From assembly GCF_007559335.1 (NCBI RefSeq), contig NZ_VMBG01000001.1, forward strand, positions 186,001-250,000: a stretch of DNA of 64,000 nt, written 5' to 3'. A program made the translations under genes and the position numbers. This DNA is from Rariglobus hedericola. Its GTDB lineage: Bacteria > Verrucomicrobiota > Verrucomicrobiia > Opitutales > Opitutaceae. Positions within the stretch are counted from its first letter, which is position 1; each line of letters begins with the position of its first letter. The notes under the pieces were generated by a model. That model was not told the origin of the DNA. It did not search any database and saw nothing but the letters and a program-made list of their open reading frames with translations. This document shows, one piece after another, positions 1 through 64,000 of this stretch.

Positions 1-1352
1 TAAGCCAGGCGTGAGGCGATGGCGTGTTCTGACAACGACTGGCGTTGTATTTTATCTCCGGATACGGATGAAGAGATAGCGGAGGTTTCGCCGATAAAAA
101 GAAAGCCGGGGGAAGTCAGGATGGCCTGAAGAGCGACCTGAAGCGCGGCGGCGGGAGAGTCGCCGGATTTTTCGGAGCGTTCGGCGAGGAAGGCGAGGCG
201 GTCGATTTCGGACGGTTTGGGGGGACGGCGGTAAGCGCGGGGGACTAGGGGAGTGAGCACGCGGGCATACCAATCGAAGCGGTTTTCGCCGGGCTTGGGT
301 GCGGCGACCCACGAAGGCAACGGCCCCTCGGGCCGCGTCTGGCCGGGGACGAGATAAGGGCCTTCAAGGCTCGCGTCCTGCAGGTAAAAATTGCGGTCCT
401 GCTGCTTCGTTGTGGCTGTGGGCTCGGCGTAGAAATCGTTGAGGAAGGCGATTTGGATTCGGCTCGGGCCGGCGGGCAGATCGACCTCGATCTTGTGCTG
501 GCGTGGACGGCGGCGGGTGCCATCGGCGGCAAGCTCGGTGATGGGTTTGTCGTCCACCTTTACGGAAAAGCGTGCGGCTTCGTTGCCTGCCGCGTCCTGG
601 GCTACGCGCACGGTGAGCCGGTAGCGACCGGCGGCCGGCGGGGTGATTTTGAACGTAAGGACGGTGTTGGAGAACAAGGCGGCTTCGCCCTCGCTGTTGC
701 TGCCGGTCCACTTTTCGGGCGGGGCGACAAAGATGCGCGGCGGGGGCATCGGGTCGGGAATCACCGCGGCTGCGACTTGCTCGGCGGCGGTGAGGTAACG
801 CTCAAACAGCAGCGGTGAAACGCTGAGCACGCTGGCGATGTGATCGAAGCCGTGGCCGCTGTCATCGTCGGGGAAACTTTCGGCAGGGTTGAACGTGATG
901 CCGAAAAGATCCTGCACGGTGTTTTTGTATTCTTCGCGATTCAGGCGGCGGATGACGACGCGACCGGGATCGGGATTGCGGGGATCGACGGGATGCAATG
1001 TGCGATCGAGCCATGTGATGAACTCCGCGCGCTCGGCCGGCGCGGGCTGAGTGGCATCGGCGGGCGGCATGAGGTTGTTGCTGACATGCCGGAGCACGCG
1101 TTCCCACGCTTCTCGGCTGTCGCTTTGCGGGACAGGCAGGGAAAGACGGTCGAGTGCGAAGTCGCCTTTGCGTGAGCCGCTGTCGTGGCATTCGTAACAC
1201 GTGCGATTGAGGAAAGGCTGTATCCGCCGGTTGAACACAACCTCTGGAGAAGGTGCGCGCACGTGCCACCACCAGTCGGGCCAGGTTTGATGCGCGGCGC
1301 CGCCGAGGATCGCGCAGAACGCGAGCAGCAGGGCGGTGGCAAAGAGGCGCAT
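1..1352 (-). CDS. DUF1592-type planctomycete cytochrome c domain protein (3' end outside window)
   Basis: The frame is open from an ATG at 1352 down to base 1, so the C-terminus lies outside the window. The protein starts with a hydrophobic signal or anchor segment (MRLFATALLLAFCAILGGAA). A single heme-binding CYECH motif follows at about residue 50. Next comes a block beginning RVVIRRLNREEYKNTVQDLF, typical of DUF1587, and near the window edge RAYRRPPKPSEIDRL, typical of DUF1595. This order matches the large multidomain DUF1587/1592/1588/1585 proteins that are abundant in Planctomycetes and Verrucomicrobia; their biochemical role is poorly defined, but the heme motif and signal imply a periplasmic redox-linked protein. 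It is divergent from the cytochrome-domain gene at 1417, so the two probably share a promoter region. Confidence 0.85.
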   Translation of the reverse strand, partial: MRLFATALLLAFCAILGGAAHQTWPDWWWHVRAPSPEVVFNRRIQPFLNRTCYECHDSGSRKGDFALDRLSLPVPQSDSREAWERVLRHVSNNLMPPADATQPAPAERAEFITWLDRTLHPVDPRNPDPGRVVIRRLNREEYKNTVQDLFGITFNPAESFPDDDSGHGFDHIASVLSVSPLLFERYLTAAEQVAAAVIPDPMPPPRIFVAPPEKWTGSNSEGEAALFSNTVLTFKITPPAAGRYRLTVRVAQDAAGNEAARFSVKVDDKPITELAADGTRRRPRQHKIEVDLPAGPSRIQIAFLNDFYAEPTATTKQQDRNFYLQDASLEGPYLVPGQTRPEGPLPSWVAAPKPGENRFDWYARVLTPLVPRAYRRPPKPSEIDRLAFLAERSEKSGDSPAAALQVALQAILTSPGFLFIGETSAISSSVSGDKIQRQSLSEHAIASRLA

Positions 1353-1416
1353 GAGAAAGGAGGGGCGGGGTGCTTCAGGCTTTCCGACGGAGGCAAAACT
1401 ACGTTGGATGGGGAAA

Positions 1417-2190
1417 ATGGACGGTATTACCCTCGAACGTCTCGGCAACCTGCATCTCGTGTTTTTGCACCTACCCATCGGTTTTGTGGTGGCGGCGGTG
1501 CTGCTTGAATTGTGGCGCTGGCGGCGCCCGTCGGTGGAAGGCGCTTGGCTGCAAGGACGTCTGCTGGCGGCCAACGCGGTGGCGTCCTTGTTGACGGCGG
1601 GCGCGGGTTTATTGCTGGCGTCGGGCGGCAATTACTCGGGAGAGGTGCTGGCCCTGCATCGTTGGGCGGGCGTGACGTGCGCGGCTCTGGCGATCGCGGC
1701 TTGGATGGCACATGCGCGAGGCGGCAAATGGGCCGGGCGCGTGATGTTGTTCGCCTTATTGGTCGCGACGATCGTGGCCGGACATCTCGGAGCGACGCTG
1801 ACTCACGGATCGGCCGTGACGGTGTGGTGGCGCACGGAAAAAACGGAGTCAAAGAAGACCACCGTGGCGGTGCATCCGATCGCGGCCGATGCACCGGTGT
1901 TTGAAAAAGAAATACGTCCGCTGCTGGAGCGTTCGTGTTTCGAGTGCCACGGGCCGCTCAAGGCCCGCGGACGCCTGCGACTCGACACACGCGAGGCGGC
2001 GCTGGCGGGTGGCAAGAGCGGGCTGCCGGCCATCACGCCGGGCAAGCCGGAGGCGAGCGAATTGCTGCGCCGCATTAAACTGCCACGCGACGATGATGAG
2101 GCGATGCCCGCTGGAGACGCGCTGGAGCTGACTCCTGCGGAGATTGCGCGGCTGGAGAAATGGATCGTGGACGGCGCGTCCTGGCGCTGA
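1417..2190 (+). CDS. Membrane protein with DUF2231-like helices and a C-terminal cytochrome c domain
   Basis: About four hydrophobic helices occupy the first 130 residues (starting NLHLVFLHLPIGFVVAAVLL), a pattern like DUF2231 membrane domains. A short linker leads to a periplasmic planctomycete-type cytochrome c domain with a single CFECH heme motif, followed by the family signature KARGRLRLDTREAALAGG and a MPAGDAL segment. I chose the ATG at 1417 because GGATGGGGA lies just upstream. An ATG at 1408 is also in frame, while the longest ORF start (1336) would overlap the divergent gene. The stop is only 10 bases from the convergent gene at 2201. Function is probably electron transfer or heme-dependent sensing at the membrane; this is inference. 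Confidence 0.8.
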   Translation: MDGITLERLGNLHLVFLHLPIGFVVAAVLLELWRWRRPSVEGAWLQGRLLAANAVASLLTAGAGLLLASGGNYSGEVLALHRWAGVTCAALAIAAWMAHARGGKWAGRVMLFALLVATIVAGHLGATLTHGSAVTVWWRTEKTESKKTTVAVHPIAADAPVFEKEIRPLLERSCFECHGPLKARGRLRLDTREAALAGGKSGLPAITPGKPEASELLRRIKLPRDDDEAMPAGDALELTPAEIARLEKWIVDGASWR

Positions 2191-2200
2191 GCCTGCCCGA

Positions 2201-3166
2201 TTACTTGGCGGGCGTCGCGGCGGCAGCACCGGCGGTTGTGCCCTTGGCGTTGCTGGTATTGGCGCGCATCAACTCACGGATCTGTTGCTGGGCTTTTTGC
2301 TCGGACTGAAGCTGGGTCAAGGCGGATACCTGATCGGGGGTGAGCACGCTCTTGGCCTGTGCGATGACAGCATCGCTGATGGTCGCGCGGTTGCCGCCGC
2401 CCCAGTTGCCTGGGCCGCCACCGCCGCCCTGATCGTTGGTGGATGCGGTGCTGCTAGTGGCGAGGGCGCTGACGAGGAAGTCGCTTTGCGTGCTGTTGAG
2501 CGGCGTGGATGAGTAGCTTAGGCGCTGGTCGAGTTGGGAAACCAAGGCACGCTGGGACTGGGTGGTTTCGTAATTTTGATATTGGTTGAAGGCCGTCTCG
2601 CCGAGGGCGGTCTTGATGCTGGAGTCGACCTCGGACTGGGCCTCGTCGGTCATCTTGCGAAGTTCGTCGCGATTTTCGCGGGCGTTGAGGCCGCTCTCGC
2701 GGGCGGCAGTCATCACATCCATGCGGGCGGTCTGGCGCTCAATGAGGAGGTCTTTGAACTTCTCCAATTGGGCGGGGGACAGATTAAGCTTTTTGAAAAG
2801 ATCGGCGTAGCGGCCGTCGAGGGCGGCGCGTTGCTGAACGGACATGGCTTGCGCAAACTCGGGATTGGCCATGAGGGCGGCGAAGTTGGGGCGGTTGTTG
2901 TTGCCGCCGCGCTGGCGCTGACGGGCTTCGGCCTCTTCGGTGTTCGCGGCCGGTTCGATTTCGGCGGGCGTGGTGGTCGCGGGAGCAGTGAAGGAGGCGG
3001 CGATCGGGGCGGGCTTGGGTTTGACGGTTGCGGCGGCGGCGGAGGCCTTGAGCAGTTCGTTTTGCAGGGCGGTCAGGCGGCGGCTTTGGCTCCAGGCGAT
3101 CAGACCGGACGAAATCGTGGCGACGGCGAGGAGGATGATGAGGTAGTTTTTGACCTTGGGCGACAT
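2201..3166 (-). CDS. Membrane-anchored protein with Q/K-rich helical region and Gly-rich linker
   Basis: A 321-residue protein of unknown function. The ATG at 3166 gives MSPKVKNYLIILLAVATISS, a short basic N-terminus followed by one transmembrane helix. After an Ala/Pro-rich stretch and RQRQRGGNNN, a helical region LNLSPAQLEKFKDLLIERQTARMD resembles the LTxxQ-type helical repeats of Spy/CpxP periplasmic chaperones, and a second such helix (VLTPDQVSALTQLQSEQKAQQ) lies near the C-terminus. Between them is a Gly-rich linker GGGGGPGNWGGG. I infer a periplasmic, membrane-tethered helical protein; the Spy-like resemblance is weak. Confidence 0.7.
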   Translation of the reverse strand: MSPKVKNYLIILLAVATISSGLIAWSQSRRLTALQNELLKASAAAATVKPKPAPIAASFTAPATTTPAEIEPAANTEEAEARQRQRGGNNNRPNFAALMANPEFAQAMSVQQRAALDGRYADLFKKLNLSPAQLEKFKDLLIERQTARMDVMTAARESGLNARENRDELRKMTDEAQSEVDSSIKTALGETAFNQYQNYETTQSQRALVSQLDQRLSYSSTPLNSTQSDFLVSALATSSTASTNDQGGGGGPGNWGGGNRATISDAVIAQAKSVLTPDQVSALTQLQSEQKAQQQIRELMRANTSNAKGTTAGAAAATPAK

Positions 3167-3215
3167 GTGGAGGAATGACGCACAGGCGAGGCGTCGGGTT
3201 TCATTTAGAGTGTAA

Positions 3216-3251
3216 AAGAAAACGGCCGGCAACCCGAAGGTTACCGGCCGT
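3216..3251 (-). terminator. Rho-independent terminator of topB
   Basis: An inverted repeat at 3222-3251 (arms ACGGCCGG-AACC and GGTT-CCGGCCGT around a short loop) is followed, reading the minus strand, by the T-rich tract TTTCTTTTACA. It lies 40 bases after the topB stop codon. Confidence 0.8.
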
Positions 3252-3290
3252 GCGCAGCGCGACCCGAACGGGTTGCGGCTTATGTCCAGA

Positions 3291-6095
3291 TCAGCGCGAG
3301 GGGAATTCGAACTCGGCCTTCTTTTTGTCCTTAGAGAGCGTCAGGTAGGCGCTGAAGGTCGTGCCGCGCTTCGAGAGCAGGCCTTCGATGAGGCCGGTCT
3401 TGCCCATCTCGACGAGACGTTCGACCTCGTCCACGGGGAGTTCTTTTCCGCAGAGAATGCGTTTCAATTCAAACACGGTGCGCGGGGTGCCGTCGGCCTG
3501 AGGCTTTACGACTACAAACGCGTCGGGCGTGAGGTAGAGGTCGCCGTCGTGCAGTTTGCTCTCGCCGAGCTTCTGGGCCTTGGTGATGTCGAGAGGCTCC
3601 TTCTTTTTCCGCGGAGTCTTGACCGAGCCGTCGGCGTTTTTACGAGGAGCGCGGGGCGGGAATTCCCAGGCGATCTTCGGGCCGACGCGGAGGAGGAAGG
3701 CATCGAAGGGACGGCCTTTCTTGGAGGTGAAACCTTGGATGAGACCGGTCTTTTTGGCCGGGCCGACGAGGTCGATGGCCATCTCGCGGGTGATGGGCTT
3801 TTGACACATCAGGCGGCCGACTTTGAAGGACTCGGTCCATTCGCCGTCCACTTTTTCGCGGAGAATGTAGCTGGTGGGGCCTTCGCAGAGCTCGGCGCCG
3901 GTCTCGGGATCGGTCCAAAACGGTTCGAGGGTGTTGACGTCTACCTTGGCGCCGAAATCGAGCTCGGCCTTTTTCTGGCCGGGCTTCTTTTCGTCGTCGA
4001 CGATCTTGATCTTGGAGGGGAAGCGGTTGCCGGTCTTGGCGGAAACGAAGCCGTCGAGGGGGCCGATTTCGCCGGTGGCGACGAGCTGGCGGACCTCGGA
4101 CTCGTCGAGTTTACGGCCGCTCATCACCTTGTAGATGGAGAGCACGCCATCGCGGGAACGGAAGGCGCGGAGGGTTTCGAGCATGGGCTCGCCGTCGGTG
4201 GGCGAGACGATGTCGGTGACGCGGGAGTTGGACTCGTTTTCCTCGAAGGTTTTGGTGCGTTCGACGATGCCCTTGGTGACCTCGATGATTTCCTGCATGA
4301 ACTGGTCACGCGGGTATTTGTTTTGCTCCATCTGGCGAAGCTTGGACTCCCATTCGCCGGTCATGTCGGGCTTGGTGAGGGCGTCGGCCTGGACGGCGTG
4401 GAGGAACTCGATGACAGACTCGGCTTTCGTCGTAGGAGCGAGTTCGCGCTGGTTGCGCTCCATATACTTCTGGTTGATCAGGCCTTCGATGGTGTCGGCG
4501 CGGGTCGCCGGGGTGCCGAGACCGCGTTCTTTCATGGCGTCGGCCATGGCCTCGTCGTCGACGAGCTTGCCGGCACCTTCCATGGCGGAGAGGAGCGTGG
4601 CTTCCGTGTAGCGGGGCGGCGGCTTGGTCGTCTCGGTGTGAAGCGTGGAGGTTGAAGTGACGGCCTTGGAGTTGTCCGAGGGAGAGAGCGCGGGGAGGGC
4701 TTTGGAGTCGGGAGAGTCATCGTCCACGACGGTCTTATTATATACCGCGAGCCAGCCGGGAGCGGTGAGGACTTTGCCCTCGGTCTTGAAATCGTGGCCG
4801 GGAGCGACGGTCGAGATGCGCGTGGTGATGTCGAATTCGGCGGACGGGAAGAACGTCGCGACGAAACGGCGGGCGATCATATCGTAGACCTTGGCTTCCA
4901 TCTCATCGAGATTCGACGGGGCGGTGGTGGTCGGGATGATCGCAAAGTGATCCGAGATCTGCGCGTTGTTGAAGATGCGCTTGTTGGGCTTCAGCCAACC
5001 TTGAGCGAGGATGGTATCGGCGTGTTTACCGAGTTCGCCGGAGAGATTGGTGAGCGTCTGACGCACGGTGGGGATGTAATCCTCGGGGAGCGCGCGGGAG
5101 TCAGTTCTCGGGTAGGTGATGGCCTTGTGGCGCTCGTAGAGAGCCTGGGCGATCTGCAGCGTGCGACGGGCGGGGAGACCGAAACGACCGTTGGCCTCGC
5201 GCTGGAGCGTGGTGAGGTCGTAAAGACGCGGGCTGGCCTGATTGGAGGCCTTTTTCTCTTCGCGGACGGAGGCAGGAGGCTGGCCTTGGCAAGCGGCGAG
5301 GACGGCCTCGGCCATGGCTTTGTCCCAGACGCGGTCGATGCGATCATGCTCGTCGTTTTCGGCTTTTTTGAAATTGGCGCGTTGGTAAAAGCCCTCGTAG
5401 CTGCCCTTGGCTACGGTGAACTCGGCGGTGACGCGCCAGAAAGGACGGGGCTTGAAGTTGCGGATTTCGAGCTCGCGGTTGAAAACGATGGCGAGGGTGG
5501 GGGTTTGCACGCGGCCGACGGAGGCGACGTTGCCGGCGCGGGAGCCGAACATGCGCTTGGTGAGGGCGCGGGTGCCGTTGATACCGATGAGCCAGTCGCT
5601 TTCGGAACGGCAGCGGGCTGCGTCGGCGAGGCCGGCCATTTGTTCGCCGTCGCGGAGCTTGGAGAAGGCGAGCTGGATGCCCTCGGTGGTCATCGTTTGC
5701 ATCCAGGCGCGCTTTATGGGTAGCTTGGATTTGGCGAGCTGGTAGAGGTAGGCGAAAATGAGTTCACCCTCACGACCGGCGTCGCACGCATTGATGACTT
5801 GGTCGATGTCGTCGCGGGCGAGGAGCTTCTTAAGGTGGGTGAAGCGCTCCTTGGAATCGGCGATGGGCTTAAGGCCGAATTTTTCGGGGATGATGGGAAG
5901 CACCTCGAGGCGCCAGAAACCGTATTTCTTTTTGTCGATGTCCTCGGGCATCTCGAGTTCCACCAAGTGACCCACGGCGGAGGAGATGACGAATTCGTCG
6001 TTCTCGAAGTGGTCGCCTTTCTTGGGGATTTTACCGAGGGCCTTGGCTAAATCTGCAGCCACGGACGGCTTCTCGGCGATGATGAGGGACTTCAT
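3291..6095 (-). CDS. topB: DNA topoisomerase III (type IA) with three C-terminal repeats
   Basis: Type IA topoisomerase that cleaves one DNA strand and passes another through, used for decatenation and recombination intermediates. The N-terminal TOPRIM domain shows EKPSVA (residues 8-13) and the acidic DAGREGELI (105-113). The catalytic tyrosine is in ITYPRTDSR near residue 327, and the GLGTPATRA motif typical of the family follows at about 530. After the core there are three copies of the small topoisomerase C-terminal repeat, each with a GLI-GF-SK-G-F-A type core (for example TGLIEGLLSKRGTTF). At 934 residues it is longer than E. coli TopB (about 650). The gene stands alone, with a terminator behind it. 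Confidence 0.93.
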   Translation of the reverse strand: MKSLIIAEKPSVAADLAKALGKIPKKGDHFENDEFVISSAVGHLVELEMPEDIDKKKYGFWRLEVLPIIPEKFGLKPIADSKERFTHLKKLLARDDIDQVINACDAGREGELIFAYLYQLAKSKLPIKRAWMQTMTTEGIQLAFSKLRDGEQMAGLADAARCRSESDWLIGINGTRALTKRMFGSRAGNVASVGRVQTPTLAIVFNRELEIRNFKPRPFWRVTAEFTVAKGSYEGFYQRANFKKAENDEHDRIDRVWDKAMAEAVLAACQGQPPASVREEKKASNQASPRLYDLTTLQREANGRFGLPARRTLQIAQALYERHKAITYPRTDSRALPEDYIPTVRQTLTNLSGELGKHADTILAQGWLKPNKRIFNNAQISDHFAIIPTTTAPSNLDEMEAKVYDMIARRFVATFFPSAEFDITTRISTVAPGHDFKTEGKVLTAPGWLAVYNKTVVDDDSPDSKALPALSPSDNSKAVTSTSTLHTETTKPPPRYTEATLLSAMEGAGKLVDDEAMADAMKERGLGTPATRADTIEGLINQKYMERNQRELAPTTKAESVIEFLHAVQADALTKPDMTGEWESKLRQMEQNKYPRDQFMQEIIEVTKGIVERTKTFEENESNSRVTDIVSPTDGEPMLETLRAFRSRDGVLSIYKVMSGRKLDESEVRQLVATGEIGPLDGFVSAKTGNRFPSKIKIVDDEKKPGQKKAELDFGAKVDVNTLEPFWTDPETGAELCEGPTSYILREKVDGEWTESFKVGRLMCQKPITREMAIDLVGPAKKTGLIQGFTSKKGRPFDAFLLRVGPKIAWEFPPRAPRKNADGSVKTPRKKKEPLDITKAQKLGESKLHDGDLYLTPDAFVVVKPQADGTPRTVFELKRILCGKELPVDEVERLVEMGKTGLIEGLLSKRGTTFSAYLTLSKDKKKAEFEFPSR

Positions 6096-6161
6096 GTAGA
6101 TGCGAGCGGTTACGGGGCGAGGCGGGCGATTTCAAGGTTTTGTTTTTTTCGTGACCCGAGT

Positions 6162-6644
6162 TTAACGCCGCAAACGCGGGTCGATGGCGAAGCCGACGGG
6201 CGTGGCGATCACGAGTTGAGCGAAGCGCGGATGGGCGGGATTTAAGAGGAGATTGAACTCCTGCGGGACGATCGCGCTGGGGACGGAAAGCGCGAGGTGT
6301 CGGCCGGCTTTCAGCCATTCGTCACCGATGCGACGGGTTTCAGTGAGATGGGGTAGCGGGCCGGGGAATGAGTATTGTCCGGGCAGGACGGCGGTGGCGA
6401 TGTCGTCGGCGGACAGGTGGACCGAAAACGCGATGAAGCGTGGCAACGGCAAGGCGTTGTCCAGATGCACGAGGGTTTCGAGCGAGGCGAGCGCGAGGGA
6501 CGTGCTCGTATATACGACGCGGTGGCCGATGGAATTCCAGCGTCCGCCGTAGATGCGTGCGCCCTCGCCGTCGAACGCGGTTTCGAGGTGCCTCTCTTTC
6601 ACCATCCGCCACACGCGCACAAAGGCGGCGGAGGGTTCAGACAT
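6162..6644 (-). CDS. RES-domain toxin
   Basis: RES-domain toxin of a RES-Xre type II toxin-antitoxin pair; characterised relatives degrade NAD+ and arrest growth. The 160-residue protein shows the family landmarks: an N-terminal VWRMV, the Arg/Tyr segment ARIYGGRWNS, and VVYTSTSLALASLETLVHL, which contains the conserved Glu. The length is normal for the family. The start codon overlaps the 3' end of the antitoxin gene by 8 bases (6637-6644), implying translational coupling, and the antitoxin is translated first. No sign of decay. Confidence 0.88.
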   Translation of the reverse strand: MSEPSAAFVRVWRMVKERHLETAFDGEGARIYGGRWNSIGHRVVYTSTSLALASLETLVHLDNALPLPRFIAFSVHLSADDIATAVLPGQYSFPGPLPHLTETRRIGDEWLKAGRHLALSVPSAIVPQEFNLLLNPAHPRFAQLVIATPVGFAIDPRLRR

Positions 6645-7086
6645 AGACGCCGTGTTCGATGCGACCGATCAGGTATTCGACCTCGCGGGCGCCCGTCTCG
6701 CTCTCGGCAAAATCGAGAGGGACGCGACCCTGCAAGCCGAGGGCGGGGCGACGCAGCCACACGCGGGCGGTGGCGGCATCGCCATCGTGCAATTCGACCG
6801 CGAGCCAGTAGAGGCGGGCGTAGCGCATGATGCGGTCGCCATGCGAAGGATCGAGCGGCTCGCGGTGCTTGCGGCGACGGGCCAAGGTGGCGACCGAGAT
6901 ACCGATCTTGCGGGCCATGTCTTCGACGGTGAGGCCGAGTAATTCGCGCAAGGCATCGAACTCAAGGACGGGCAAACCCTGCAGGATACGATCGACGATG
7001 GCAGCGGGATCGGCGGGAGCCGTGGCGGTGGCCTCATTTAATACCCACGCCTCGGCATCATCTAATTTACGAGGTGTGTATTTCAT
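6637..7086 (-). CDS. Xre/MbcA/ParS-type antitoxin
   Basis: Antitoxin partner of the RES toxin, expected to neutralise it and repress the operon. Residues 50-75 (LLGLTVEDMARKIGISVATLARRRK) form the Xre-like helix-turn-helix. The C-terminal part (VWLRRPALGLQGRVPLDFAE, then EVEYLIGRIEHGVYV) matches the MbcA/ParS/Xre toxin-binding domain, in which a Gly/Leu-rich turn is followed by a VEYLI-GRIEHG helix ending the protein. Start ATG at 7086. A near-perfect palindrome lies 16 bases upstream and is a good candidate for its autoregulatory operator. Confidence 0.88.
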   Translation of the reverse strand: MKYTPRKLDDAEAWVLNEATATAPADPAAIVDRILQGLPVLEFDALRELLGLTVEDMARKIGISVATLARRRKHREPLDPSHGDRIMRYARLYWLAVELHDGDAATARVWLRRPALGLQGRVPLDFAESETGAREVEYLIGRIEHGVYV

Positions 7087-7101
7087 TTGATGAGCATTTT
7101 A

Positions 7102-7121
7102 CTCTCAAATGAGAGAGTCAA
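7102..7121 (-). promoter_or_regulatory. Palindromic operator and -35-like element of the RES-Xre operon
   Basis: CTCTCA-AA-TGAGAG (7102-7115) is a perfect 6-bp inverted repeat with a two-base centre. Directly next to it on the minus strand is TTGACT (complement of 7116-7121), a 5/6 match to a -35 hexamer, so a repressor bound here would block RNA polymerase. Autoregulation by the Xre antitoxin is inferred from position and family behaviour. Confidence 0.6.
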
Positions 7122-7135
7122 TGAATTTGGGCATG

Positions 7136-7164
7136 AAAAACGGCAGGTCTTGTGGGACCTGCCG
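7136..7164 (-). terminator. Terminator of the class V aminotransferase gene
   Basis: Nine-bp stem CGGCAGGTC/GACCTGCCG (7141-7149 and 7156-7164) followed on the minus strand by TTTTT (7136-7140). It insulates the aminotransferase from the toxin-antitoxin operon downstream. Confidence 0.8.
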
Positions 7165-7206
7165 TCGAGGACGGAATAGACTGATACAGTGCTACTAAAG
7201 TCGGCC

Positions 7207-8301
7207 TTAAGCGGCGGGGGCAGCCTTGGGGGTCTTAGCCAAAGCGGCATCGAGGGCCTTGATGAGCTCGGCGATGGTCGCGTCGGTTTCGTCACCCATA
7301 TTGGAGATACGGAAGGTCTTGCCCTTCAGTTTTCCGTAGCCGCCGTCGATCACGAGCTTGTGCTCGGACTTGAGGATCTTGTTCAGCGCACCGAGATCGA
7401 TGTTCTGGGTGTTGGCGAAGCAGTTCAGCGCAACCGAGCCGTAGCCTTCCTTCGGGAACAGCTTGAAGCCCTTCGAGAAGATGAAGTCCTGCACGGTCTT
7501 GTTGAGGCGGGCGTGGCGGGCGTAGCGGTTCTCGATGCCCTCGGCCATGATGTCCTCAAGCTTGGACTTGAGAGCGTAGATCAAGGCGATGCATGGTGTG
7601 CTCGGGGTCATGCCGTTCTCGTGGTTCTTTTGGAACTCGATCAGGTCGAAATAATAACCGCGGTCCTTGGCGAGGGCGGAGCGCTCAAGGGCCTTTTTGG
7701 AAACCGTTATGAGCGCGAGGCCAGGAGGCATCGCGAGGGCCTTCTGCGAGCCGGTGATGATGATATCGATGCCGAGTTCGTCCTTCTTGATCGGAACGAC
7801 GGTAAACGACGAAACGGTATCGATGATCGAAATGACGTCGGGGAACTCGCGGAGGACGGCGGCGAGCGCGTTGATGTCGCTCATCGTGCCGGTGGAAGTC
7901 TCGTTGTGAATGATGGTGACGCAGTCGTAGGCGCCGGTGGCCAGTTCCTTGCGGACGGCCTCGGGATCGACGGGCTGGCCCCACTCGGCTTTGAGAGCGG
8001 TAGCTTGTTTGCCGCAGCGCAGGGCGACGTCGTTCCATTTGTCGGAGAATGCGCCGTTCATGCAGTTGAGCACCTTCTTCTGGCAGACGTTACGCAGGGC
8101 GCCTTCCATGACACCCCAGGCGGAACTCGTGGAGATATACACCGGATCCTTGGTGTAGAAGAGCGCCTGCAAGTCCGGTTGGATGGAATTGTAGAGCGCC
8201 ACGAAATCGGTGCTGCGGTGACCAATCATCGGCTGCGCCATGGCGCGAAGCGTCTTGTCGGAGACGGCGATGGGACCGGGAATGAACAGTTTGTAGCTCA
8301 T
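7207..8301 (-). CDS. PLP-dependent class V aminotransferase (alanine/serine-glyoxylate type)
   Basis: A 364-residue aminotransferase of the class V (AGT/SPT) fold. The ATG at 8301 gives MSYKLFIPGPIAVSDKTLRA; the PGP motif near the N-terminus is typical of this family. HNETSTGTMSDI is the signature of alanine-glyoxylate and serine-pyruvate aminotransferases, and the PLP-binding lysine is in ITGSQKALAMPPGLALI. The Ala/Lys-rich tail is a lineage feature. In organisms lacking classical SerC this family can also supply phosphoserine aminotransferase activity, so the substrate cannot be fixed from sequence. Divergent from lpxK. Confidence 0.85.
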   Translation of the reverse strand: MSYKLFIPGPIAVSDKTLRAMAQPMIGHRSTDFVALYNSIQPDLQALFYTKDPVYISTSSAWGVMEGALRNVCQKKVLNCMNGAFSDKWNDVALRCGKQATALKAEWGQPVDPEAVRKELATGAYDCVTIIHNETSTGTMSDINALAAVLREFPDVISIIDTVSSFTVVPIKKDELGIDIIITGSQKALAMPPGLALITVSKKALERSALAKDRGYYFDLIEFQKNHENGMTPSTPCIALIYALKSKLEDIMAEGIENRYARHARLNKTVQDFIFSKGFKLFPKEGYGSVALNCFANTQNIDLGALNKILKSEHKLVIDGGYGKLKGKTFRISNMGDETDATIAELIKALDAALAKTPKAAPAA

Positions 8302-8447
8302 GGGCGTGTGTGTGATCCACCGGCGACGTTCACCGGCGGTTGACAGCAACTGGCAGAGGATTGAGTTGCGTGACCCGGCTTGCGACGTGGTAGAACGTTC
8401 AGCCAAGCCCTTCCGCACACCCACCGTCAACACCCTAATCCGCCCGC

Positions 8448-9641
8448 ATGTCGTCCTGGCTCAAGCGCCAACTCAACTCCTTCGAGCACTACACGATCGA
8501 TGTCATTTTCGGTCGTCGCGAGGGGATGCGGGCGACGGTCTTCGCGGGGTTTTTACAGGGGTTATCGTATATTTTCAGTGGAATTGCACAGTCGCGCTTG
8601 TGGCTCTACCGCAAGCGGATCCTTCATGATCAGCCGCTGGGGTGCCTCGTTGTCGTCGTAGGGAATCTCACAGTTGGCGGCACGGGCAAGACCCCGGTCG
8701 TGGAAAAATTCGCCCGCGCCCTGCGCGACCGCGGTCGGAAAGTCGCCATCCTCTCTCGCGGTTACCGCAGTAAATCCGCTCCGATGTGGAAAAAGTGGTG
8801 GTATCGCCTCTCGCACACCGCCGAGCCGCCGCCGCGTATCGTGAGTGATGGACAACGCGTGCTCCTCGATTCCGAGCAGGCTGGTGACGAACCTTACATG
8901 TTGGCACGCAACCTTCCCGGCGTCTTCGTCATCGTGGACAAAAACCGCGTGAAGGCCGGCACCTATGCCATCAAGAAATTTGGCTGTGACACGTTGATCT
9001 TGGATGACGGTTTCCAATATCTGCCGCTCAAAGGCCGGCTCAATTTGCTGCTCGTCGACAAGACCAACCCCTTTGGCAACGGCCAGCTTTTGCCGCGCGG
9101 CATCCTGCGCGAACCGATCAAGCATCTCAAGCGCGCCAGCTACGTGTTTCTCACCAAGTCCGATGGCGTGCGTGATGTGGAACTCGAGGAGTTGATTCAA
9201 AAGCACAACCCCGGGGTGGACATCATCGAGTGCGCGCATCGGCCGCAGTATCTTCAGCGCTTCGGCACCGACGAACGCCAGCCGCTCGAATGGTTGCGCG
9301 GGAAAAAAGTCGGTGCGTTCAGCGGTATCGCCGTGCCGGAAAGCTTTGAGAAATTTGTGCGCGACCTGGGCGGACACATCGCGTTCACGCGCCGCTTTCT
9401 CGATCACTACCGGTTCACATCGGAGGACTTTGTTTCGATTTTTACCGAGGGCATCGAGCAAAAGGTGGAGTTCATCGTCACGACCGAGAAGGACGCGGTG
9501 CGCCTCCCCGAGGGGTTGCCTTGCGCCGTGCCGATTTATTATCTGCGTCTCGAAATCGACATCATTCGCGGGGCCTCCGACTTTGACGAAGCGGTCGAGC
9601 GCATCTGTTTTCATGATGCGCCCGTGCGCCCTTTGGACTAA
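8448..9641 (+). CDS. lpxK: Tetraacyldisaccharide 4'-kinase
   Basis: LpxK phosphorylates the 4' position of the lipid A disaccharide precursor on the inner face of the cytoplasmic membrane. Residues 72-83 ([12 protein letters not shown]) are the family's characteristic P-loop. LSRGYRSK follows, and [12 protein letters not shown] near residue 180 is another strongly conserved LpxK block. An N-terminal amphipathic/hydrophobic region ([20 protein letters not shown]) fits membrane association. At 397 residues it is slightly longer than E. coli LpxK (328), with extra sequence after the P-loop region. It is the first gene of a forward run that reaches rluD. Its presence argues for a lipid A-containing outer membrane. 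Confidence 0.93.
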
Positions 9642-9665
9642 CTTTATTTAACCATTTATCACGCC

Positions 9666-10787
9666 ATGATCATCGACTCCCGTTACAACGAACTCGCCCG
9701 AGGCCTGACCGCTTTTTCCTGTGAACTGAAGAAAGGTCAGCGCGTGCTGATCGACGCCTTTGATGTGCCCGAGGCGATGGTTATCGCGCTGATCCGCGCC
9801 ACCCGCGAACTCGGCGCCCATCCCTATGTGAACCTCCACCGCGCCCGCGTTTCGCGCGAGCTCATGCTCGGCGCCGAGGAGGCCCAATACGCACCGCATG
9901 CCGAGATCGAGTATGCGCGTATGCAGAAAATGGATGCCTATATTGCGTTGCGCGGCTCCGATAATATTTTCGAAAATTCTGACATTCCCGCCTCCCGCGT
10001 GCAGATGGTGTCGAAGATCATGAAGCCTGTTCTGGATCATCGCGTGAACAAGACCAAGTGGGTCGTGTTGCGCTGGCCGACGTCTGCCATGGCGCAGCAA
10101 GCAGCCAAGAGCACCGAGGAGTTTGAGGATTTCTATTTCAAGGTCTGCACGCTCGACTACTCGCGCATGATTCCCGGCATGAACGCCCTCAAGGCGCTCA
10201 TGGATAAAACCGATAAAGTCCAGATCACCGGTCCCGGCACCGACCTGCGTTTCTCGATCAAGGGCATCGGTTCGCAGACCTGTGGCGGTCGTCGCAACAT
10301 CCCCGATGGCGAAGTGTTTTCCTGTCCGATGAAGGACAGCGTCGAGGGCGTCATCTCCTACAACGCGCCGACGGTTTATCTGGGCACGTCCTTCGACAAT
10401 ATTCGCCTCGTTTTCAAGAAGGGTAAAATTGTCGAGGCCACCGCCAACAACACGAAGCGTTTGAACGAGATTTTGGACAGCGATCCCGGAGCGCGCTACA
10501 TCGGCGAATTCGCCCTGGGTTTTAATCCGCACATCCTCGAGCCGATGCGCGACATTCTGTTCGACGAGAAGATTGCCGGCTCGTTCCACTTTACGCCCGG
10601 TCAAGCCTACGAAGGCGTGGGCAATGGCAACAAGTCTCAGGTGCATTGGGACATGGTGAATATCCAGCGTCCGGAGTGGGGCGGCGGTGAGGTGTGGTTC
10701 GACGGCAAACTCATCCGCAAGGATGGCATCTTCGTGCCGAAGACGCTGCACAAGTTGAACCCTGATTATCTGCTTGGTAACAAGTGA
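9666..10787 (+). CDS. M29-family aminopeptidase
   Basis: Thermophilic-type metallo-aminopeptidase (family M29, AmpS/aminopeptidase T), which removes N-terminal residues from peptides. Candidate metal ligands can be seen: Glu in NIPDGEVF, Glu in [11 protein letters not shown], His in [13 protein letters not shown] and the His-x-Asp pair in QVHWDMV. The length (373 aa) is close to the family norm. It lies 24 bases after lpxK and its stop codon overlaps the GTG of the next gene (GTGA), so translation of the two is probably coupled. Confidence 0.88.
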
Positions 10788-11764
10788 AGGACTTCATCCA
10801 GTCTCTGCCGAAAACCGAGACGCACCTGCACATCGAGGGTGCGTTGCCTTACGAGCTGTTGCGTGCGTGGAAGCCGGATACGTATCCGGATAATCCCTAC
10901 TTTCACGCGCCGGATTTCCGTTATCCGTCGTTCCCGAAATTTGACGAGATTCTCCTCGGGCACGCGCTGCCGTGGTTTGTGTCTGCGGAGCGCTATTACG
11001 AGGCGGCCAAGGCGATTTTCGCCAAACACGTTGCCCAGAATGTGCGCTACGTGGAGACGTCGTTTCATCTTCCGGTGACGGGATTTATCGGTGTTCCCGG
11101 GCCCGAGATCATCGCGGCGATTCGCGCGGCGGTGCCGGCGGGGCTGGAGGTGCGGATTTTTACCGGCATGGCGCGGACTGATTATCAAGGGCCGATGCAG
11201 GCCGTGATTGATGATCTGGGTCGCTGGGAGGGTCTGGCGGGTGTGGATTTACACGGACTCGAAAGTCTCCCGAACGAGCCTTGGACGGCCAAGGTGTGGG
11301 CGCGGCTGCGGTCAGAGGGCAAAGTTACCAAAGCGCATGCGGGCGAGTTTGGCGGAGCGAATCGTGTTCGCGAAGCCATCGAGGAACTGGGCGCAACGCG
11401 CATTCAGCATGGCGTGCGGGCCATTGAAGATCCGGCGGTCGTGGCCTTGGCGGCGGAACGGGGCGTGACGTTTGACGTGTGCCCCTTGAGCAACGTGAAG
11501 CTCTGCGTAACGCCGTCGATCGCCGGGCATCCGCTGCGGGCGCTGTCGGCCGCGGGCGTGCGTTGCACGATCAGCACGGATGACCCGCTGGTGTTTGGCA
11601 ACGCACTCAATGATGAGTATGCCGCACTGGCGGACGAAGCGGGTTTTACGAAGGCGGAACTGGCGCGTTTGGCGAAAAACGGCTGGGAGGTCGCCGATGT
11701 GCCGGTGGCGACGCGTGCAGCGATGATTGCGGAGATTGATCGCCTTGCGGCAAAATCCTCGTGA
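10784..11764 (+). CDS. Adenosine deaminase family protein
   Basis: Metal-dependent deaminase of the adenosine/adenine deaminase family. Zinc-ligand motif HLHIEGAL lies at residues 14-21. Further conserved blocks are HAGEFGG (catalytic Glu), [19 protein letters not shown] and STDDPLVFG. The start is GTG at 10784, embedded in the stop of the aminopeptidase gene. Substrate (adenosine, adenine or another purine) cannot be decided by eye. The neighbouring peptidase does not point to a purine pathway, so it may simply be a salvage enzyme. Confidence 0.88.
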
Positions 11765-11779
11765 GCGTGGGCGGCCCGT

Positions 11780-12769
11780 ATGTCCATTAGCCACACCGTT
11801 CCGCCTGATTCTTCCCGCGCCCGAGCCGACAAAGTGTTGGCGACGGCGTTTCCCGAGCATAGCCGGGTGGCGTTTCAACGGTGCCTCGACGCAGGATTGG
11901 TGACGCGCAATGGCAAGGTGATCGATCGCAGTGCCGAAGTGGTGAGCGGCGATGAACTCATTTTCTCATTCCCCGAGGTCAAGTCATCGGAGATCAAGGC
12001 GGTCGATATTCCGATCAACGTCGTTTATGAGGACAAGCACTTGCTCGCGATCAACAAGGCCGCAGGGATGGTCGTGCACCCCGGGGCCGGCACGGGCGAC
12101 GACACGCTGGTGCATGCGTTGCTCGCGCATTGCGAGGGCGAGCTGAGCGGCATCGGTGGCGTGGAGCGTCCCGGAATCGTGCACCGCCTGGATCGCGAAA
12201 CCTCGGGCATCATGCTCGTGGCAAAAAGCGATGCAGCTCATCGCGGTATCTCGGAGCAATTCGCCGCGCGGACTTCGCACAAACAATATCTCGCGCTGGT
12301 GGACGGCGTGCCGTCGCTCTTGAGCGGCAGTCTGCACAAACCGATCGGGCGCAATCCCACGCAGCGGCACAAGATGGCGGTTGTGGAGGGTCCGGGCGGC
12401 CGCGACGCGCACACCGATTGGGAACGCGTTGAAGTATTTGGCGGCAATCTCGCATCGCTCATCCGCTGCACGATTCACACGGGACGCACGCATCAGATTC
12501 GCGTTCACATGAAGTCACTCGGACACATTTTGCTGGGTGACGTGGTGTATGGCTGGAAGGCGAGTCCGCGTCTGCCGGTTCAACCCACGCGCATGATGCT
12601 TCACGCCGAGCATCTGGTGGTGAAGCATCCAATCACGGGCAAAGTCCTCGATCTGCGCGCGCCGTTGCCGAAGGACTTTGAGAAGATGCTCAAGGGTCTC
12701 CGCAAGCTGGAGAAACCGGCGGCGACGATGATCAAGCGCGGGCTGCGCAGTCCCAAGGGACCGCAATAA
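11780..12769 (+). CDS. rluD: RluD-type 23S rRNA pseudouridine synthase
   Basis: Converts specific uridines of 23S rRNA to pseudouridine. An N-terminal S4 RNA-binding domain (about residues 12-65: RADKVLATAF...RNGKVIDRSAEVVSGDEL) is followed by the RluA-family catalytic domain. The catalytic aspartate is Asp138 in HRLDRETSG (135-143); HTGRTHQIRVHMKSLGH is the second family signature. Length 329 aa is typical. It ends the forward run that begins with lpxK and is followed by a hairpin repeat element rather than a clear T-tailed terminator. Confidence 0.92.
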   Translation: MSISHTVPPDSSRARADKVLATAFPEHSRVAFQRCLDAGLVTRNGKVIDRSAEVVSGDELIFSFPEVKSSEIKAVDIPINVVYEDKHLLAINKAAGMVVHPGAGTGDDTLVHALLAHCEGELSGIGGVERPGIVHRLDRETSGIMLVAKSDAAHRGISEQFAARTSHKQYLALVDGVPSLLSGSLHKPIGRNPTQRHKMAVVEGPGGRDAHTDWERVEVFGGNLASLIRCTIHTGRTHQIRVHMKSLGHILLGDVVYGWKASPRLPVQPTRMMLHAEHLVVKHPITGKVLDLRAPLPKDFEKMLKGLRKLEKPAATMIKRGLRSPKGPQ

Positions 12770-12774
12770 GGATG

Positions 12775-12865
12775 GAAGGAGAACGGACCTCCCGGTCCGT
12801 TCGGGGTGTGGGCGTGAGATGAGCGCGGTTCGGTTTGGGACGGACCGCAGGTCCGCCCTCCTTCA
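12775..12865. repeat. Paired-hairpin intergenic repeat element
   Basis: Two hairpins are arranged symmetrically. GAACGGACC-TCCC-GGTCCGTTC (12781-12802) is a perfect 9-bp stem. GGACGGACC-GCA-GGTCCGCCC (12838-12858) matches at 8 of 9 pairs. Both contain the core CGGACC/GGTCCG, and the outer ends (GAAGGAG and CTCCTTC) also pair. The element fills the gap between rluD and ppx and its right end touches the ppx stop codon. There is no T tract, so it looks like a REP/BIME-like dispersed repeat rather than a terminator. Confidence 0.65.
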
Positions 12866-13792
12866 GGCGAGCGCGCTCGCAGCCAATCCCCAGCGCAGGT
12901 TGTAGAGCGAGTGGTGGAAACGGTCGAAAAGCCCGAAATCGGCTACCGTGACGACGGTGATGAGCGCGGCGGGAAACACATCGGCGCGGGCTGCGGGCAT
13001 TCCGGGGATGCCCTTGCGTTCTTCGAGGGTGAGCGGACCGACTTCATCGAGTAAATCGGTGAGCGTTTCGAGCGACACGAGGGCGGACGTATCTTCGAGT
13101 TTCACCTGATGAAGCGCAGCCTTGATGACGCGCACGCTGGTAAATGTGCCGCCGGTGAAAACGGCTTCGGCCGCGCCGAGATTGAAGCGGAATCCCGCGC
13201 GTTTGAATTCATCGCGCACATGCAACGCGAGCGCGGTGCATTCCTTCGTCACGAGTGGAGCGTGCGGATCGGTAATGAACTTTTCGGTCATGCGCACACA
13301 ACCGAGTTTCAGGCTGAGCTCCTGTTCGATGCGACGATCACGGAAGGCGAGGCACTCGAGACTGCCGCCGCCGAGATCGAAGACATAGAAATCGCGAAGG
13401 TGGGCGAGGGCGGGGTCGCAGGTGAGCCCGCGTCCGATGAGATCGGCTTCCTCATCACCGGTGAGAATGCGAATGGTGTGGCCGGTGGCGGTGAGCACGC
13501 GCTCGCGAAACTCAGGGCCGTTGGCGGCATCACGCACGGCGCTGGTGGCGACGAGCACGGTGGTAGTCGGTGAAAACGGCACGGCGAGGGCGAGCAAGTC
13601 CTGGATCGCGGAGAGTCCGCGGCTCATGCCGTCTTCGCTCAGGCGCGGCACGGCCTGGCTGATTCCGGCGCTGATGCGGGCGTCGATGGTGTGGGCCTTG
13701 AGCGACTCGATGCGTCCGTCCTCACGGCGTGTGGCGACAAGGACCTTGATCGAGTTGGAGCCAATATCGATGACGGCGACGACGGGATTCAT
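12863..13792 (-). CDS. ppx: Ppx/GppA exopolyphosphatase family protein
   Basis: Member of the ASKHA-fold Ppx/GppA family that hydrolyses inorganic polyphosphate or the pppGpp 5' phosphate. The phosphate-1 loop is VIDIGSNSIK (residues 7-16), TGDEEADLIG (111-120) carries the catalytic Glu region, and the phosphate-2 loop is FDLGGGSLE (138-146). At 309 residues it has only the two-domain catalytic core and lacks the C-terminal HD-like extension of E. coli Ppx (513 aa). Followed on the same strand, 23 bases away, by... its upstream neighbour is rsmI's 3' side only in genome order: rsmI is at lower distance upstream of nothing else, and ppx is transcribed toward the repeat element at 12775. Confidence 0.88.
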   Translation of the reverse strand: MNPVVAVIDIGSNSIKVLVATRREDGRIESLKAHTIDARISAGISQAVPRLSEDGMSRGLSAIQDLLALAVPFSPTTTVLVATSAVRDAANGPEFRERVLTATGHTIRILTGDEEADLIGRGLTCDPALAHLRDFYVFDLGGGSLECLAFRDRRIEQELSLKLGCVRMTEKFITDPHAPLVTKECTALALHVRDEFKRAGFRFNLGAAEAVFTGGTFTSVRVIKAALHQVKLEDTSALVSLETLTDLLDEVGPLTLEERKGIPGMPAARADVFPAALITVVTVADFGLFDRFHHSLYNLRWGLAASALA

Positions 13793-13815
13793 TGTAGGGT
13801 GTCGGAGTCGTGGTG

Positions 13816-14538
13816 TTACAGGACGAAATCAGCGGGGGCGATCAGCACGACGAATTCGCCTTTGAGGCTGCCTTTGAGTAAGCGATCGCGGACGTCGGCG
13901 GCGCGGCCGACGTAGAACGTTTCGTGGAGTTTGGTGACTTCCTTGGCGATGCACACGACGCGGTCGGGGCCGAGCGTGGCGACGATTTCCTCGGCAAATT
14001 TATCGATGCGGTGGCAGCTTTCGTAGAGTGCGAGAGTGAAGTCGAAGTCCCGGTATTTCGCTAGAAATGCGGTGCGGGCGGAGGTCTTTGAAATGAGGAA
14101 ACCGGCGAATAAAAACCCGTTGGTGGGAAGTCCGCTCGCGCTGAGCACAGCGGCGACGGCGCAGGCGCCGGGCACGGGAATGACGGGAAGGTTGCGGCGG
14201 CGGCAGGCGCGCACGATACGGAATCCGGGATCGCTGATGGCGGGCGTTCCGGCGTCGGATACGACGGCGACGGATTTACCGGCGGCGATCTGGTCGGCGA
14301 GTCTTTCGGCGACTTCGATTTCGTTGTGATCGTGGTAGGGCACGAGGTCGCGATGCAGTCCGTAGCGGGTGAGCATCGAGCCGGTGGTGCGGGTATCTTC
14401 GCAGGCTACGAGATCGACGGCACCGAGGATGGCGCGCGCGCGTTCAGTGAGGTCGGCCAGGTTGCCGATGGGAGTGGCGACGACGTAAAGATGGCCGGGC
14501 TGCGGCGTGAGCGAGGCGTTGGGTGCGGAGTCGGCCAT
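13816..14538 (-). CDS. rsmI: 16S rRNA (cytidine-1402 2'-O)-methyltransferase
   Basis: RsmI methylates the 2'-OH of C1402 in 16S rRNA using SAM. Motifs: YVVATPIGNLADL near the N-terminus, LVACEDTRTTGSMLTRY, VVSDAGTPAISDPG and VPGACAVAAVLSASGLPT, all diagnostic of the tetrapyrrole-methylase-fold RsmI family. I chose ATG 14538; a GTG at 14556 is in frame but would touch the terminator stem that ends the upstream gene. ppx begins 23 bases downstream of the rsmI stop on the same strand, so the two may be co-transcribed. The C-terminal small domain of E. coli RsmI is mostly absent. Confidence 0.92.
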   Translation of the reverse strand: MADSAPNASLTPQPGHLYVVATPIGNLADLTERARAILGAVDLVACEDTRTTGSMLTRYGLHRDLVPYHDHNEIEVAERLADQIAAGKSVAVVSDAGTPAISDPGFRIVRACRRRNLPVIPVPGACAVAAVLSASGLPTNGFLFAGFLISKTSARTAFLAKYRDFDFTLALYESCHRIDKFAEEIVATLGPDRVVCIAKEVTKLHETFYVGRAADVRDRLLKGSLKGEFVVLIAPADFVL

Positions 14539-14556
14539 GTGCGGATAAACAGGCAC

Positions 14557-14591
14557 AAAAAAATCCGGCCTGAGCGAGGCCGGATTTTTTT
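14557..14591. terminator. Bidirectional-looking terminator between the small lipoprotein gene and rsmI
   Basis: AAAAAAATCCGGCC / GGCCGGATTTTTTT form a 14-bp stem (14557-14570, 14578-14591) with a 7-base loop. It ends the coiled-coil/lipoprotein transcript on the minus strand. It sits only 19 bases upstream of the rsmI start. Confidence 0.85.
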
Positions 14592-14599
14592 AGAAACGA

Positions 14600-14782
14600 T
14601 CAGCGCATACCGCCGCCGGGCGAGCCCATGCCGCCCATGCCAGGAATGCCGCCTTCCCAACTGGCGGGACGGCTCCACGGAATGGAGCTGTCCTGCTCGG
14701 TCTTGGTGGTGCAACCGGAGAGGAGGAGGGAGGCGCCGGTGAGGGCGAGTGCGGTGAGCAGGAGTTTCTTCAGGCGGACCAT
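14600..14782 (-). CDS. Small lipoprotein (60 aa)
   Basis: Sixty-residue protein beginning MVRLKKLLLTALALTGASL, then lipobox LLSGC with the lipidation Cys at position 24. The mature part is only about 37 residues: CTTKTEQDSSIPWSRPASWE followed by a Gly/Met/Pro-rich tail (GIPGMGGMGSPGGGMR). No known domain. It begins one base after the stop codon of the coiled-coil protein gene and is surely co-transcribed with it, so the pair may act together at the envelope. Confidence 0.8.
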   Translation of the reverse strand: MVRLKKLLLTALALTGASLLLSGCTTKTEQDSSIPWSRPASWEGGIPGMGGMGSPGGGMR

Positions 14783-14783
14783 A

Positions 14784-15563
14784 TTATTTGGTGAGCTTGG
14801 CGGTATCACCCTTGGCCAGGCCGCCGTTGATGGAGCCGGCGTTGATCTGGGCGATGGAGAAGTTTTCCTGGACGCTGCTGACCTGCGAGGTGGCGACGGT
14901 GGCGCCGCTGCGGATGATGGCGAAATGCTGGCCGGTCTGAACGCCTTGGGTGGAACCGGCGTTGAGAACGACAAACGCATTCTGGGCACCGATGCTGACG
15001 ACTTCAGCGCTGAGATCGGCGACGGGCGCGCCGGCAGTGTTGCCAGAAGCGGTGCCGCCGGTGGTGTTGGCCATTGAGCCGGTGGTGTTGCTGCGGCCGG
15101 CATCAAATTCCTTCACGCGGGCTTCGAGGGTCTCGATCTTGCTCTTGTAGGCTTCGATCTCTTCGGGAGTCGCGGCGGAAGCGGAGAGCTTGGCCTGGGC
15201 GAGTTCGCGCTTCAGCTGGGAGATTTCTCCGTTGAGGGACTGTTCAGCATCGGTCTTCGCGGTGAGCTGATTGCGCAACTGGGAGACGTCGCGGCTGAGC
15301 TGGGTGTTGCGGGATTCGGCGGCGGTGGTCTTGGACTTGGCTTCGCCGAGGTCGCTGTCGAGGGCGGCAAGACGCTTCTGGAGGGCTTCACCTTGGGCGC
15401 TGGACTCGGTCAACTTGCCTTGAAGCTGTGTGGTCTCGGTCTTGGCGTTGGAGACCTCCTGCTGGAGCTGCTCCTTGGTGTTACCAATTTGGAAATAGAA
15501 GAAGGTGGATGCAGCCGATCCAAGAATGGCGATCACACACAGGGCAAGGGTAAGGGATTTCAT
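14784..15563 (-). CDS. Membrane-anchored coiled-coil protein
   Basis: 259 residues of unknown function. An N-terminal signal-anchor (MKSLTLALCVIAILGSAAST) is followed by a long heptad-patterned coiled coil (about residues 28-155, rich in Gln, Leu, Lys and Glu), a Thr/Gly linker (NTTGSMANTTGGTASGN) and a C-terminal compact domain of about 80 residues (SAEVVSIGAQNAFVVLNAGS...GQHFAIIRSG...) that looks like a small beta-barrel. The arrangement suggests a periplasmic spacer or scaffold protein. Operon with the small lipoprotein downstream. Confidence 0.8.
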   Translation of the reverse strand: MKSLTLALCVIAILGSAASTFFYFQIGNTKEQLQQEVSNAKTETTQLQGKLTESSAQGEALQKRLAALDSDLGEAKSKTTAAESRNTQLSRDVSQLRNQLTAKTDAEQSLNGEISQLKRELAQAKLSASAATPEEIEAYKSKIETLEARVKEFDAGRSNTTGSMANTTGGTASGNTAGAPVADLSAEVVSIGAQNAFVVLNAGSTQGVQTGQHFAIIRSGATVATSQVSSVQENFSIAQINAGSINGGLAKGDTAKLTK

Positions 15564-15625
15564 AAGGGGAGATGTGGCGTTAGTCTCAGCAGCGCAGACC
15601 CTCTTGAAAAGGGAAAAGTTTCCAT

Positions 15626-15661
15626 AAAAACACGCCCGGACATGGATACATGTGCCGGGCG
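15626..15661 (-). terminator. Terminator of pgi
   Basis: Hairpin CGCCCGG-CATG/CATG-CCGGGCG (15633-15661, one bulged base) followed on the minus strand by TTTTT (15626-15630), about 40 bases after the pgi stop. Confidence 0.75.
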
Positions 15662-15702
15662 GTCAAACGGGCTACTTGATGCGAGCCGGTTGCGGGATGA
15701 TT

Positions 15703-17277
15703 TTAGGAGGCGTAGGTGGACTCGAACCAAGGCGTGTTCGTGGTCTTTTTTACCGAACCGTTGGCGGCGAGGTGTTCGAGAACTTTGAATACGAGCTCGG
15801 TCTTTTCAGGCACCGCGAGGGCGGTGGCGAGGGAGTCGGCGGTGAAGGTCTGGCCGGCAGAGGACTTGAGTTTTTCGGTGATCTTCAACTTGAGGTCGAT
15901 GACGGCACCGGCGGCTTTTTTGCCGGCTTCGACACCGGGTTGGTGATAGGCGTTGATACCGACCAGCGAGGCATAAAGGCCGACCACACGCTCGTAGAGG
16001 GCGATCAAGATGCCGAGCGTGCGCGGGGAGACATCGGCGACCGTGATCGAGACGGACGAGCGATTGCTTTCGGACAACGCATCACGGGTGCCGAGGTAAA
16101 AGCCTTGGAGGTAATCGCCGGTGGTGACTCCGGGATCGACGTCGAACGAGGCTCCTTCGCGGTCCTTGAGAACCTCGATGAAGGTTACGAAGAAGTTGTT
16201 CACGCCATCGCGCAGTTGCTGCACGTAGGCGTGCTGGTCGGTCGAGCCCTTGTTGCCGTAAACGGCGATGCCTTGATTGACGACGTTGCCCTTGAGGTCG
16301 CGCTCCTTGCCGAGCGATTCCATGACGAGCTGCTGGAGGTAGCGGGAGAAAAGGAGCAGGCGGTCTTTGTAGGGAAGGATAACCATGTCCTTGGTCCCTT
16401 TGCCATCCGTGGCATAATACCACATGAGGGCGAGGAGCGCGGCGGGGTTTTCAGCGGTCTTGGTGGAGCGCGAGATGACGTCCATCGCGGCGGCGCCATC
16501 AAGGATTGCCTGAATGTCGATGCCCTGAAGAGCGGCGGGCAGGAGACCGACGGCGGAGAGCTCGCTGGTGCGGCCGCCGACCCAGTCCCACATGGGGAAA
16601 CGGGCGAGCCACTTCTGGTCGATGGCGGTTTTTTCGAGCTTCGAACCGGCGCCGGTGACGGCGACGTAGTGTTTCGTGAAGTCGAGGCCGGCGGCCTTGA
16701 ATGCAGCGGCGGCTTCGAGCTGGCCATTGCGTGTCTCGGCGGTGCCGCCGGACTTGGAGATGACGACCGCGAGGGTCTCGGGGAGTTTGCCGGCGAGCGA
16801 GGCCAGCACGTAGTCGATGCCGTCGGGGTCGGTGTTGTCGAAGAAGGAGACGACGAGCTTGTCGGCGGCGGGCTGGCCGAGGGCGTGATTGACGAATTGC
16901 GGGCCGAGGGCGGATCCGCCGATACCGATCACGAGCAGCTGTGTGAATTTCTGGCCAGTGGAGCTGAGGATTTTCCCGGAGTGCACATCGGCGGCGAAGG
17001 ACTTGATGGTGGCGAGGGTGTCGCTGATTTCCTTGGCGAGCTCGGGGGTGGGAGCGAGCTTCGGGGCGCGCAACCAATAGTGGCCGACCATGCGGTTCTC
17101 ATCGGGGTTGGCGATGGCGCCTTTTTCGAGCGCAGCCATGTCGGTGTAAGCTTGCTGGAGCGCGGATTCCTTTGCGGCGAGAAAGTCATCCGGAAACGGG
17201 ATGCGGCTGATGTCGAGCGCGAGGCCGAGATCGGCATTCTGGTAGTAGTGCTTTTTGAAACGGGACCAGGTGGACAT
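15703..17277 (-). CDS. pgi: Glucose-6-phosphate isomerase with C-terminal extension
   Basis: Interconverts glucose-6-phosphate and fructose-6-phosphate in glycolysis and gluconeogenesis. Two SIS folds are recognisable: [12 protein letters not shown] near residue 117 and [13 protein letters not shown] near 170 in the first, and [18 protein letters not shown] in the second. The enzyme core ends near residue 470. A further C-terminal segment of about 55 residues ([20 protein letters not shown], then [17 protein letters not shown]) has the pattern of a winged-helix domain and is not part of canonical PGI. The gene is monocistronic, with a terminator behind it. Confidence 0.92.
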
Positions 17278-17500
17278 AGGAAGTGTTGAGAACGGTTATG
17301 AACTCATGGGCCAAGCACAAGCGAGCATCCGCCGGCGCGCGAAGAATGAAAAGATTCTGTCATCGCCATGAAGCGGCGGTCCTGGCCTGCCCGGCCGATG
17401 GGGCTCGCTAGTAGGAGGGCCTTCGGGGACAACCGACCACGCCTTCGGGGAAAACAACATTCCGACGGTGAGGAAATTCAGTCATAACAAAGATCCCACC
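17278..17500. other. Intergenic region upstream of pgi and the small basic proteins
   Basis: 223 bases with no convincing gene. It contains a near-direct repeat GCCTTCGGGGA (17420s and 17450s). It must hold the pgi promoter (minus) and that of the lysine-rich gene at 17501 (plus), but I cannot place hexamers with confidence. Confidence 0.5.
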
Positions 17501-17644
17501 ATGGGCGACCGCTCCCCCAAATCCACGCAGAAACAGGCTTCGCAAAAACAGGCGAAGTCCAATGTCTCGAACAACAAAAAGCAGGCGCTCGTCACCGAGC
17601 AGCAGGCCACCAAGGCGAAACTCGCGGCCAATAAGAAAAAGTAA
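17501..17644 (+). CDS. Small lysine/glutamine-rich protein (47 aa)
   Basis: ATG at 17501 to TAA at 17642 encodes 47 residues, starting MGDRSPKSTQKQASQKQAK and ending AKLAANKKK. Composition is dominated by Lys, Gln, Ala, Ser and Asn, with almost no hydrophobic residues, so the protein should be unstructured and strongly basic. Low-complexity codon choice (many AAG/CAG) is consistent with real coding. No family recognised by eye; possible roles are nucleic-acid or ribosome binding. It is followed 84 bases later by a second, similar gene. Confidence 0.6.
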   Translation: MGDRSPKSTQKQASQKQAKSNVSNNKKQALVTEQQATKAKLAANKKK

Positions 17645-17728
17645 CCGCTTCGGCGCGCGGCTTGCCCGCGCGCCGGACTTCGGTTGGATTCACTTTCTGT
17701 TCAGCAATCCTTCATCATCGAAATCACC

Positions 17729-17830
17729 ATGGCCAAAACACAAAACTCCAAGAAAGAGACCAAGAAGCAGCCCTTGAAAACTCCGGCCGAGAAAAAGGCC
17801 GCCAAGCGCGACAAGAAGAACACCCGTTAA
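17729..17830 (+). CDS. Small lysine-rich protein (33 aa)
   Basis: ATG at 17729 to TAA at 17828 encodes 33 residues (MAKTQNSKKETKKQPLKTPA, then EKKAAKRDKKNTR): about 40 percent Lys/Arg and no hydrophobic core. It resembles the tails of histone H1-like or ribosome-associated basic proteins. A strong terminator starts 13 bases after the stop, supporting this as the end of a real transcript. Function unknown. Confidence 0.6.
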   Translation: MAKTQNSKKETKKQPLKTPAEKKAAKRDKKNTR

Positions 17831-17843
17831 ACCGGGCTGTTAT

Positions 17844-17884
17844 AAAAAAGACGCACACCCGGAACGGGCGTGCGTCTTTTTTTT
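17844..17884. terminator. Bidirectional terminator
   Basis: AAAAAAGACGCAC-CCCG / CGGG-GTGCGTCTTTTTT stem with flanking A and T tracts. It ends the small basic protein transcript on the plus strand and the deacetylase gene at 17901 on the minus strand. Confidence 0.88.
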
Positions 17885-17900
17885 GTGCCGGCAGGATTTA

Positions 17901-20900
17901 CTATTGGGTGACGATTCGCAGGCGTATGAATCGCGGATCGATTGACGAAGGTGGCGTCAGGTCCCTGACCCGGATCGTTTGTGTGTAGCCGTCATCGTCG
18001 AGAACAGTGGCGGCTGACACGTCTGAAGCGCTGAATTTCCATGTCTTGAGATCGTTCGAGACCTCGACGATGTAAGCCAGATCGGAGGCGGTTTTGCTTC
18101 GCTGATAGATGAGCGCAAGCTGGCCGTTTTCAAAAGCGCTTTGCTGGTGGAGCGAGTTGGCAACCTTGGGATTCGTGCCCAAGGCATACTCGAGGAGGTT
18201 GGAATAACCGTCGCCGTCAGGATCGGCGGATGGGGCGCTGATGGCGGCGTCGTTGAGTTCGGTGGTGGTGAAGAACGTGGTCTGGAAGGTCGCGAGATTG
18301 GCCGGCTGAAAATGTGCCACCAGAGAACGCGATTCGTTGAGCGTAAAATTATAGACGGAGGCGGTGGTCACCGAGGCGCTGTTTTCGCGCCAGCCGGCGA
18401 AGCCGTAGCCAGCCGAGGGCGTTGCGTTCAAGCTGATGGCGGTGCCGTTTTCAAAAATACCCGAGCCCGCAATCGTCCCTGCGCCGGTCGGCGATGCGCT
18501 GACCGAAAGCGTCGAGGCGGTGAGGACGGGCGTGGTGTTTTCCACGGAGACATCGGTAACGGTCGCGGTGGCGCGGACGGTATCGGTGCCGGCGCAGATC
18601 GCCAGGCCGGCTTGCGGCGCGCCGGCAAAATTGGCGGCGACACTGCCGACCGGAGTCCATGAAATGTTATTCGTGGAGTAAGCGGCGGTGATGGTGCCGC
18701 TGGCTTGGTTTAACTTGAGCCAGACAGGAGCCGCCACCGTGGCCGAGGCTTGGACTGCGGTGGCGGTGGCACCGACGACGGTCCGCGAGCGTAGAGTAAT
18801 GAGTCCGGCGGGGGAAACGGTGAGGGCGACAAACGGGGCGTTGGCATCGGTGCCGTCGCGCAACATCACGCCGGCCTGAGCGCTGACGGGAGTGGTTTGA
18901 ACGGAAGTGATGCGGGCGACGATCGACGGCGTGGCGGTGGTGGTTTGCGCGGAAGTGAAGGCGAACTTGTCCGAGGTGGCGCCGATTTGCGTGCCGCTGC
19001 CGGTGAGGGTCCAGGTCGATCCGGAGTAGGTCGCGGCGCCGCTGAGCGCGGGGGCGCCGATGTCGAGGTGGCTCCAACCATCCGGGATGAGGCTCGTGGT
19101 GATCGTGCCGGTTCCGGTGAACGTAACGCCGCGACCGTTGAGGTCGTCGGTGGTGTAGGTGCCGGCCGGGAGGATGGTTTTGCCGATGGTGAGGCGGGCG
19201 ACTTTGACGGCTTTGGAATTGATGACCGCCGTGCCGGTGGCGAGGGCGAGCGGGCCGCAGCTGGTGACGTTGATCGGGAAGGACAAGGTGCCGCCGGCCA
19301 GGTTGAGTTTGCCGCGATAATGGGTCGCGTTGGAGACGTTGAAAAGCAGCGAGCCAAACGTGCCCGTGCCGGGGCCGTTGGTAAGGGTGAGCTCGCCGGG
19401 GCCGGTGAGCTTGGTGACGCGCAAGTTCAGGCCGCCCGTGGGTGTGGAAATGTTGCCGCCGTTAAGAACGCGGGTGGTGCCGAGGCTGTTGAAGGTGCCG
19501 ACGGTGAGAAGCTGCGTGAGCGTGCTGACGAAGGGGTTGATGCTGCCGCCGTTGGTCGTGAGCGTGGGCACGGTGTTGGTCGGCATGCCGCTGGAGCCGT
19601 AATACGCGGTGAGGGCCAGCGAGAGTTTTGCCGCGGGCCCGTCGAGCACGATGTTGTTACCGTAGAAGCTCTGGTCGGGCGGATAATAAGCGTTTTTGGT
19701 GCGGAGTTCGAAGCCGTTGGTGTGAAATCGATCATTGACCGTGCCTCGGGAGAACGCGCTCAACTGTGTGCCGCCGGTGGGCTGGCTCTTCCATACCGGC
19801 AAGTTGTTCCAGTGCTGGCCGGACGGCTGGTTGGCTTGCAGATACCAATCGGCCGGCGCGATATCGGTGCGATCGTGAATCATCACGGTCGCCGAGCTGT
19901 CGGAGCCGATGATGTAGTCGCTACCCGGCGCGAGCGTGATGACGACGCTTTGTTCGCCTTCGTAAACGGAATTGGTGACGGGTGTCGCGTTCAGCGTTGC
20001 CGAGGACGACGCGATTGCGAGCGGACTGGCGGCGATATTGAAACGAGTGCCGTTGGCGGCGGTGCCCGTGAGTAGGTAATTAACGGATACAGGTTGCGTG
20101 CCGGAGGTGGAAACCGTGAAAACGCCGGGGGCGGCACCGGTCTCATAAGCCTCGGGTGAGGTGGCCTTGATCGTGACGACGGGGAGGGCGCTTTCGGTGA
20201 TCGAGACGGTTCCGCCATTGGGAAGCGCATCGTAGCGAATCGATCCATTACTGACGGGAACGCTCACGGTTTTGGCTCCTTGGACGACCGTCGCAGCACG
20301 CCAAGCGGAGGGAACCTGCGTGTTCACGGTGAGCGGCAAATCGTAGAGCGCATTGGTAGTGGTGGTCAGCGTCAACGTGACGAGCGACGAGGTGGCGGCG
20401 GTGACGGTGATGGTCGCGCTATTTCGCTCTTTCTCATATTTGTGGTAGGAAATCGGATCAGTGATCCAGAGGTCGCCGCCGTCGCGTCTCGTTTTCAAGC
20501 CGTCGAGAAAACGGCGGTAGACGTCTTTATCGAACGCCCAGAAATCTTGTCCGCCCTGGTCGGGATCGCCTTCCGAAGGCCGGCGCTGGAGTCCGTGGAA
20601 GATGGTGTAACCCATTCCTTTTTGCGTGATGGCGGTGTCGGCGACCGCGAGGAGTTCGGGCAGGGTGTTGATGCCCGTGAACGGAGCCTTGCCCGCGATG
20701 AATTCCGGACGGCTGATCATATTGTAGTTGTTCAATATGTCGGTGAGCGGCTGGCCGTAACTAAACCACGTATTCACGCCAGGCTGACCGTAGGAGATCA
20801 GGTGCGGGCTGGTGTCGCCGGGATAATAGATGTTGCGGATGACTTCCCAGCATTTGCGGATCTCGTCCTCCATGCCGACGAGCGTGGTGGTGTTGGCGTG

Positions 20901-21218
20901 TGACCATGTGTGGTTGCCGTAAACCATTCCCAGTTGCGGGATCACCGTGTTCCATTGCGCGGCATTGGAGGTGTAGCCGGAGCCGCCGGGATTGACGTAA
21001 AACGTTCCGATCATCCCGCGCTTCACCATTTCGGGTATGGCCACCTGAAAATGGCTGGGGCAGCTGTCGTCGAACATCAGCAGGAAGCAGGCGGTTTTGT
21101 TGTCCTTCCATCGGGCGACTTGGGAGTCACCGATGGCGGCATGCGCTGACGCGGAAAACGCTGCGGTCACAGTGCAGGCCAAAAGGGTCAGGAGGGGGCG
21201 CTTAAAAATGGAAAACAT
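17901..21218 (-). CDS. Secreted multidomain polysaccharide deacetylase-like protein
   Basis: 1105 residues with a Sec signal peptide (MFSIFKRPLLTLLACTVTAA...ASAHA). The N-terminal domain (about 30-260) is a NodB/CE4-like polysaccharide deacetylase: LLMFDDS (47-52) carries the metal/catalytic Asp pair and GNHTWSHAN (101-109) the His-x3-His metal site. Behind it come an extended Thr/Ser-rich beta region, an autotransporter-associated beta-repeat-like segment (GPGELTLTNGPGTG...GTLSFPINV), a LamG/DUF1349-like sandwich, an InlB B-repeat-like module (AGYGFAGWRENSASV) and a calcium-binding TSP3-like loop DPDGDGYSNLLEYALGTNP near the C-terminus. Probably deacetylates an extracellular or cell-wall polysaccharide while the tail tethers or presents the enzyme. 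Confidence 0.85.
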   Translation of the reverse strand: MFSIFKRPLLTLLACTVTAAFSASAHAAIGDSQVARWKDNKTACFLLMFDDSCPSHFQVAIPEMVKRGMIGTFYVNPGGSGYTSNAAQWNTVIPQLGMVYGNHTWSHANTTTLVGMEDEIRKCWEVIRNIYYPGDTSPHLISYGQPGVNTWFSYGQPLTDILNNYNMISRPEFIAGKAPFTGINTLPELLAVADTAITQKGMGYTIFHGLQRRPSEGDPDQGGQDFWAFDKDVYRRFLDGLKTRRDGGDLWITDPISYHKYEKERNSATITVTAATSSLVTLTLTTTTNALYDLPLTVNTQVPSAWRAATVVQGAKTVSVPVSNGSIRYDALPNGGTVSITESALPVVTIKATSPEAYETGAAPGVFTVSTSGTQPVSVNYLLTGTAANGTRFNIAASPLAIASSSATLNATPVTNSVYEGEQSVVITLAPGSDYIIGSDSSATVMIHDRTDIAPADWYLQANQPSGQHWNNLPVWKSQPTGGTQLSAFSRGTVNDRFHTNGFELRTKNAYYPPDQSFYGNNIVLDGPAAKLSLALTAYYGSSGMPTNTVPTLTTNGGSINPFVSTLTQLLTVGTFNSLGTTRVLNGGNISTPTGGLNLRVTKLTGPGELTLTNGPGTGTFGSLLFNVSNATHYRGKLNLAGGTLSFPINVTSCGPLALATGTAVINSKAVKVARLTIGKTILPAGTYTTDDLNGRGVTFTGTGTITTSLIPDGWSHLDIGAPALSGAATYSGSTWTLTGSGTQIGATSDKFAFTSAQTTTATPSIVARITSVQTTPVSAQAGVMLRDGTDANAPFVALTVSPAGLITLRSRTVVGATATAVQASATVAAPVWLKLNQASGTITAAYSTNNISWTPVGSVAANFAGAPQAGLAICAGTDTVRATATVTDVSVENTTPVLTASTLSVSASPTGAGTIAGSGIFENGTAISLNATPSAGYGFAGWRENSASVTTASVYNFTLNESRSLVAHFQPANLATFQTTFFTTTELNDAAISAPSADPDGDGYSNLLEYALGTNPKVANSLHQQSAFENGQLALIYQRSKTASDLAYIVEVSNDLKTWKFSASDVSAATVLDDDGYTQTIRVRDLTPPSSIDPRFIRLRIVTQ

Positions 21219-21388
21219 CGTCGAGGGTATTCGACGAGATGATCAAAACAGCCGCGGGATTTTTAGCCTGTAAAATACCTTTAGGCGGAAAAACAAAGCG
21301 GATTGCTCAAACAAATAACCAGCACTCCCACGCTGAGCAAAATACAATGACCTCTTTAATTAAGAGAGATCCTAGGCTGCGGCTTAAT

Positions 21389-22390
21389 TCAGGCGCAACG
21401 CGGACGCCGGCGCAGCACCATGCAGGAGGCGACGGCAACCAGGCCGGCAAGCGCATATGTGGACGGTTCGGGCACGGCGGAGAAGAAAACGCCGTTGACG
21501 CCCGAGAAATCAAAGCCGCCCGCAGCACCTTCGCCGTCGGATGTGTTGGTCGGGAAGTAAGTGGCTGAATTCCAGTTCAGCAGATTGTTGGTGTTGCCGC
21601 CGTCGGTCACATCGTAACCAAAAAGCGAATACCCGTAGATCGTCGTGCCGGGGTCGACATCAAAGTCGTCGAGCGTGAAGACCACGCCGCCGGGTCCCTG
21701 GTTGGGGCCGTTGAAGATGGCGTAATCATCCGTCGTGTTGTCGCCGTCGGCGTAACGGTGGATCGAAAACGTGCTGTGGTTGTAGACGTTGTTGGCTGTG
21801 AACGGCACGGTGCTGGCGAGTGCACTGTAACCGGTTGGATTGCCGAAGGCATCCACGCTGGTGACGAGCGCTATCTTGAACGATTCGTGCTGGGGGTTTA
21901 TGCCGAAATCGAAGACGGGAATCGCGAAATCAGCCGTCGCGCTGAAGCCGCCGTTTGAGATGAAATCGACGCGCTCGATGTTGGCATACGACGAGCCGGC
22001 GTTGCCGAATAAGTTGTGCACCCCGCGGGCGAAATTATTGTCCAGCAGCACCTCTTGAAAGGTGTCCGCATGATCGGCGATGCGGTTGCCGGCGGCGCTG
22101 GCGGTTTGATACCACACATGGGCATTGTTGGTGCCGCCCGAGCTCCGTCGAATGAAGACCTGATCGGCCATGCCGGTGAGGGCATACGTGCCGGTGGACG
22201 TGGTGAACGTCTGCAAAGCGACCGTCGTGTTTTGAAATGTATAGCCTTCGTGAACGGTGTCGGCGGAATCAGTCGTGATCGTCGTGACCGCGGTGATGGC
22301 GGTTTGTCCTGAAAGCCCGGCAGGCACAGCCAATACCCACGCCAGCAACAGGCCAAAAGGCCAGGCTTGGATCGTTGGCAGACATTTCAT
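21389..22390 (-). CDS. PEP-CTERM sorting-signal protein
   Basis: A 333-residue exported protein. It has an N-terminal signal peptide (FGLLLAWVLAVPAGLSG) and a C-terminal PEP-CTERM tripartite signal: VPEPSTYALAGLVAVA (from about residue 306), then a hydrophobic helix and RRRPR. Proteins of this kind are recognised by exosortase/EpsH systems and usually go to the outer surface with exopolysaccharide. The body is Thr/Asn/Gly/Asp-rich beta sequence without a catalytic motif; it is probably a structural or adhesive surface protein. No exosortase gene is in this window. Confidence 0.85.
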   Translation of the reverse strand: MKCLPTIQAWPFGLLLAWVLAVPAGLSGQTAITAVTTITTDSADTVHEGYTFQNTTVALQTFTTSTGTYALTGMADQVFIRRSSGGTNNAHVWYQTASAAGNRIADHADTFQEVLLDNNFARGVHNLFGNAGSSYANIERVDFISNGGFSATADFAIPVFDFGINPQHESFKIALVTSVDAFGNPTGYSALASTVPFTANNVYNHSTFSIHRYADGDNTTDDYAIFNGPNQGPGGVVFTLDDFDVDPGTTIYGYSLFGYDVTDGGNTNNLLNWNSATYFPTNTSDGEGAAGGFDFSGVNGVFFSAVPEPSTYALAGLVAVASCMVLRRRPRCA

Positions 22391-22456
22391 GCCGGTGACC
22401 CTGTATCGTTTTTGGGCGAATTGAAAGTATGGATAACGGACAATCCTGATAACGCG

Positions 22457-22771
22457 TCAACTTTGTGGCAGGGCGGGAGGTTCTGCGGCGGATGTTTCGA
22501 CCAATACCAAACGGAACTTACCAAAATTCTTACCGAGGATCATCTTGATGGGGAAAATGGATATCCCGAGGCCGATGAGTGCGCCAATCGGTGCGGTCAC
22601 GAATTGAATGGTGCGAGTGGGGACGCCGGCCATGCCCATGCAGAACCCGATTATAAATCCGGCGATGCCACCGAGAATCATGGCGACGAGCATGGCGATC
22701 AGGCTTCGCCAGAGATAGGCCCACCAAACACGCAGCACGCGCGGCCAAGTAATTTCGAGTTCGTTGTTCAT
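22457..22771 (-). CDS. Small membrane protein (104 aa)
   Basis: Two transmembrane segments (AYLWRSLIAMLVAMILGGIA with GFIIGFCMGMAG, and VTAPIGALIGLGISIFPI) separated by a short loop; the N-terminus WPRVLRVWWAYLWR is amphipathic and Trp-rich. No known domain. It follows the lipoprotein gene at 22794 by 22 bases on the same strand, so the two are likely co-transcribed. Confidence 0.65.
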   Translation of the reverse strand: MNNELEITWPRVLRVWWAYLWRSLIAMLVAMILGGIAGFIIGFCMGMAGVPTRTIQFVTAPIGALIGLGISIFPIKMILGKNFGKFRLVLVETSAAEPPALPQS

Positions 22772-22793
22772 GGTTAAAGTGAATGCGCTCCGT

Positions 22794-23516
22794 TTATTTT
22801 TTCAGCAGCTTGGGCCACGACGCGACGAGTTCGTTCACGAGTTTATCGAAGGCACGGGTTTCGGTTTGCCGGCGAGCCTCATCGGCTGACTCACCACTGC
22901 TCCATGAAGTCGATAACATGGCTTTTCGCTCGGTGACTTCGTAAGCCGAGTAAATGTAGCCTGTGCGAGTATCGAGCAGCAGAGCCGATACGGTGGTGAC
23001 AGCCGTGATTTGACGGGTGGGAGAGAGCCCGAGCGTGATCACGGAGAGCGGCTTTGCGGCGTCCTTGTCGATGAACGCCGTGTCGAAAGTGTAGAGAAAA
23101 ATCAAGTCGGCGTGCAGCCGGGCAGCGGCTTCACGTAGCTCGCGGTCACTTTCCAGTTTGTTGGGAAGCAGCAACCGGTTGAGTGTCACCAAGCCGGTAA
23201 TCTGCGGGAGTGCTGAAATACGGTCTACTTGTGCCTGCGTTTCTACTTCCCTCGTCATGATGACGGAGTAACGCCCTTCGCCATACTGGCCTCCATTTTG
23301 GCGCAGGTAATAGTTGCTGTAAGTCGGGGCCTGCACGCGCACGGTGGCCATACTGGCGGGAAACGGATGGGTGGGCTTCGTGGCAAAACCAGCCTCAATG
23401 CTGGCGGGGGAAAAAGCCTGAAGATCAGCTTTTGCACCTGGAGTGATGTAAGTTGAGCAACCGGTGGTGAATCCCAGCACCAGCGTAAGAATTAAAAGTA
23501 GAATGTAGTTTTTCAT
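22794..23516 (-). CDS. Lipoprotein of unknown function
   Basis: 240 residues. ATG at 23516 is preferred to the in-frame TTG at 23519. The N-terminus MKNYILLLILTLVLGFTTGC ends in a lipobox-like Cys, so it is probably lipidated. The mature protein is alpha/beta with no motif I recognise; segments such as LREAAARLHADLIFLYTFDT and SALLLDTRTGYIYSAYEVTE resemble uncharacterised periplasmic lipoproteins that sense or respond to envelope state. Operon with the small membrane protein. Confidence 0.7.
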   Translation of the reverse strand: MKNYILLLILTLVLGFTTGCSTYITPGAKADLQAFSPASIEAGFATKPTHPFPASMATVRVQAPTYSNYYLRQNGGQYGEGRYSVIMTREVETQAQVDRISALPQITGLVTLNRLLLPNKLESDRELREAAARLHADLIFLYTFDTAFIDKDAAKPLSVITLGLSPTRQITAVTTVSALLLDTRTGYIYSAYEVTERKAMLSTSWSSGESADEARRQTETRAFDKLVNELVASWPKLLKK

Positions 23517-23645
23517 CAAGGGGTAGCGGTAATGCTAATTCGCCTATGTGTGGATGAGCATGCAGGCTCCTTGTCCAGCCAAACGTTTGCAGTGGGGATC
23601 AAGAGCTCTCAATTTGCCGACTAACGACGAATTCAGCGTGGACGT

Positions 23646-23678
23646 AAAAAAGGCGCTGCGGGATGCGCAGCGCCTTTT
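23646..23678 (-). terminator. Terminator of ilvD
   Basis: Stem AAAAGGCGCTGC/GCAGCGCCTTTT (23648-23659 and 23667-23678) with a 7-base loop and a further A tract giving T on the minus strand. It lies 40 bases beyond the ilvD stop. Confidence 0.82.
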
Positions 23679-23716
23679 CGTGATACCGAGTCGGGCTCGG
23701 CAATACCGGCTTCTGC

Positions 23717-25438
23717 TTATAGATACTTGTCGGTGACGGCGCCTTCGGAGGCGGTGCTGACGAGGCGGGCGTATTTGGCGAGGACGCCGCGGGTTTCCTT
23801 GGGGGGAAGCGGCTTGTAGGCGGCCATGCGAGCGGCGTAGTCGGCTTCGGGGATGAGGAGGCTCATCGTGTTTTTGACGGCGTCGATCTCGATGAGATCG
23901 CCGTTTTTGACGATGCCGATCGGACCACCCTTGGCGGCTTCGGGCGTGATGTGGCCGACGTCGAAACCGTGCGAGCCGCCGGAGAAACGTCCGTCGGTGA
24001 TGAGCGCAACATCCTTGATGAGACCGCGGCCGGCGATCGCAGAAGTGGGAGACAGCATCTCGCGCATGCCGGGACCGCCGACGGGGCCCTCGTTGCGGAT
24101 GACCACGACGTCGCCTTTGACGACGTCGCCACGGAGGACGCCTTGGAGCGCGTCTTCTTCGCCTTCGTAAACCTTGGCCGGACCTTTGAAGTAGAGACCT
24201 TCCTTGCCGGTGATTTTACCGACGGCGCCGCCGGGGGCGAGATTGCCGTGGAGGACGCGGAGGTGGGTGTCTTTCTTGATCGGCTGATCGAAGGGGCGGA
24301 TGACGTCCTGTTCCGATGGATACGCGGGGTAGGGCTGAACGTCCTTGAGGGACTCGGCGATGGTGTCGCCGGAGACGGTGAGGCATTCGCCGTGGAGCAT
24401 GCCGCGATCAAGAAGGATCTTCATCATCGGGCGGATGCCACCGATACGGATGAGGTGGGCCATGCCGTATTTACCGAAGGGCTTCACGTCGGCGAGGAGC
24501 GGGACGCGGTCACCGATGGTCTTGAAGTCGGCGAGGGTCAGCGGGACTTCGGCGCAGTGAGCGATGGCGAGGAGGTGGAGAATGAGGTTGGTCGAACCGC
24601 CGAGGGCCAAGCAAACCGTGATAGCGTTCTCGAAGGCCTGGCGGGTGAGAATATCGCGGGGCTTGATGCCTTTTTTCAGCATGGCCATGACGGCGGCGCC
24701 GGCGCGTTCGCAGTCCTCGCGTTTTTCTTTGCCGACGGCGAGTTGGGCGCTGCTGTTGGGCAGGCTCATGCCGAGGGCCTCGATGCAGGTCGCCATGGTG
24801 TTGGCCGTATACATGCCGCCGCAGGAGCCGGGGCCGGGGATGGCGGTGGCTTCGACGTCACGCAGGCCGGCGTCGTCGAGTTCGCCCTTGGCGTGTTTGC
24901 CGACGGCTTCGAAGACGGAGACGATGTCGAGGGGCTTCTTGTGGTCGCAGTCGGAGGCGGCGAAGCCGGGGAGAATGGAGCCACCATAGATGAAGACGGC
25001 GGGGCGGTTGAGGCGGGCAATGGCCATCATGCAACCGGGCATGTTTTTATCGCAGCCACCGATGGCGACGAGGCCGTCAAAGCCTTCGGCGGCGACAGCG
25101 GTCTCGATGGAGTCGGCGATGACGTCACGGGAGACGAGGGAGTAACGCATGCCCTGCGTGCCCATGCTGATGCCGTCGGTGACGGTGATGGTGTTAAAAT
25201 AGACGGCTTTGCCGCCGGCGGCATTGATGCCCTTCTGCGCGTGCTCGCTGAGGTCGCCGAGGTGGACGTTGCAGGGCGTCATGTTACTGGCGGAAGACGC
25301 GACGGCGATTTGGGGCTTTTTAAAATCCTCGTCGGTGAAGCCGACGGCGCGGAGCATGGAACGGGCGGGCGCGCGGTCGTTGCCATCAACAACGACGGAG
25401 GAGTGCGGACGCGGGAAAGAGGAGGACGTGGAGCACAT
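23717..25438 (-). CDS. ilvD: Dihydroxy-acid dehydratase
   Basis: Dehydrates 2,3-dihydroxy-isovalerate and 2,3-dihydroxy-3-methylvalerate in valine, isoleucine and pantothenate synthesis. Iron-sulfur cluster cysteines are in NMTPCNVHL, GGCDKNMPGCM and GPGSCGGMYTANTM. RDVIADSIETAVAA and the late block GRFSGGSHGFDVGHITPEA are further signatures. Length 573 aa is standard. It is divergent from scpB with a 128-base intergenic region; other ilv/leu genes are not in the window. Confidence 0.95.
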   Translation of the reverse strand: MCSTSSSFPRPHSSVVVDGNDRAPARSMLRAVGFTDEDFKKPQIAVASSASNMTPCNVHLGDLSEHAQKGINAAGGKAVYFNTITVTDGISMGTQGMRYSLVSRDVIADSIETAVAAEGFDGLVAIGGCDKNMPGCMMAIARLNRPAVFIYGGSILPGFAASDCDHKKPLDIVSVFEAVGKHAKGELDDAGLRDVEATAIPGPGSCGGMYTANTMATCIEALGMSLPNSSAQLAVGKEKREDCERAGAAVMAMLKKGIKPRDILTRQAFENAITVCLALGGSTNLILHLLAIAHCAEVPLTLADFKTIGDRVPLLADVKPFGKYGMAHLIRIGGIRPMMKILLDRGMLHGECLTVSGDTIAESLKDVQPYPAYPSEQDVIRPFDQPIKKDTHLRVLHGNLAPGGAVGKITGKEGLYFKGPAKVYEGEEDALQGVLRGDVVKGDVVVIRNEGPVGGPGMREMLSPTSAIAGRGLIKDVALITDGRFSGGSHGFDVGHITPEAAKGGPIGIVKNGDLIEIDAVKNTMSLLIPEADYAARMAAYKPLPPKETRGVLAKYARLVSTASEGAVTDKYL

Positions 25439-25566
25439 GGGTTAAAGGATGAACAAAACCAAGCGGGTGGGGGGCGGGCAAGCGCGATGTCTGGGCAAGG
25501 GAGCGGTCCAATTTCCAGGGTTGCGTCGGTTTCCGGCGACCGCATCACTCTCGGGTTTTCTTTCGC

Positions 25567-26523
25567 ATGGCGTTCAACCTCAAAAAAGTGCTCAAGGCGC
25601 TGCTCTTCTCATCGAGCGAGCCGCTCTCGGTTAAGGATATCCAGACGGCGTTCGCCCGTTTCCATGACCAGGCCTTGTTGCCCAAGGCGGTCGTTGATCC
25701 GACGGTCGAGGGTGAGGCGGAAGTTCCCGCTGAAGACGCACCCGCAGCCGTTGCGGGCGAGGCTGAGGCCGCCGAGGTGCTGGTCGCCGCGCCGACCGAG
25801 ACCGACGCGGATCTGTATCAAGACGTGCCTTCGCTGATCACCGCCACGCAGATTCGTGAAGCGATGGATGAACTGGCGTCCGAACTGCGGGCGGCGGATG
25901 ATATTTATCTGCTGATCGATGGTGCGAGCGGTTACCGCTTGGTGACGCATCCGCGTTTCGCGAAGTGGATCCGCATCCAACGCGACGAGCCGGCTCCGGC
26001 CAAGCTCACGCAGTCGGCCCTCGAGACGCTTTCCATCGTGGCCTACCGCCAGCCGGTTACACGCACCGAAATCGAGACGATCCGCGGCGTATCGGCCGAG
26101 GCGGGCCTCAACAAACTGCTGGAGCGCGAACTGGTTTACATCGTGGGACGCGCCGATCTGCCCGGACGCCCGTTACAATACGGCACGACCGACAAGTTTT
26201 TGGAATTCGTCGGCGTGAAGTCGCTGGTCGAGTTGCCGGCGTCCGACGTGCTCTCGCCGCGCCAGATCGACGAGTGGCTCAAGAACGCGATCAACGTGAA
26301 GCCGCCCGCGGACGCCGAGATGGGCCTGCCGCTCGAAGAGGGCGAAGGCGAGACGCCGAATCTCTCCGAAGTTGATGTCGAGCACGTGCCGATGTCGGCT
26401 GAAACCGCCGCCGAGGTGTTCGTTGAAGCGGCTGCCGCTGAAGAGCCGGCTTTGGTCGAAGAACCAGCACAGCCCGCGCCCGAGACTCTGTCCGACGACG
26501 AAGACAAACCTGCCTCCGCCTGA
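25567..26523 (+). CDS. scpB: SMC-ScpAB complex subunit ScpB
   Basis: ScpB is the winged-helix kleisin-associated subunit of the SMC condensin that organises and segregates the chromosome. LKKVLKALLFSSSEPLSVKDIQ (5-26) starts the first winged helix, and the second contains LSIVAYRQPVTRTEIETIRG, GLNKLLERELVYIVGRADLPGRP and the family ending LQYGTTDKFLEFVGVKSL. Two features are unusual: an Ala/Glu-rich insertion of about 40 residues inside the first winged helix (PTVEGEAEVPAEDAPAAVAG) and an acidic Ala/Glu/Pro tail of about 85 residues. pheA begins 5 bases downstream. Confidence 0.9.
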   Translation: MAFNLKKVLKALLFSSSEPLSVKDIQTAFARFHDQALLPKAVVDPTVEGEAEVPAEDAPAAVAGEAEAAEVLVAAPTETDADLYQDVPSLITATQIREAMDELASELRAADDIYLLIDGASGYRLVTHPRFAKWIRIQRDEPAPAKLTQSALETLSIVAYRQPVTRTEIETIRGVSAEAGLNKLLERELVYIVGRADLPGRPLQYGTTDKFLEFVGVKSLVELPASDVLSPRQIDEWLKNAINVKPPADAEMGLPLEEGEGETPNLSEVDVEHVPMSAETAAEVFVEAAAAEEPALVEEPAQPAPETLSDDEDKPASA

Positions 26524-26528
26524 TTTCC

Positions 26529-27614
26529 ATGTCCGACCCGCTCCAACCCATCCGGGAACAAATCGATGCTCACGACCGCCATCTGGTCGAGTTGTTGAAC
26601 AGCCGTCTCGCGCTCGCCGCCGAGATCGGAAAACTCAAGCGCAGCACCGGCGGTCAGATCTATGTGCCCGAGCGCGAGGACGCGGTGTTCCGCAAGGTCA
26701 CGGCGCTCAATCAAGGTCCGATCAAAAACGAGGCACTGCAGGCGATCTATCGCGAAATCATGTCGGCGGCCATCGCGCTTGAGAAGCCGTTGCTCATCGC
26801 CTACCTCGGACCGGAGGCGACCTACACGCATGCCGCGGCGATCAAGAAGTTTGGCGCGAGCGTCGATTACTCGGCCATCGCGACGATCTCGGATATTTTC
26901 ACCGCGATCGAAAAGGGTGAAGCCGATTACGGGATCATCCCGATCGAGAACTCCACCGAGGGCTCCGTGCGCGAGGCGCTCGACGGCTTCGTTGATAGCG
27001 ATCTGAAGGTGGTCGCGCAGGTGTATTTGGAAATCAACCACGCGTTGATTTCGTCCACGCCGCTGGCGCAGATCGACAAGGTTTATTCGAAGGACCAGGC
27101 ACTTGCCCAGTGCCGCGCCTGGCTGCAGCGCCACCTGCCGCATGCGCAGTTGATCGACACGGCGAGCACCGCGAAGGCTGTGCAGATTGCCAAGGATACG
27201 CCCGGTGCCGCGGCCATCGCGGCGGAACTCGCGGCGCAGGTGCAAGGCGTGCCGGTAGTCGCGAAAAATATCCAGGACCAGAATGACAACACCACGCGGT
27301 TCTTTGTCGTGGGCAAACGCCCGTCCGGTCCGGTCGGCGGCGGTCGTGACATCACGAGTCTCGTCGTCTCGCTCGGCGACGAAGCGGCTGCGAATTCCGG
27401 TTCGCTGTTGAAGATGCTCATGCCGTTCGGCCAGCGCGGCATCAACCTGTCGAAGGTCGAGTCGCGCCCGAGCAAGAAACGTCCGTGGGACTACTTGTTC
27501 TTCATCGACGTGACCGGTCACTACGAAGACCCGGCGATGAAGGAAGCCATCGCGGAGCTGCGGAAGTTCTGCCCGTTGGTGAAGTGGCTGGGGAGTTATC
27601 CCTCGGTCCAATAA
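26529..27614 (+). CDS. pheA: Bifunctional chorismate mutase/prephenate dehydratase (P-protein)
   Basis: Makes phenylpyruvate from chorismate in two steps. Residues 1-88 form an AroQ-type chorismate mutase (IREQIDAHDRHLVELLNSRL, then EIGKLKR). The prephenate dehydratase domain starts IAYLGPEATYTHAAAIKKFG (about 92) and carries the TTRF motif in NDNTTRFFVVG. A C-terminal ACT domain has the ESRP phenylalanine-binding motif (NLSKVESRPSKKRPW), so feedback inhibition by phenylalanine is expected. It lies 5 bases after scpB and is followed by a strong terminator. Confidence 0.94.
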   Translation: MSDPLQPIREQIDAHDRHLVELLNSRLALAAEIGKLKRSTGGQIYVPEREDAVFRKVTALNQGPIKNEALQAIYREIMSAAIALEKPLLIAYLGPEATYTHAAAIKKFGASVDYSAIATISDIFTAIEKGEADYGIIPIENSTEGSVREALDGFVDSDLKVVAQVYLEINHALISSTPLAQIDKVYSKDQALAQCRAWLQRHLPHAQLIDTASTAKAVQIAKDTPGAAAIAAELAAQVQGVPVVAKNIQDQNDNTTRFFVVGKRPSGPVGGGRDITSLVVSLGDEAAANSGSLLKMLMPFGQRGINLSKVESRPSKKRPWDYLFFIDVTGHYEDPAMKEAIAELRKFCPLVKWLGSYPSVQ

Positions 27615-27645
27615 AAAAAGGCCGGCTGTGAAGCCGGCCTTTTTT
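27613..27645. terminator. Terminator between pheA and rho
   Basis: AAAAAAAGGCCGGCT/AGCCGGCCTTTTTT stem with a 4-base loop; it directly overlaps the pheA stop and can serve both pheA (plus) and rho (minus). Confidence 0.88.
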
Positions 27646-27674
27646 GTGGGCGAATAAAACCAGCCGTCGGGCGC

Positions 27675-28901
27675 TTAGCGCGCGATCAGCTTGAGGAATT
27701 CCTCGTTGGTCTTCGTCTTCGAGAGACGGGCGATCATCGTGTCGGTGGCCTCTTCGATTTTCTGGGCGACGAGAGCGCGGCGGAAGAAGTGGATCGCATC
27801 GAGCTTCTTGGCGTCGATGAGGAGCTCTTCTTTGCGGGTGCCGGAGGACTGGATGTTCATCGCCGGCCAGAGGCGCATCTCGGCGCATTTGCGGTCAAGG
27901 ACGAGGTCGCTGTTACCGGTGCCTTTGAACTCCTGGAAGATCACGTCGTCCATGCGGCTGCCGGTCTCGACGAGCACGGAGGCGACGATGGTGAGCGAGC
28001 CGCCTTCCTCGATGTTACGGGCGGCGGCGAAAAGCTGGCGGGGCTTTTCGAGGGCGCGCACATCGAGACCGCCGGAGCCGGTGCGGCCGGAATTTTTGAG
28101 CGTGTTGTGAGCGCGGGCGAGACGGGTGATCGAGTCAATGAAGAGCACGACGTGGCGGCCGGTCTCGACGAGACGCTTGGCGCGTTCGATCGCCATGTCG
28201 GCGATGCGGACGTGGCTGTCGACGTTCTCGTCGTTGGACGAAGCCCAGATCTCGGCGGGAACGCTGCGGCGGAAGTCGGTGACTTCCTCGGGACGTTCGT
28301 CGACGAGGAGAATCATGACGTGGCACTCGGGATGGTTTTGGAGAACGCCCAGCGCCATGTCGCGGAGAAGCGTGGTCTTGCCGGTGCGGGGCGGGGCGAC
28401 GATGAGGCCGCGCGTGCCTTTGCCGATCGGGCAGAACAAGTCGACGGCGCGGGTGGTCATGCGGCCGTCCTTGAGCTCCATCTTGAGCTGCTGGTCGGGC
28501 GACATGCTGGTGAGTGCGATGAAGTCCATGCGGGCCTTGCGGTCCTCGATGGACATGCCGTCGACGGATTCGACGAACTTCATCTTGGGGTTGGGGAAAC
28601 GTCCCTCGGCGGGCCAGGCGGTGCCGGTGATGTGGCTGCCTTGGCGGAGCTTGAAGCGGCGGATGAGTTCCTTGGGAACGAAGGTATCCGAGGGCCGGCG
28701 TTTGCCGTAACGGGTGAGGTCGAGCAGCTGGCCGTTGCCGCCTTTCTGGATGTCGATGTCGAGGACGCCGGAAACCTGGATCACGTTTTCGGGACGCTCC
28801 GGGGGCTGGGGAGCGGCGGCGGTGGCGGGCGCGGAGTTGGCGGCGGGAGCGGTCTCCGACGGGGTGGTGTCGGAGGTCGGTTGTTCAGGGTTATTAGCCA
28901 T
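27675..28901 (-). CDS. rho: Transcription termination factor Rho
   Basis: Hexameric RNA-dependent ATPase that terminates transcription. The Walker A is VAPPRTGKTTLL (168-179), Walker B lies in VVLFIDSITRLARAHN, and the primary RNA-binding cold-shock-like fold (GVLDIDIQKGGNGQLLDL...VPKELIRRFKLRQG) starts at about 43. The first 38 residues are a Thr/Ala/Pro-rich low-complexity stretch in place of the helical Rho_N domain of E. coli Rho, and total length (408) is slightly short. The start ATG is at 28901. It is divergent from acs. Confidence 0.95.
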   Translation of the reverse strand: MANNPEQPTSDTTPSETAPAANSAPATAAAPQPPERPENVIQVSGVLDIDIQKGGNGQLLDLTRYGKRRPSDTFVPKELIRRFKLRQGSHITGTAWPAEGRFPNPKMKFVESVDGMSIEDRKARMDFIALTSMSPDQQLKMELKDGRMTTRAVDLFCPIGKGTRGLIVAPPRTGKTTLLRDMALGVLQNHPECHVMILLVDERPEEVTDFRRSVPAEIWASSNDENVDSHVRIADMAIERAKRLVETGRHVVLFIDSITRLARAHNTLKNSGRTGSGGLDVRALEKPRQLFAAARNIEEGGSLTIVASVLVETGSRMDDVIFQEFKGTGNSDLVLDRKCAEMRLWPAMNIQSSGTRKEELLIDAKKLDAIHFFRRALVAQKIEEATDTMIARLSKTKTNEEFLKLIAR

Positions 28902-29028
28902 GTAGTTAAATTGAATGAATGAATCGTATGCGGTGCTTGACGCTGCAAACCACGGGCGAAATAAGGGCTAAGTGTCAGGCGCGCGAACGAACGCGCGTTT
29001 GAAAAAATCCCTAACAAAAGCCCCTAAC

Positions 29029-30978
29029 GTGTCGGACCAAAAGAAAACCTCAGCATCCCGTGAAAAACGGGTTTTTAAGCCTTCGGCCGAGTTTCAACGT
29101 CAAGCCAATCTCGGGAGTCTTGCCTCCTATAAGAAGCTCTATGCCGAGTCTGTCAACTCCCCAGAAAAATTCTGGGGACGGCAGGCCAAGGAGTTGCTCG
29201 TGTGGCGCAAGCCCTTCACGAGCGTCCTTAAATGGAAGGCTCCCCACGCCAAGTGGTTTGGCGGCGGCAAGCTGAACGTCGCCGAGAACTGTCTCGACCG
29301 CCATCTCGGCACCGCGCTCGAGAACAAGGCCGCGATCATTTTCGAAGGTGAGCCCGGCGATGTGCGCACCATCACTTACAAGCAGCTCTCGATGCACGTC
29401 TGCCGTCTGGCCCACGTGTTTGAGAACATGGGTGTGGTTGCGGGCGACCGTGTGGCGATCTACCTGCCGATGGTCCCCGAGGCCGTCGTGGCCATGCTGG
29501 CCTGCGCCCGTATCGGCGCGGTGCATACGGTGATCTTCGGTGGCTTCAGCTCCGAGGCCATCAAGGACCGCATCAACGATTGCAAAGCCAAGCTCGTCAT
29601 CACCGCCGACGGCGGCTGGCGTCGCGGCAAGATCATCGAACTCAAGCCCGCCGTGGACCGCGCTCTCGAGGGCACGCCCACCGTGCAGTCGGTGATCGTC
29701 CTCAAGCGCACCGGCAACGAGGTCAAGATGGCCGAGGGCCGCGATGTATGGTGGCACGACGTCTGGAAGGGCGGCCCGAATACCCACAAGGCCAAGGCGT
29801 TCGACAGCGAGCACCCGCTCTTCATTCTCTACACCTCGGGTTCTACCGGAAAACCGAAGGGCGTGCTGCATACCAGCGCCGGTTACCTGCTCGGTGCGAA
29901 GATGACGTCGCACTACATTTTCGACCTTAAACAAAACGACCGTTACTTCTGCTCCGCCGACATCGGCTGGATCACTGGTCATAGCTACGTCGTTTACGGC
30001 CTCCTCTCGAACGGTTCGACCGTGTTCCTCTACGAGGGCGCGCCCAACCAGCCCGAGCCCGATCGTTTCTGGCAGATGATCGACCGCCACGCGATTACGA
30101 TCCTCTACACCGCGCCGACCGCGATCCGTGCGTTCATGCGCTGGGGTGACAACTACGTCCTCAAGCACCGTCTCGATTCGCTGCGCCTGCTCGGTTCCGT
30201 CGGCGAGCCGATCAGCCCCGAGGCTTGGCTGTGGTATCACAAGCTCATCGGCAAGGGCCGCTGCCCGATCGTGGATACGTGGTGGCAGACCGAGACCGGC
30301 TCCATCATGATCGCGCCGATCCCCGGTGCGGTTCCTCTCAAGCCCGGCTCGGCCAGCCTGCCGTTCTTCGGCATCGTTCCGAAGATCGTCGACGAAAAGG
30401 GCAAGGAAGTGCCGCGCGGCACCGATGGCAAAATGATCATCACCAAGCCCTGGCCTTCGATGCTTCGCACGCTGTGGGGCGACGACGAGCGTTTCCAGAA
30501 AACCTACTTCGGCGACTATCCGGGAATCTATTTCACCGGCGACGGCGCGAAGCAGGACAAGGATGGCTACTTCTGGATCTCGGGTCGCGTGGACGACGTG
30601 CTCAACATCTCGGGCCATCGCATCGGCACGGCCGAGGTCGAGGCTGCGCTGGCGACGCATCCGGCCGTGGCCGAGGCGGCCGCCGTGGGCCGTCCCGACG
30701 ATCTCAAGGGCCAGGCCCTCGTCGTGTTTGTGAGCATCAAGACGGGTGTGACCGCCGACGACAAGTTGAAGGAAGACCTCCGCGCGCACATCGGCCGCGA
30801 GATCGGTTCCTTTGCGAAGCCCGACAGCGTGCGCATTGCGCCGAGCCTGCCGAAGACGCGCTCCGGCAAAATCGTGCGCCGCATCCTCAAGGACATCGCC
30901 GCGGGCCGTCAGGTCACGGGCGACACGACGACGTTGGAAGATATCTCCGTGATCGCCGCGTTGCAGACCCAGGATTGA
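29029..30978 (+). CDS. acs: Acetate-CoA ligase (AMP-forming)
   Basis: Activates acetate to acetyl-CoA through acetyl-AMP. Family blocks: FKPSAEFQRQANLGSLASYK at the N-terminus, the P-loop YTSGSTGKPKGVLHTSAGYL, WWQTETGSIMIAPIPG, SGRVDDVLNISGHRIGTAEV and PKTRSGKIVRRILK with the lysine acetylated by Pat-type enzymes. I prefer GTG 29029 (VSDQKK...); a GTG at 28972 is in frame and has an AAGGG-like RBS, adding 19 residues that overlap a CGCGCG hairpin. A terminator follows at 31004. Confidence 0.92.
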   Translation: MSDQKKTSASREKRVFKPSAEFQRQANLGSLASYKKLYAESVNSPEKFWGRQAKELLVWRKPFTSVLKWKAPHAKWFGGGKLNVAENCLDRHLGTALENKAAIIFEGEPGDVRTITYKQLSMHVCRLAHVFENMGVVAGDRVAIYLPMVPEAVVAMLACARIGAVHTVIFGGFSSEAIKDRINDCKAKLVITADGGWRRGKIIELKPAVDRALEGTPTVQSVIVLKRTGNEVKMAEGRDVWWHDVWKGGPNTHKAKAFDSEHPLFILYTSGSTGKPKGVLHTSAGYLLGAKMTSHYIFDLKQNDRYFCSADIGWITGHSYVVYGLLSNGSTVFLYEGAPNQPEPDRFWQMIDRHAITILYTAPTAIRAFMRWGDNYVLKHRLDSLRLLGSVGEPISPEAWLWYHKLIGKGRCPIVDTWWQTETGSIMIAPIPGAVPLKPGSASLPFFGIVPKIVDEKGKEVPRGTDGKMIITKPWPSMLRTLWGDDERFQKTYFGDYPGIYFTGDGAKQDKDGYFWISGRVDDVLNISGHRIGTAEVEAALATHPAVAEAAAVGRPDDLKGQALVVFVSIKTGVTADDKLKEDLRAHIGREIGSFAKPDSVRIAPSLPKTRSGKIVRRILKDIAAGRQVTGDTTTLEDISVIAALQTQD

Positions 30979-31003
30979 TTCCGCTGATCGGTCTGTTGAT
31001 TAC

Positions 31004-31039
31004 AAAAAGCCCGCTGCACAACGCAGCGGGCTTTTTTTT
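31004..31039. terminator. Terminator between acs and the amidohydrolase gene
   Basis: AAAAAGCCCGCTGC/GCAGCGGGCTTTTTTTT with a short loop. It ends acs on the plus strand and also faces the stop of the minus-strand amidohydrolase gene at 31051. Confidence 0.88.
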
Positions 31040-31050
31040 GCGCGTGGTGT

Positions 31051-32271
31051 TTAAGGCCAGCGTGGATCGCGCCACAGTTCGCGACCCTGGCGATAAGTGC
31101 CGAGGACATCGGCGGGCGTCACACGCGTGAGCACGCTTGCAATGATGTGGCGCGTGGCTCGCAAGTGGGGCGCATGGAAATCGAGCACCACAAAATCGGC
31201 CGGCAGCCCGCGTTCGAGGTAACCGTAATGATCGCCGCCGAGGAGCGGGCGGATGTTGCTCGTAGCCATTTTTAAAATGGCGCTGGGATCAGGCGAGAGG
31301 GCGTCTCCAAACTGGGACTTGGCGAGTTTGTAGGTGAAATCGAGTTCGGGGAGCAGCGAAGGTGAATTGAGCATGCCGTTATCGGTGCCGAGCAGGAGAT
31401 TCACACCGGCGCGAAGCAGCGCGGCGACGGGAGGGAGCGGCAGGCCGAGGCTGGCGTTGGCGCGCGGATTGATCGCGGCGGTTTTCCCGGAGCGTGCGAG
31501 CAGGGCGATCTCGTCGGAGTTGGCGACGGTGAGGTGAACGATGAGGTCGGCGTCGTAGACCTCGATGGCGCGGATGAGATCGCCGCGTCCGGTGATGGCG
31601 TGCGAGCGGTCGCGGTAGCCGGCGCTTTCGAGGCAGTGGATGGCACGGATTTTTTTCGCGGCGGATGTAGCGGTGCGAATTTCACGCCAGGCAACGTCGG
31701 TGAGATCGTTCATCGTGCTCTCGGAAAAACCGTCGGCGACGGCGAGCATGGCGTCCAGTTCAGCGCGGGCTGAGGCGGGAAGCGGCGCGGTGTTGGCGTC
31801 CAGATCAGCGGCGGTGAACGGCGGCGAATCGAATTGGTTGAGGATGATTGATTCGACGCCGGTGGCCTCGGAGGCCTTGCGCAGGAGCCGTGCTCCGTAG
31901 GCGCCTTGCTCGCGAAAATCGAGATGGGCGATCACGCCGGTGCGCGCCATGTAACCGAGGTGGGCGACGAGATGCGGGAGGTGGGTTTCCTCGGAGAGCT
32001 TGGCGAGTTCCCGGTATTTATAACCGGCGGGACGAAAAAACGCCTCTTCAAGTGTGAGGCCGGTGGCGCCGTCGGGCAGGGCGCTGTCGCCCATGTGGGT
32101 GTGGCCGTTGTAGAGACCGGGAATGATGACGAGCGCGCCGTTGTCGATCTGCCGGCAAGGTTCGCCGAGATCCAGGGCGGTGATCGTGTCGGTTTCCCAA
32201 GCAAAACGATGGCACCGATGCGGCGCCAGATCGGGGCCGTGCAGGACGATGCAATCGCGGATCTCGGGCAT
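31051..32271 (-). CDS. Amidohydrolase, deaminase/chlorohydrolase type
   Basis: Metal-dependent amidohydrolase of the TrzN/SsnA/guanine deaminase-like group. The N-terminal HxH metal site is GLYNGHTHMGD, further ligand candidates are His in RAIHCLESAGYRD and LIVHLTVANSDE, and the catalytic Asp is in LLLGTDNGML. The block NSDEIALLARSGKTAAINPR with a following LG-PLPPV resembles nucleobase-deaminating members. Last gene of a five-gene minus operon and 15 bases after the phosphoribosyltransferase gene. In that context deamination or ring opening of a heterocyclic base is a reasonable proposal, but the substrate is not readable. Confidence 0.82.
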   Translation of the reverse strand: MPEIRDCIVLHGPDLAPHRCHRFAWETDTITALDLGEPCRQIDNGALVIIPGLYNGHTHMGDSALPDGATGLTLEEAFFRPAGYKYRELAKLSEETHLPHLVAHLGYMARTGVIAHLDFREQGAYGARLLRKASEATGVESIILNQFDSPPFTAADLDANTAPLPASARAELDAMLAVADGFSESTMNDLTDVAWREIRTATSAAKKIRAIHCLESAGYRDRSHAITGRGDLIRAIEVYDADLIVHLTVANSDEIALLARSGKTAAINPRANASLGLPLPPVAALLRAGVNLLLGTDNGMLNSPSLLPELDFTYKLAKSQFGDALSPDPSAILKMATSNIRPLLGGDHYGYLERGLPADFVVLDFHAPHLRATRHIIASVLTRVTPADVLGTYRQGRELWRDPRWP

Positions 32272-32286
32272 GATGTGCGGCGACCC

Positions 32287-32847
32287 TTAGTAACTCGTGT
32301 CGCGGGCGGTGTAGATGACGCGGGTGTTCATCAACAGGTCGCCGTGATCGCGGAGTCCGTAGCCGACGAGCCATTCTTTGCCGGCGAAAGTAAAGCCGGT
32401 GAGGTCGGGTGTGTGCAGGGAATCGGGCCGCACGCGGTAAACCATGCTGACGGAGCGGACTGAACGGGCGCCTTGGGCGAGCAACTGGCCGGCGGCTTCC
32501 TTAAAGGTGCGGCCGCTGTCGCAGATGTTGTCGAAGAGCACGATGTCGCGACCGGCGAGCTTGGTGCTCTGCCAGTCGATCTCGATGTTATCGAGGGGTT
32601 TGTTGGTGTTCTTGTCGTAGGAACGCGCGCGGCAGAAGGCGGGCTCGACCGATTGGCGCATACGCAGGAGCAAATCGGAGAAGAAAAACGCCCCACCGCG
32701 CAGGAGGCAGATGCAGAGCAGGAGCTTGCCGGTCTCGGCTTTGGATTCGGCGGCCCACGTGTCGAGTTGCGCGGACAGGATGACCAGTTGTTCTTCGATC
32801 GCCTCGGGCGGATACAGCAAGTCGAGATGCGCAGGAATGGTGCTCAT
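32287..32847 (-). CDS. Hypoxanthine-type phosphoribosyltransferase
   Basis: 186-residue type I phosphoribosyltransferase; expected to join a base to PRPP giving a nucleotide. The PRPP-binding loop is IVLFDNICDSGRTFKEAA, near residue 100; the two acidic residues of the usual loop (ED or DD before I-D-T-G-T) appear here as DN, a variant. RGGAFFFSDLLLRM is the pyrophosphate-binding hook. The protein is not a clear Apt, Hpt or Upp. Six bases separate it from the SIS gene upstream. Its place beside a deaminase-like and a GTP-cyclohydrolase-like gene suggests nucleotide formation as an activation step. Confidence 0.82.
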   Translation of the reverse strand: MSTIPAHLDLLYPPEAIEEQLVILSAQLDTWAAESKAETGKLLLCICLLRGGAFFFSDLLLRMRQSVEPAFCRARSYDKNTNKPLDNIEIDWQSTKLAGRDIVLFDNICDSGRTFKEAAGQLLAQGARSVRSVSMVYRVRPDSLHTPDLTGFTFAGKEWLVGYGLRDHGDLLMNTRVIYTARDTSY

Positions 32848-32853
32848 GGGATT

Positions 32854-33924
32854 TCAGGTGTCGGGACAAAAGCCGTAGAGAAGATCGTCGCGGCCCTTGC
32901 CGGGCCAGTTCACCTGGTCGACGCGCAGGTGTTTCATGACGTCGAAGACGAGGGCGTTGAGCGCGGCTTCGAATCCAAAAATCGAATACAAGGCGGGCGC
33001 ATCGACGCAGATGACGAAGGCGCCGAGTCCGGCGTCGCGCAGCATGCGCACGCTGCGATCGACCATCTCGGCTTCCATGGCGGAGCCGCCCTGCAAGATG
33101 ATGACCGGCTTCGGGTGGGCATTCATCTGCTGGAAGGGGCCGTGGGCGAATTGCAGGAAGTCGCTGATGGGCGGGCACGGCCAGAACACACCCTCCATGA
33201 ATTTGCAGGCGAGGTTTTGCGCGAAGTCGGAAATGGGCGCGGCGGTGACCAGATTGAAACCCTGCGAGAAGGCGCTGGGCAGACCGATCATCGCGGCGCG
33301 CAGGTCATCGGGCGGCTTGATTTCGAGCAGCGGGAGAATTGTCGCGGCGGTGGGCTGCGGAAAGCGGCAGCCGGCGAAGCGGGCGGCGAACTGAAGGGCG
33401 GCGAGGTAGCCGGCGAGCGGACCGACGAAACGGATGAGCGTGGTGTATTCCTCGGCGAGGGGGAATTCGATGAGTTCGCCTCCGTCATTGAGGATGGCCT
33501 GAAGCAGTTCGGCACGGTCGGCTTTTCCGGCGGCGAGGGCGGCGGCCGGAGTCGTGGCGGTAAACAGAATGCAATGGGCGAAGTCACCGCGACGGTTGAG
33601 CGCGATGCGGGCGTTGGGCGAGACGCCTTGGGAGAAAACGACGAGGGTTTTATCGGCGAATGCTTCCGGCTCGGCGACGGTGAAACCTGATAACGGCAGG
33701 TAGGCGGCGGAGCGGTCGGTGTAGAGATTCAGCAGCATCGCGAGGTAGCGCGCGTGCGCCTCGGAGCTGCCGGTGCCGGTGACGATGAAGCGTCGTGAAG
33801 CCAGCGAGGCGGGGCGCAGCGGAGGCGGCGGCGCGTCCAGCATGCCCGCCAGCACCGAGGGAATACTGGCGAGGCGCTGGCCGAGGAGATCGTGGCCGAG
33901 CGGATCGGCGGTGGAGGTGGACAT
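32854..33924 (-). CDS. SIS-domain sugar isomerase-like protein
   Basis: 356-residue protein with two SIS-like halves, as in the isomerase part of GlmS or AgaS. SRRFIVTGTGSSEAHARYLA (about 43-62) is the sugar-phosphate binding loop of the first half, and KTLVVFSQGVSPNARIAL the second loop; the C-terminal half carries PPISDFLQFAHGPFQQM. The start is ATG 33924 (the longer ORF start is less likely). It probably binds a phosphosugar, for instance a ribose derivative released by the neighbouring enzymes. No glutaminase domain, so not a full GlmS. Confidence 0.78.
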   Translation of the reverse strand: MSTSTADPLGHDLLGQRLASIPSVLAGMLDAPPPPLRPASLASRRFIVTGTGSSEAHARYLAMLLNLYTDRSAAYLPLSGFTVAEPEAFADKTLVVFSQGVSPNARIALNRRGDFAHCILFTATTPAAALAAGKADRAELLQAILNDGGELIEFPLAEEYTTLIRFVGPLAGYLAALQFAARFAGCRFPQPTAATILPLLEIKPPDDLRAAMIGLPSAFSQGFNLVTAAPISDFAQNLACKFMEGVFWPCPPISDFLQFAHGPFQQMNAHPKPVIILQGGSAMEAEMVDRSVRMLRDAGLGAFVICVDAPALYSIFGFEAALNALVFDVMKHLRVDQVNWPGKGRDDLLYGFCPDT

Positions 33925-33947
33925 GCGATGGGGCGGGTGGCGGCAGA

Positions 33948-35507
33948 TCAGTCTTCGAGGAAAATCCACTTCTCGACCTCGATCTTGTGACGGTTGAGGG
34001 CCTCGGCATATTCGGGCTTTTTGACGAGGCTGGTGGGCGAGTTCATCACCATCTGAATCTTGGTGTTCGGGATGTGATGCTTGAGCAGCAGGATGGATGC
34101 ATCGTAGTCACGACTGTCGTAATCGACGCCGATTTTGCGATAGGCCTCGTCGGAGGAGAAAGCCTGCCCGGCGTCGGTCATCATGCGATCGGTGGCGTGG
34201 GCGCCGAAGCCGGCGCCGCGTCCGTCGTTGTGCAGGAGCAGCAAGGCGCCCACACCGTATTCGATGATGTGTTTGACGGAGAGCTTGAGCTTGTCGCGGT
34301 TCTCGACGGTGCGCAGCGGGAAGCGGTTGAAGAGCGATTCGCTGTGCAGGCGCACGACGGGAATCTCGTAGATGCGCGGCTCACCGTGGGTGAGAATCAC
34401 GAAGTCCTGGCTGGTCACGATGTCGTAGTAGACGTGAACGCGGAACCAATACGGCGTGGTCAGCAGCTCGACCACGGGATCGTCGGGATTGTCGTCCTTG
34501 TAGTGGGTGAGGTGGTCGGGATCGATGGTGATGAGAAAGCGATTCTGGCGGATGGCCTTGTAGCCTAGGATGACTGGTCGCGCGCCGCCCATGTAGCGCT
34601 CGAGGGATTTTTTTTGGAAGATCTCGGTGAACTGCGCCTCGGTGACGAGGATCTCGTTGTCCACCGGTTTCATCGGCAGGAAATAACTGGCCGAGTAGAT
34701 AAAGCGCTTGGCGTCGGACAACGCGTAGGGGCGGAAGGGAATGACCGGCTCGGGCGGGAGCGCGCGGCGCACAGACGTGGCGGTCGGGCGGCTGAGGATG
34801 TGGCCGCCGGCAGCCTTCGAGGCGAGGTAGGCGAGGTTGAAGGGGCCGGGCTCGAACTCGAGCGACTCGGTGCCGGCGACGACGATGCCCTGCGATTTCA
34901 AGGCGTTCACCTTGTCGGGGTTGTTGGTGAGGACGATGAACGGTGCGGTGACGTTCAACAAATGGCAGATATGCGAGATGTTGTCGTAGTTGCGGTGGTC
35001 CTTTTGGAGACCCATCGCGGCATAGGCGGCGAAGGTGGAGATCTGGTCGAGCGAAGCCTGCACGAGCATGCGGTCGCGGGCCTTGCCGACGTAGCCAACG
35101 CCGCGGCCTTCCTGCATGAGGTAAAAGAGAATGCCGTCGCCCTTTTCGGAGATGACCTTGAACGCGCCTTCGAGCTGCTGGACACAGTCGCAGTCACAAC
35201 CGCGCAGCGTTTCGCTGGTGATGCACGACGAGTGCAGGCGGGTGTAGAGCGTCTTCGCATTCGCGATGTCACCGTGGGCCATCGCGACGATGTAGTGCTT
35301 GTCGATGATGTCCTGGAAAATGAACGCGCGGAACAAGCCGAAGCGCGTATCAAGCTGGCATTTCGCGATGAAAAGCGTCGTTCCATAGAGCGGACGTTCA
35401 TCGAGGACGCGCGGCGCGAGGATGGCGCCGGTGGCGTGTTGCAGGCGGGCGATCAGTTCTTCGAAGTCAGGGGAGGTGACGGGAGTTTCCGGAGTCAGTG
35501 AGGACAT
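33948..35507 (-). CDS. Tandem GTP cyclohydrolase II-like protein
   Basis: 519 residues containing two GTP cyclohydrolase II-like domains. The first (about 45-250) has everything needed: zinc cysteines in HSSCITSETLRGCDCDC (Cys95 with Cys106 and Cys108 in the usual C-x10-C-x-C spacing), QEGRGVGYVGKARDRML (132-148) and VLTNNPDKVNALKSQGI. The second (about 310-515) keeps the fold blocks VVRLHSESLFNRFP and LLHNDGRGAGFGAHATDRMM but has no zinc cysteines. Canonical RibA is about 200 residues and hydrolyses GTP, releasing formate. No ribB, ribE or ribH accompanies it, so a dedicated, non-riboflavin reaction on a nucleotide is inferred, as for fungal/bacterial URC1. Confidence 0.85.
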   Translation of the reverse strand: MSSLTPETPVTSPDFEELIARLQHATGAILAPRVLDERPLYGTTLFIAKCQLDTRFGLFRAFIFQDIIDKHYIVAMAHGDIANAKTLYTRLHSSCITSETLRGCDCDCVQQLEGAFKVISEKGDGILFYLMQEGRGVGYVGKARDRMLVQASLDQISTFAAYAAMGLQKDHRNYDNISHICHLLNVTAPFIVLTNNPDKVNALKSQGIVVAGTESLEFEPGPFNLAYLASKAAGGHILSRPTATSVRRALPPEPVIPFRPYALSDAKRFIYSASYFLPMKPVDNEILVTEAQFTEIFQKKSLERYMGGARPVILGYKAIRQNRFLITIDPDHLTHYKDDNPDDPVVELLTTPYWFRVHVYYDIVTSQDFVILTHGEPRIYEIPVVRLHSESLFNRFPLRTVENRDKLKLSVKHIIEYGVGALLLLHNDGRGAGFGAHATDRMMTDAGQAFSSDEAYRKIGVDYDSRDYDASILLLKHHIPNTKIQMVMNSPTSLVKKPEYAEALNRHKIEVEKWIFLED

Positions 35508-35540
35508 GGATGATTTTGAAAATGTGGGAATGAGAACGAC

Positions 35541-36341
35541 TCAGCGCGCGGGACGGAGCATCAGGCGGTGTCGTTGGAGGGGCGCCTGATTCCATGCGGA
35601 TTGAAATGCGCTGAGCGTGCCGCAGGCCGATTTTGCGAGGGAGCGGTAAGGGATTTCGAGGACGATCTCAGGGCGATCTGAAATCCAGGGATCGAGCGTG
35701 TAAAGAGCGGGGTTCACCGGCGTGCAGCGGATGGCGTGGCGTTGTCCTGAGCGGTCGGGATGAGTGTGGCGAAGATCACGCGGAACATCGTAGCCCGAGC
35801 AAACGATGAGCGAGAGATTATCGCAACATTGCAAAAACTCAAAACCGCGTTGCAGCGCGGACTGGTCGAGACCGAGTTGGGCGGCCGTTTGTTGCTGCCA
35901 GGCGAGCTGGGCCGAGAGAAAATCCGCGTGCGCCTGGCGATGCTCGGGACGGATGGTGTTCACGTCGGCCTGCTCGGACAGCAAGTTGTAGGTGTGCATG
36001 GACACGAAGATGGCGGCGGCGGGATCGACCGCGGCGACGGCGGCGGTGGCATCGCCCCGAACTTTCAAGTAGGAAGGGAGATCGATTTCTTCGAAGGCGC
36101 TATAAGCACCGACGAGTTGGCGCGTGAAGGCTTCGGGGCGGTTGTCCTTGGTGAGCACGGGCGCGGTATCGCGGGCCAGCCAGCCGTCGTCGTGATGATA
36201 AACGGCGTAGCGAATCGCGTCGTAAGGCTTGGGTGGGGCGAAGCGGTCGTTGCCCCACGCATCCGCAAACTGGCCGGCGACATCGGCGTGATCGGGATGG
36301 GTTACCAATAGCCAATGGGTCGGAGTCTCCTGCCTGATCAT
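35541..36341 (-). CDS. DUF3891 family protein
   Basis: ATG 36341 gives MIRQETPTHWLLVTHPDHAD; 266 residues. The pattern VTHPDHADVAGQFADAWG, YAVYHHDDGWLARDTAP and FVSMHTYNLLSEQ, with paired His and Asp residues, matches the uncharacterised DUF3891 family and looks like an HD-type metal site. The body is mostly helical. First gene of the minus operon: 33 bases before the tandem cyclohydrolase. No experimental function is known to me. A phosphohydrolase role is a guess based on the HHDD motif. Confidence 0.72.
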   Translation of the reverse strand: MIRQETPTHWLLVTHPDHADVAGQFADAWGNDRFAPPKPYDAIRYAVYHHDDGWLARDTAPVLTKDNRPEAFTRQLVGAYSAFEEIDLPSYLKVRGDATAAVAAVDPAAAIFVSMHTYNLLSEQADVNTIRPEHRQAHADFLSAQLAWQQQTAAQLGLDQSALQRGFEFLQCCDNLSLIVCSGYDVPRDLRHTHPDRSGQRHAIRCTPVNPALYTLDPWISDRPEIVLEIPYRSLAKSACGTLSAFQSAWNQAPLQRHRLMLRPAR

Positions 36342-36363
36342 GCGTCGATAAACGCATAATGCG
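36340..36363. promoter_or_regulatory. Inverted-repeat array at the divergent operon junction
   Basis: Three overlapping arms: ATGCGT (36340-36345), ACGCAT (36352-36357) and ATGCG (36359-36363). Arms one and two form a perfect 6-bp inverted repeat; arms two and three form CGCAT-A-ATGCG (36353-36363). The array overlaps the start codon of the leftward DUF3891 gene and lies about 70 bases before the rightward creatininase start. A regulator binding here could control both operons. No regulator gene lies within either operon. Confidence 0.5.
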
Positions 36364-36431
36364 CGCCAAGTGTGCGGCGACACAGGAATGAGGGTAATTC
36401 ATGTTGGCTTTTAATCTGCTAACCAAAGGTC

Positions 36432-37043
36432 GTGCCCCGCACCTCTCCGACTCCATCTCTTTGCATCTGTGATGATGCGACTTTTTTGCCTTGGCGTAGC
36501 TGGATGGAAATCAGCGAGATCGCCGAACGTGAACGTGTGGTTCTGGTGGTGCCGGTCGCGGGATTTGCCGATCACGGGCCGGACCTCCCGCTTGATGCGG
36601 AGGAGCAAATATTAATGCGCGTGGTGAAAGAAGCGTCTCTCCAACGTGGGGAAACACGCCTGCTGGTGGTGCCGCCGCTGCGTTTTGTGACCGGGCCGGC
36701 GGATGGAGCGGCGTTCACGGTCGAGGTGCCGGTGGCGCATGCGTTCATCGATGAGGTCTGTGCGTCGCTGGCGGCGGTAGGTTTTCGACGCGTGGTTTTG
36801 TGCAATGCGAGTCCGTGGAACGAGGAGTTGTGCGATGCGGCGGCGCGGGATATTCGAATCGCGCGGGGACTTCAGATGTTTTGCGTGAATTTGAGTGCGT
36901 TGGAAATCGGGTTCGCGGCGACAGAGGATGCGGAGTTTGCGAAGGCCGGCGGACGGTTGGCGGCGTTGTTCGCGGAGATCGCGGGGCGTCCGGCGCTGGC
37001 GAATGACGGGAAACTTTTAACGATGGAGGCACCTGCCAAATGA
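36432..37043 (+). CDS. Creatininase-family protein lacking metal ligands
   Basis: 203 residues, GTG start preceded by AAAGG. The fold aligns with the creatininase protein downstream, but the metal and catalytic positions are changed: GFADHG (44-49) where the intact protein has GAIEQHG, so the first Glu ligand is Ala; NASPWN in place of NTHGGN; and no HAGExET block. Only the His and a later Asp (DLPLDAEE) survive. The stop overlaps the next start (ATGA at 37040-37043), so stoichiometric production with the intact paralogue is likely. I infer a non-catalytic partner subunit. Confidence 0.7.
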   Translation: MPRTSPTPSLCICDDATFLPWRSWMEISEIAERERVVLVVPVAGFADHGPDLPLDAEEQILMRVVKEASLQRGETRLLVVPPLRFVTGPADGAAFTVEVPVAHAFIDEVCASLAAVGFRRVVLCNASPWNEELCDAAARDIRIARGLQMFCVNLSALEIGFAATEDAEFAKAGGRLAALFAEIAGRPALANDGKLLTMEAPAK

Positions 37044-37819
37044 GCTCGCGCGAACGTTATCTTCCCTCGATGACAGCGGTGCAGATCGCAGCGTTGCCGG
37101 ACAAGGCTTCGGCGCCGGTGATCGTGACCACGGGTGCGATCGAACAGCACGGTTATCATCTGCCGGTCGCGGTGGATTCGCTGATGGGACAGGTGTGGAT
37201 CGAGCGCATCACGGAGGCGCTGCCGGACAACGTGCCGTGTTATATCGCGCCGCCGATCACGATTGGAAAAAGCAACGAGCACGTGGGTTTCCCTGGGACG
37301 CTGATGATTTCGAAGGAAACGTTGCGGATGCAGTTGTTCGTGATCGCGCGGCAGGTGAGCGCCTGGGGTTTCAAGCAGCTGGTGGTCTTGAATACGCACG
37401 GAGGGAATACGTCGGTGCTGATTTATACGCTACGGGAAATCGAGGCGGCGTATGGGCTGAAGACGACGTTCTTGAAACACGGTGTGAAGCTGGAGCCGGA
37501 GTTATCGGCGCAGGAAGACGCGTATGGGTTTCACGCGGGGGAATTGGAGACGTCGTGGCTGCTGGCGGTGGCGCCGCAATGGGTGAAGATGGAACGTGCG
37601 GTGTGCGAGTATCCGGCGCGGTTGAGTGATCCGGGCGAGCTCAGGCCCGAGGCGGCGCCGGCGACGTTTGCGTGGGCTTCGCATGATGTGTCGGCGTCGG
37701 GCGTGATGGGTGACGCGACGGCGGCCACGGCGGAGAAGGGCGAGCGGTGGATTTCACAGATGGTGGCGGGCTATGTGGCGCGCATCACGGAACTGGCTGC
37801 ACCCAAATCGAACCCTTGA
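37040..37819 (+). CDS. Creatininase-family amidohydrolase
   Basis: 259 residues with the full creatininase-type dinuclear metal site: GAIEQHGYHLPVAVD (Glu35, His37, Asp46), NTHGGN (118-123) and FHAGELETS (164-172). The family includes creatininase, the archaeal FAPy-nucleotide deformylase ArfB and MftE. Members open small rings or remove formyl groups from N-heterocycle derivatives. Next to a GTP-cyclohydrolase-like gene, deformylation or cyclic amide opening of a pyrimidine-type intermediate is plausible. The start overlaps the previous gene by 4 bases. Confidence 0.87.
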   Translation: MSSRERYLPSMTAVQIAALPDKASAPVIVTTGAIEQHGYHLPVAVDSLMGQVWIERITEALPDNVPCYIAPPITIGKSNEHVGFPGTLMISKETLRMQLFVIARQVSAWGFKQLVVLNTHGGNTSVLIYTLREIEAAYGLKTTFLKHGVKLEPELSAQEDAYGFHAGELETSWLLAVAPQWVKMERAVCEYPARLSDPGELRPEAAPATFAWASHDVSASGVMGDATAATAEKGERWISQMVAGYVARITELAAPKSNP

Positions 37820-37828
37820 TTCTTTAAT

Positions 37829-38758
37829 ATGCATCATACGCTTGGCTCTGCTCCGTTGGTTCATCGTTGGAATAATGAAATCGCGCCGCGCCTGACGGTG
37901 GCGTCGGGCGACACGGTGACGTTTCAATGCGCGGATTCGAGCGGCTGGCAGGTGAAGCCGGAGTGGACCGCGGCGGATTTCAAGGCGGGGTTCGATCCGT
38001 TGCAGGTGCATGCGCTGACGGGACCGGTGGCGATCGAAGGGGCGATGCCGGGCGACATGCTGGAGATCAAGATCGAGGCGTATCGACATCATGGATTCGC
38101 GTGGACGAGTTTGATTCCGGGGCTCGGTTTGTTGCCGGAGGATTTCCCAAATCATCATTTGATGATTTGGAAACTGGAGGAAGCCGTGACGCGGAGTTTC
38201 CCGGGCGTGACGCTGGATCTGCATCCGTTTGCGGGGATCATCGGTGTGCAACGGGCGGAGACGGGCGAGTTTCGCACGCGGGCACCGGGGGCTTTCGGTG
38301 GGAATCTCGACGTGCGTCAGCTGACGGCGGGGACGACGTTGTTTTTGCCGGTGTTCACGCTAGGCGCAGGCGTGCTGACGGGCGACTGCCATGCGGCGCA
38401 GGGCGACGGCGAGGTCTGCATCAACGGGATGGAAGCGGCTATGGATGTGACCCTGACCTTCAAGGTGCATAAGCAAAAATCGTTGAGCGGGCCGTATGCG
38501 ATTTTTCCGGGCGGGTTCACGCCGGCACGTTATGTGACGAAGCCGTGGCATCTGTTCATCGAGTCGGATGAGAATCCGCGCGAGGCCTGCAAACGCGTGG
38601 TGCGGCGGGCGATCGAGTTCATCGTGGGCCGATTGGGGGTCACCCCTGAGATGGCCTATACGTTGTGCAGCGTTGTGCTGGACCTGAAAGTAAGCCAGTT
38701 GGTAAATGTGCCGACGACGACGATCACGGCGTGTTTGCCCGAGGCGATTTTCGACTGA
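37829..38758 (+). CDS. Acetamidase/formamidase family protein
   Basis: 309 residues of the FmdA/AmdA family, which hydrolyses short amides such as formamide to the acid and ammonia. Characteristic blocks: SGDTVTFQCADSS near the N-terminus, LTGPVAIEGAMPGDMLEIKI, VTLDLHPFAGIIGV, then APGAFGGNLDVRQLTAG and VLTGDCHAAQGDGEVCINGM, the strongest signature. Nine bases after the creatininase gene. It would finish off a formamide- or amide-type product of the upstream reactions. Confidence 0.87.
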   Translation: MHHTLGSAPLVHRWNNEIAPRLTVASGDTVTFQCADSSGWQVKPEWTAADFKAGFDPLQVHALTGPVAIEGAMPGDMLEIKIEAYRHHGFAWTSLIPGLGLLPEDFPNHHLMIWKLEEAVTRSFPGVTLDLHPFAGIIGVQRAETGEFRTRAPGAFGGNLDVRQLTAGTTLFLPVFTLGAGVLTGDCHAAQGDGEVCINGMEAAMDVTLTFKVHKQKSLSGPYAIFPGGFTPARYVTKPWHLFIESDENPREACKRVVRRAIEFIVGRLGVTPEMAYTLCSVVLDLKVSQLVNVPTTTITACLPEAIFD

Positions 38759-38776
38759 ACTTGAAACGAATTTTTA

Positions 38777-38803
38777 AACGCAAAGACGCAAAGGCGCGAA
38801 GAA
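38777..38803. repeat. Dispersed 27-bp repeat, copy 1
   Basis: AACGCAAAGACGCAAAGGCG followed by CGAAGAA. A second copy with only A-to-G differences lies at 41349-41375, on the same strand inside the same gene cluster. Here it fills part of the gap between the formamidase gene and ridA. This internally repetitive sequence type is common in several bacterial genomes. Confidence 0.7.
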
Positions 38804-38816
38804 CCTGAAAATCACT

Positions 38817-39281
38817 ATGCCGATCATCGAAGCCAAACTGAAGGAGCTGGGGTTGACGTTGCCGGCGGCTCCGGTGGCGGGCGGGAGCTATCTACCGCAT
38901 CGCATTAACGGGAACACGTTGATCCTCGCAGGAGTGATCAGCGTGAGGGATGGCGTGATGACGCATGTCGGGCAGGTGGGCGCGGGCGTGCAGACGGTCG
39001 AGACGGGGATCGCAGCGGCGCAGGTGTGCGCGCTCAACGTGCTGGCGGCGATCAAGGGCGCGCTGGGGGATCTGGATCGCGTGAAGGAGTTTTTGTATGT
39101 GGGCGGCTACGTGAACGCGGTCGCGGGGTTTGCGGAGAGTCCGCAGGTGATCAACGGCGCGAGCGACCTCTTCGTGAAACTCTACGGTGACGCCGGTAAA
39201 CATGCGCGCGCGGCGATCGCGGTGGCGGGACTGCCGAAGAATGCTACCGTGGAGATTCAGGTGAATGTCAGTTTTGTTTGA
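38817..39281 (+). CDS. RidA family reactive-intermediate deaminase
   Basis: RidA proteins hydrolyse enamines and imines released by PLP enzymes or pyrimidine-ring cleavage; RutC of the uracil Rut pathway is one. The trimer-forming barrel is recognisable: LILAGVISVRDGVMTHVGQV, CALNVLAAIKGALGDLDRVK, and the end HARAAIAVAGLPKNATVEIQ, in which the Arg corresponds to the catalytic Arg105 of E. coli RidA. 154 residues, about 25 longer than E. coli RidA at the N-terminal side. Sits between formamidase and amidase genes. Confidence 0.88.
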   Translation: MPIIEAKLKELGLTLPAAPVAGGSYLPHRINGNTLILAGVISVRDGVMTHVGQVGAGVQTVETGIAAAQVCALNVLAAIKGALGDLDRVKEFLYVGGYVNAVAGFAESPQVINGASDLFVKLYGDAGKHARAAIAVAGLPKNATVEIQVNVSFV

Positions 39282-40563
39282 GCGCATGACGTTCGCCGAC
39301 TGGCAACGACTCTCGCCGGCCGAAGTGGCCCGCACGCTTCACGCGAAGGCGGATGCGTTGCGGCCCGGACAACGCGAGGCGGTGTTCGCGATGCTGGCGT
39401 GCGAGGAGGAGATCGCGGGGCGGTTGGAACGTATCGGCGAAGGAGTGACGGCGAATCCGTTGCTCGCGGGGGTGCCATTTGTGGTGAAGGACGTTTTTGA
39501 TGCGGCGGGATGGCCGACGAAGGCGGGTTCTACTTTTTTGGATGAGGAGCGTCCGCGGCCGGAAGCGGATGGGGTGCTTGTGAAGACACTGCGCGAGACG
39601 GGGGCGGTGTTGGCGGGAAAGACGCACCTTCATGAGTTTGCTTACGGAATCACCGGGGAGAATCCGCATTACGGCTACGTGGAGCATCCGCGGTTGCCCG
39701 GACGGACTTCGGGCGGGTCGAGCAGCGGGAGCGCGGCGGCGGTGGCGGCGGGCGTGGTTCCGCTGGCGTTTGGGACGGATACGGCGGGATCGATACGGGT
39801 GCCGGCGGCATTTTGCGGACTGTTTGGTTTTCGGATGGCGCCGCATCATCCGTGGATCGCGGATGCGTTTCCACTGGCGCCGAGTTTTGATACGGCGGGT
39901 TGGTTTACGGCCAACGCAGGTGACATGGCGGCGAGTTTTCAGGCGCTGCTCGGCGTGAAGGCGACGGGGCGGGTCTGGCGTGGGGCCTGGCTGCCGTTTG
40001 GCGATGTCGATACTGAGCTGGTGGCGGCGCAGGCGAGCGCGGCGGCTTCGTTGTGCGGTCCGCTGGAGGCGGAGCTGGCGGATCGGTTGCGGGTGGAGTT
40101 CGCGGAGGCGCCGAAAGCGTTTGGGGCGTTGCGCGGGCCCGAGGCGTGGGCGGTGCATGCGAATTGGGCCGAGCGGCGCAAGGACGCGTATGATCCGGTG
40201 GTCTTTGCCCGCGTTATAGCGGGTCGCGATATGACGGCGGAGGCGCAGGCGGCGGCGAAGGTCGCGCGCGAGCGGCTGATCGCGGCGTTTGGGGCGGTAT
40301 GGGAGCGGTATGATTTTCTGGTGCTGCCGGCGACGCCGTGCGTGGCGCCGGTGAAGGCGGATTGCACGCAGGCGACGCGGGACCGGATTTTTCAGCTGAC
40401 CACGCCGGTGAGTCTGGCGGGGTTGCCGGCGTTGACGCTGCCGGTGGCGTTGCCCGGTGGTTTTTCAACGGGTTTACAGATGGTGGCGCCGACGTGTGAC
40501 GCGCCGGTGTTTGCCGACGTGCTCGCTCTTACTTATGAAAATCATCCGACATCTCACTGCTGA
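39265..40563 (+). CDS. Amidase signature family enzyme
   Basis: 432-residue hydrolase of the amidase signature (GatA/AtzF-like) family with the Ser-Ser-Lys triad: Lys in FVVKDVFDAAG, then RTSGGSSSGSAAAVAAG and TDTAGSIRVPAAFCG containing the cis-Ser and nucleophilic Ser. The start at 39265 overlaps the 3' end of ridA by 17 bases; AGGTGA immediately precedes it, and ATG 39286 is an alternative. It may release ammonia or urea-type fragments such as allophanate or carbamoyl products. Confidence 0.88.
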   Translation: MSVLFERMTFADWQRLSPAEVARTLHAKADALRPGQREAVFAMLACEEEIAGRLERIGEGVTANPLLAGVPFVVKDVFDAAGWPTKAGSTFLDEERPRPEADGVLVKTLRETGAVLAGKTHLHEFAYGITGENPHYGYVEHPRLPGRTSGGSSSGSAAAVAAGVVPLAFGTDTAGSIRVPAAFCGLFGFRMAPHHPWIADAFPLAPSFDTAGWFTANAGDMAASFQALLGVKATGRVWRGAWLPFGDVDTELVAAQASAAASLCGPLEAELADRLRVEFAEAPKAFGALRGPEAWAVHANWAERRKDAYDPVVFARVIAGRDMTAEAQAAAKVARERLIAAFGAVWERYDFLVLPATPCVAPVKADCTQATRDRIFQLTTPVSLAGLPALTLPVALPGGFSTGLQMVAPTCDAPVFADVLALTYENHPTSHC

Positions 40564-41335
40564 AGGTCCGGGGTGGGCGGCGTTGCAGGCCGATGGTTCG
40601 GCTCGGGTGATCGAGGGAGATATGCTGGGCGCGTGGTCGGTGACGGAGCGCGTGGTGGCGGTGGGTGAATTGCTGGCGCCGGTGGAGCCGGTGACGATCT
40701 TTGGGATCGGGCTGAATTACCGGAAACACGCGGAGCAACTCGGGTTGGCGTTGGTGGAGCGTCCGCTGGTGTTTATGAAGAGCGGGAACACCGTGCAGCG
40801 TCCGGGCGGGGTGATTGAGATTCCGCGGACGCTGGCGAGCGAGGCGGTCGATTATGAAGGCGAGCTGGCGGTGGTGATCGGAAAGCGCTGCAAGAATGCG
40901 ACACGGGAGAATGCGCTGTCATTTGTGCTGGGATACACGGTGGCGAATGACGTGTCGGCGCGCGACTGGCAGTTCAAGCTGGGCGGCGGACAGTTTTGCC
41001 AGGGGAAGAGCTTCGATACGTTTTGTCCGTTGGGGCCGGTGCTGGTGACGGTGGATGAACTCGGTGACGCGGGGGCGCTGAAGCTGGAGACGGCGGTGAA
41101 CGGCGTGGTGAGGCAGGAAGGCAGCACGGCGGACCTGATTTTTGATGTGCGGGAGCTGATCGTGTTTTTGAGTGCGAGCAAAACGCTGCTGCCGGGCACG
41201 GTGATCCTTACGGGAACGCCGGGCGGGGCGGGGCACACGATGAAACCGCCGGTGTATTTGCAGACGGGGGACGTGGTCAGCGTGACGATCGAAGGGATCG
41301 GAACACTAACGAATGCGGTGACGGAGGAGAGCTGA
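40535..41335 (+). CDS. Fumarylacetoacetate hydrolase family protein
   Basis: ATG 40535 lies inside the end of the amidase gene (29-base overlap). 266 residues. FAH-fold signatures: FGIGLNYRKHAEQLG, VDYEGELAVVIGKR with the metal-binding Glu-x-Glu, YTVANDVSARDWQ, GKSFDTFCPLGP and TGTPGGAG. These enzymes cleave C-C bonds of, or decarboxylate/isomerise, beta-diketone-like acids. As the last enzyme of the operon core it could process the carbon skeleton left after nitrogen removal. Confidence 0.88.
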   Translation: MKIIRHLTAEGPGWAALQADGSARVIEGDMLGAWSVTERVVAVGELLAPVEPVTIFGIGLNYRKHAEQLGLALVERPLVFMKSGNTVQRPGGVIEIPRTLASEAVDYEGELAVVIGKRCKNATRENALSFVLGYTVANDVSARDWQFKLGGGQFCQGKSFDTFCPLGPVLVTVDELGDAGALKLETAVNGVVRQEGSTADLIFDVRELIVFLSASKTLLPGTVILTGTPGGAGHTMKPPVYLQTGDVVSVTIEGIGTLTNAVTEES

Positions 41336-41348
41336 ACCGGCAGGGTTT

Positions 41349-41375
41349 AACGCAGAGACGCAGAGGCGCGGAGAA
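41349..41375. repeat. Dispersed 27-bp repeat, copy 2
   Basis: AACGCAGAGACGCAGAGGCG followed by CGGAGAA, matching copy 1 at 38777 except for three A-to-G changes. It lies in the 154-base gap between the FAH gene and the RibD-like gene, followed by further GC-rich repetitive sequence. Confidence 0.7.
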
Positions 41376-41489
41376 GATGCCGGTTAACCGCGGAGAGCGG
41401 CATCGTTTGTTTCCACACATGAGCGGGCGGCAGCGGAGATAAACGCGGGGGCGCGTGAACTTTTTGGGCGCTTTGGGTTCCATGCGTAA

Positions 41490-42182
41490 ATGAAACAACC
41501 GCATATTTCCTGTGTGATGATGACCTCGTTGGACGGCCGCATCCAACAGAAGATCTGGGGGCTGCCCGAAGACGAGGATCTGTTCGAAGACGTGGCCAAA
41601 AAAATCCCGTGGGATGCTTGGATCGTGGGGCGGGTCACGATGCAGGGCTTCACGGAGACCAAACCGCGTCCGCCGCGTCGCGGGCGCTTCACGGTGCCGT
41701 CGGGGGATTTCGTCGCGGACTACGACACCAAGACCTTCGCGGTCGGACTCGATCCGCATGGGAAACTGAAATTCAAAACCAACCGGGCTGATAGCGAACA
41801 TATCATCTCCGTGGTCACCGAGCGCGCCACGGCCGAGCACTTGGATTATCTGCGTTCGAAAAACATTTCCTACATCATCGGCGGCAAGCGCGACATCGAC
41901 CTAAAGCTCGTGGTCCGTAAGCTCGCGAAGCTTTTTCCGATCAAGCATCTGTCGGTGCAGGGCGGCGGGAAGATCAACGGTTCGTTTCTCAAGGCCGGGC
42001 TCATCGACGAATTGCACCTGATACTTATGCCGCTGGCCGATGGCACGGTCGGCACGCCGACACTCTTCGACGTCGAAGAAGGCTACTCCCGCCGCAAGGC
42101 CACGCATTTCCGGCTTAAGTCATCCAAGCTCATCAAGGGCGGTGCGCTGTTGCTTAAATACCAATCGGCTAGGAAAAGATAG
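41490..42182 (+). CDS. RibD C-terminal/dihydrofolate reductase-like protein
   Basis: 230 residues. The reductase fold of the RibD C-terminal domain is shown by HISCVMMTSLDGRIQ at the start, DAWIVGRVTMQGF, ISYIIGGKRDIDL and HLSVQGGGKINGSFLKAGLI followed by DELHLILMPLADG. RibD reductases use NADPH to reduce the ribosyl chain of the GTP cyclohydrolase II product. A stand-alone reductase in the same cluster as a GCHII-like gene is suggestive, though 154 bases and a repeat separate it from the FAH gene. Three bases before the channel gene. Confidence 0.85.
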   Translation: MKQPHISCVMMTSLDGRIQQKIWGLPEDEDLFEDVAKKIPWDAWIVGRVTMQGFTETKPRPPRRGRFTVPSGDFVADYDTKTFAVGLDPHGKLKFKTNRADSEHIISVVTERATAEHLDYLRSKNISYIIGGKRDIDLKLVVRKLAKLFPIKHLSVQGGGKINGSFLKAGLIDELHLILMPLADGTVGTPTLFDVEEGYSRRKATHFRLKSSKLIKGGALLLKYQSARKR

Positions 42183-42185
42183 CGC

Positions 42186-43037
42186 ATGACCGCCAAGCAC
42201 ACTTCGACCCAGGTGGCGGCGGAGGAAAAGCCGCTCGGCAGCGGTTGGCGCGAGCGCTGGCACGAGGTCATCTTTGAGGCGGATACGCCGTGGGGAAAAC
42301 GCTTCGATGTCGCGTTGCTGGTTCTCATTTTACTCAGCGTGCTGGCGGTGTGCTTGGAAAGTGTGCGCGAGCTTCGCGAAACCCATGGTTTAACGCTGCG
42401 CGCGATTGAGTGGGTCTTCACGGGCTTGTTCACCTTGGAATACGGCGCGCGGCTCATCAGTGTGCGGCGGCCACTGCGTTACGCGCTGAGCTTTTATGGC
42501 CTCGTGGACCTGCTCGCGATTCTGCCGACTTTCCTCGTTTATTTTCTACCCGGATCGCAGGCGTTGCTGGTGATCCGTGCGCTGCGGTTGCTGCGGGTTT
42601 TCCGGATTATGAAACTCGCGCACTTCGTCGGCGAAGCGCAGCTGCTGGGGGCGGCGATGCGGGCCAGCATCCACAAGATTGTCATCTTCATCGGCGTGGT
42701 GCTTTCGATTGTGCTGATCTTTGGCGCGCTGATGTATGTGATCGAAGGCGAGGAAAACGGGTTCACCAGCATTCCGGTCTCGATCTATTGGGCGGTGGTC
42801 ACGCTCAGCACGGTGGGCTTTGGGGATATTGTGCCGCACACTGTGCTCGGTCGCGTAGTCTCCGCGATCCTGATGCTGATGGGTTACGCGATCATCGCCG
42901 TGCCCACGGGTATCGTCACGGTCGAGCTGAGCGCTGCGACCCGCGCCGCCAACAACACCCAGTCGTGTCCGTCGTGCGGTGCCAGCGACCACGATAACGA
43001 CGCGCGCCACTGCAAACACTGCGGCACGAAACTGTAG
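42186..43037 (+). CDS. Six-helix voltage-gated potassium channel-like protein with zinc ribbon
   Basis: 283 residues. Helices S1-S4 include an Arg-patterned voltage-sensor-like segment LLVIRALRLLRVFRIMKL, and the pore carries the K+ selectivity filter in TLSTVGFGDIVPHT (about residue 210). The C-terminus is an unusual zinc-ribbon: CPSCGASDHDNDARHCKHCG, two CxxC pairs. Eukaryotic-like or KvAP-like bacterial channels normally have no such end. It begins 3 bases after the RibD-like gene but its functional tie to that cluster is unclear. Confidence 0.88.
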   Translation: MTAKHTSTQVAAEEKPLGSGWRERWHEVIFEADTPWGKRFDVALLVLILLSVLAVCLESVRELRETHGLTLRAIEWVFTGLFTLEYGARLISVRRPLRYALSFYGLVDLLAILPTFLVYFLPGSQALLVIRALRLLRVFRIMKLAHFVGEAQLLGAAMRASIHKIVIFIGVVLSIVLIFGALMYVIEGEENGFTSIPVSIYWAVVTLSTVGFGDIVPHTVLGRVVSAILMLMGYAIIAVPTGIVTVELSAATRAANNTQSCPSCGASDHDNDARHCKHCGTKL

Positions 43038-43075
43038 GTGGATGGGCGTCGGCGAAGGGTTGATACTGCGGACGA

Positions 43076-43681
43076 TCAGACGCGGGCAAAGGCGATGAGA
43101 GCGGTGAAGTCACCTGCGTCGGCTTTGCGGAGTGCGGCGAGGTAGAGGGTGCGAGTGTCGTTTTTTGCCTCCAGCTCGGCTCCGCCGCCCCACGTGAAGG
43201 TCGGCCGTTCGAGGGCAACGGCGAGGCGGTCCGCAAGCAGGCGGGCGTGGCGACCGTTGCCATTGCGCCAAGGGTGGATGGCCACGAGCCCGTGGTGCAG
43301 CCGCACGCAGAGTTCGTCGGGCGCAAAGGCGGTGTGTTCATGCCAGGCGCGGGCGTCGGCAAGAAGTGAATACAATCGTGTTTCGACCTGTGCGGGCGGC
43401 ACGCCGAGGTTCAGTTCGCAGTCACGAATTTTACCCGCCCAGCGCCAGACACGGCGAAACATGCGCCGGTGCAATTCGCGCACGAAGAGATGATCCAGGA
43501 GATCGGCCGGTGCGAGACGACGGCGGGGCGCGAAGAGCCAGCGGCGGGCTTCCAGGATGTTGGCGCGTTCCAGCAAGTTGAGTTCTGCCAGAGTGGCGAC
43601 GCTGGGGATGATAAACCGTTCCTCGTCCGGGGAAACGGGCGTGGTGCCGGAATCGTCTCGAGAAGGAGGGAGCAGGCTCAT
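43076..43681 (-). CDS. Fic-domain mobile mystery protein B
   Basis: Fic-fold AMP/NMP transferase, 201 residues. The catalytic motif is IHPWRNGNGRHARLLAD (fits HPFx(D/E/N)GNGRxxR with Phe replaced by Trp); the catalytic His is intact. The order and pairing with the HTH gene match the mobile mystery protein A/B pair, a module often found on mobile or variable regions. The start overlaps the HTH stop in ATGA (43678-43681). Role as a toxin is inferred from the fold and pairing. No inhibitory (S/T)xxxE(G/N) helix was seen in this protein. Confidence 0.85.
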   Translation of the reverse strand: MSLLPPSRDDSGTTPVSPDEERFIIPSVATLAELNLLERANILEARRWLFAPRRRLAPADLLDHLFVRELHRRMFRRVWRWAGKIRDCELNLGVPPAQVETRLYSLLADARAWHEHTAFAPDELCVRLHHGLVAIHPWRNGNGRHARLLADRLAVALERPTFTWGGGAELEAKNDTRTLYLAALRKADAGDFTALIAFARV

Positions 43682-44085
43682 GGAGCGGTTGGCGAAGGCG
43701 GCAGGTCGTTACTCGCCTGAGCTTCGAGGGCCATGGAATGTTCGGTTGCGCGTAGGTGGGCGAAGTTGGGATCACGGCGGGCGGCGAGCTGCGCGAAGGT
43801 GAGTCCGTTCTTGGGGACCAAGGCGACGACGAGTTCACAGTCCATCGCGCCAGCTACCCGGCGAAGGGTGGCGAGAGTGATGGCGTCGGCTTTTTCGGCT
43901 TTCTCGTAATCTTGCACGGCTGAAGGAGTCACTTTGAGCGAGGCAGCAACCGCCGCGCGGGACAGTCCGAGGGCCTTGCGAACGGCCGCCAGCCAGCCAT
44001 GAACGGGCTTGGAAATGGGGCGTGTGGTCGAAGTGATCGCTTGCAGACTATTTAAGGCTATAGCTGTTGATTCATGGCTTTTCAC
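43678..44085 (-). CDS. HTH-domain mobile mystery protein A
   Basis: 135 residues with a Xre-type helix-turn-helix (GWLAAVRKALGLSRAAVAAS, then LKVTPSAVQDYEKAEKADAI) and the family C-terminal block LRRVAGAMDCELVVALVPKN, which is typical of mobile mystery protein A. GTG start at 44085; two nearby ATGs (44075, 44087) are in the wrong frame or stop at once. It probably neutralises or represses the Fic gene downstream and controls itself through the 32-bp-spaced repeats that begin inside its own 5' end. Confidence 0.85.
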   Translation of the reverse strand: MKSHESTAIALNSLQAITSTTRPISKPVHGWLAAVRKALGLSRAAVAASLKVTPSAVQDYEKAEKADAITLATLRRVAGAMDCELVVALVPKNGLTFAQLAARRDPNFAHLRATEHSMALEAQASNDLPPSPTAP

Positions 44086-44128
44086 ATGGCTATAACTGTG
44101 CGTTTGTGTTCTAATTGCAAGCTATAGC
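44057..44128. promoter_or_regulatory. Three GCTATAGC-type operator sites at exact 32-bp spacing
   Basis: GCTATAGC at 44057-44064, GCTATAAC at 44089-44096 and GCTATAGC at 44121-44128; the third sits in the perfect palindrome AGCTATAGCT (44120-44129). Start-to-start distance is exactly 32 bases twice, close to three helical turns, so proteins would bind on one face of the DNA. The first site is inside the HTH coding start. Likely autoregulatory operators (inference). Confidence 0.6.
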
Positions 44129-44290
44129 TATGATCCAGATCACATGCTTTTAGGCCGCATGGAATTTAATCCCTCAAAAACTAGCATATAGCGGCCCGAC
44201 CCCATTTCGTCCCGCTCCCATGGATCGGCGGGCCTTTATAATCGGTTTGGGCGATTGCGTCGCGTGGGGATCGAACGAGAGTGGCCTCAC

Positions 44291-45295
44291 ATGGATTATT
44301 TTAAAGCAATCGGCGAAAAACTTTCTGCGCGCTGTGGCGAAGGCGAATTGGGGGCCAACTTCCCCGATCTTGCCGCCGAAGTGATGGCGGAGTTTCCGGT
44401 TCCCGCCGGCATGGGCATCGACTACATGGCGGATTGGGCGCTGGGCCGTGAGCGTTTACCCGAGCAGGTCAATTTCCACAGTGGATTCGGTGAGCCTGCG
44501 TTGGTCGTTTATGAGGAGCCGCGCTTTTACGCTGAAGTCCTTCACTGGTTTCATGGTCGCACCTCGATTCACGGTCATGGGTTTTACGGGGCTTTCAGGG
44601 TTTTGGCCGGATACTCGATCGAGGCGCAGTTTGCCTATCGGCGGGATGAGGAGCCCACGCCCGGGATTCAATTGGGGGAGTTGGACCCGACCGTCCTCCG
44701 GTTGATCGTTCCCGGCGATATCACGCGCATTCTGCCCAGAGAGGCATTCATTCACACGGTGATGCACATGGGGAATCCCTCTCTCACGCTCGTGATCCGC
44801 AACAAAGGGGGATTGGTGCAGTTGGATTATTCGATGAACGGATTGGGCGTGAACGCCTATCAGGATTCTCAAACCCACGTGCGCCAGGCCGAAGTCCTGA
44901 GCGCCTATCACGCGGCAAACCCGGAGGGCTTCGAAACGCGATTAATTGAGTTTCTGAAAACCGGGAGCGCCCATCGGATGGCCCGGATTCTCAAGGAAAT
45001 GATGCACGAGCTCGACGACGGGTTTTTAAATGGTGAGATCCGCGAATTGGCGGTGGAGCGATTCGGTCCGCTCGGCGAGGTGATCATCGAATCCATCACC
45101 CGATCCCTTCGTGGCGGTCAAATCTGGGATGAAGTCGCGGGCATAGAGGATCCGGCGCTTCAGCTCAGAACCGCGTTGTCGGATCTTTTCCCCGAGGAAA
45201 AGGATTTGCTGACCGTGGTGGGCCGAACGTTCCCGGATCGCGAGCCGCAGGATGTTTTGGACGACTGGGCTGATACCGTAAGCAAGTTGAGCTGA
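44291..45295 (+). CDS. Cupin-like protein of unknown function
   Basis: ATG 44291 is chosen over the GTG/ATG further upstream because it starts the conserved-looking part; 334 residues. HWFHGRTSIHGHGFYGAFRV (about 95-114) and DITRILPREAFIHTVMHMGN are the two His-rich motifs of a cysteine-dioxygenase-like cupin, so a metal centre is likely. The remaining C-terminal half is helical and unlike known dioxygenases. Base composition is lower in GC than the neighbours. The catalytic activity is unknown. Confidence 0.7.
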   Translation: MDYFKAIGEKLSARCGEGELGANFPDLAAEVMAEFPVPAGMGIDYMADWALGRERLPEQVNFHSGFGEPALVVYEEPRFYAEVLHWFHGRTSIHGHGFYGAFRVLAGYSIEAQFAYRRDEEPTPGIQLGELDPTVLRLIVPGDITRILPREAFIHTVMHMGNPSLTLVIRNKGGLVQLDYSMNGLGVNAYQDSQTHVRQAEVLSAYHAANPEGFETRLIEFLKTGSAHRMARILKEMMHELDDGFLNGEIRELAVERFGPLGEVIIESITRSLRGGQIWDEVAGIEDPALQLRTALSDLFPEEKDLLTVVGRTFPDREPQDVLDDWADTVSKLS

Positions 45296-45519
45296 GCCGT
45301 GGTTCGGCAATCCGTTACCTCAATAGTTAGATTTTCGAATACCGAAGGCCGGCTCCTCTGAACTGACTGTGTGGCGATTTTGTTGCCGATTTACGGCCCG
45401 AGCCCGTTGGATCGGCGCCGTGTCCGATCAGGCGGAGGTTGTCATGAAGTCTTGACCTGATTTGCAGCTGTCTTGGCTGCAGGCTTGCGAGCCAATGTGT
45501 TGCGGGGCATTGCGGAGGG
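45296..45519. other. Gene-free gap
   Basis: 224 bases without a convincing gene. It contains a TTGACC hexamer near 45452 and the sequence AGCTGTCTTGGCTGC, but no clear -10 element. It presumably carries the promoter for the gene at 45520. Confidence 0.45.
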
Positions 45520-46731
45520 ATGCGGCCGATTAAGCGTTCTGTTTTCGTGCTATCCCTTCTCACGAATCTTGTTCTGGCTGGAGTGGTGGTGTGGTGCGGG
45601 CAAAAGCTTTTGAACCATGAGGCCTCGCCTGAACCCGAGCGACTACCGGCAAGCCGCCAGAGTAGGGTGGAGGGAGTCGATGTTTCCAGCCTTGGACCCG
45701 ACTTGGTCGGCAAATTAAGACGGAGCGATCCGGAGGCTCTGCGCGATCTGTTGGATGCGTGTGGCATGGATCGTCAAGCGATTCGGTCAGTTGTCGGATC
45801 GGCTATCGGATATAAATTTCATGCCGAAAGAATTAAGGCGATCATGGCATCGGAAGGCGGTGCTTGGTGGAAAGGAGAACCTGATTGGTGGCGGGTTACG
45901 GGGCATGAGAAAATTGATCGTCGGGAGAAGACCGAGGAGGAGCGTGTGGTGGGTGCTTATCCGGAGTTAGTGTATCCGTGGAGAGAGCAGCGTTGGAATT
46001 TTCTACCCAAGGAAAAGCAGACCTCGATCAGGCAGCTTGATCGAGAATATGCAGAGATGATTGAAAACCTGCCGCCTGGTCCGTGGTTGGCGGAAGAAAA
46101 AGAGATGTATAACCGCCTGCTCGCCGAAAAGCGCCGAGATGTGGAGGCGCTGCTAAGTAAGGATGAATTGGCGGAATATGATTTCCGAGAAGATGGCCAA
46201 AGTCTGGATCGCGAGATTGGGAAATACTCGCCGAACGAGGCGGAGTTACGGGCGGTTTACCGGGCACAGCGGGAGCGCGAGCGTGTAAAAAAAGAATTAT
46301 TGGCGCGGTATCCGGGCGAAGCGTTCAGCGATCCCTTTGCCTCTCCTCTCTCTCGCAACCCGAAAGCGGTGGCGGAAGAGAATGCTGTGGAGGAGACGTA
46401 TAAAAACCAGTTGAAGGAAATTTTCGGCGCAGAGCGTTTAGAGCGCGGAGATCGTGAAGCCGATAAGAGCTTTCGTTCCATTGTGACCGTAGTCGACAAG
46501 TTCAAGTTGGATAGAACGCAGGCGGAGGTCATCTATGCGGTGCTGAACCAAGCTGACGCCGAACTTAAAGCACCTGTGACAAGAGCGGTTTCCCAAGAGG
46601 AATACGAAATCAGGAAAGCCGCTCTGCGGCTTGATGTGATCGAAGAAATAAAGGGCCGATTACCTGCCAATGCGGTCGATCTTCTCTTGGAGCAACTGAC
46701 ATGGGAGCATTATTGGCTTAAGGAGCCCTGA
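45520..46731 (+). CDS. Membrane-anchored helical protein, unknown
   Basis: 403 residues. A signal-anchor MRPIKRSVFVLSLLTNLVLA is followed by a charged, helix-rich extracytoplasmic part (Glu, Arg, Lys heavy; WREQRWNFLPKEKQTSIRQL and EYAEMIENLPPGPWLAEEK). Late segments (FKLDRTQAEVIYAVLNQADA) resemble the C-terminus of a periplasmic helical protein family common in Opitutaceae. GGAGG precedes the ATG at very short spacing. No catalytic motif. Lower GC than core genes. Confidence 0.65.
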   Translation: MRPIKRSVFVLSLLTNLVLAGVVVWCGQKLLNHEASPEPERLPASRQSRVEGVDVSSLGPDLVGKLRRSDPEALRDLLDACGMDRQAIRSVVGSAIGYKFHAERIKAIMASEGGAWWKGEPDWWRVTGHEKIDRREKTEEERVVGAYPELVYPWREQRWNFLPKEKQTSIRQLDREYAEMIENLPPGPWLAEEKEMYNRLLAEKRRDVEALLSKDELAEYDFREDGQSLDREIGKYSPNEAELRAVYRAQRERERVKKELLARYPGEAFSDPFASPLSRNPKAVAEENAVEETYKNQLKEIFGAERLERGDREADKSFRSIVTVVDKFKLDRTQAEVIYAVLNQADAELKAPVTRAVSQEEYEIRKAALRLDVIEEIKGRLPANAVDLLLEQLTWEHYWLKEP

Positions 46732-46761
46732 ACATAACTGAGCGCGTATAAAGCCAGTCTG

Positions 46762-47496
46762 ATGAACACAGCCGGATTGAACCTTTTGATTCCTGATAAA
46801 CCGGACACTGAACGCGACGCGCTGGCCGCTGTGTTTCGTCGTGGCGGTGGCGAGGTTCATCGTATCGGGCGCTTCTGGGATCCTCCGGCATTCGATCCAG
46901 CCACTGTTCGTGTCTATGGCCCCGATTCGTTCTGTTTGGTTCTACAACAGAAGTTGGGCTTTCCGCTCTGCTCGCCGGATGACGATTTGCTTCTGCGTCT
47001 GCCTCCCGAGTTTCTCCGGCGTGAGCTTTCTCGGAAGACGTTGGGGGATGCGCTGGCTTCTGGCTTTCCGCTATTCATCAAGCCGATGATGCCGAAGCAA
47101 TTTCGCGGCGCAGTTTATCGTTCTGCAGAAGCGTTGGCGGACGAGTGTCGGGGCATAACGATGGAGACGCCGGTGCTTGTTGCCGAACCGGTAACGATCA
47201 CAGCCGAGGTGCGATGCTTTGCGCTCGATGGGAGTGTGCTGGCTGCCGCCGTTTACGAGGGAAAGGCGGAGGTTGCCGAAGCAGTTCAATTTACCCGGTC
47301 GGTAATAAAGTCGTTGCCGCTTCCACGCGCCGTCGTGATCGATGTGGGTCTGGTAGCTGAACGAGGCTGGGCGGTGATTGAATTCAACGCGGCTTGGGGT
47401 GCAGGGCTTAATGGCTGCGATCCGGAGTCAGCTCTTTCGTCCATTGTGACAGCATCAGCAATCGGCGAGGAAGCATGTAGTGACCCACCTTCCTAG
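46762..47496 (+). CDS. ATP-grasp domain protein (R2K-clade-like)
   Basis: 244 residues. The nucleotide-binding lysine lies in GFPLFIKPMMPKQFRG and the metal-binding Glu/Asn pair in WAVIEFNAAWGAGLNGCDPE, as in small ATP-grasp R2K-type proteins found near peptide-modification or conflict systems. It lacks the fuller N-terminal domain of biotin carboxylase-type enzymes. Starts 30 bases after the previous gene. Substrate unknown. Confidence 0.72.
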   Translation: MNTAGLNLLIPDKPDTERDALAAVFRRGGGEVHRIGRFWDPPAFDPATVRVYGPDSFCLVLQQKLGFPLCSPDDDLLLRLPPEFLRRELSRKTLGDALASGFPLFIKPMMPKQFRGAVYRSAEALADECRGITMETPVLVAEPVTITAEVRCFALDGSVLAAAVYEGKAEVAEAVQFTRSVIKSLPLPRAVVIDVGLVAERGWAVIEFNAAWGAGLNGCDPESALSSIVTASAIGEEACSDPPS

Positions 47497-47504
47497 CTGT
47501 GCGG

Positions 47505-48167
47505 TCACATTTTAACCCTGCGTCTCCACTCCATTTTAGGCACTATACCTTCTGCCTCTAGTAGGTCGTATGCGTGAGCTTTGTAGGCGGTTGCCTCCAT
47601 CTTTCCAGTTAGGTCGGTGGCCGGCAGCGTATCGAAGAACATGGTCGTATTCTCGAACTCCCAGTAGAACAGATTTAACAAGGCTTCGATTTTTTCTAAC
47701 ACTCCACGTATGTCATTGAACGTTACGACAGGTAGGATTTCCGCGCTTAAACTTACCGCTAAATCATAATGAGCCAGCCGCTTGTGGCGGTGCTTACGAA
47801 TGCTTGCGGCGTCTTTGATGATTTGATCCAGCGCGCCATTCACGTTTTTCTCAAACTCAACGTCTTTCGCATCTGGAATGGCCGCCCGCAGAGCCCACAG
47901 CGATAGGTTTGTCTGTGCGCGTGAGTCTTTGTCGGTTAACCGCGAAATAGATAGCGTCATTTCGTCCGCTAGCAGGGACTGAAACATTCCAAGAACGCCG
48001 CCCAATCGTTTACCGAGTAGCTCTGTCCGTGCTTTATCTGACATGAATAAATGGGAGTAGACTTCCCATGATTGGCGAAGCTCACATGCCTCGCCCGCGA
48101 GGTGAGGAAAGACACCTCGTATCGACGAGGGGTAACTAGAGTAATCGCGGTTGATCGTAGCAGGCAT
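47505..48167 (-). CDS. HEPN/AbiU2-like protein
   Basis: 220-residue all-helical protein. The loop RKHRHKRLAHYD carries an RxxxxH-type HEPN ribonuclease signature, and SRLTDKDSRAQTNLSLWAL upstream fits the AbiU2 HEPN-like family associated with phage abortive infection. GC content and codon use are clearly lower than in uvrA next door. It is downstream of uvrA on the same strand (22 bases) and convergent with the ATP-grasp gene. Defence function is inferred, not shown. Confidence 0.65.
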   Translation of the reverse strand: MPATINRDYSSYPSSIRGVFPHLAGEACELRQSWEVYSHLFMSDKARTELLGKRLGGVLGMFQSLLADEMTLSISRLTDKDSRAQTNLSLWALRAAIPDAKDVEFEKNVNGALDQIIKDAASIRKHRHKRLAHYDLAVSLSAEILPVVTFNDIRGVLEKIEALLNLFYWEFENTTMFFDTLPATDLTGKMEATAYKAHAYDLLEAEGIVPKMEWRRRVKM

Positions 48168-48189
48168 CTGTAGCTCGGTGCGCTCAGGG

Positions 48190-51100
48190 CTACCGGTTGA
48201 GTTTGGCTTTAAGGTAAGGAGCCGTGGGGCTGGTTTTGAGTTTTAGGAGGCCGGGGAGGGGGCCTTGGTAGAGGAGTTCGCCGCCTTGGGGGCCGCCGAC
48301 GGGGCCTAGTTCAATGATGTAGTCGGCTTCGGCGAGGAGGTCCAAGTGATGTTCAATCACGACGACGGTGTGGCCTTGTTCGACGAGGGAATGGAGGACT
48401 TTGATCAGCTTTTCGCAGTCGCTGAGGTGGAGGCCGATCGTGGGCTCTTCGAGGAGGTAGAGGTTGCGGACGGCGATGCCGCGGCTGCGCTCTTTGTAGC
48501 TCGCGAGGCCGTTGGCGAGTTCGGTCACGAGTTTGAGGCGTTGGGCTTCGCCGCCGGAGAGGGTCGGGGAGCTTTGGCCGAGGGTGAGGTAGCCGAGTCC
48601 GCAGTCGACCATGAGCTGGCAGACTTGGGAGAGCAGGGAGTGGAAGTCGAAGAAGGTGGCGGCTTCTTCGAATGTGAGCTGGAGAACCTGGCCGATGTTT
48701 TTGCCTTTCCACTGGATGTCGGCGAGCTCGGGGCCGTAGCGGGTGCCGCGGCAGTCGTCGCAGGGGAGGTAGGTGTCGGGCATGAAGGCCATCTCGAGCT
48801 TGATGCGGCCGCCGCCGGAGCAGGTTTCGCAGCGTCCGCCGGCGGTGTTGAACGAGAAGCGTCCGGCGGAGTAGCCGCGCATCTTGGCTTCGGGGAGCGA
48901 GGCGAAGAATGTGCGGATGAGGTCGAAGATGCCGAGGTAGGTCGCGGGGGTGGAACGCGGGGTTTTGCCGATGGGGGATTGATCCACCTCGATCACCCCT
49001 TTGAAGGCGTCGGCGTTGCGGAGGTCGAGGAACGGGACGGTGTCGGCGGGCTCGGGCGCGAAGCCGGTGGCTTTGACGAAGTCTTTGCCGGTGACTTTGG
49101 ATTTCTTCGCCTTGATCGCGTGGTTGACGGCTGGATACAGGACGTCGCGGAAGAGCGTCGATTTGCCGGCGCCGCTGGGGCCGGCGACCATGGTGAGGCG
49201 GCCGAGCGGGAGGCGGACGTCGAAGTTCTTGAGGTTGCGGAATTGGACGTTCTCGAGGGTCAGCCAGTCTTTGTCGGAGGACGGAGAACGGAGGACAGAG
49301 GACGGACGACGGGCGGAGGCCGGAAGGTCGCGGTAGGATCCGCGGAGGGGGTGTTGGATGCCTTTGGCCAGGAAGAGGCCGGTGAGGGATTTCTCGCTGG
49401 CTTTGATGTGGGCGGGCGTGCCGTGGGCGAGGAGGTCGCCGCCGTGGATGCCGGCGGCGGGTCCGAGGTCGATGATGCTGTCGGCGCGTTCCATCAGCTC
49501 GTCGTCGTGCTCGACGACGAGGAGGGTGTTTCCTTTATCGCGGAGGGCGAGGAGGGTTTCGATGAGGCGGTCGTTGTCGCGGGCGTGGAGTCCGATGGAG
49601 GGTTCGTCGAGGACGTAGAGGACGCCGGCGAGGTTGGTGCCGAGTTGCGCGGCGAGGCGGATGCGCTGGGCTTCGCCGCCGGAGAGGGTGTCGGTGGGGC
49701 GTTCGAGCGCGAGGTAGCCGAGGCCGACGTGGTCGAGGAATTTGAGGCGCTCCTGGATCTGCGGGACGATGTCCTGGGTGATGAGCGCGCCGCGTTCGTC
49801 GAGCTTGAGGGCGCCGAGGCGGGTGAGGAGCTGCTCAGGCGTGCTGGCGAGGAGCTCGGGGAGGGAGACGGGCGCGAGCTTGCCGTTGAGGTGGAGTTTG
49901 ACGGCGCGGGCGATGCGGTTGAGGCGCTGGCCGTGGCACTCGGGGCAGGGTGTGCCGGTGTCGGCGACGTCGTCGCCGGACTCGATGCCGAATTCGCGGA
50001 GGCGGGCGGCGGGATCGTCTTTGTCGTCATCGTCGGCGGGTTCGAGCATCCACGGGAAGACGCGGCCGTGTCCGCGGCAGGTGGGGCACCAACCGCGCGG
50101 GGAGTTGTGCGAGAATTGCTTGGGGTCGAGCTCGGGGAAGGATTCGCCGGTGTCGATGTCGGTGCGGGTGGTGGAAAACCACGAGAGGACCTCGCCGTTG
50201 GGGAGGGCGATGAAGCAGGAGCCTTTGCCGAGGCGGAGGGCGTTGTCGAGGGCGGGGCCGGGGCGGGCCTCGGTCTTCATGTCGGCGACGACGACCTCAA
50301 TGTCGTGCTCGGAGTAGCGGTCGAGTTTTTGGAATGTATCCACGCGGAGGAGACGTCCGTCGGCGCGCATGAGCTCGTAGCCGTGGTCCTCGATCCAGGT
50401 GGCGATGGGCTGGTGGTGGCCCTTGCGTCCGCGGATGAGCGGGGCGCAGAGGTAGAGGTGTTTTGCCTTCTTTGCCTTGGGCGAGTGGAGGACGGTGAGG
50501 AGGAGTTTTTTGAGCTGGCCGGGGGTGAGCGGCTGGACGGGTTTGCCGGTGTCGGGGTGGTGCTGGACGCCCATGCGGGCGTAGAGGAGGCGGAGGTATT
50601 GGGCGACCTCGGTGATGGTGGCGACGGTGGACTTGCGGGAGCCGCGGGTGATGCGTTGCTCGATGGCGACGGTGGGCGGGATGCCGGTGAGGCGGTCGAT
50701 GGCGGGGCGGGGCATCTGCTCGACGAACTGGCGCGCGTAGGGCGACATCGATTCCATGAAGCGGCGCTGGCCCTCGGCGAACACGATGTCGAAGGCGAGG
50801 GTGCTCTTGCCGGAGCCGGACACGCCGGTGACGACGGTCAACTCGCGGTGGGCGATGGTGAGCGAGATGTTCTTGAGGTTGTTCTCGCGGGCGCCGGTGA
50901 GCCGCAGCTCCGCTGCGGGTGGAGTGACGAGTGATGAGTGATGAGTGACGAGTGGGGTGCCGTAGGGCGCGGGGTCTTCGGCGGCGAGGGGAAGGGATTC
51001 GTCGGCGAGCGCGTGGCGGAGGAAGGGGGACGTGGCGGTGGTGGCGCGGGCGACGTCTTCGGGGGTGCCTTCGGCGATGATCTGGCCGCCGTCGGCGCCG

Positions 51101-54057
51101 GCTTCGGGGCCGACCTCGATGAGCCAGTCGGCGGATTTGAGGACGTCGAGATTGTGCTCGATGACGACGACGGAGTGTCCGCGGTCGACGAGGGCCTGGA
51201 GGACGGCGATGAGGCGTTTGACGTCGTGGCGGTGGAGACCGGTGGTGGGTTCGTCTAGCAGGAGCAGAGCTCCTTTCGGAGTGACGAGTGATGAGTGAGA
51301 AGTGACCGGTAGCTTTTCGCCGGTGAAGTTGCTGAGGTATTTGACGAGTTTGAGGCGTTGGGATTCGCCGCCGCTGAGGGTGTTGAGGGGCTGGCCGAGC
51401 GTGAGGTAGCCGAGGCCGACGGAGTCGAGGCTGGCGAGACGGGTGCGGATGGACTCGTGGTTTTTGAAGAGCGGGAGGGCGTCGGTGATGCTGGTGCCGA
51501 GGAGGTCGGAAACGGAGAGGTCGTTCCAACGGATGGCGAGGACCTCCGGCTTGAAGCGCTTGCTCTCGCAGATGGGGCACGGGACGAAGACATCGGAGAG
51601 AAACTGCATCTCGACGCGCTCGTAGCCGAGGCCTTGGCAATGGTCGCAACGACCGTCGCCGCTGTTGAAGGAGAAGGACGACGAACTGAAACCGGCTTCC
51701 TTGGCGGCGGGCTCCTTGGCGTAGAGCTCGCGGATGAGTTCCCATGCCTCGGTGTAGAGGGCGGGGTTGGAGCGCGGGGTGCGGGAGAGGGGCGACTGGT
51801 CGACGAGAACGATCTCGGAGAAGGCATCGTCTCCTGTGATGGACGCGATGACGGCGGGATCCTCGGTGAGCTGGAGGCGCTTCGAGAGCAGGCCTTGGTG
51901 GATGACGTTGTCGAGGAGCGTGGACTTGCCGGAGCCGGAGACGCCGGAGAGGGCGACGAGACGCTGGAGCGGGAGCGAGAGCGTGACGTTGCGGAGGTTG
52001 TGCTTGGAGGCGTCGCGGAAGGTGAGCCAGCCCGAGCCAGAGGACGGAGGGCGGAGGACAGCGGACAGATCGGAGTCGGGTCGCTGGCGCTCCCCGCTAC
52101 GGGGAAGGGCGACTGGGCGGCGGGTGGCGGGGAGGTCGACTTGTTCGCGGCCGGAGAGGTAGCGGCCGGTGATGCTGGCTTTGGATTTGAGGAGGCCGGG
52201 GAGGTTGCCTTCGAAGACGATGTGGCCGCCGCGGGCGCCGGGCTCGGGTCCGACCTCGATGAGGTGGTCGGCGGCGCGGATCATGGCTTCGTCGTGCTCG
52301 ACCACGACGACGGTATTGCCGGCGTCGGTGAGGGTGCGGATGATCGCGATGAGGCGGTCGATGTCGCGCGGGTGCAGGCCGACGCTAGGTTCGTCGAGGA
52401 CGAAGAGCGTGTCCACGAGGGACGTGCCGAGACAGGACGTAAGGTTGACGCGCTGGACCTCGCCGCCGGAGAGGGTTTTCGAGGTGCGGTCGAGGGTGAG
52501 GTAGCCGAGGCCGACTTGCTGGAGGTAACGGAGGCGCGTGAGGATGCTCTCGTAGGCGATGGTGGCGCTGCGGTTGTCGGCGGAAGTGATGAGTGACGAG
52601 TGGCGAGTGAGAAGATTGAGAAGCTCGGAGACGGGGAGTTGGTAGAGTTCGGGGAGCGTTTTCCCCTGCCATTTCCAGCAGAGGGATTCGGGTTGGAGGC
52701 GCGTGCCGTGGCAGGACGGGCACTCGTTGTAGGCGCGGAAACGCGAGAGGAAGACGCGGACGTGCATCTTGTAAGTGTTCTTCTCGAGCCACGTGAAGAA
52801 ACCTTTCACGCCATACCAGGCCTTGGGCCACTCGAGTCCGTTTTCGCCGTAGCCGGGTTCGCCGTTGATGACGAAGTCGCGCTGCTCGGGCGTGAGGGAG
52901 GCGATGGGGACGTTGACGGGGATCTTTTTCTTTTTGGCGACGGAGATCAGGTCGTCTTTGGAGGCGCTGTAAACTTCGCCTTCCCACGCCTTGATGGCGC
53001 CGTCGGCGATGGAGACGGACTGGTCGGGGATGGCGAGGCGGTAGTCGATCTCGATGATGCGGCCGAAGCCGCGGCACTGGGGGCAGGCGCCCAGCGGGGA
53101 GTTGAAAGAGAAGAGCGCGGGGGACGCGGCGCGGAAGGTGCGGCCGGTTTCGGGGGAGTGGAGGCCTTTTGAATAATGGCCGACGGGCGCAAGGGTGTCG
53201 GCGGAGAAGACGTGGACCTGGCCCTGGCCGAAGTGGAGGGCTTGTTCGACGGCTTCGAGGAAGCGCGGGCGGGCGTCGGGAGTGGTGGCGAGGCGGTCTT
53301 GGGCGGTAAATAAGAACGTCGAACGTTCAACGTCCAACATCCAACGTCCAAGTTCGGAATCGGCTGACGCGGCCAGCAAGTCGTCGATACGGGCAACCTG
53401 CATGCGCGAGCCGGGCGGTTGGACGTTGGGCGTTGAAGGTTGAGCGTTGGATGTTGAGCGTTCGTGCGCGGGCAACAGCACGCGGACGTAGGACTGGCCT
53501 TTGAGATTGGTGAGGATTTCGACCCACGTGAGCTTTTCCGGCTTGGTGACCTTGAAGGCGATGATGACCTGGGCGCCGGGGGTGACGGCGCGGGTCTTTT
53601 CCCAGATGGTGGCGGGTGTGTCGTCCTCGACGGGTTTGCCGGTGGCGGGGTCGAAGCAGGTGGCGACGTGGCTGAACCAGACTTTAAAGAAGTCGGTGAG
53701 CTCGGTCATCGTGCCGACGGTGGAGCGCGAGGTTTTGACGGTGTTGGTCTGCTCGATCGCGATGGACGGGCGGATGTTCTCGATGGAGTCGACCTTGGGC
53801 TTGTCGAGGAGGTCGAGGAACTGGCGTGTGTAGGCGGAGAACGTCTCGACGTAGCGGCGCTGGCCTTCGGCGTGGAGGGTGTCGAATACGAGGGAGCTTT
53901 TACCCGCGCCGGAAAGACCGGTAACGACGACGTATTTGCCAAGGGGCAGGTCGAGGTCGAAGCCCTTCAGGTTGTTCTGACGCACGCCGCGCAGGCGGAT
54001 GCATTCGGGGGCGGCTTTGGACTTGGCGGCGGGGAGGGAGGAGGCGGAACGGACCAC
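48190..54057 (-). CDS. uvrA: Fused double UvrA, excinuclease ABC subunit A
   Basis: Damage-recognition ATPase of nucleotide excision repair, here 1955 residues, twice the usual length of about 940. It consists of two complete UvrA halves joined near residue 1045. Four P-loops are visible: GLSGAGKSSL (about 47), GVSGSGKSTL (about 709 and 1081) and GPSGAGKSTL (about 1632). Four ABC signatures match them (LSGGEVQR, LSGGESQR, LSGGEAQR twice), and zinc-finger CxxC pairs occur in both halves. UvrA works as a dimer, so the fusion is a covalent dimer; Chlamydiae have a similar long UvrA. GTG start at 54057. Several inter-domain loops are encoded by short dispersed repeats. Confidence 0.93.
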   Translation of the reverse strand: MVRSASSLPAAKSKAAPECIRLRGVRQNNLKGFDLDLPLGKYVVVTGLSGAGKSSLVFDTLHAEGQRRYVETFSAYTRQFLDLLDKPKVDSIENIRPSIAIEQTNTVKTSRSTVGTMTELTDFFKVWFSHVATCFDPATGKPVEDDTPATIWEKTRAVTPGAQVIIAFKVTKPEKLTWVEILTNLKGQSYVRVLLPAHERSTSNAQPSTPNVQPPGSRMQVARIDDLLAASADSELGRWMLDVERSTFLFTAQDRLATTPDARPRFLEAVEQALHFGQGQVHVFSADTLAPVGHYSKGLHSPETGRTFRAASPALFSFNSPLGACPQCRGFGRIIEIDYRLAIPDQSVSIADGAIKAWEGEVYSASKDDLISVAKKKKIPVNVPIASLTPEQRDFVINGEPGYGENGLEWPKAWYGVKGFFTWLEKNTYKMHVRVFLSRFRAYNECPSCHGTRLQPESLCWKWQGKTLPELYQLPVSELLNLLTRHSSLITSADNRSATIAYESILTRLRYLQQVGLGYLTLDRTSKTLSGGEVQRVNLTSCLGTSLVDTLFVLDEPSVGLHPRDIDRLIAIIRTLTDAGNTVVVVEHDEAMIRAADHLIEVGPEPGARGGHIVFEGNLPGLLKSKASITGRYLSGREQVDLPATRRPVALPRSGERQRPDSDLSAVLRPPSSGSGWLTFRDASKHNLRNVTLSLPLQRLVALSGVSGSGKSTLLDNVIHQGLLSKRLQLTEDPAVIASITGDDAFSEIVLVDQSPLSRTPRSNPALYTEAWELIRELYAKEPAAKEAGFSSSSFSFNSGDGRCDHCQGLGYERVEMQFLSDVFVPCPICESKRFKPEVLAIRWNDLSVSDLLGTSITDALPLFKNHESIRTRLASLDSVGLGYLTLGQPLNTLSGGESQRLKLVKYLSNFTGEKLPVTSHSSLVTPKGALLLLDEPTTGLHRHDVKRLIAVLQALVDRGHSVVVIEHNLDVLKSADWLIEVGPEAGADGGQIIAEGTPEDVARATTATSPFLRHALADESLPLAAEDPAPYGTPLVTHHSSLVTPPAAELRLTGARENNLKNISLTIAHRELTVVTGVSGSGKSTLAFDIVFAEGQRRFMESMSPYARQFVEQMPRPAIDRLTGIPPTVAIEQRITRGSRKSTVATITEVAQYLRLLYARMGVQHHPDTGKPVQPLTPGQLKKLLLTVLHSPKAKKAKHLYLCAPLIRGRKGHHQPIATWIEDHGYELMRADGRLLRVDTFQKLDRYSEHDIEVVVADMKTEARPGPALDNALRLGKGSCFIALPNGEVLSWFSTTRTDIDTGESFPELDPKQFSHNSPRGWCPTCRGHGRVFPWMLEPADDDDKDDPAARLREFGIESGDDVADTGTPCPECHGQRLNRIARAVKLHLNGKLAPVSLPELLASTPEQLLTRLGALKLDERGALITQDIVPQIQERLKFLDHVGLGYLALERPTDTLSGGEAQRIRLAAQLGTNLAGVLYVLDEPSIGLHARDNDRLIETLLALRDKGNTLLVVEHDDELMERADSIIDLGPAAGIHGGDLLAHGTPAHIKASEKSLTGLFLAKGIQHPLRGSYRDLPASARRPSSVLRSPSSDKDWLTLENVQFRNLKNFDVRLPLGRLTMVAGPSGAGKSTLFRDVLYPAVNHAIKAKKSKVTGKDFVKATGFAPEPADTVPFLDLRNADAFKGVIEVDQSPIGKTPRSTPATYLGIFDLIRTFFASLPEAKMRGYSAGRFSFNTAGGRCETCSGGGRIKLEMAFMPDTYLPCDDCRGTRYGPELADIQWKGKNIGQVLQLTFEEAATFFDFHSLLSQVCQLMVDCGLGYLTLGQSSPTLSGGEAQRLKLVTELANGLASYKERSRGIAVRNLYLLEEPTIGLHLSDCEKLIKVLHSLVEQGHTVVVIEHHLDLLAEADYIIELGPVGGPQGGELLYQGPLPGLLKLKTSPTAPYLKAKLNR
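49275..49325. repeat. GGAGGACGGA-type repeat inside uvrA (copy 1)
   Basis: Tandem variants of GGAGGACGGAGAACGGAGGA and CAGAGGACGGACGACGG, translated in frame on the minus strand as a Pro/Arg/Ser linker. The same family recurs at 52039-52075 within uvrA and between genes at 54141-54191. Confidence 0.7.
50922..50955. repeat. GAGTGACGAGTGATG repeat inside uvrA (copy 1)
   Basis: Units of GAGTGATGAGTGACGAGTGG, encoding PLVTHHSSLVTP on the minus strand. Related copies lie at 51280-51308 (SHSSLVTP) and 52584-52613 (LTRHSSLIT). All three stay in frame and sit between conserved UvrA blocks. Confidence 0.7.
51280..51308. repeat. GAGTGACGAGTGATG repeat inside uvrA (copy 2)
   Basis: Second in-frame copy, close to the Walker B region of the second ABC module (directly after GALLLLDEP in protein order reversed); translated as VTSHSSLVTPK. 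Confidence 0.65.
52039..52075. repeat. GGAGGACGGA-type repeat inside uvrA (copy 2)
   Basis: AGAGGACGGAGGGCGGAGGA with CAGCGGACAGATCGGAG, in frame in the linker before the second P-loop. Confidence 0.65.
52584..52613. repeat. GAGTGACGAGTGATG repeat inside uvrA (copy 3)
   Basis: AAGTGATGAGTGACGAGTGG with CGAGTGAGAAG, translated as LLTRHSSLITSA in the first half of the protein. Confidence 0.65.
53315..53465. repeat. Inverted pair of CAACGTCCAACATCC-type repeats inside uvrA
   Basis: AACGTTCAACGTCCAACATC (53322-53352 region) and its near reverse complement built from TTGGACGTTGGGCGTTGAAG (53419-53465) flank about 65 bases. Both arms are translated in frame (SNAQPSTPNVQPP and LGRWMLDVERSTF). Confidence 0.65.
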
Positions 54058-54140
54058 GGGTGAGACGAAGTCCAGCGTGCGGAAGAAAGCAAACCGTCAG
54101 CGGACGGGAAATTCCCGCTGCTGACATAGGGTTGTCAGCG

Positions 54141-54265
54141 GGGAGGACGGAATACGGAATACAGAGGACGGGCGACGGACGGATGACGGGCATGGCGCGC
54201 TTTGCGCGTCATCGCGGCATAAAGCCCCTCCTACAAACGGTGCGGGCGGAGTTCCCGCCCTACTG
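54141..54265. repeat. Composite intergenic repeat region
   Basis: Contains the GGAGGACGGAATACGG family (54141-54191), then a REP-like sequence that on the minus strand reads TGTAGGAGGGGCTTTATGCC followed by a GACGCGC/GCGCGCC hairpin, and a GGGCGG/CCGCCC hairpin at 54244-54260. It occupies the gap between uvrA and the DeoR gene. No gene. Confidence 0.65.
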
Positions 54266-55042
54266 TCAGGCCTTGGACTTGGGGGCGACCGTGAGGGTGG
54301 CGCTGGCGTTTTTGATGGCGGCGACCACGGCGGGGGCGGGCTTTTGGTCGGTGATGATGGAAAACTTCGCGCTGAACGGGGCGGTGAGGCTCATGGCCTT
54401 GCGACCGAACTTGGAGCTGTCCATGGCGAAGATCGTGCGCTCGGAAGCAGCGATCATCTTGCGCTGGGTGGCGACGATCAGGGTGTTGTGATTCCACACG
54501 CCGGCCTCGGTGATGCCGGCGCCGCCCAGGATGGCGATGTCGGCGTGGATTTGTTCGAGGGATTGCTCGCAGAGCGGGCCGACGAGCACGCCGAGACGGT
54601 TGTGGATGCTGCCGCCGGTGACGATGGTTTCGAGAGAGCCGATTTCGCTGAAAAGACCGGCGATGGGCAGGGAGTTGGTAATGACCTGCAGGCGTTTGGC
54701 GGTGAGCAGGCGGGCGACGGCGTAAATGGACGTGCCGCCGTCGAGGATGACCGTCATGCCGGGTTGGACTTGGTCGGCGATGAGACGGGCGATGGAAAAT
54801 TTTTCGTCGGACTGGCGTTGGTCGCGGGAGATGAAGTCGTATTCCTTGGCGAGTTCGTCGGTTTCGACCAGCGAAGCGCCGCCGTGGTGGCGGCGAAGGA
54901 CGCCGCGCAATTCCAGTTCGTCGAGCGCGCGGCGCACGGTGGAAAGCGAACTGGCGAAGAGCGTGGCGAGGGTGTGCAGGTCGGCGTATTTGTGCTCACG
55001 GATATGTTTCTCGATGAGGTCGAGCCGCTGCTTGTTTGTCAT
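54266..55042 (-). CDS. DeoR/GlpR-family transcriptional regulator
   Basis: 258 residues from ATG 55042 (MTNKQRLDLIEKHIREHKYA). N-terminal DeoR winged helix (LHTLATLFASSLSTVRRALD, then LELRGVLRRHHGGASL). The C-terminal sugar-phosphate sensor domain has VILDGGTSIYAVARLL, VITNSLPIAGLFSE and DSSKFGRKAMS. Members repress sugar or nucleoside catabolic genes until a phosphorylated sugar binds. No adjacent catabolic operon identifies its target. Confidence 0.88.
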   Translation of the reverse strand: MTNKQRLDLIEKHIREHKYADLHTLATLFASSLSTVRRALDELELRGVLRRHHGGASLVETDELAKEYDFISRDQRQSDEKFSIARLIADQVQPGMTVILDGGTSIYAVARLLTAKRLQVITNSLPIAGLFSEIGSLETIVTGGSIHNRLGVLVGPLCEQSLEQIHADIAILGGAGITEAGVWNHNTLIVATQRKMIAASERTIFAMDSSKFGRKAMSLTAPFSAKFSIITDQKPAPAVVAAIKNASATLTVAPKSKA

Positions 55043-55139
55043 GGCGATGGGTTTTAGGGAGCGGGAGGCAAAGGTCGAGGCGTGTGTTGCGAGGGGAGTT
55101 TTTCGTTGCCCGAGCGGGCGACGGCTTGAAAGTGGCGCG

Positions 55140-55604
55140 ATGAAACATCCTTTCGTCGCACTTCTGGTGCGTTGGTCGGTGCTGGCCCTCGGCGTGACGC
55201 TCGCGACACGCCTGGTGGACGGCATCAGCTACAACGATATCGGCACCTTGGTCGCGGTGGTCGCACTGTTGAGCTTGTTCAACGCCGTGCTGAAGCCGCT
55301 GCTGGTGCTCTTCGGACTGCCGTTCATCGTGCTGACGCTGGGATTGGGTGTGTTGTTGATCAACGCATTGCTCCTCTGGCTGGTGGGCAGTTTGTTGCAG
55401 CCGGCGTTCCGGGTGGATGGGTTTGGCTCCGCCTTTTGGGGTGCGCTGATCATCAGTCTGACCAACCTCTTCGTGAGCGTGCTGCTCGCCAAAAAGAATG
55501 TGCAGATCAACGTCACCCGTGGCGTTCCGTCCGCGCATCAGGGCAATCCGCCGCCGGCTCCGGGGCCGCGCAAGATCAAGGACGACGACGTCATCGACAT
55601 CTGA
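55140..55604 (+). CDS. Four-helix membrane protein, phage holin family 4 (PF04020-like)
   Basis: 154 residues with four transmembrane helices and short loops (LLVRWSVLALGVTLATRLVD, FNAVLKPLLVLFGLPFIVLT, LGVLLINALLLWLVGSLL, FWGALIISLTNLFVSVLLA), which match the small family often named phage holin family protein. The pattern NAVLKPLL is the signature. A polar tail ends DDDVIDI. No prophage genes are near, so a chromosomal membrane role is more likely than lysis. Confidence 0.83.
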   Translation: MKHPFVALLVRWSVLALGVTLATRLVDGISYNDIGTLVAVVALLSLFNAVLKPLLVLFGLPFIVLTLGLGVLLINALLLWLVGSLLQPAFRVDGFGSAFWGALIISLTNLFVSVLLAKKNVQINVTRGVPSAHQGNPPPAPGPRKIKDDDVIDI

Positions 55605-55705
55605 TTGCGGCTTCGGGCGCATCCCTAGTTTCAATTTGACCGGCGAACGCGACGACGCGACGTTTGCGCCTTTAGCCGGCACACGCATTCCTTCACTTTT
55701 CCATC

Positions 55706-57103
55706 ATGGCAGACACACTTGAATACGATCTGATTGTCATCGGCGGCGGCCCTGCGGGCTACGCGGGCGCTATTCGCGCCGGTCAACTGGGCAAAAAAGT
55801 TGCCTGTATCGAACTCGAGCGGGCGGGCGGCACCTGTCTCAACTGGGGCTGCATTCCCACCAAGGCCCTGCTGAAGAGCGCCGACCTCTACCAGAAGATC
55901 AAGAAGTCCGAGACGTTTGGCATCACCGTGAAGGACGTGACCTTCGATTTTGCCAAGGTCATGGAGCGCTCCCGCGGCGTCGCCGGCCAGATGGCCAAGG
56001 GCATCGAGTTTCTCTTTAAGAAGAACAAGGTCGACTACTTCACCGGCAAGGCCCGCGTGATCGCCGCCGGCATGGTCGAGATCACCGAAGGCGAGCATAA
56101 GGGCAAATTCTTCAAGACGAAGAACACGCTCATCGCCACCGGTTGCAAAATGCGCCGCATCCCCGATCTCGCGCTCGACGGCGTGCGCGTGATGACCTCC
56201 CGCGAAGCCCTCGCCAACACCAAGCTGCCGAAGTCCATCGTGATCGTCGGCGCCGGCGCCATCGGCGTGGAATTTGCTTATTTCTACAACGCGTTTGGCA
56301 CGAAGGTGACGCTCGTCGAAATGCTCAACCAGGTTCTCCCCGTTGAGGACGAAGAGGTGTCCAAGGTCCTCCAGAAGTCCCTCGAAAAACAGGGCATCAC
56401 CATCCTCACCGGCACCAAGTGCGAGAACTTCCGCGTTGGCAAAGACTCGGTCAAAGTCGACCTCGTCACCGGCGACAAGAAACAGGAAGTGGAGTCCGAG
56501 GTGGTGCTCTCCGCCATCGGCGTCGTGGCCAACATCGAAGGCGTCATAGCTGATGCCGTGAAGATCGAACTCGACCGCAACTACGTGAAGGTGGGCGACG
56601 ATTATCAGACCAACATCAAGGGCATCTACGCCGCCGGTGACATCATCGGACCGCCCTGGCTCGCCCACGTCGCGACCTTCGAAGCCGTGAGCTGCGTCAA
56701 CGGCATGTTCGGCCACGGCAAGGCCAAGCGCGTGACCAAGTTCCCCGGTTGCACCTACTGCCAGCCGCAGGTTTCCAGCACCGGTCTTACCGAGAAAGCC
56801 GCCAAGGAAAAGAAGCTCGATTACAAGGTCGGCAAGTTCCCATTCACCGCGTCCGGCAAGGCCGTGGCATCGGCCGACAGCGAAGGCTTCGTGAAGGTCA
56901 TCACCGATGCGAAGACCGGCGAGATCTACGGCGCGCACATCATCGGCAGCGAAGCCACCGAGCTGATCGCCGAGTATGGACTCGCGATCGAACTCGAGGC
57001 GACCGTCGACGAAATCCACCAGACGATTCACGCGCATCCGACGCTCAGCGAAGCCGTGATGGAAGCCGCCGCGGCGTCGCTCGGCGAGGCGATCCACATC
57101 TAA
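55706..57103 (+). CDS. lpdA: Dihydrolipoyl dehydrogenase
   Basis: E3 flavoprotein that reoxidises dihydrolipoamide in pyruvate and 2-oxoglutarate dehydrogenase or glycine cleavage complexes. FAD site VIGGGPAGYAGAIRA (12-26), redox-active disulfide in GGTCLNWGCIPTKALL, NAD site IVIVGAGAIGVEFAYF, and the C-terminal catalytic His/Glu block HAHPTLSEAVMEA. 465 residues, standard. Single gene; no E1/E2 genes in the window. Confidence 0.95.
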   Translation: MADTLEYDLIVIGGGPAGYAGAIRAGQLGKKVACIELERAGGTCLNWGCIPTKALLKSADLYQKIKKSETFGITVKDVTFDFAKVMERSRGVAGQMAKGIEFLFKKNKVDYFTGKARVIAAGMVEITEGEHKGKFFKTKNTLIATGCKMRRIPDLALDGVRVMTSREALANTKLPKSIVIVGAGAIGVEFAYFYNAFGTKVTLVEMLNQVLPVEDEEVSKVLQKSLEKQGITILTGTKCENFRVGKDSVKVDLVTGDKKQEVESEVVLSAIGVVANIEGVIADAVKIELDRNYVKVGDDYQTNIKGIYAAGDIIGPPWLAHVATFEAVSCVNGMFGHGKAKRVTKFPGCTYCQPQVSSTGLTEKAAKEKKLDYKVGKFPFTASGKAVASADSEGFVKVITDAKTGEIYGAHIIGSEATELIAEYGLAIELEATVDEIHQTIHAHPTLSEAVMEAAAASLGEAIHI

Positions 57104-57186
57104 GCGGGGAGAGCCACGGATTGCCCTGCGTTGTCTTTACACTGGACAGCGCGGGGTCACCGGAGGAGTTTGCCGCTCAGTTTTTT

Positions 57187-57261
57187 GCAGGCGTAGCACA
57201 ATGGATAGTGTAGCGGTCTCCGAAGCCGTCGATCCGGGTTCGACTCCCGGCGCTTGCACCA
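57187..57261 (+). tRNA. tRNA-Arg (anticodon CCG), CCA encoded
   Basis: Acceptor arms GCAGGCG (57187-57193) and CGCTTGC (57251-57257) pair with one G-U; discriminator A and an encoded CCA follow. The T arm is CCGGG-TTCGACT-CCCGG. The anticodon loop CTCCGAA has CCG at positions 34-36, reading the Arg codon CGG, with closing stems GCGGT/GCCGT. Followed by a strong terminator. Confidence 0.93.
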
Positions 57262-57267
57262 CTTTTT

Positions 57268-57303
57268 AGCCCCGCTTTCTTAAAGGAAAGCGGGGCTTTT
57301 TAT
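57268..57303 (+). terminator. Terminator of the tRNA-Arg gene
   Basis: AGCCCCGCTTTC/GAAAGCGGGGCT stem with TTTTT on the 3' side, starting 8 bases after the CCA end. Confidence 0.88.
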
Positions 57304-57312
57304 TTAATACCG

Positions 57313-58203
57313 ATGTCACTCCCCAGTTCAAAACACCTCGTGGTTTTCGGCGCCGGTTATGTCGGCGGTGAGGTGGCGCGTCAGGCGATCGCGCGGGGCT
57401 TTCGCGTCACGGCGCTCACCCGCAACCACACCACGGCCCGCGCGCTGGCCGAGGCGGGTGTGACCGTGATCGTGGATGATCTGGCGGCGGATACCTGGCA
57501 TACGCATGCCGCGCTGCGAGACGGCGCCGACTGCGTGTTGAATTGTGTGAGCTCGGGCGGTGGCGGTCCGGAGGGTTATCGCCGTAGTTATGTGGACGGG
57601 ATGAAGTCGGTGCTGGCCTGGGCGTCCGGCGTGACGGCGGGCACGATTGTTTATACGGGCAGCACCTCGGTGTATCCGCAGGACGGCGGCGTGCGCGTCA
57701 CCGAGGAAGATTCCATCGAGGAGGTCCGCACGGTCGGCAATCCGCTGGTGGAAGCCGAGGATTTGTTGCTCGCGAGCGGGGCGGGTGCGCGGCGTTTCGT
57801 GCTGCGGCTGGCGGGGATCTACGGACCCGGCCGGCATTATCTCGTCGATCAATTGCGTGAAGGCCGCGGTGAAGTCGCGGGCCTGGGGGGACACCGGCTG
57901 AACTTGATTCATCGCGATGACATCGCGGGTGCGATCTGGGCGGCTTTTACGGCACCGGCGAGTGTTGATGGGGGCGTGTTCAACGTGGCCGACGACGGTG
58001 CGGCCCCGAAGGCGGAAGTCGCGGAGTTTCTGGCGACAAAGCTGGGCCTGCCCGCGCCGCGATTCACGGGTGAACCGGCGCAAGGACGCCGTCGGGTGAC
58101 GCCTGATCGGGTGATCGCCAACGACAAGATCAAGCGGGTGTTGGGCTGGCAGCCGGTTTACCCGAGTTATCGGGAGGGGTATGCGGCAATACTTGGGGCT
58201 TGA
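57313..58203 (+). CDS. NAD-dependent epimerase/dehydratase (SDR, YeeZ-like)
   Basis: 296-residue extended SDR. The Rossmann motif VVFGAGYVGGEVARQA lies at residues 10-25. TIVYTGSTSVYP and the YxxxK-like region follow; LRLAGIYGPGRHYL and GHRLNLIHRDDIAGAIWAAF are typical of NAD-dependent epimerases. It is a general sugar-nucleotide or NAD-binding epimerase; no substrate-defining neighbour. It starts soon after the tRNA terminator. Confidence 0.85.
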   Translation: MSLPSSKHLVVFGAGYVGGEVARQAIARGFRVTALTRNHTTARALAEAGVTVIVDDLAADTWHTHAALRDGADCVLNCVSSGGGGPEGYRRSYVDGMKSVLAWASGVTAGTIVYTGSTSVYPQDGGVRVTEEDSIEEVRTVGNPLVEAEDLLLASGAGARRFVLRLAGIYGPGRHYLVDQLREGRGEVAGLGGHRLNLIHRDDIAGAIWAAFTAPASVDGGVFNVADDGAAPKAEVAEFLATKLGLPAPRFTGEPAQGRRRVTPDRVIANDKIKRVLGWQPVYPSYREGYAAILGA

Positions 58204-58276
58204 AGATTTGCCCGCGTTGCTAGGCACTAGCCGTTCGTTTCAAACCTCATCTTTAACTCCCAACCCTTCTCTTACC

Positions 58277-58585
58277 ATGGCCGGCGTAGGCAAACTTCTT
58301 AAACAAGCTCAGAAAATGCAGAAATCCATCGAGTCCATCCAAGGACAGATGGAGACGAAGGTCATCGACATCACCAGCGGCGGCGGCGCGGTGAAAGTGA
58401 AGATCAACGGCGCGGGCAAGTTCCTGTCTCTCGAACTCGATCCCGAGTTCCTCAAGGAAGACTCCAAGCTCGTGTCCGAGACCCTGCTGACCGCCATCCA
58501 GGATGCGTCCAAGCAGGCCAAGGAATTCAACGACGCCGAAATGCAGAAGGTCACGTCGGCCTTCCAGATGCCGGGGATGTTCTAA
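58277..58585 (+). CDS. ebfC: YbaB/EbfC nucleoid-associated protein
   Basis: 102-residue DNA-binding dimer of the YbaB/EbfC family. MAGVGKLLKQAQKMQKSIES opens the protein, GGGAVKVKINGAGKFLSLEL is the beta core, and the end EMQKVTSAFQMPGMF is the typical Met/Gly-rich tail. The ebfC-recR order is conserved in many bacteria, often with dnaX before; here dnaX is absent and recR follows after a repeat element. Confidence 0.9.
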   Translation: MAGVGKLLKQAQKMQKSIESIQGQMETKVIDITSGGGAVKVKINGAGKFLSLELDPEFLKEDSKLVSETLLTAIQDASKQAKEFNDAEMQKVTSAFQMPGMF

Positions 58586-58608
58586 GGAGCGACGGACTCG
58601 CTCAGGTT

Positions 58609-58684
58609 GAGAGTTGAGTGATGTGAGTTGAGAGATCCGGACTTCGGGTTTTGGTCACTCAACTCTCATCTTTCATCTCTCAAC
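58609..58684. repeat. Inverted-repeat element between ebfC and recR
   Basis: GAGAGTTGAGTG (58609-58620) pairs perfectly with CACTCAACTCTC (58656-58667), and GTTGAGAG (58627-58634) with CTCTCAAC (58677-58684). The crossing order of the two pairs means they form alternative rather than nested stems. It ends 12 bases before the recR ATG, so it lies in the leader of recR. Confidence 0.65.
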
Positions 58685-58695
58685 TATTCCGATCC

Positions 58696-59292
58696 ATGAC
58701 TCCCGCATTCGAACGTCTGCAGCAGCAGTTGAAGCAACTGCCGGGGGTCGGGTTTCGCTCGGCGGAGCGGATGGCTTTGCACCTGCTCGTGGGCAAACCG
58801 GGTGCGTTGCCGGTGCTCGTGAGTGCGTTGCAAGATGCGGCGCAAAGTGTGCGGCGTTGCACGCGCTGCGGCAATCTGGCCGAAGGTGATCTGTGTTCGA
58901 TCTGCGCCGATGAACGTCGCGACCAGCGCATCGTTTGCGTGGTCGAAAACGTGCCCGATCTCGTGGCGCTCGAACGCTCGGCGGCCTACCGTGGCGTCTA
59001 TCATGTGCTCCACGGAAAACTGTCGCCGATTCACGGCATTGGACCGGCGGATCTGAACCTCTCGGCGCTGTTAACGCGTGCCGCGGCCGGCGAAGTAACC
59101 GAGTTGATCCTGGCGTTGTCCAACGACGTGGAAGGTGAGGCGACGTGCCACTATCTGACCGAGCACCTGTCGTCGGGTGCGGGCATCAAAGTGACGCGTA
59201 TCGGCTTCGGCCTGCCCAGTGGCGGCGGGGTTTTGTATGCGGATTCGGTGACGCTGAAAAGCGCATTGGATGCGCGGCGCGACTACGCGTGA
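58696..59292 (+). CDS. recR: Recombination protein RecR
   Basis: Forms rings with RecO/RecF to load RecA at gaps. 198 residues. An N-terminal helix-hairpin-helix (LKQLPGVGFRSAERMALHLL), the C4 zinc finger CTRCGNLAEGDLCSIC and a Toprim domain (IVCVVENVPDLVALERSAAY) with the C-terminal ITR/GLPSGGGVLYAD block are all present. ATG 58696. Confidence 0.93.
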   Translation: MTPAFERLQQQLKQLPGVGFRSAERMALHLLVGKPGALPVLVSALQDAAQSVRRCTRCGNLAEGDLCSICADERRDQRIVCVVENVPDLVALERSAAYRGVYHVLHGKLSPIHGIGPADLNLSALLTRAAAGEVTELILALSNDVEGEATCHYLTEHLSSGAGIKVTRIGFGLPSGGGVLYADSVTLKSALDARRDYA

Positions 59293-59451
59293 CGGTGGGT
59301 TTTCGCCCCTAACGATGGGGCGAAGGATTGGCGCGATAATGCAGGAGTTGCGCATTTGGCGTGGAACTAGCTCTAGGGAGTTATCCTTAGCTTTCTGCTC
59401 TGAAACGCTTAACTTCCCGTGACTTCTTCCTGGTATGATCGATTGGTGAAT

Positions 59452-59862
59452 ATGCCCGGCTCGGAGCCCGAGAAGGGCGCTCGCGAGATTTTGGTGATCG
59501 ATGATCATTCCGAGGCGCGGGAGATCATTGTGACTTTGCTGGCCCGTCTGGGATGGGCGACGCGTCAGGCGGCCACCGGGGCCGAAGGGTTGGAGGTCAT
59601 GAAAGCGGGGCGGGACTGTATTGGTCTGGCCTTGGTGGATGTGATTTTGCCGGACACGGATGGGATGAGCCTGGCGAGGCAGTTGCGATCGGAGTATCCG
59701 CGGCTGCCGATCGTGCTGTTGAGCGGGCAACTCAACGATGAGTCGCGCTGGATCGTGAGCGCGGAGGGATTTCGTTTTCTGCCAAAACCTTTTAATCTCA
59801 CGCAACTGCGCGATGTGGTCGCGGAGATGTTGGGGGATGCCGGACCGATGGCACCGACGTGA
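59452..59862 (+). CDS. Single-domain response regulator
   Basis: A CheY-like receiver with no output domain. ILVIDDHSEAREIIVTLLAR gives the acidic pocket, LALVDVILPDTDGMSL the phospho-acceptor Asp, IVLLSGQ the Thr/Ser switch and FLPKPFNLTQL the invariant Lys. ATG 59452 is chosen; a GTG at 59419 adds 11 residues. It lies 12 bases before the large cNMP-binding membrane protein gene and is likely co-transcribed, making that protein its probable partner. Confidence 0.88.
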   Translation: MPGSEPEKGAREILVIDDHSEAREIIVTLLARLGWATRQAATGAEGLEVMKAGRDCIGLALVDVILPDTDGMSLARQLRSEYPRLPIVLLSGQLNDESRWIVSAEGFRFLPKPFNLTQLRDVVAEMLGDAGPMAPT

Positions 59863-59874
59863 GCCATTGATCAC

Positions 59875-61827
59875 ATGGACCAAAACCTACTGCTGACCGT
59901 CGAGAAACTGACGCTAAACCCGGACATTCAGCGCGGGTGGGTGGCGAACCGGGCATTCGTGATCAAGAACGTGCCGGCGCAGACGTATCTGTCGGTGAGC
60001 GCGGCGCAGGCGGTCGTGTTGCAGGTTTTTTCCGAGGGAAGCACGGTGCCGGCGGCTTTGGCGCATTTACTGAAGAGCCGCGAATGTCTGCCGTTGCGGG
60101 AATTTTATGAGCTGGTGCTCAAAGCGCACCATGCCGGAATTCTTTGCGCGGGATCGGTGCGCAAACCGGTGAAGAAAACCATTCGCTGGCCGGGGTTGAA
60201 GGCGAATTTTATCAAATGGCCGGTCGCGTTGTTATCCCTGGTGGTGGTGGTGTGGATGGCGGTGCGTTCACCGTCTTTTTCTTTGGAGTGGGGGCCGCTG
60301 GTGGCGGGAGTCTTGCTGGCGTTGGGTATGCTGGTAGCCGGTCAATTGCTGGCCGCTGCGGTGTTGGTGAACGCCGGTGGCGACGTTTATGCAGGACGCA
60401 GACTGGCGGGGGTGCATTGCTATTTTGATTTACGGGACACCCGGCTGATGCGTCCGGATGAGCAGCTGTTAATCACGCTGGCGGGAAGCCTGCCGCTGAC
60501 GGCGGCGCTGTTGGTCGCGTTATGCAAGTTCCCCTTGATGGCGCTACCGCTGGCGGCGGTCTGGCTGCTCGTTTGGCGGCCGTGGGGACAGGGATTACCG
60601 CGCAGGCTGGCCGGTTTGCTGAGCAGGTATCCGGATTTGGATACCGACAGCCGGTTTATGTTTCTGCCGAACCAGCGTCCGCAATTGCATTGGCGCCCGT
60701 GGTGGCAGCTGTGGGATTGGCGGGTATGCGCGATCGAGCTCGTCTGCGCGGCAGGTTGGGCGTTGCTGGTGGCGCGGTTGGTTTTGGACGGATTGGGTTT
60801 GTCGTTTATGGAGGTGGCGACCGACTGGAGTTATTGGTCATGGTCGCTTCCGGCGCTGGGTTCAGCTCTTTTGATTACAGTGATGGTCATCATGATCCGG
60901 CGGTGGCGCGATGGTTTGCGACAGAGCTGGCGCGGGACGAGGCAACGCTGGGCGACAACGTGGCGCCATTGGAGACACGAGTATGTGTTTCCAGATAACG
61001 AAGCGGCGTTGCTGCGGCTGGCCGCGGCGCATCCGTTGCTGGGGCAGCTTAATCCTTACGATCAGGCGCTGGTCTGCCGTTCGTGGCGGCCCGTGACGTT
61101 CAAGGCATGGACCGATCTGGCTTCGGACCAAGTGGAGAGCAACCATGTCGGGTTGATTTTATCCGGCCGCGCGCAGGCCAGTCGTGTGGGCAAAAACGGA
61201 CGCCGCTTGCAGGCGCTTTCGCTGGAAGAAGGCGATTTTTTTGGTCTGCCGCACCTGAAGCCGGGAGGGATGGATGTGTTGCTGCATGTGCGCAGCCGCA
61301 CGCCGTTGTCGGCGATGATGATGCCGGTGGAGGTTTTTAAGAGCGTGATCCTGGAGCGGCTCGGTGCCGAAGTGGTTTACGACCTGACGCACAAATATGC
61401 GTTTTTGCGGATGCTGTCGTTGTGCAAATTCTGGCACACGCACGCCGTGGCGCGGTTTGCACGGCTGGCCCAGGTAGCTGCCTACAGCGATGGCAACCCG
61501 GTGGTGTATGAGAAAAGCGAGATGCGCTGGTTTTACATTGTCTATGATGGCATCGCGCAGGTGCGCAGTCGTGAAAAATTGCTGACACGGCTGAAGTCGG
61601 GGGATTTTTTTGGCGAGATCAGTCTGTTGCAGAACAGTTCGGCGATGGCCGACGTGGTGGCGCAGGGTCAGTTGCGTTGCCTGCAAATCGACCGGACAAG
61701 TTTTCTGCGCTTCATGACGCATAATCATCATGTGGCGCTGCGACTGGAGAAGATCAGTTCGTATCGGTTGGGTCACCCGATCTTACCGCTGGGTCTGGGG
61801 ACGTTTGATCCTACTGGTCACGGGTAA
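59875..61827 (+). CDS. PqqD-like/degenerate M50-like membrane protein with two cNMP-binding domains
   Basis: 650 residues. N-terminal region (15-90, RGWVANRAFVIKNVPAQTYL, then SVSAAQAVVLQVF) is PqqD-like. A membrane region with about six helices then aligns with M50/site-2-protease-type peptide metalloproteases: the AGQLLAAAVLVNAGGDVYAG block (about 154) sits where HExxH should be, and FDLRDTRLM where the family has a CFYVDVSD-type metal Asp. Two cyclic-nucleotide-binding domains follow (about 395-510 and 525-640; GDFFGLPHLKPGG and SGDFFGEISLLQNSS are phosphate-binding cassettes). Probably a nucleotide-gated membrane sensor, not a protease. Confidence 0.75.
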   Translation: MDQNLLLTVEKLTLNPDIQRGWVANRAFVIKNVPAQTYLSVSAAQAVVLQVFSEGSTVPAALAHLLKSRECLPLREFYELVLKAHHAGILCAGSVRKPVKKTIRWPGLKANFIKWPVALLSLVVVVWMAVRSPSFSLEWGPLVAGVLLALGMLVAGQLLAAAVLVNAGGDVYAGRRLAGVHCYFDLRDTRLMRPDEQLLITLAGSLPLTAALLVALCKFPLMALPLAAVWLLVWRPWGQGLPRRLAGLLSRYPDLDTDSRFMFLPNQRPQLHWRPWWQLWDWRVCAIELVCAAGWALLVARLVLDGLGLSFMEVATDWSYWSWSLPALGSALLITVMVIMIRRWRDGLRQSWRGTRQRWATTWRHWRHEYVFPDNEAALLRLAAAHPLLGQLNPYDQALVCRSWRPVTFKAWTDLASDQVESNHVGLILSGRAQASRVGKNGRRLQALSLEEGDFFGLPHLKPGGMDVLLHVRSRTPLSAMMMPVEVFKSVILERLGAEVVYDLTHKYAFLRMLSLCKFWHTHAVARFARLAQVAAYSDGNPVVYEKSEMRWFYIVYDGIAQVRSREKLLTRLKSGDFFGEISLLQNSSAMADVVAQGQLRCLQIDRTSFLRFMTHNHHVALRLEKISSYRLGHPILPLGLGTFDPTGHG

Positions 61828-61963
61828 ATTCGGGTTGGGAGAACATGCGCGCGGGTTTCAACGGAAGTCGGTTTGCGTGGATTCGACTCCCTGCATCTCA
61901 TCAAATTTTCTCAGGGATTTTAATCCCTGCCGCGTATTACTTCACGCAACCTTACTTAAAATT

Positions 61964-62164
61964 ATGAAATCCACCCGTATCCTGTTTGCCTGCCTGCTTG
62001 CTTCTTTTGCCGCCGTCGCGCTCGTTCGCGCCGAGGCCAAGTCCGAGGAGAAGAAGACGGAAAAGGCCTGCTGCGTCGAAAAGAAGAGCTGCTGCGCCGC
62101 TGAGAAAGCCTGCTGCGAGGGCCATGAAAAGAAGGACGAGAAGAAAGAAGAGAAGAAGTCCTGA
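61964..62164 (+). CDS. Small secreted Cys-pair protein
   Basis: ATG 61964 to TGA 62162; 66 residues. Signal peptide MKSTRILFACLLASFAAVAL with cleavage after RAEA-like residues. The mature part is Lys/Glu-rich with three Cys-Cys pairs (ACC, SCC, ACC) and a final His. CC pairs plus acidic/basic charge suggest metal binding or a redox buffer in the periplasm; no family recognised. A strong terminator follows at 62192. Confidence 0.65.
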   Translation: MKSTRILFACLLASFAAVALVRAEAKSEEKKTEKACCVEKKSCCAAEKACCEGHEKKDEKKEEKKS

Positions 62165-62191
62165 GCCGCGTCATCCGTTGCTCTTTAACAT

Positions 62192-62225
62192 AAAAAAAGC
62201 CGGCCATCATAGGCCGGCTTTTTTG
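62192..62225. terminator. Terminator behind the Cys-pair gene
   Basis: AAAAAAGCCGGCC/GGCCGGCTTTTTT with a 6-base loop; also faces the stop of the minus-strand TIM-barrel gene at 62239. Confidence 0.88.
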
Positions 62226-62238
62226 TGTTCGTCAGTTC

Positions 62239-63057
62239 TCACCACCAACGATGACTGGCGGCGGAGGTGAGCGCGTCTTCAAGCGGCTCAATCTTCGGGT
62301 GCCAGTGGCGTTCCCATTCAAGGCTGACCGTGCTGGCATAGCCGTCCTGCTCCAGAATGGTGCGCAAACTCGCCATGGGGAAATCGCCCGTTCCGGGAAG
62401 GGCGTAGGTGTAGGCGTTGTTGCCGGAAGGAACCGGAATGCTGTCTTTGACGTGGATGTGAACCACGCTGGAGCTAATCTCCTTCCATGTATCCACGGGC
62501 GATTCGCCGCCGAGTTTCCAAGTGTGGTGGGCATCCCAGAGCAAGGAGGTTCCAGTGGGTGCCTGAGCGAGGAAACGGCGGATCGCGGGTGTAGTAATGA
62601 GCGCGTCGTGGGTCTCGATCATGAAGTCGGTCCGCCAGCCGTTTTCACGGCGGAGGCCGTTCCACCAGGCGAGCGTTTCGAGGGCTTGGGCGAGGTCGGC
62701 CTCGGTGAGACCGGCTTTGCTGCCGCCGTCGAAAATGCGCAGGCGGGGGATGCCAAGGGCTTCGGCCCACGGTATGAATTGGAGGAATGCATCGCGGTCG
62801 GCCGACGTGTTGCCGATGAGGCGGAGGGACGTATCCAGTGCGACGATACGAATGGGCGACTGACGGGCGTGGGCGGCGAAGGCTTCGGGCGTGCCGTAGG
62901 TTTTGGCGAGCCAGGCGGGCACGTCGAGCGAACCGCCGAGTCCGCGCAGTTCGACGGCGTTGAGTTGGTGGCGTGTAGCGAGGGCGAGGGTTTCATCGAG
63001 CGTGAGCTCGACGGCACCGAGGGAGGAGAAGGCGCGGGCGTAGGGACGGGTGGACAT
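62239..63057 (-). CDS. Sugar phosphate isomerase/epimerase-type TIM-barrel protein
   Basis: 272 residues from ATG 63057. AP2-endonuclease-like TIM barrel found in IolE, hydroxypyruvate isomerase and xylose isomerase-like families. Blocks: NAVELRGLGGSLDVP, LGIPRLRIFDGGSK, DFMIETHDALIT (metal Glu), LLWDAHHTWKLGGE (metal Asp/His), VVHIHVKDS and a final VSLEWERHWHP with the fourth ligand. Substrate unknown. It is 56 bases downstream of a GH1 beta-glucosidase gene on the same strand but a hairpin separates them. Confidence 0.83.
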   Translation of the reverse strand: MSTRPYARAFSSLGAVELTLDETLALATRHQLNAVELRGLGGSLDVPAWLAKTYGTPEAFAAHARQSPIRIVALDTSLRLIGNTSADRDAFLQFIPWAEALGIPRLRIFDGGSKAGLTEADLAQALETLAWWNGLRRENGWRTDFMIETHDALITTPAIRRFLAQAPTGTSLLWDAHHTWKLGGESPVDTWKEISSSVVHIHVKDSIPVPSGNNAYTYALPGTGDFPMASLRTILEQDGYASTVSLEWERHWHPKIEPLEDALTSAASHRWW

Positions 63058-63066
63058 GCGGAAACG

Positions 63067-63092
63067 AAAAGCCCCGGGCATGAGCCCGGGGC
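63067..63092 (-). terminator. Terminator of the GH1 gene
   Basis: AGCCCCGGGC/GCCCGGGGCT stem with a 4-base loop, followed on the minus strand by TTTTCGTTTTCC. It lies 22 bases after the GH1 stop. Confidence 0.75.
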
Positions 63093-63113
63093 TGTGAGGG
63101 TTACGATTGCGGA

Positions 63114-64000
63114 TTAAACGAGGCGGTTTTCGGCGATGACCTTCGCATACCATTTGGCGGAGGTCTTGGGGGTGCGCTTCTGCGTCTTGAAGTCGCAGTG
63201 GACGATGCCGAAGCGACGGGTGTAGCCGTCCTGCCACTCGTAATTGTCCATGAAGGACCAGAGGAAGTAGCCCTTGACCGGCACGCCGTCGGCGATGGCG
63301 CGGTGGAGTTCGTGGAGGTAGTTGCGAACGAGATCGCGGCGGTGGAGATCGTGGACCTCGCCGCTTTCAGTGAGCGTCTCGACATCGTAACCGCAGCCGT
63401 TCTCAGTGATGTAGATTGCGGGGACCTTGTAGATCTCGGCGGGGAGGCGGGTGCCCCAGTAGAGGACCTGCGGCATGATGTTGAGCCACGGGCAGCTGCT
63501 GCGGGGGAAGTCGGCGGGGAGGGGGAGTTCCTCGTAGCGCTTGCCCTTGGCGGCGCGGACGAAGGCGCCGGTGTAGATGTTGAGGCCGAGGAAATCGGTA
63601 GGGAGGCTGATGAGGCCGAGGTCGCCTTTCTGGACGTCGGGCATATCGGCGCCCATGCGCTTCTTGTGGTCGGCGGAGTAACGGCCGGTATAAATCGGCT
63701 CAAGGATGCGGGAGTTCTTCTCGATGAACCAGGCGCGGGCGGCGGCGATGTCGGCAGGCGTCTCGGTGACGGGAATGGGAACGGCGGAGTTGTCGGTGAT
63801 GCCGACGCGGGCGCCCTTGCCGCCGAAGTTGCGGACGGCCTTCACGGCGTGGCCGTGGCAGAGGAGGGCGTGATGGTAAGTCTGGTTGACGACCTTCTCG
63901 CTTTCTTTGCGACCGGGGGCCTTGTCGCCGACCTTGGAGTAGCCGAGGAGGGTGAAGCAGACGATCTCGTTGAGCGTGATCCAGTTTTTGACGCGGTCGC
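63114..64000 (-). CDS. GH1 beta-glucosidase (5' part outside window)
   Basis: C-terminal 295 residues of a family 1 glycoside hydrolase; the gene continues past the right edge. The nucleophile Glu is in IYITENGCGYD, and the acid/base Glu in NWITLNEIVCFTLLGYSKVG close to the window end. GYFLWSFMDNYEWQDGYTRR and FGIVHCDFKTQKRTPK complete the +1 site and end the family. It hydrolyses beta-linked glucosides. Confidence 0.93.
   Translation of the reverse strand, partial: DRVKNWITLNEIVCFTLLGYSKVGDKAPGRKESEKVVNQTYHHALLCHGHAVKAVRNFGGKGARVGITDNSAVPIPVTETPADIAAARAWFIEKNSRILEPIYTGRYSADHKKRMGADMPDVQKGDLGLISLPTDFLGLNIYTGAFVRAAKGKRYEELPLPADFPRSSCPWLNIMPQVLYWGTRLPAEIYKVPAIYITENGCGYDVETLTESGEVHDLHRRDLVRNYLHELHRAIADGVPVKGYFLWSFMDNYEWQDGYTRRFGIVHCDFKTQKRTPKTSAKWYAKVIAENRLV

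Follow-up and report, generated by a model that had tools for sequence, protein, structure and literature searches.

Gene content of the locus

The window analyzed here, a stretch of 64,000 nucleotides from Rariglobus hedericola (assembly GCF_007559335.1, contig NZ_VMBG01000001.1, positions 186,001 to 250,000), harbors two divergent groups of genes in which the original prediction had seen a candidate pathway that takes apart an N-heterocycle via its ribonucleotide. Every open reading frame named there was found at the coordinates claimed for it:

31051..32271, minus strand: AH, deaminase-type amidohydrolase, 406 aa (Pfam amidohydrolase; nearest NCBIfam model PRK07213, under cut-off)
32287..32847, minus strand: PRT, HPRT-like phosphoribosyltransferase (Pfam; PRPP loop FDNICDSGRT)
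32854..33969, likely start ~33924, minus strand: SIS, double-SIS phosphosugar deaminase/isomerase/deglycase fold (predicted fold)
33948..35507, minus strand: GCH2x2, tandem GTP cyclohydrolase II-like protein, 519 aa (two Pfam GTP_cyclohydro2 stretches)
34872..35366, minus strand: GCH2x2 domain 1 (zinc cysteines and catalytic Asp/Arg intact; Arg146 at the Tyr105 position)
34026..34448, minus strand: GCH2x2 domain 2 (GCHII-like; zinc cysteines absent)
35541..36383, likely start ~36341, minus strand: DUF3891 protein (Pfam)
36432..37043, plus strand: CREdeg, degenerate creatininase-family partner (Pfam; alignment)
37040..37819, plus strand: CRE, intact creatininase-family hydrolase (Pfam; alignment)
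37829..38758, plus strand: FMD, acetamidase/formamidase-family hydrolase (Pfam FmdA_AmdA)
38817..39281, plus strand: RIDA, RidA/YjgF-family enamine/imine deaminase-like protein (Pfam)
39265..40563, plus strand: AMD, amidase-signature hydrolase, AtzE-like (Pfam, NCBIfam)
40457..41335, likely start ~40535, plus strand: FAH, fumarylacetoacetate-hydrolase-family enzyme (NCBIfam FAH-family matches)
41490..42182: RibD-like gene (weak RibD-C-like NCBIfam matches, under cut-off)

The central protein is GCH2x2, whose first domain retains Cys95, Cys106, Cys108, Asp170 and Arg172 in 73 of 73 aligned homologues, i. e. the window protein and those from 72 of 80 loci (the best 80 of 106 candidates) with called proteins longer than 480 aa. 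All 73 carry Arg at the position of Tyr105 (E. coli numbering), which is Tyr in all three solved GCHIIs aligned, and the alignment with these three is gap-free around this Arg. A further GCH2x2 alignment (A1) comprised 31 rows, the window among them. The second domain is devoid of the zinc ligands. With its tandem build and its Arg, the protein thus differs from ordinary RibA, as had been proposed. Its NCBIfam scores point both ways, with 138.4 bits for the equivalog domain TIGR00505, short of the cut-off of 205.85, and 181.3 bits for the subfamily NF001591, above the cut-off of 148. A Streptomyces GCHII with Met in place of Tyr reportedly halts at the FAPy product. None of 195 matches from a search of plasmid records covered more than 80 percent of GCH2x2, and the 20 listed were RibA/RibBA or had no gene name.

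The SIS protein matches no family in Pfam or NCBIfam, though its predicted model (pLDDT 91.4) displays a two-SIS-domain fold that bears out the identity assigned earlier. Structural matches in the PDB reach a probability of 1.00 and E values down to 2.9e-12, at 10–18 percent identity among the matches listed, and its HGP motif is that of GlmS-type isomerases. PRT is closest to HPRTs in the comparison made; its family alignment contains the PRPP-binding loop FDNICDSGRT and variants thereof. The best NCBIfam model is HPRT (E 1.2e-18), compared with E 0.0093 for the uracil model, so that PRT is not a uracil-type phosphoribosyltransferase of the kind expected for URC. The hypoxanthine phosphoribosyltransferase equivalog TIGR01203 (cut-off 150 bits) is nevertheless not reached, either by the window protein (67.5 bits) or by a homologue from locus L095 (95 bits). 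The DUF3891 protein gave a confident structure model, yet no fold match in the PDB, and the word DUF3891 was not found in the open-access papers searched.

Alignment also confirmed the predicted pairing of one intact with one degenerate creatininase, in that CREdeg lacks His/Glu positions present in CRE, which we take to be metal ligands. CRE itself matches the ArfB equivalog marginally (E 0.0086; 15.9 bits against a cut-off of 180). The family of FMD is broad, and formamide as its substrate is hence a guess. A plasmid search with FMD gave 1178 matches, all ten listed being annotated as acetamidase/formamidase, while the corresponding search with AH gave 20, the ten listed being haloarchaeal throughout.

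Recurrence of the gene set

Among the best 80 of 106 candidate GCH2x2 loci, homologues of SIS were found in 44 at an E value of 1e-5 (43 at 1e-6), RIDA in 20, AMD in 19 at 1e-5 (17 at 1e-6), PRT in 13, AH in seven (L021–L024, L093, L095 and L098), CRE in six, FMD in four and FAH in three. CREdeg homologues occur in L021, L022, L095 and L125, further AH homologues in L125, L128–L130 and L135, and further FMD homologues in L125 and L128. The SIS alignment (A2) comprised the window and 35 of 43 candidates, and that of DUF3891 (A3) the window and seven of ten. The DUF3891 count excludes a weak partial match in genome G020 (E 1.1e-4). One neighbor family (f7) mixed an Amidohydro_2 gene with antisense GCH2x2 frames and was replaced by a single clean representative.

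Several candidates were set aside. The RibD-like gene, which the original prediction had counted as a pathway reductase, has no homologue in any of these 80 loci (best 80 of 106) and probably lies outside the set; a Kv channel gene was ruled out by the same count (0/80). An apparent SIS–AH fusion in L023 is an open frame that spans the unknown bases of a scaffold gap. Strong DUF3891 matches in two GCH2x2-negative genomes (L123, L124) lie beside TonB/ExbB-type or housekeeping genes and are unlinked to the module.

The remaining genes form a recurring set. As predicted, they recur together, and reshuffled homologues flank GCH2x2 in other families (for example in L095 and L098). The expected conservation of gene order did not hold, since among the 80 loci (best 80 of 106) only L021 and L022 preserve it, the arrangement elsewhere being rearranged, split or partial. 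A single 21-kb stretch in L095 encodes AH, CREdeg, CRE, FMD, AMD, RidA, GCH2x2, SIS, PRT, NUP, a permease, an ADA-type deaminase and an adenine deaminase. In L125 (genome G025), DUF3891, AH, CREdeg, CRE, FMD and AMD lie together, apart from GCH2x2. DUF3891, AH, the creatininase pair, FMD, AMD, RidA and FAH constitute a second module. Distant lineages have it in linkage with GCH2x2, and in one genome part of it is free-standing.

Genome-wide, 56 genomes were sampled, of which 23 were GCH2x2-positive (including three fragmentary matches in G006, G009 and G023) and 33 negative. SIS is present in 17 of the 23 and in none of the 33 (8/11 versus 0/33 by genus), and it co-occurs with GCH2x2 even where the two genes do not adjoin (G002, G008, G012 and G026). 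A chance neighborhood of unrelated operons could be argued from the order being kept only among the nearest relatives. It is hardly credible, since the genes lie together time and again in lineages far apart (L022, L095, L098), SIS co-occurs with GCH2x2 also where unlinked, and L125 has a separate module.

Purine context

Of the best 80 of 106 loci, 37 have at least one of six kinds of purine gene (adenine/guanine-type permease, xanthine permease, ADA-type deaminase, adenine deaminase, NUP and PNP_UDP_1) within ~10 kb, and 21 have at least two kinds, both being raw counts. If PRT is counted as a purine gene, these figures become 42 and 22. For one member of the adjacent permease family the nearest matches are AZG1/AZG2, and for one of a second family they are xanthine/urate permeases. 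The original prediction left the N-heterocycle unspecified; the neighbors point to purines.

Several observations speak against the purine-degradation reading set out below. Among the same best 80 of 106 loci, 43 are without a purine gene of any of these kinds and 36 lack SIS, many contigs being short; AH, CRE, FMD and FAH are rare beside GCH2x2 (7, 6, 4 and 3 of 80), and eight loci encode NMT1-type transporters. PRT and AH score under all NCBIfam cut-offs listed for them, the nucleoside hydrolase of L093 most resembles pyrimidine-preferring enzymes, and adenine deaminase does not track GCH2x2 across genomes (13/23 versus 16/33, p=0.6). In favor of that reading, matches to XdhB over or near the cut-off occur in none of the 23 GCH2x2 genomes versus six of the 33 others. 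Counting only those over the cut-off (0/23 versus 4/33, p=0.14), the anti-correlation is weak, and by genus p is 0.56, or 0.31 with two near misses included.

Proposed pathway and alternatives

Judging from gene company and conserved residues, from which substrate, reactions, order and end products are inferred, it is on balance somewhat probable that the gene set encodes a degradation of purines at the nucleotide level, a purine counterpart of URC. The predicted succession from base to nucleotide to ring opening fits the gene content, with hypoxanthine probably as the base and IMP as the nucleotide. Adenine or adenosine could be converted into hypoxanthine by the deaminases and phosphorylase-type proteins encoded near GCH2x2 in relatives. 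The HPRT-like PRT would then combine (most likely) hypoxanthine with PRPP, and the zinc site of GCH2x2 domain 1 may hydrolyze the imidazole ring of the resulting nucleotide to a formylamino- or amino-pyrimidine ribotide, with domain 2 as a zinc-less partner akin to the inactive half of a dimer. Conceivably, the pair of active CRE and degenerate CREdeg removes the formyl group as in BrbF/ArfB, or opens the pyrimidinone, while SIS may release free ribose 5-phosphate from the ribosylamine in a deglycase-like reaction. AH could remove an amino group, be it before or after the PRT step, and FMD, AMD, RidA and FAH might then take off formamide, amide and enamine nitrogens from the three remaining carbons. 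More tentatively, and with rather less than even confidence, hypoxanthine may be spent as IMP, with the tandem GCHII-derived protein acting as an IMP (or XMP/GMP) cyclohydrolase that opens the imidazole, and SIS, the creatininases, the formamidase-like enzyme and DUF3891 completing a dismantling independent of O2 and Mo that stands in for xanthine dehydrogenase in Verrucomicrobiota.

A riboflavin role for GCH2x2 is conceivable because the RibBA of the window genome (G000) lacks its own GCHII zinc site. GCH2x2 would then be the GTP cyclohydrolase II that replaces this RibBA half, its neighbors being incidental purine salvage genes. Reading 21 RibBA stretches, the zinc motif was found to be absent from all seven GCH2x2-positive Opitutaceae read (G000, G004, G010, G014, G016, G017 and G032), and G000 encodes a lumazine synthase, with GCH2x2 as the only zinc-type GCHII found. 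However, the same zinc-less half occurs in 12 of the 13 GCH2x2-negative Opitutaceae read (14 were sampled, G031 being unread; the RibBA of G027 has an intact motif), and all 13 encode lumazine synthase, so that GCH2x2 is not a general replacement. Furthermore, G068 has, besides GCH2x2, a second match to domain 1 (E 4.4e-37) that is probably an ordinary RibA/RibBA, neither the cluster in the window nor the recurrent neighbor families examined showed a riboflavin gene, and the invariant Arg at the Tyr105 position also argues against this role, which is quite unlikely.

A URC variant that opens the ring of UMP or of some other pyrimidine nucleotide could accommodate RidA and FAH-like enzymes acting on pyrimidine fragments, and the L093 nucleoside hydrolase would suit it; a Pribosyltran/UPRTase-matching protein is found near GCH2x2 in L096. 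Yet the transferase and the adjoining permeases and deaminases, as well as the phosphorylase-type proteins, belong to purine types. PF12471 (GTP_CH_N), which we take as the mark of URC1, was not found in GCH2x2 by Pfam, nor did it match at E 0.001 in 145 genomes of the phylum, a search whose control was weak (one of 14 named genomes matched). A pyrimidine substrate thus seems unlikely. GCHII-like enzymes start several specialized pathways, and the reductase-like gene adjoining the window cluster could hint at biosynthesis of a purine-derived metabolite of pteridine, deazapurine or C-nucleoside type instead of degradation. This, too, is improbable, as the cluster enzymes belong mostly to hydrolase and deaminase families, permease and deaminase genes recur, and the reductase is not conserved.

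If nucleotide-level purine degradation is correct, URC would have a purine twin, in which the nucleotide is built first and then opened by a riboflavin-type enzyme. It would explain a possible use of adenine and hypoxanthine by lake, soil and marine Verrucomicrobiota without recognizable xanthine dehydrogenase, and would provide a first role for DUF3891 and for an unnamed SIS family. No paper on such a system was found among the open-access papers searched, as judged by title or the start of the abstract.

Comparison with known systems

Known purine degradation proceeds mostly on free bases, usually via xanthine dehydrogenase. The gene set presumably shares the substrate class of this route, whereas the window genome has no match to XdhB or MoCoBD_2 at E 0.001. 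With GTP cyclohydrolase II (RibA), GCH2x2 shares the homologous domain, the zinc cysteines and the catalytic Asp and Arg, but it is a tandem protein with Arg at the Tyr105 position and no riboflavin neighbors were seen. SIS resembles NagB-II, GlmS and FraB, all double-SIS enzymes, in its predicted fold, while low identity, the missing Pfam/NCBIfam match and its tie to GCH2x2 set it apart. BrbF, initially annotated as a creatininase, deformylates a FAPy nucleotide (PMC9478397). CRE is likened to BrbF and ArfB by this creatininase annotation, but it is only marginal to the ArfB model and has a degenerate partner alongside.

The closest parallel is the URC pathway (URC1–6 of Lachancea kluyveri and bacterial homologues), whose URC1 is a GCHII homologue. 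There, uracil is converted into its ribonucleotide by a phosphoribosyltransferase and the ribosyl fragment is released later (PMC7530994). Both systems would thus employ a phosphoribosyltransferase, a GCHII homologue and release of a ribosyl fragment, in that order. In contrast to URC, the gene set described here combines a tandem GCHII, which has no GTP_CH_N and is zinc-less in its second half, with an HPRT-like instead of a uracil-type transferase, purine-type neighbors, and a different series of downstream enzymes.

Gene Set and Neighbourhood

The window spans G000:C1:186001–250000, which named relatives group with Opitutaceae. The two divergent operons of the original prediction are present in it with the gene families first described:

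from 36383 (−), leftward operon: DUF3891; GCH2x2, a 519-aa tandem GTP cyclohydrolase II (GCHII)-like protein; SIS, a double-SIS-fold protein; PRT, an HPRT-like phosphoribosyltransferase; AH, a deaminase-type amidohydrolase, in that order
from 36432 (+), rightward operon: CREdeg and CRE, degenerate and intact creatininase-family proteins; FMD, acetamidase/formamidase family; a RidA-like protein; AMD, an amidase; FAH, fumarylacetoacetate-hydrolase family; then a RibD-C-like gene
34872–35366: GCH2x2 domain 1, PF00925 stretch
34026–34448: GCH2x2 domain 2, PF00925 stretch

The gene set is a real, recurring and co-occurring system. A genome scan for GCH2x2 gave 106 candidates, the best 80 of which (51–90 percent identity) were retained as loci. 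The record titles of these 80 point to Verrucomicrobiota, with Kiritimatiellae given in one and no more than “bacterium” or PVC in a few. Two titled Akkermansia muciniphila (L027, L036) may be mislabelled, because the GCH2x2 tree places both among Opitutaceae-titled rows. The RibD-like reductase, originally counted as a member, was dropped, as no homologue occurs at the 80 loci; the same holds for a putative ion-channel gene that adjoins the cluster with it (41490–43681), and a nearby Fic-like candidate recurs in L022 only. In an even sample of 145 genomes of the phylum, 10 gave a full-length GCH2x2 match and a further 122 a partial one, mainly over domain 1, as RibA or RibBA, the GCHII-containing riboflavin enzymes, would give.

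Neighbours were counted within about 10 kb of GCH2x2 at the 80 loci, the counts being lower bounds since many contigs are short. Members of the set comprise SIS (at least 44), RidA (at least 20), AMD (at least 19), PRT (at least 13), DUF3891 (at least 10), AH (at least 7), CRE (at least 6), FMD (at least 4) and FAH (at least 3). Also recurrent are the adjacent-type permease (at least 25), TonB receptor (at least 21), NUP, ADA-type and Amidohydro_2 genes (at least 16 each) and adenine deaminase (at least 8). With PRT left out, 37 loci have one or more of six kinds of purine gene, and 21 have two or more. SIS lies immediately downstream on the same strand in 39/80 loci, and a permease immediately upstream in 20/80; one member of this permease family is nearest to plant AZG1/AZG2, and one of a second nearby family is of the xanthine/urate type. 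Most genes of the window's set recur, rearranged, in L095 (Puniceicoccaceae) and L098 (Cerasicoccus maritimus), opposite the window across the root of the GCH2x2 tree, a midpoint root for drawing only, with L095 on a long branch.

Eight loci (L067, L069, L078–L081, L083, L085) carry CTP synthase downstream of GCH2x2; in most of them the upstream side holds ADA-type, NUP and TonB-receptor genes. At L034 (8994–10043) and 15 other loci, an Amidohydro_2 protein adjoins GCH2x2, in some with an NMT1-type ABC transporter. This marks a second kind of locus, where Amidohydro_2 may stand in for the creatininase/AH module. The window's genome itself holds a second, broken GCH2x2 copy with pieces in different frames (L101 8958–10124; G000:C1:482958–484124), next to an Amidohydro_2 and a RidA-like gene; relatives such as L037 and L029 have intact GCH2x2 with neighbours of these types.

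Co-occurrence across Genomes

Among 56 relatives, 23 with and 33 without GCH2x2, SIS is found in 17/23 versus 0/33 (p=1e-9; by genus 8/11 versus 0/33, p=9e-7), including genomes in which it lies apart from GCH2x2. Strong DUF3891 matches occur in 9/23 versus 2/33. In one genome (G025, L125), DUF3891 is grouped with AH, CREdeg, CRE, FMD and AMD about 2.4 Mb from GCH2x2, while neither DUF3891 locus of the two GCH2x2-negative genomes (L123, L124) shows such a grouping. Adenine deaminase is not associated with GCH2x2 at genome level (13/23 versus 16/33, p=0.6). For xanthine dehydrogenase (XDH) markers, XdhB over or near cut-off was found in 0/23 genomes with versus 6/33 without GCH2x2 (p=0.037; by genus p=0.31), strictly over cut-off in 0/23 versus 4/33 (p=0.14), and contiguous MoCoBD_2 matches in 1/23 versus 11/33 (p=0.0098; by genus p=0.24). 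These tests are stronger inside the family (e. g. 0/22 versus 6/14, p=0.0015), yet the anti-association is only suggestive, because related genomes are not independent.

The GCH2x2 Protein and Riboflavin

A Pfam profile search found the two PF00925 stretches. Numbered by the E. coli GCHII structure 2bz0, domain 1 retains Cys54, Cys65, Cys67, Asp126 and Arg128 in 73/73 homologues, and in all 73 Arg replaces Tyr105 (RAYALQ in E. coli, RDRMLV here). A Streptomyces GCHII with the equivalent tyrosine changed to Met reportedly halts at the formylated product. Domain 2 lacks the zinc cysteines yet is conserved, a pattern expected of a partner half without activity of its own.

Could GCH2x2 serve riboflavin synthesis where present? 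The RibBA of the window's genome has a GCHII half without the zinc motif, and GCH2x2 is the sole zinc-type GCHII seen there. However, 12 of the 13 GCH2x2-negative Opitutaceae read (G031 left out) also have a zinc-less RibBA, G027 keeping the motif, and all 13 have lumazine synthase. Riboflavin is thus probably not what maintains GCH2x2, and a role in its synthesis where GCH2x2 is present is unlikely yet conceivable. Over all Opitutaceae read, RibBA lacks the GCHII zinc cysteines in 19/20, G027 being the exception, and lumazine synthase is present nonetheless. This RibBA observation refers to the following loci:

L102 (G000:C2:776500–779500), L103–L114, L117–L122

Proposed Function

Given the purine neighbours, the HPRT-like transferase and the zinc GCHII domain, the simplest reading is ring-opening of a purine nucleotide; purine is the likely substrate class, and we infer the following chemistry, in which the order of steps and the products are guesses. 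The SIS model (mean pLDDT 91.4) best matches phosphosugar isomerases/deaminases in the PDB, including NagB-II, GlmS and the FraB deglycase, a fold by which SIS might free ribose 5-phosphate from a ribosylamine. CRE could deformylate a FAPy-type nucleotide, since the creatininase-annotated BrbF is established as a FAPy-nucleotide deformylase (PMC9478397); with CREdeg, it would form a second active/degenerate pair. FMD suggests that carbon 2 departs as formamide; this would point, if weakly given the breadth of FMD's family, to a hypoxanthine rather than a xanthine skeleton. AMD, RidA and FAH would complete the breakdown of the three carbons left. For DUF3891 (35541–36383), the confident model (mean pLDDT 87.7) has no PDB match below E 0.27, and no paper naming DUF3891 was found in the open-access literature searched.

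Comparison with Known Systems

No description of such a system was found in the open-access literature searched, which takes in few subscription journals. GCH2x2 passes the broader RibA subfamily model but falls below the RibA equivalog cut-off (TIGR00505) and lacks RibA's Tyr105. PF12471, from URC1, the GCHII homologue of the uracil degradation pathway URC, was found in 0/145 genomes of the phylum, with a control positive in just 1/14 named genomes. While the system lacks those URC features that were tested, on the purine reading it would act like a purine counterpart of URC.
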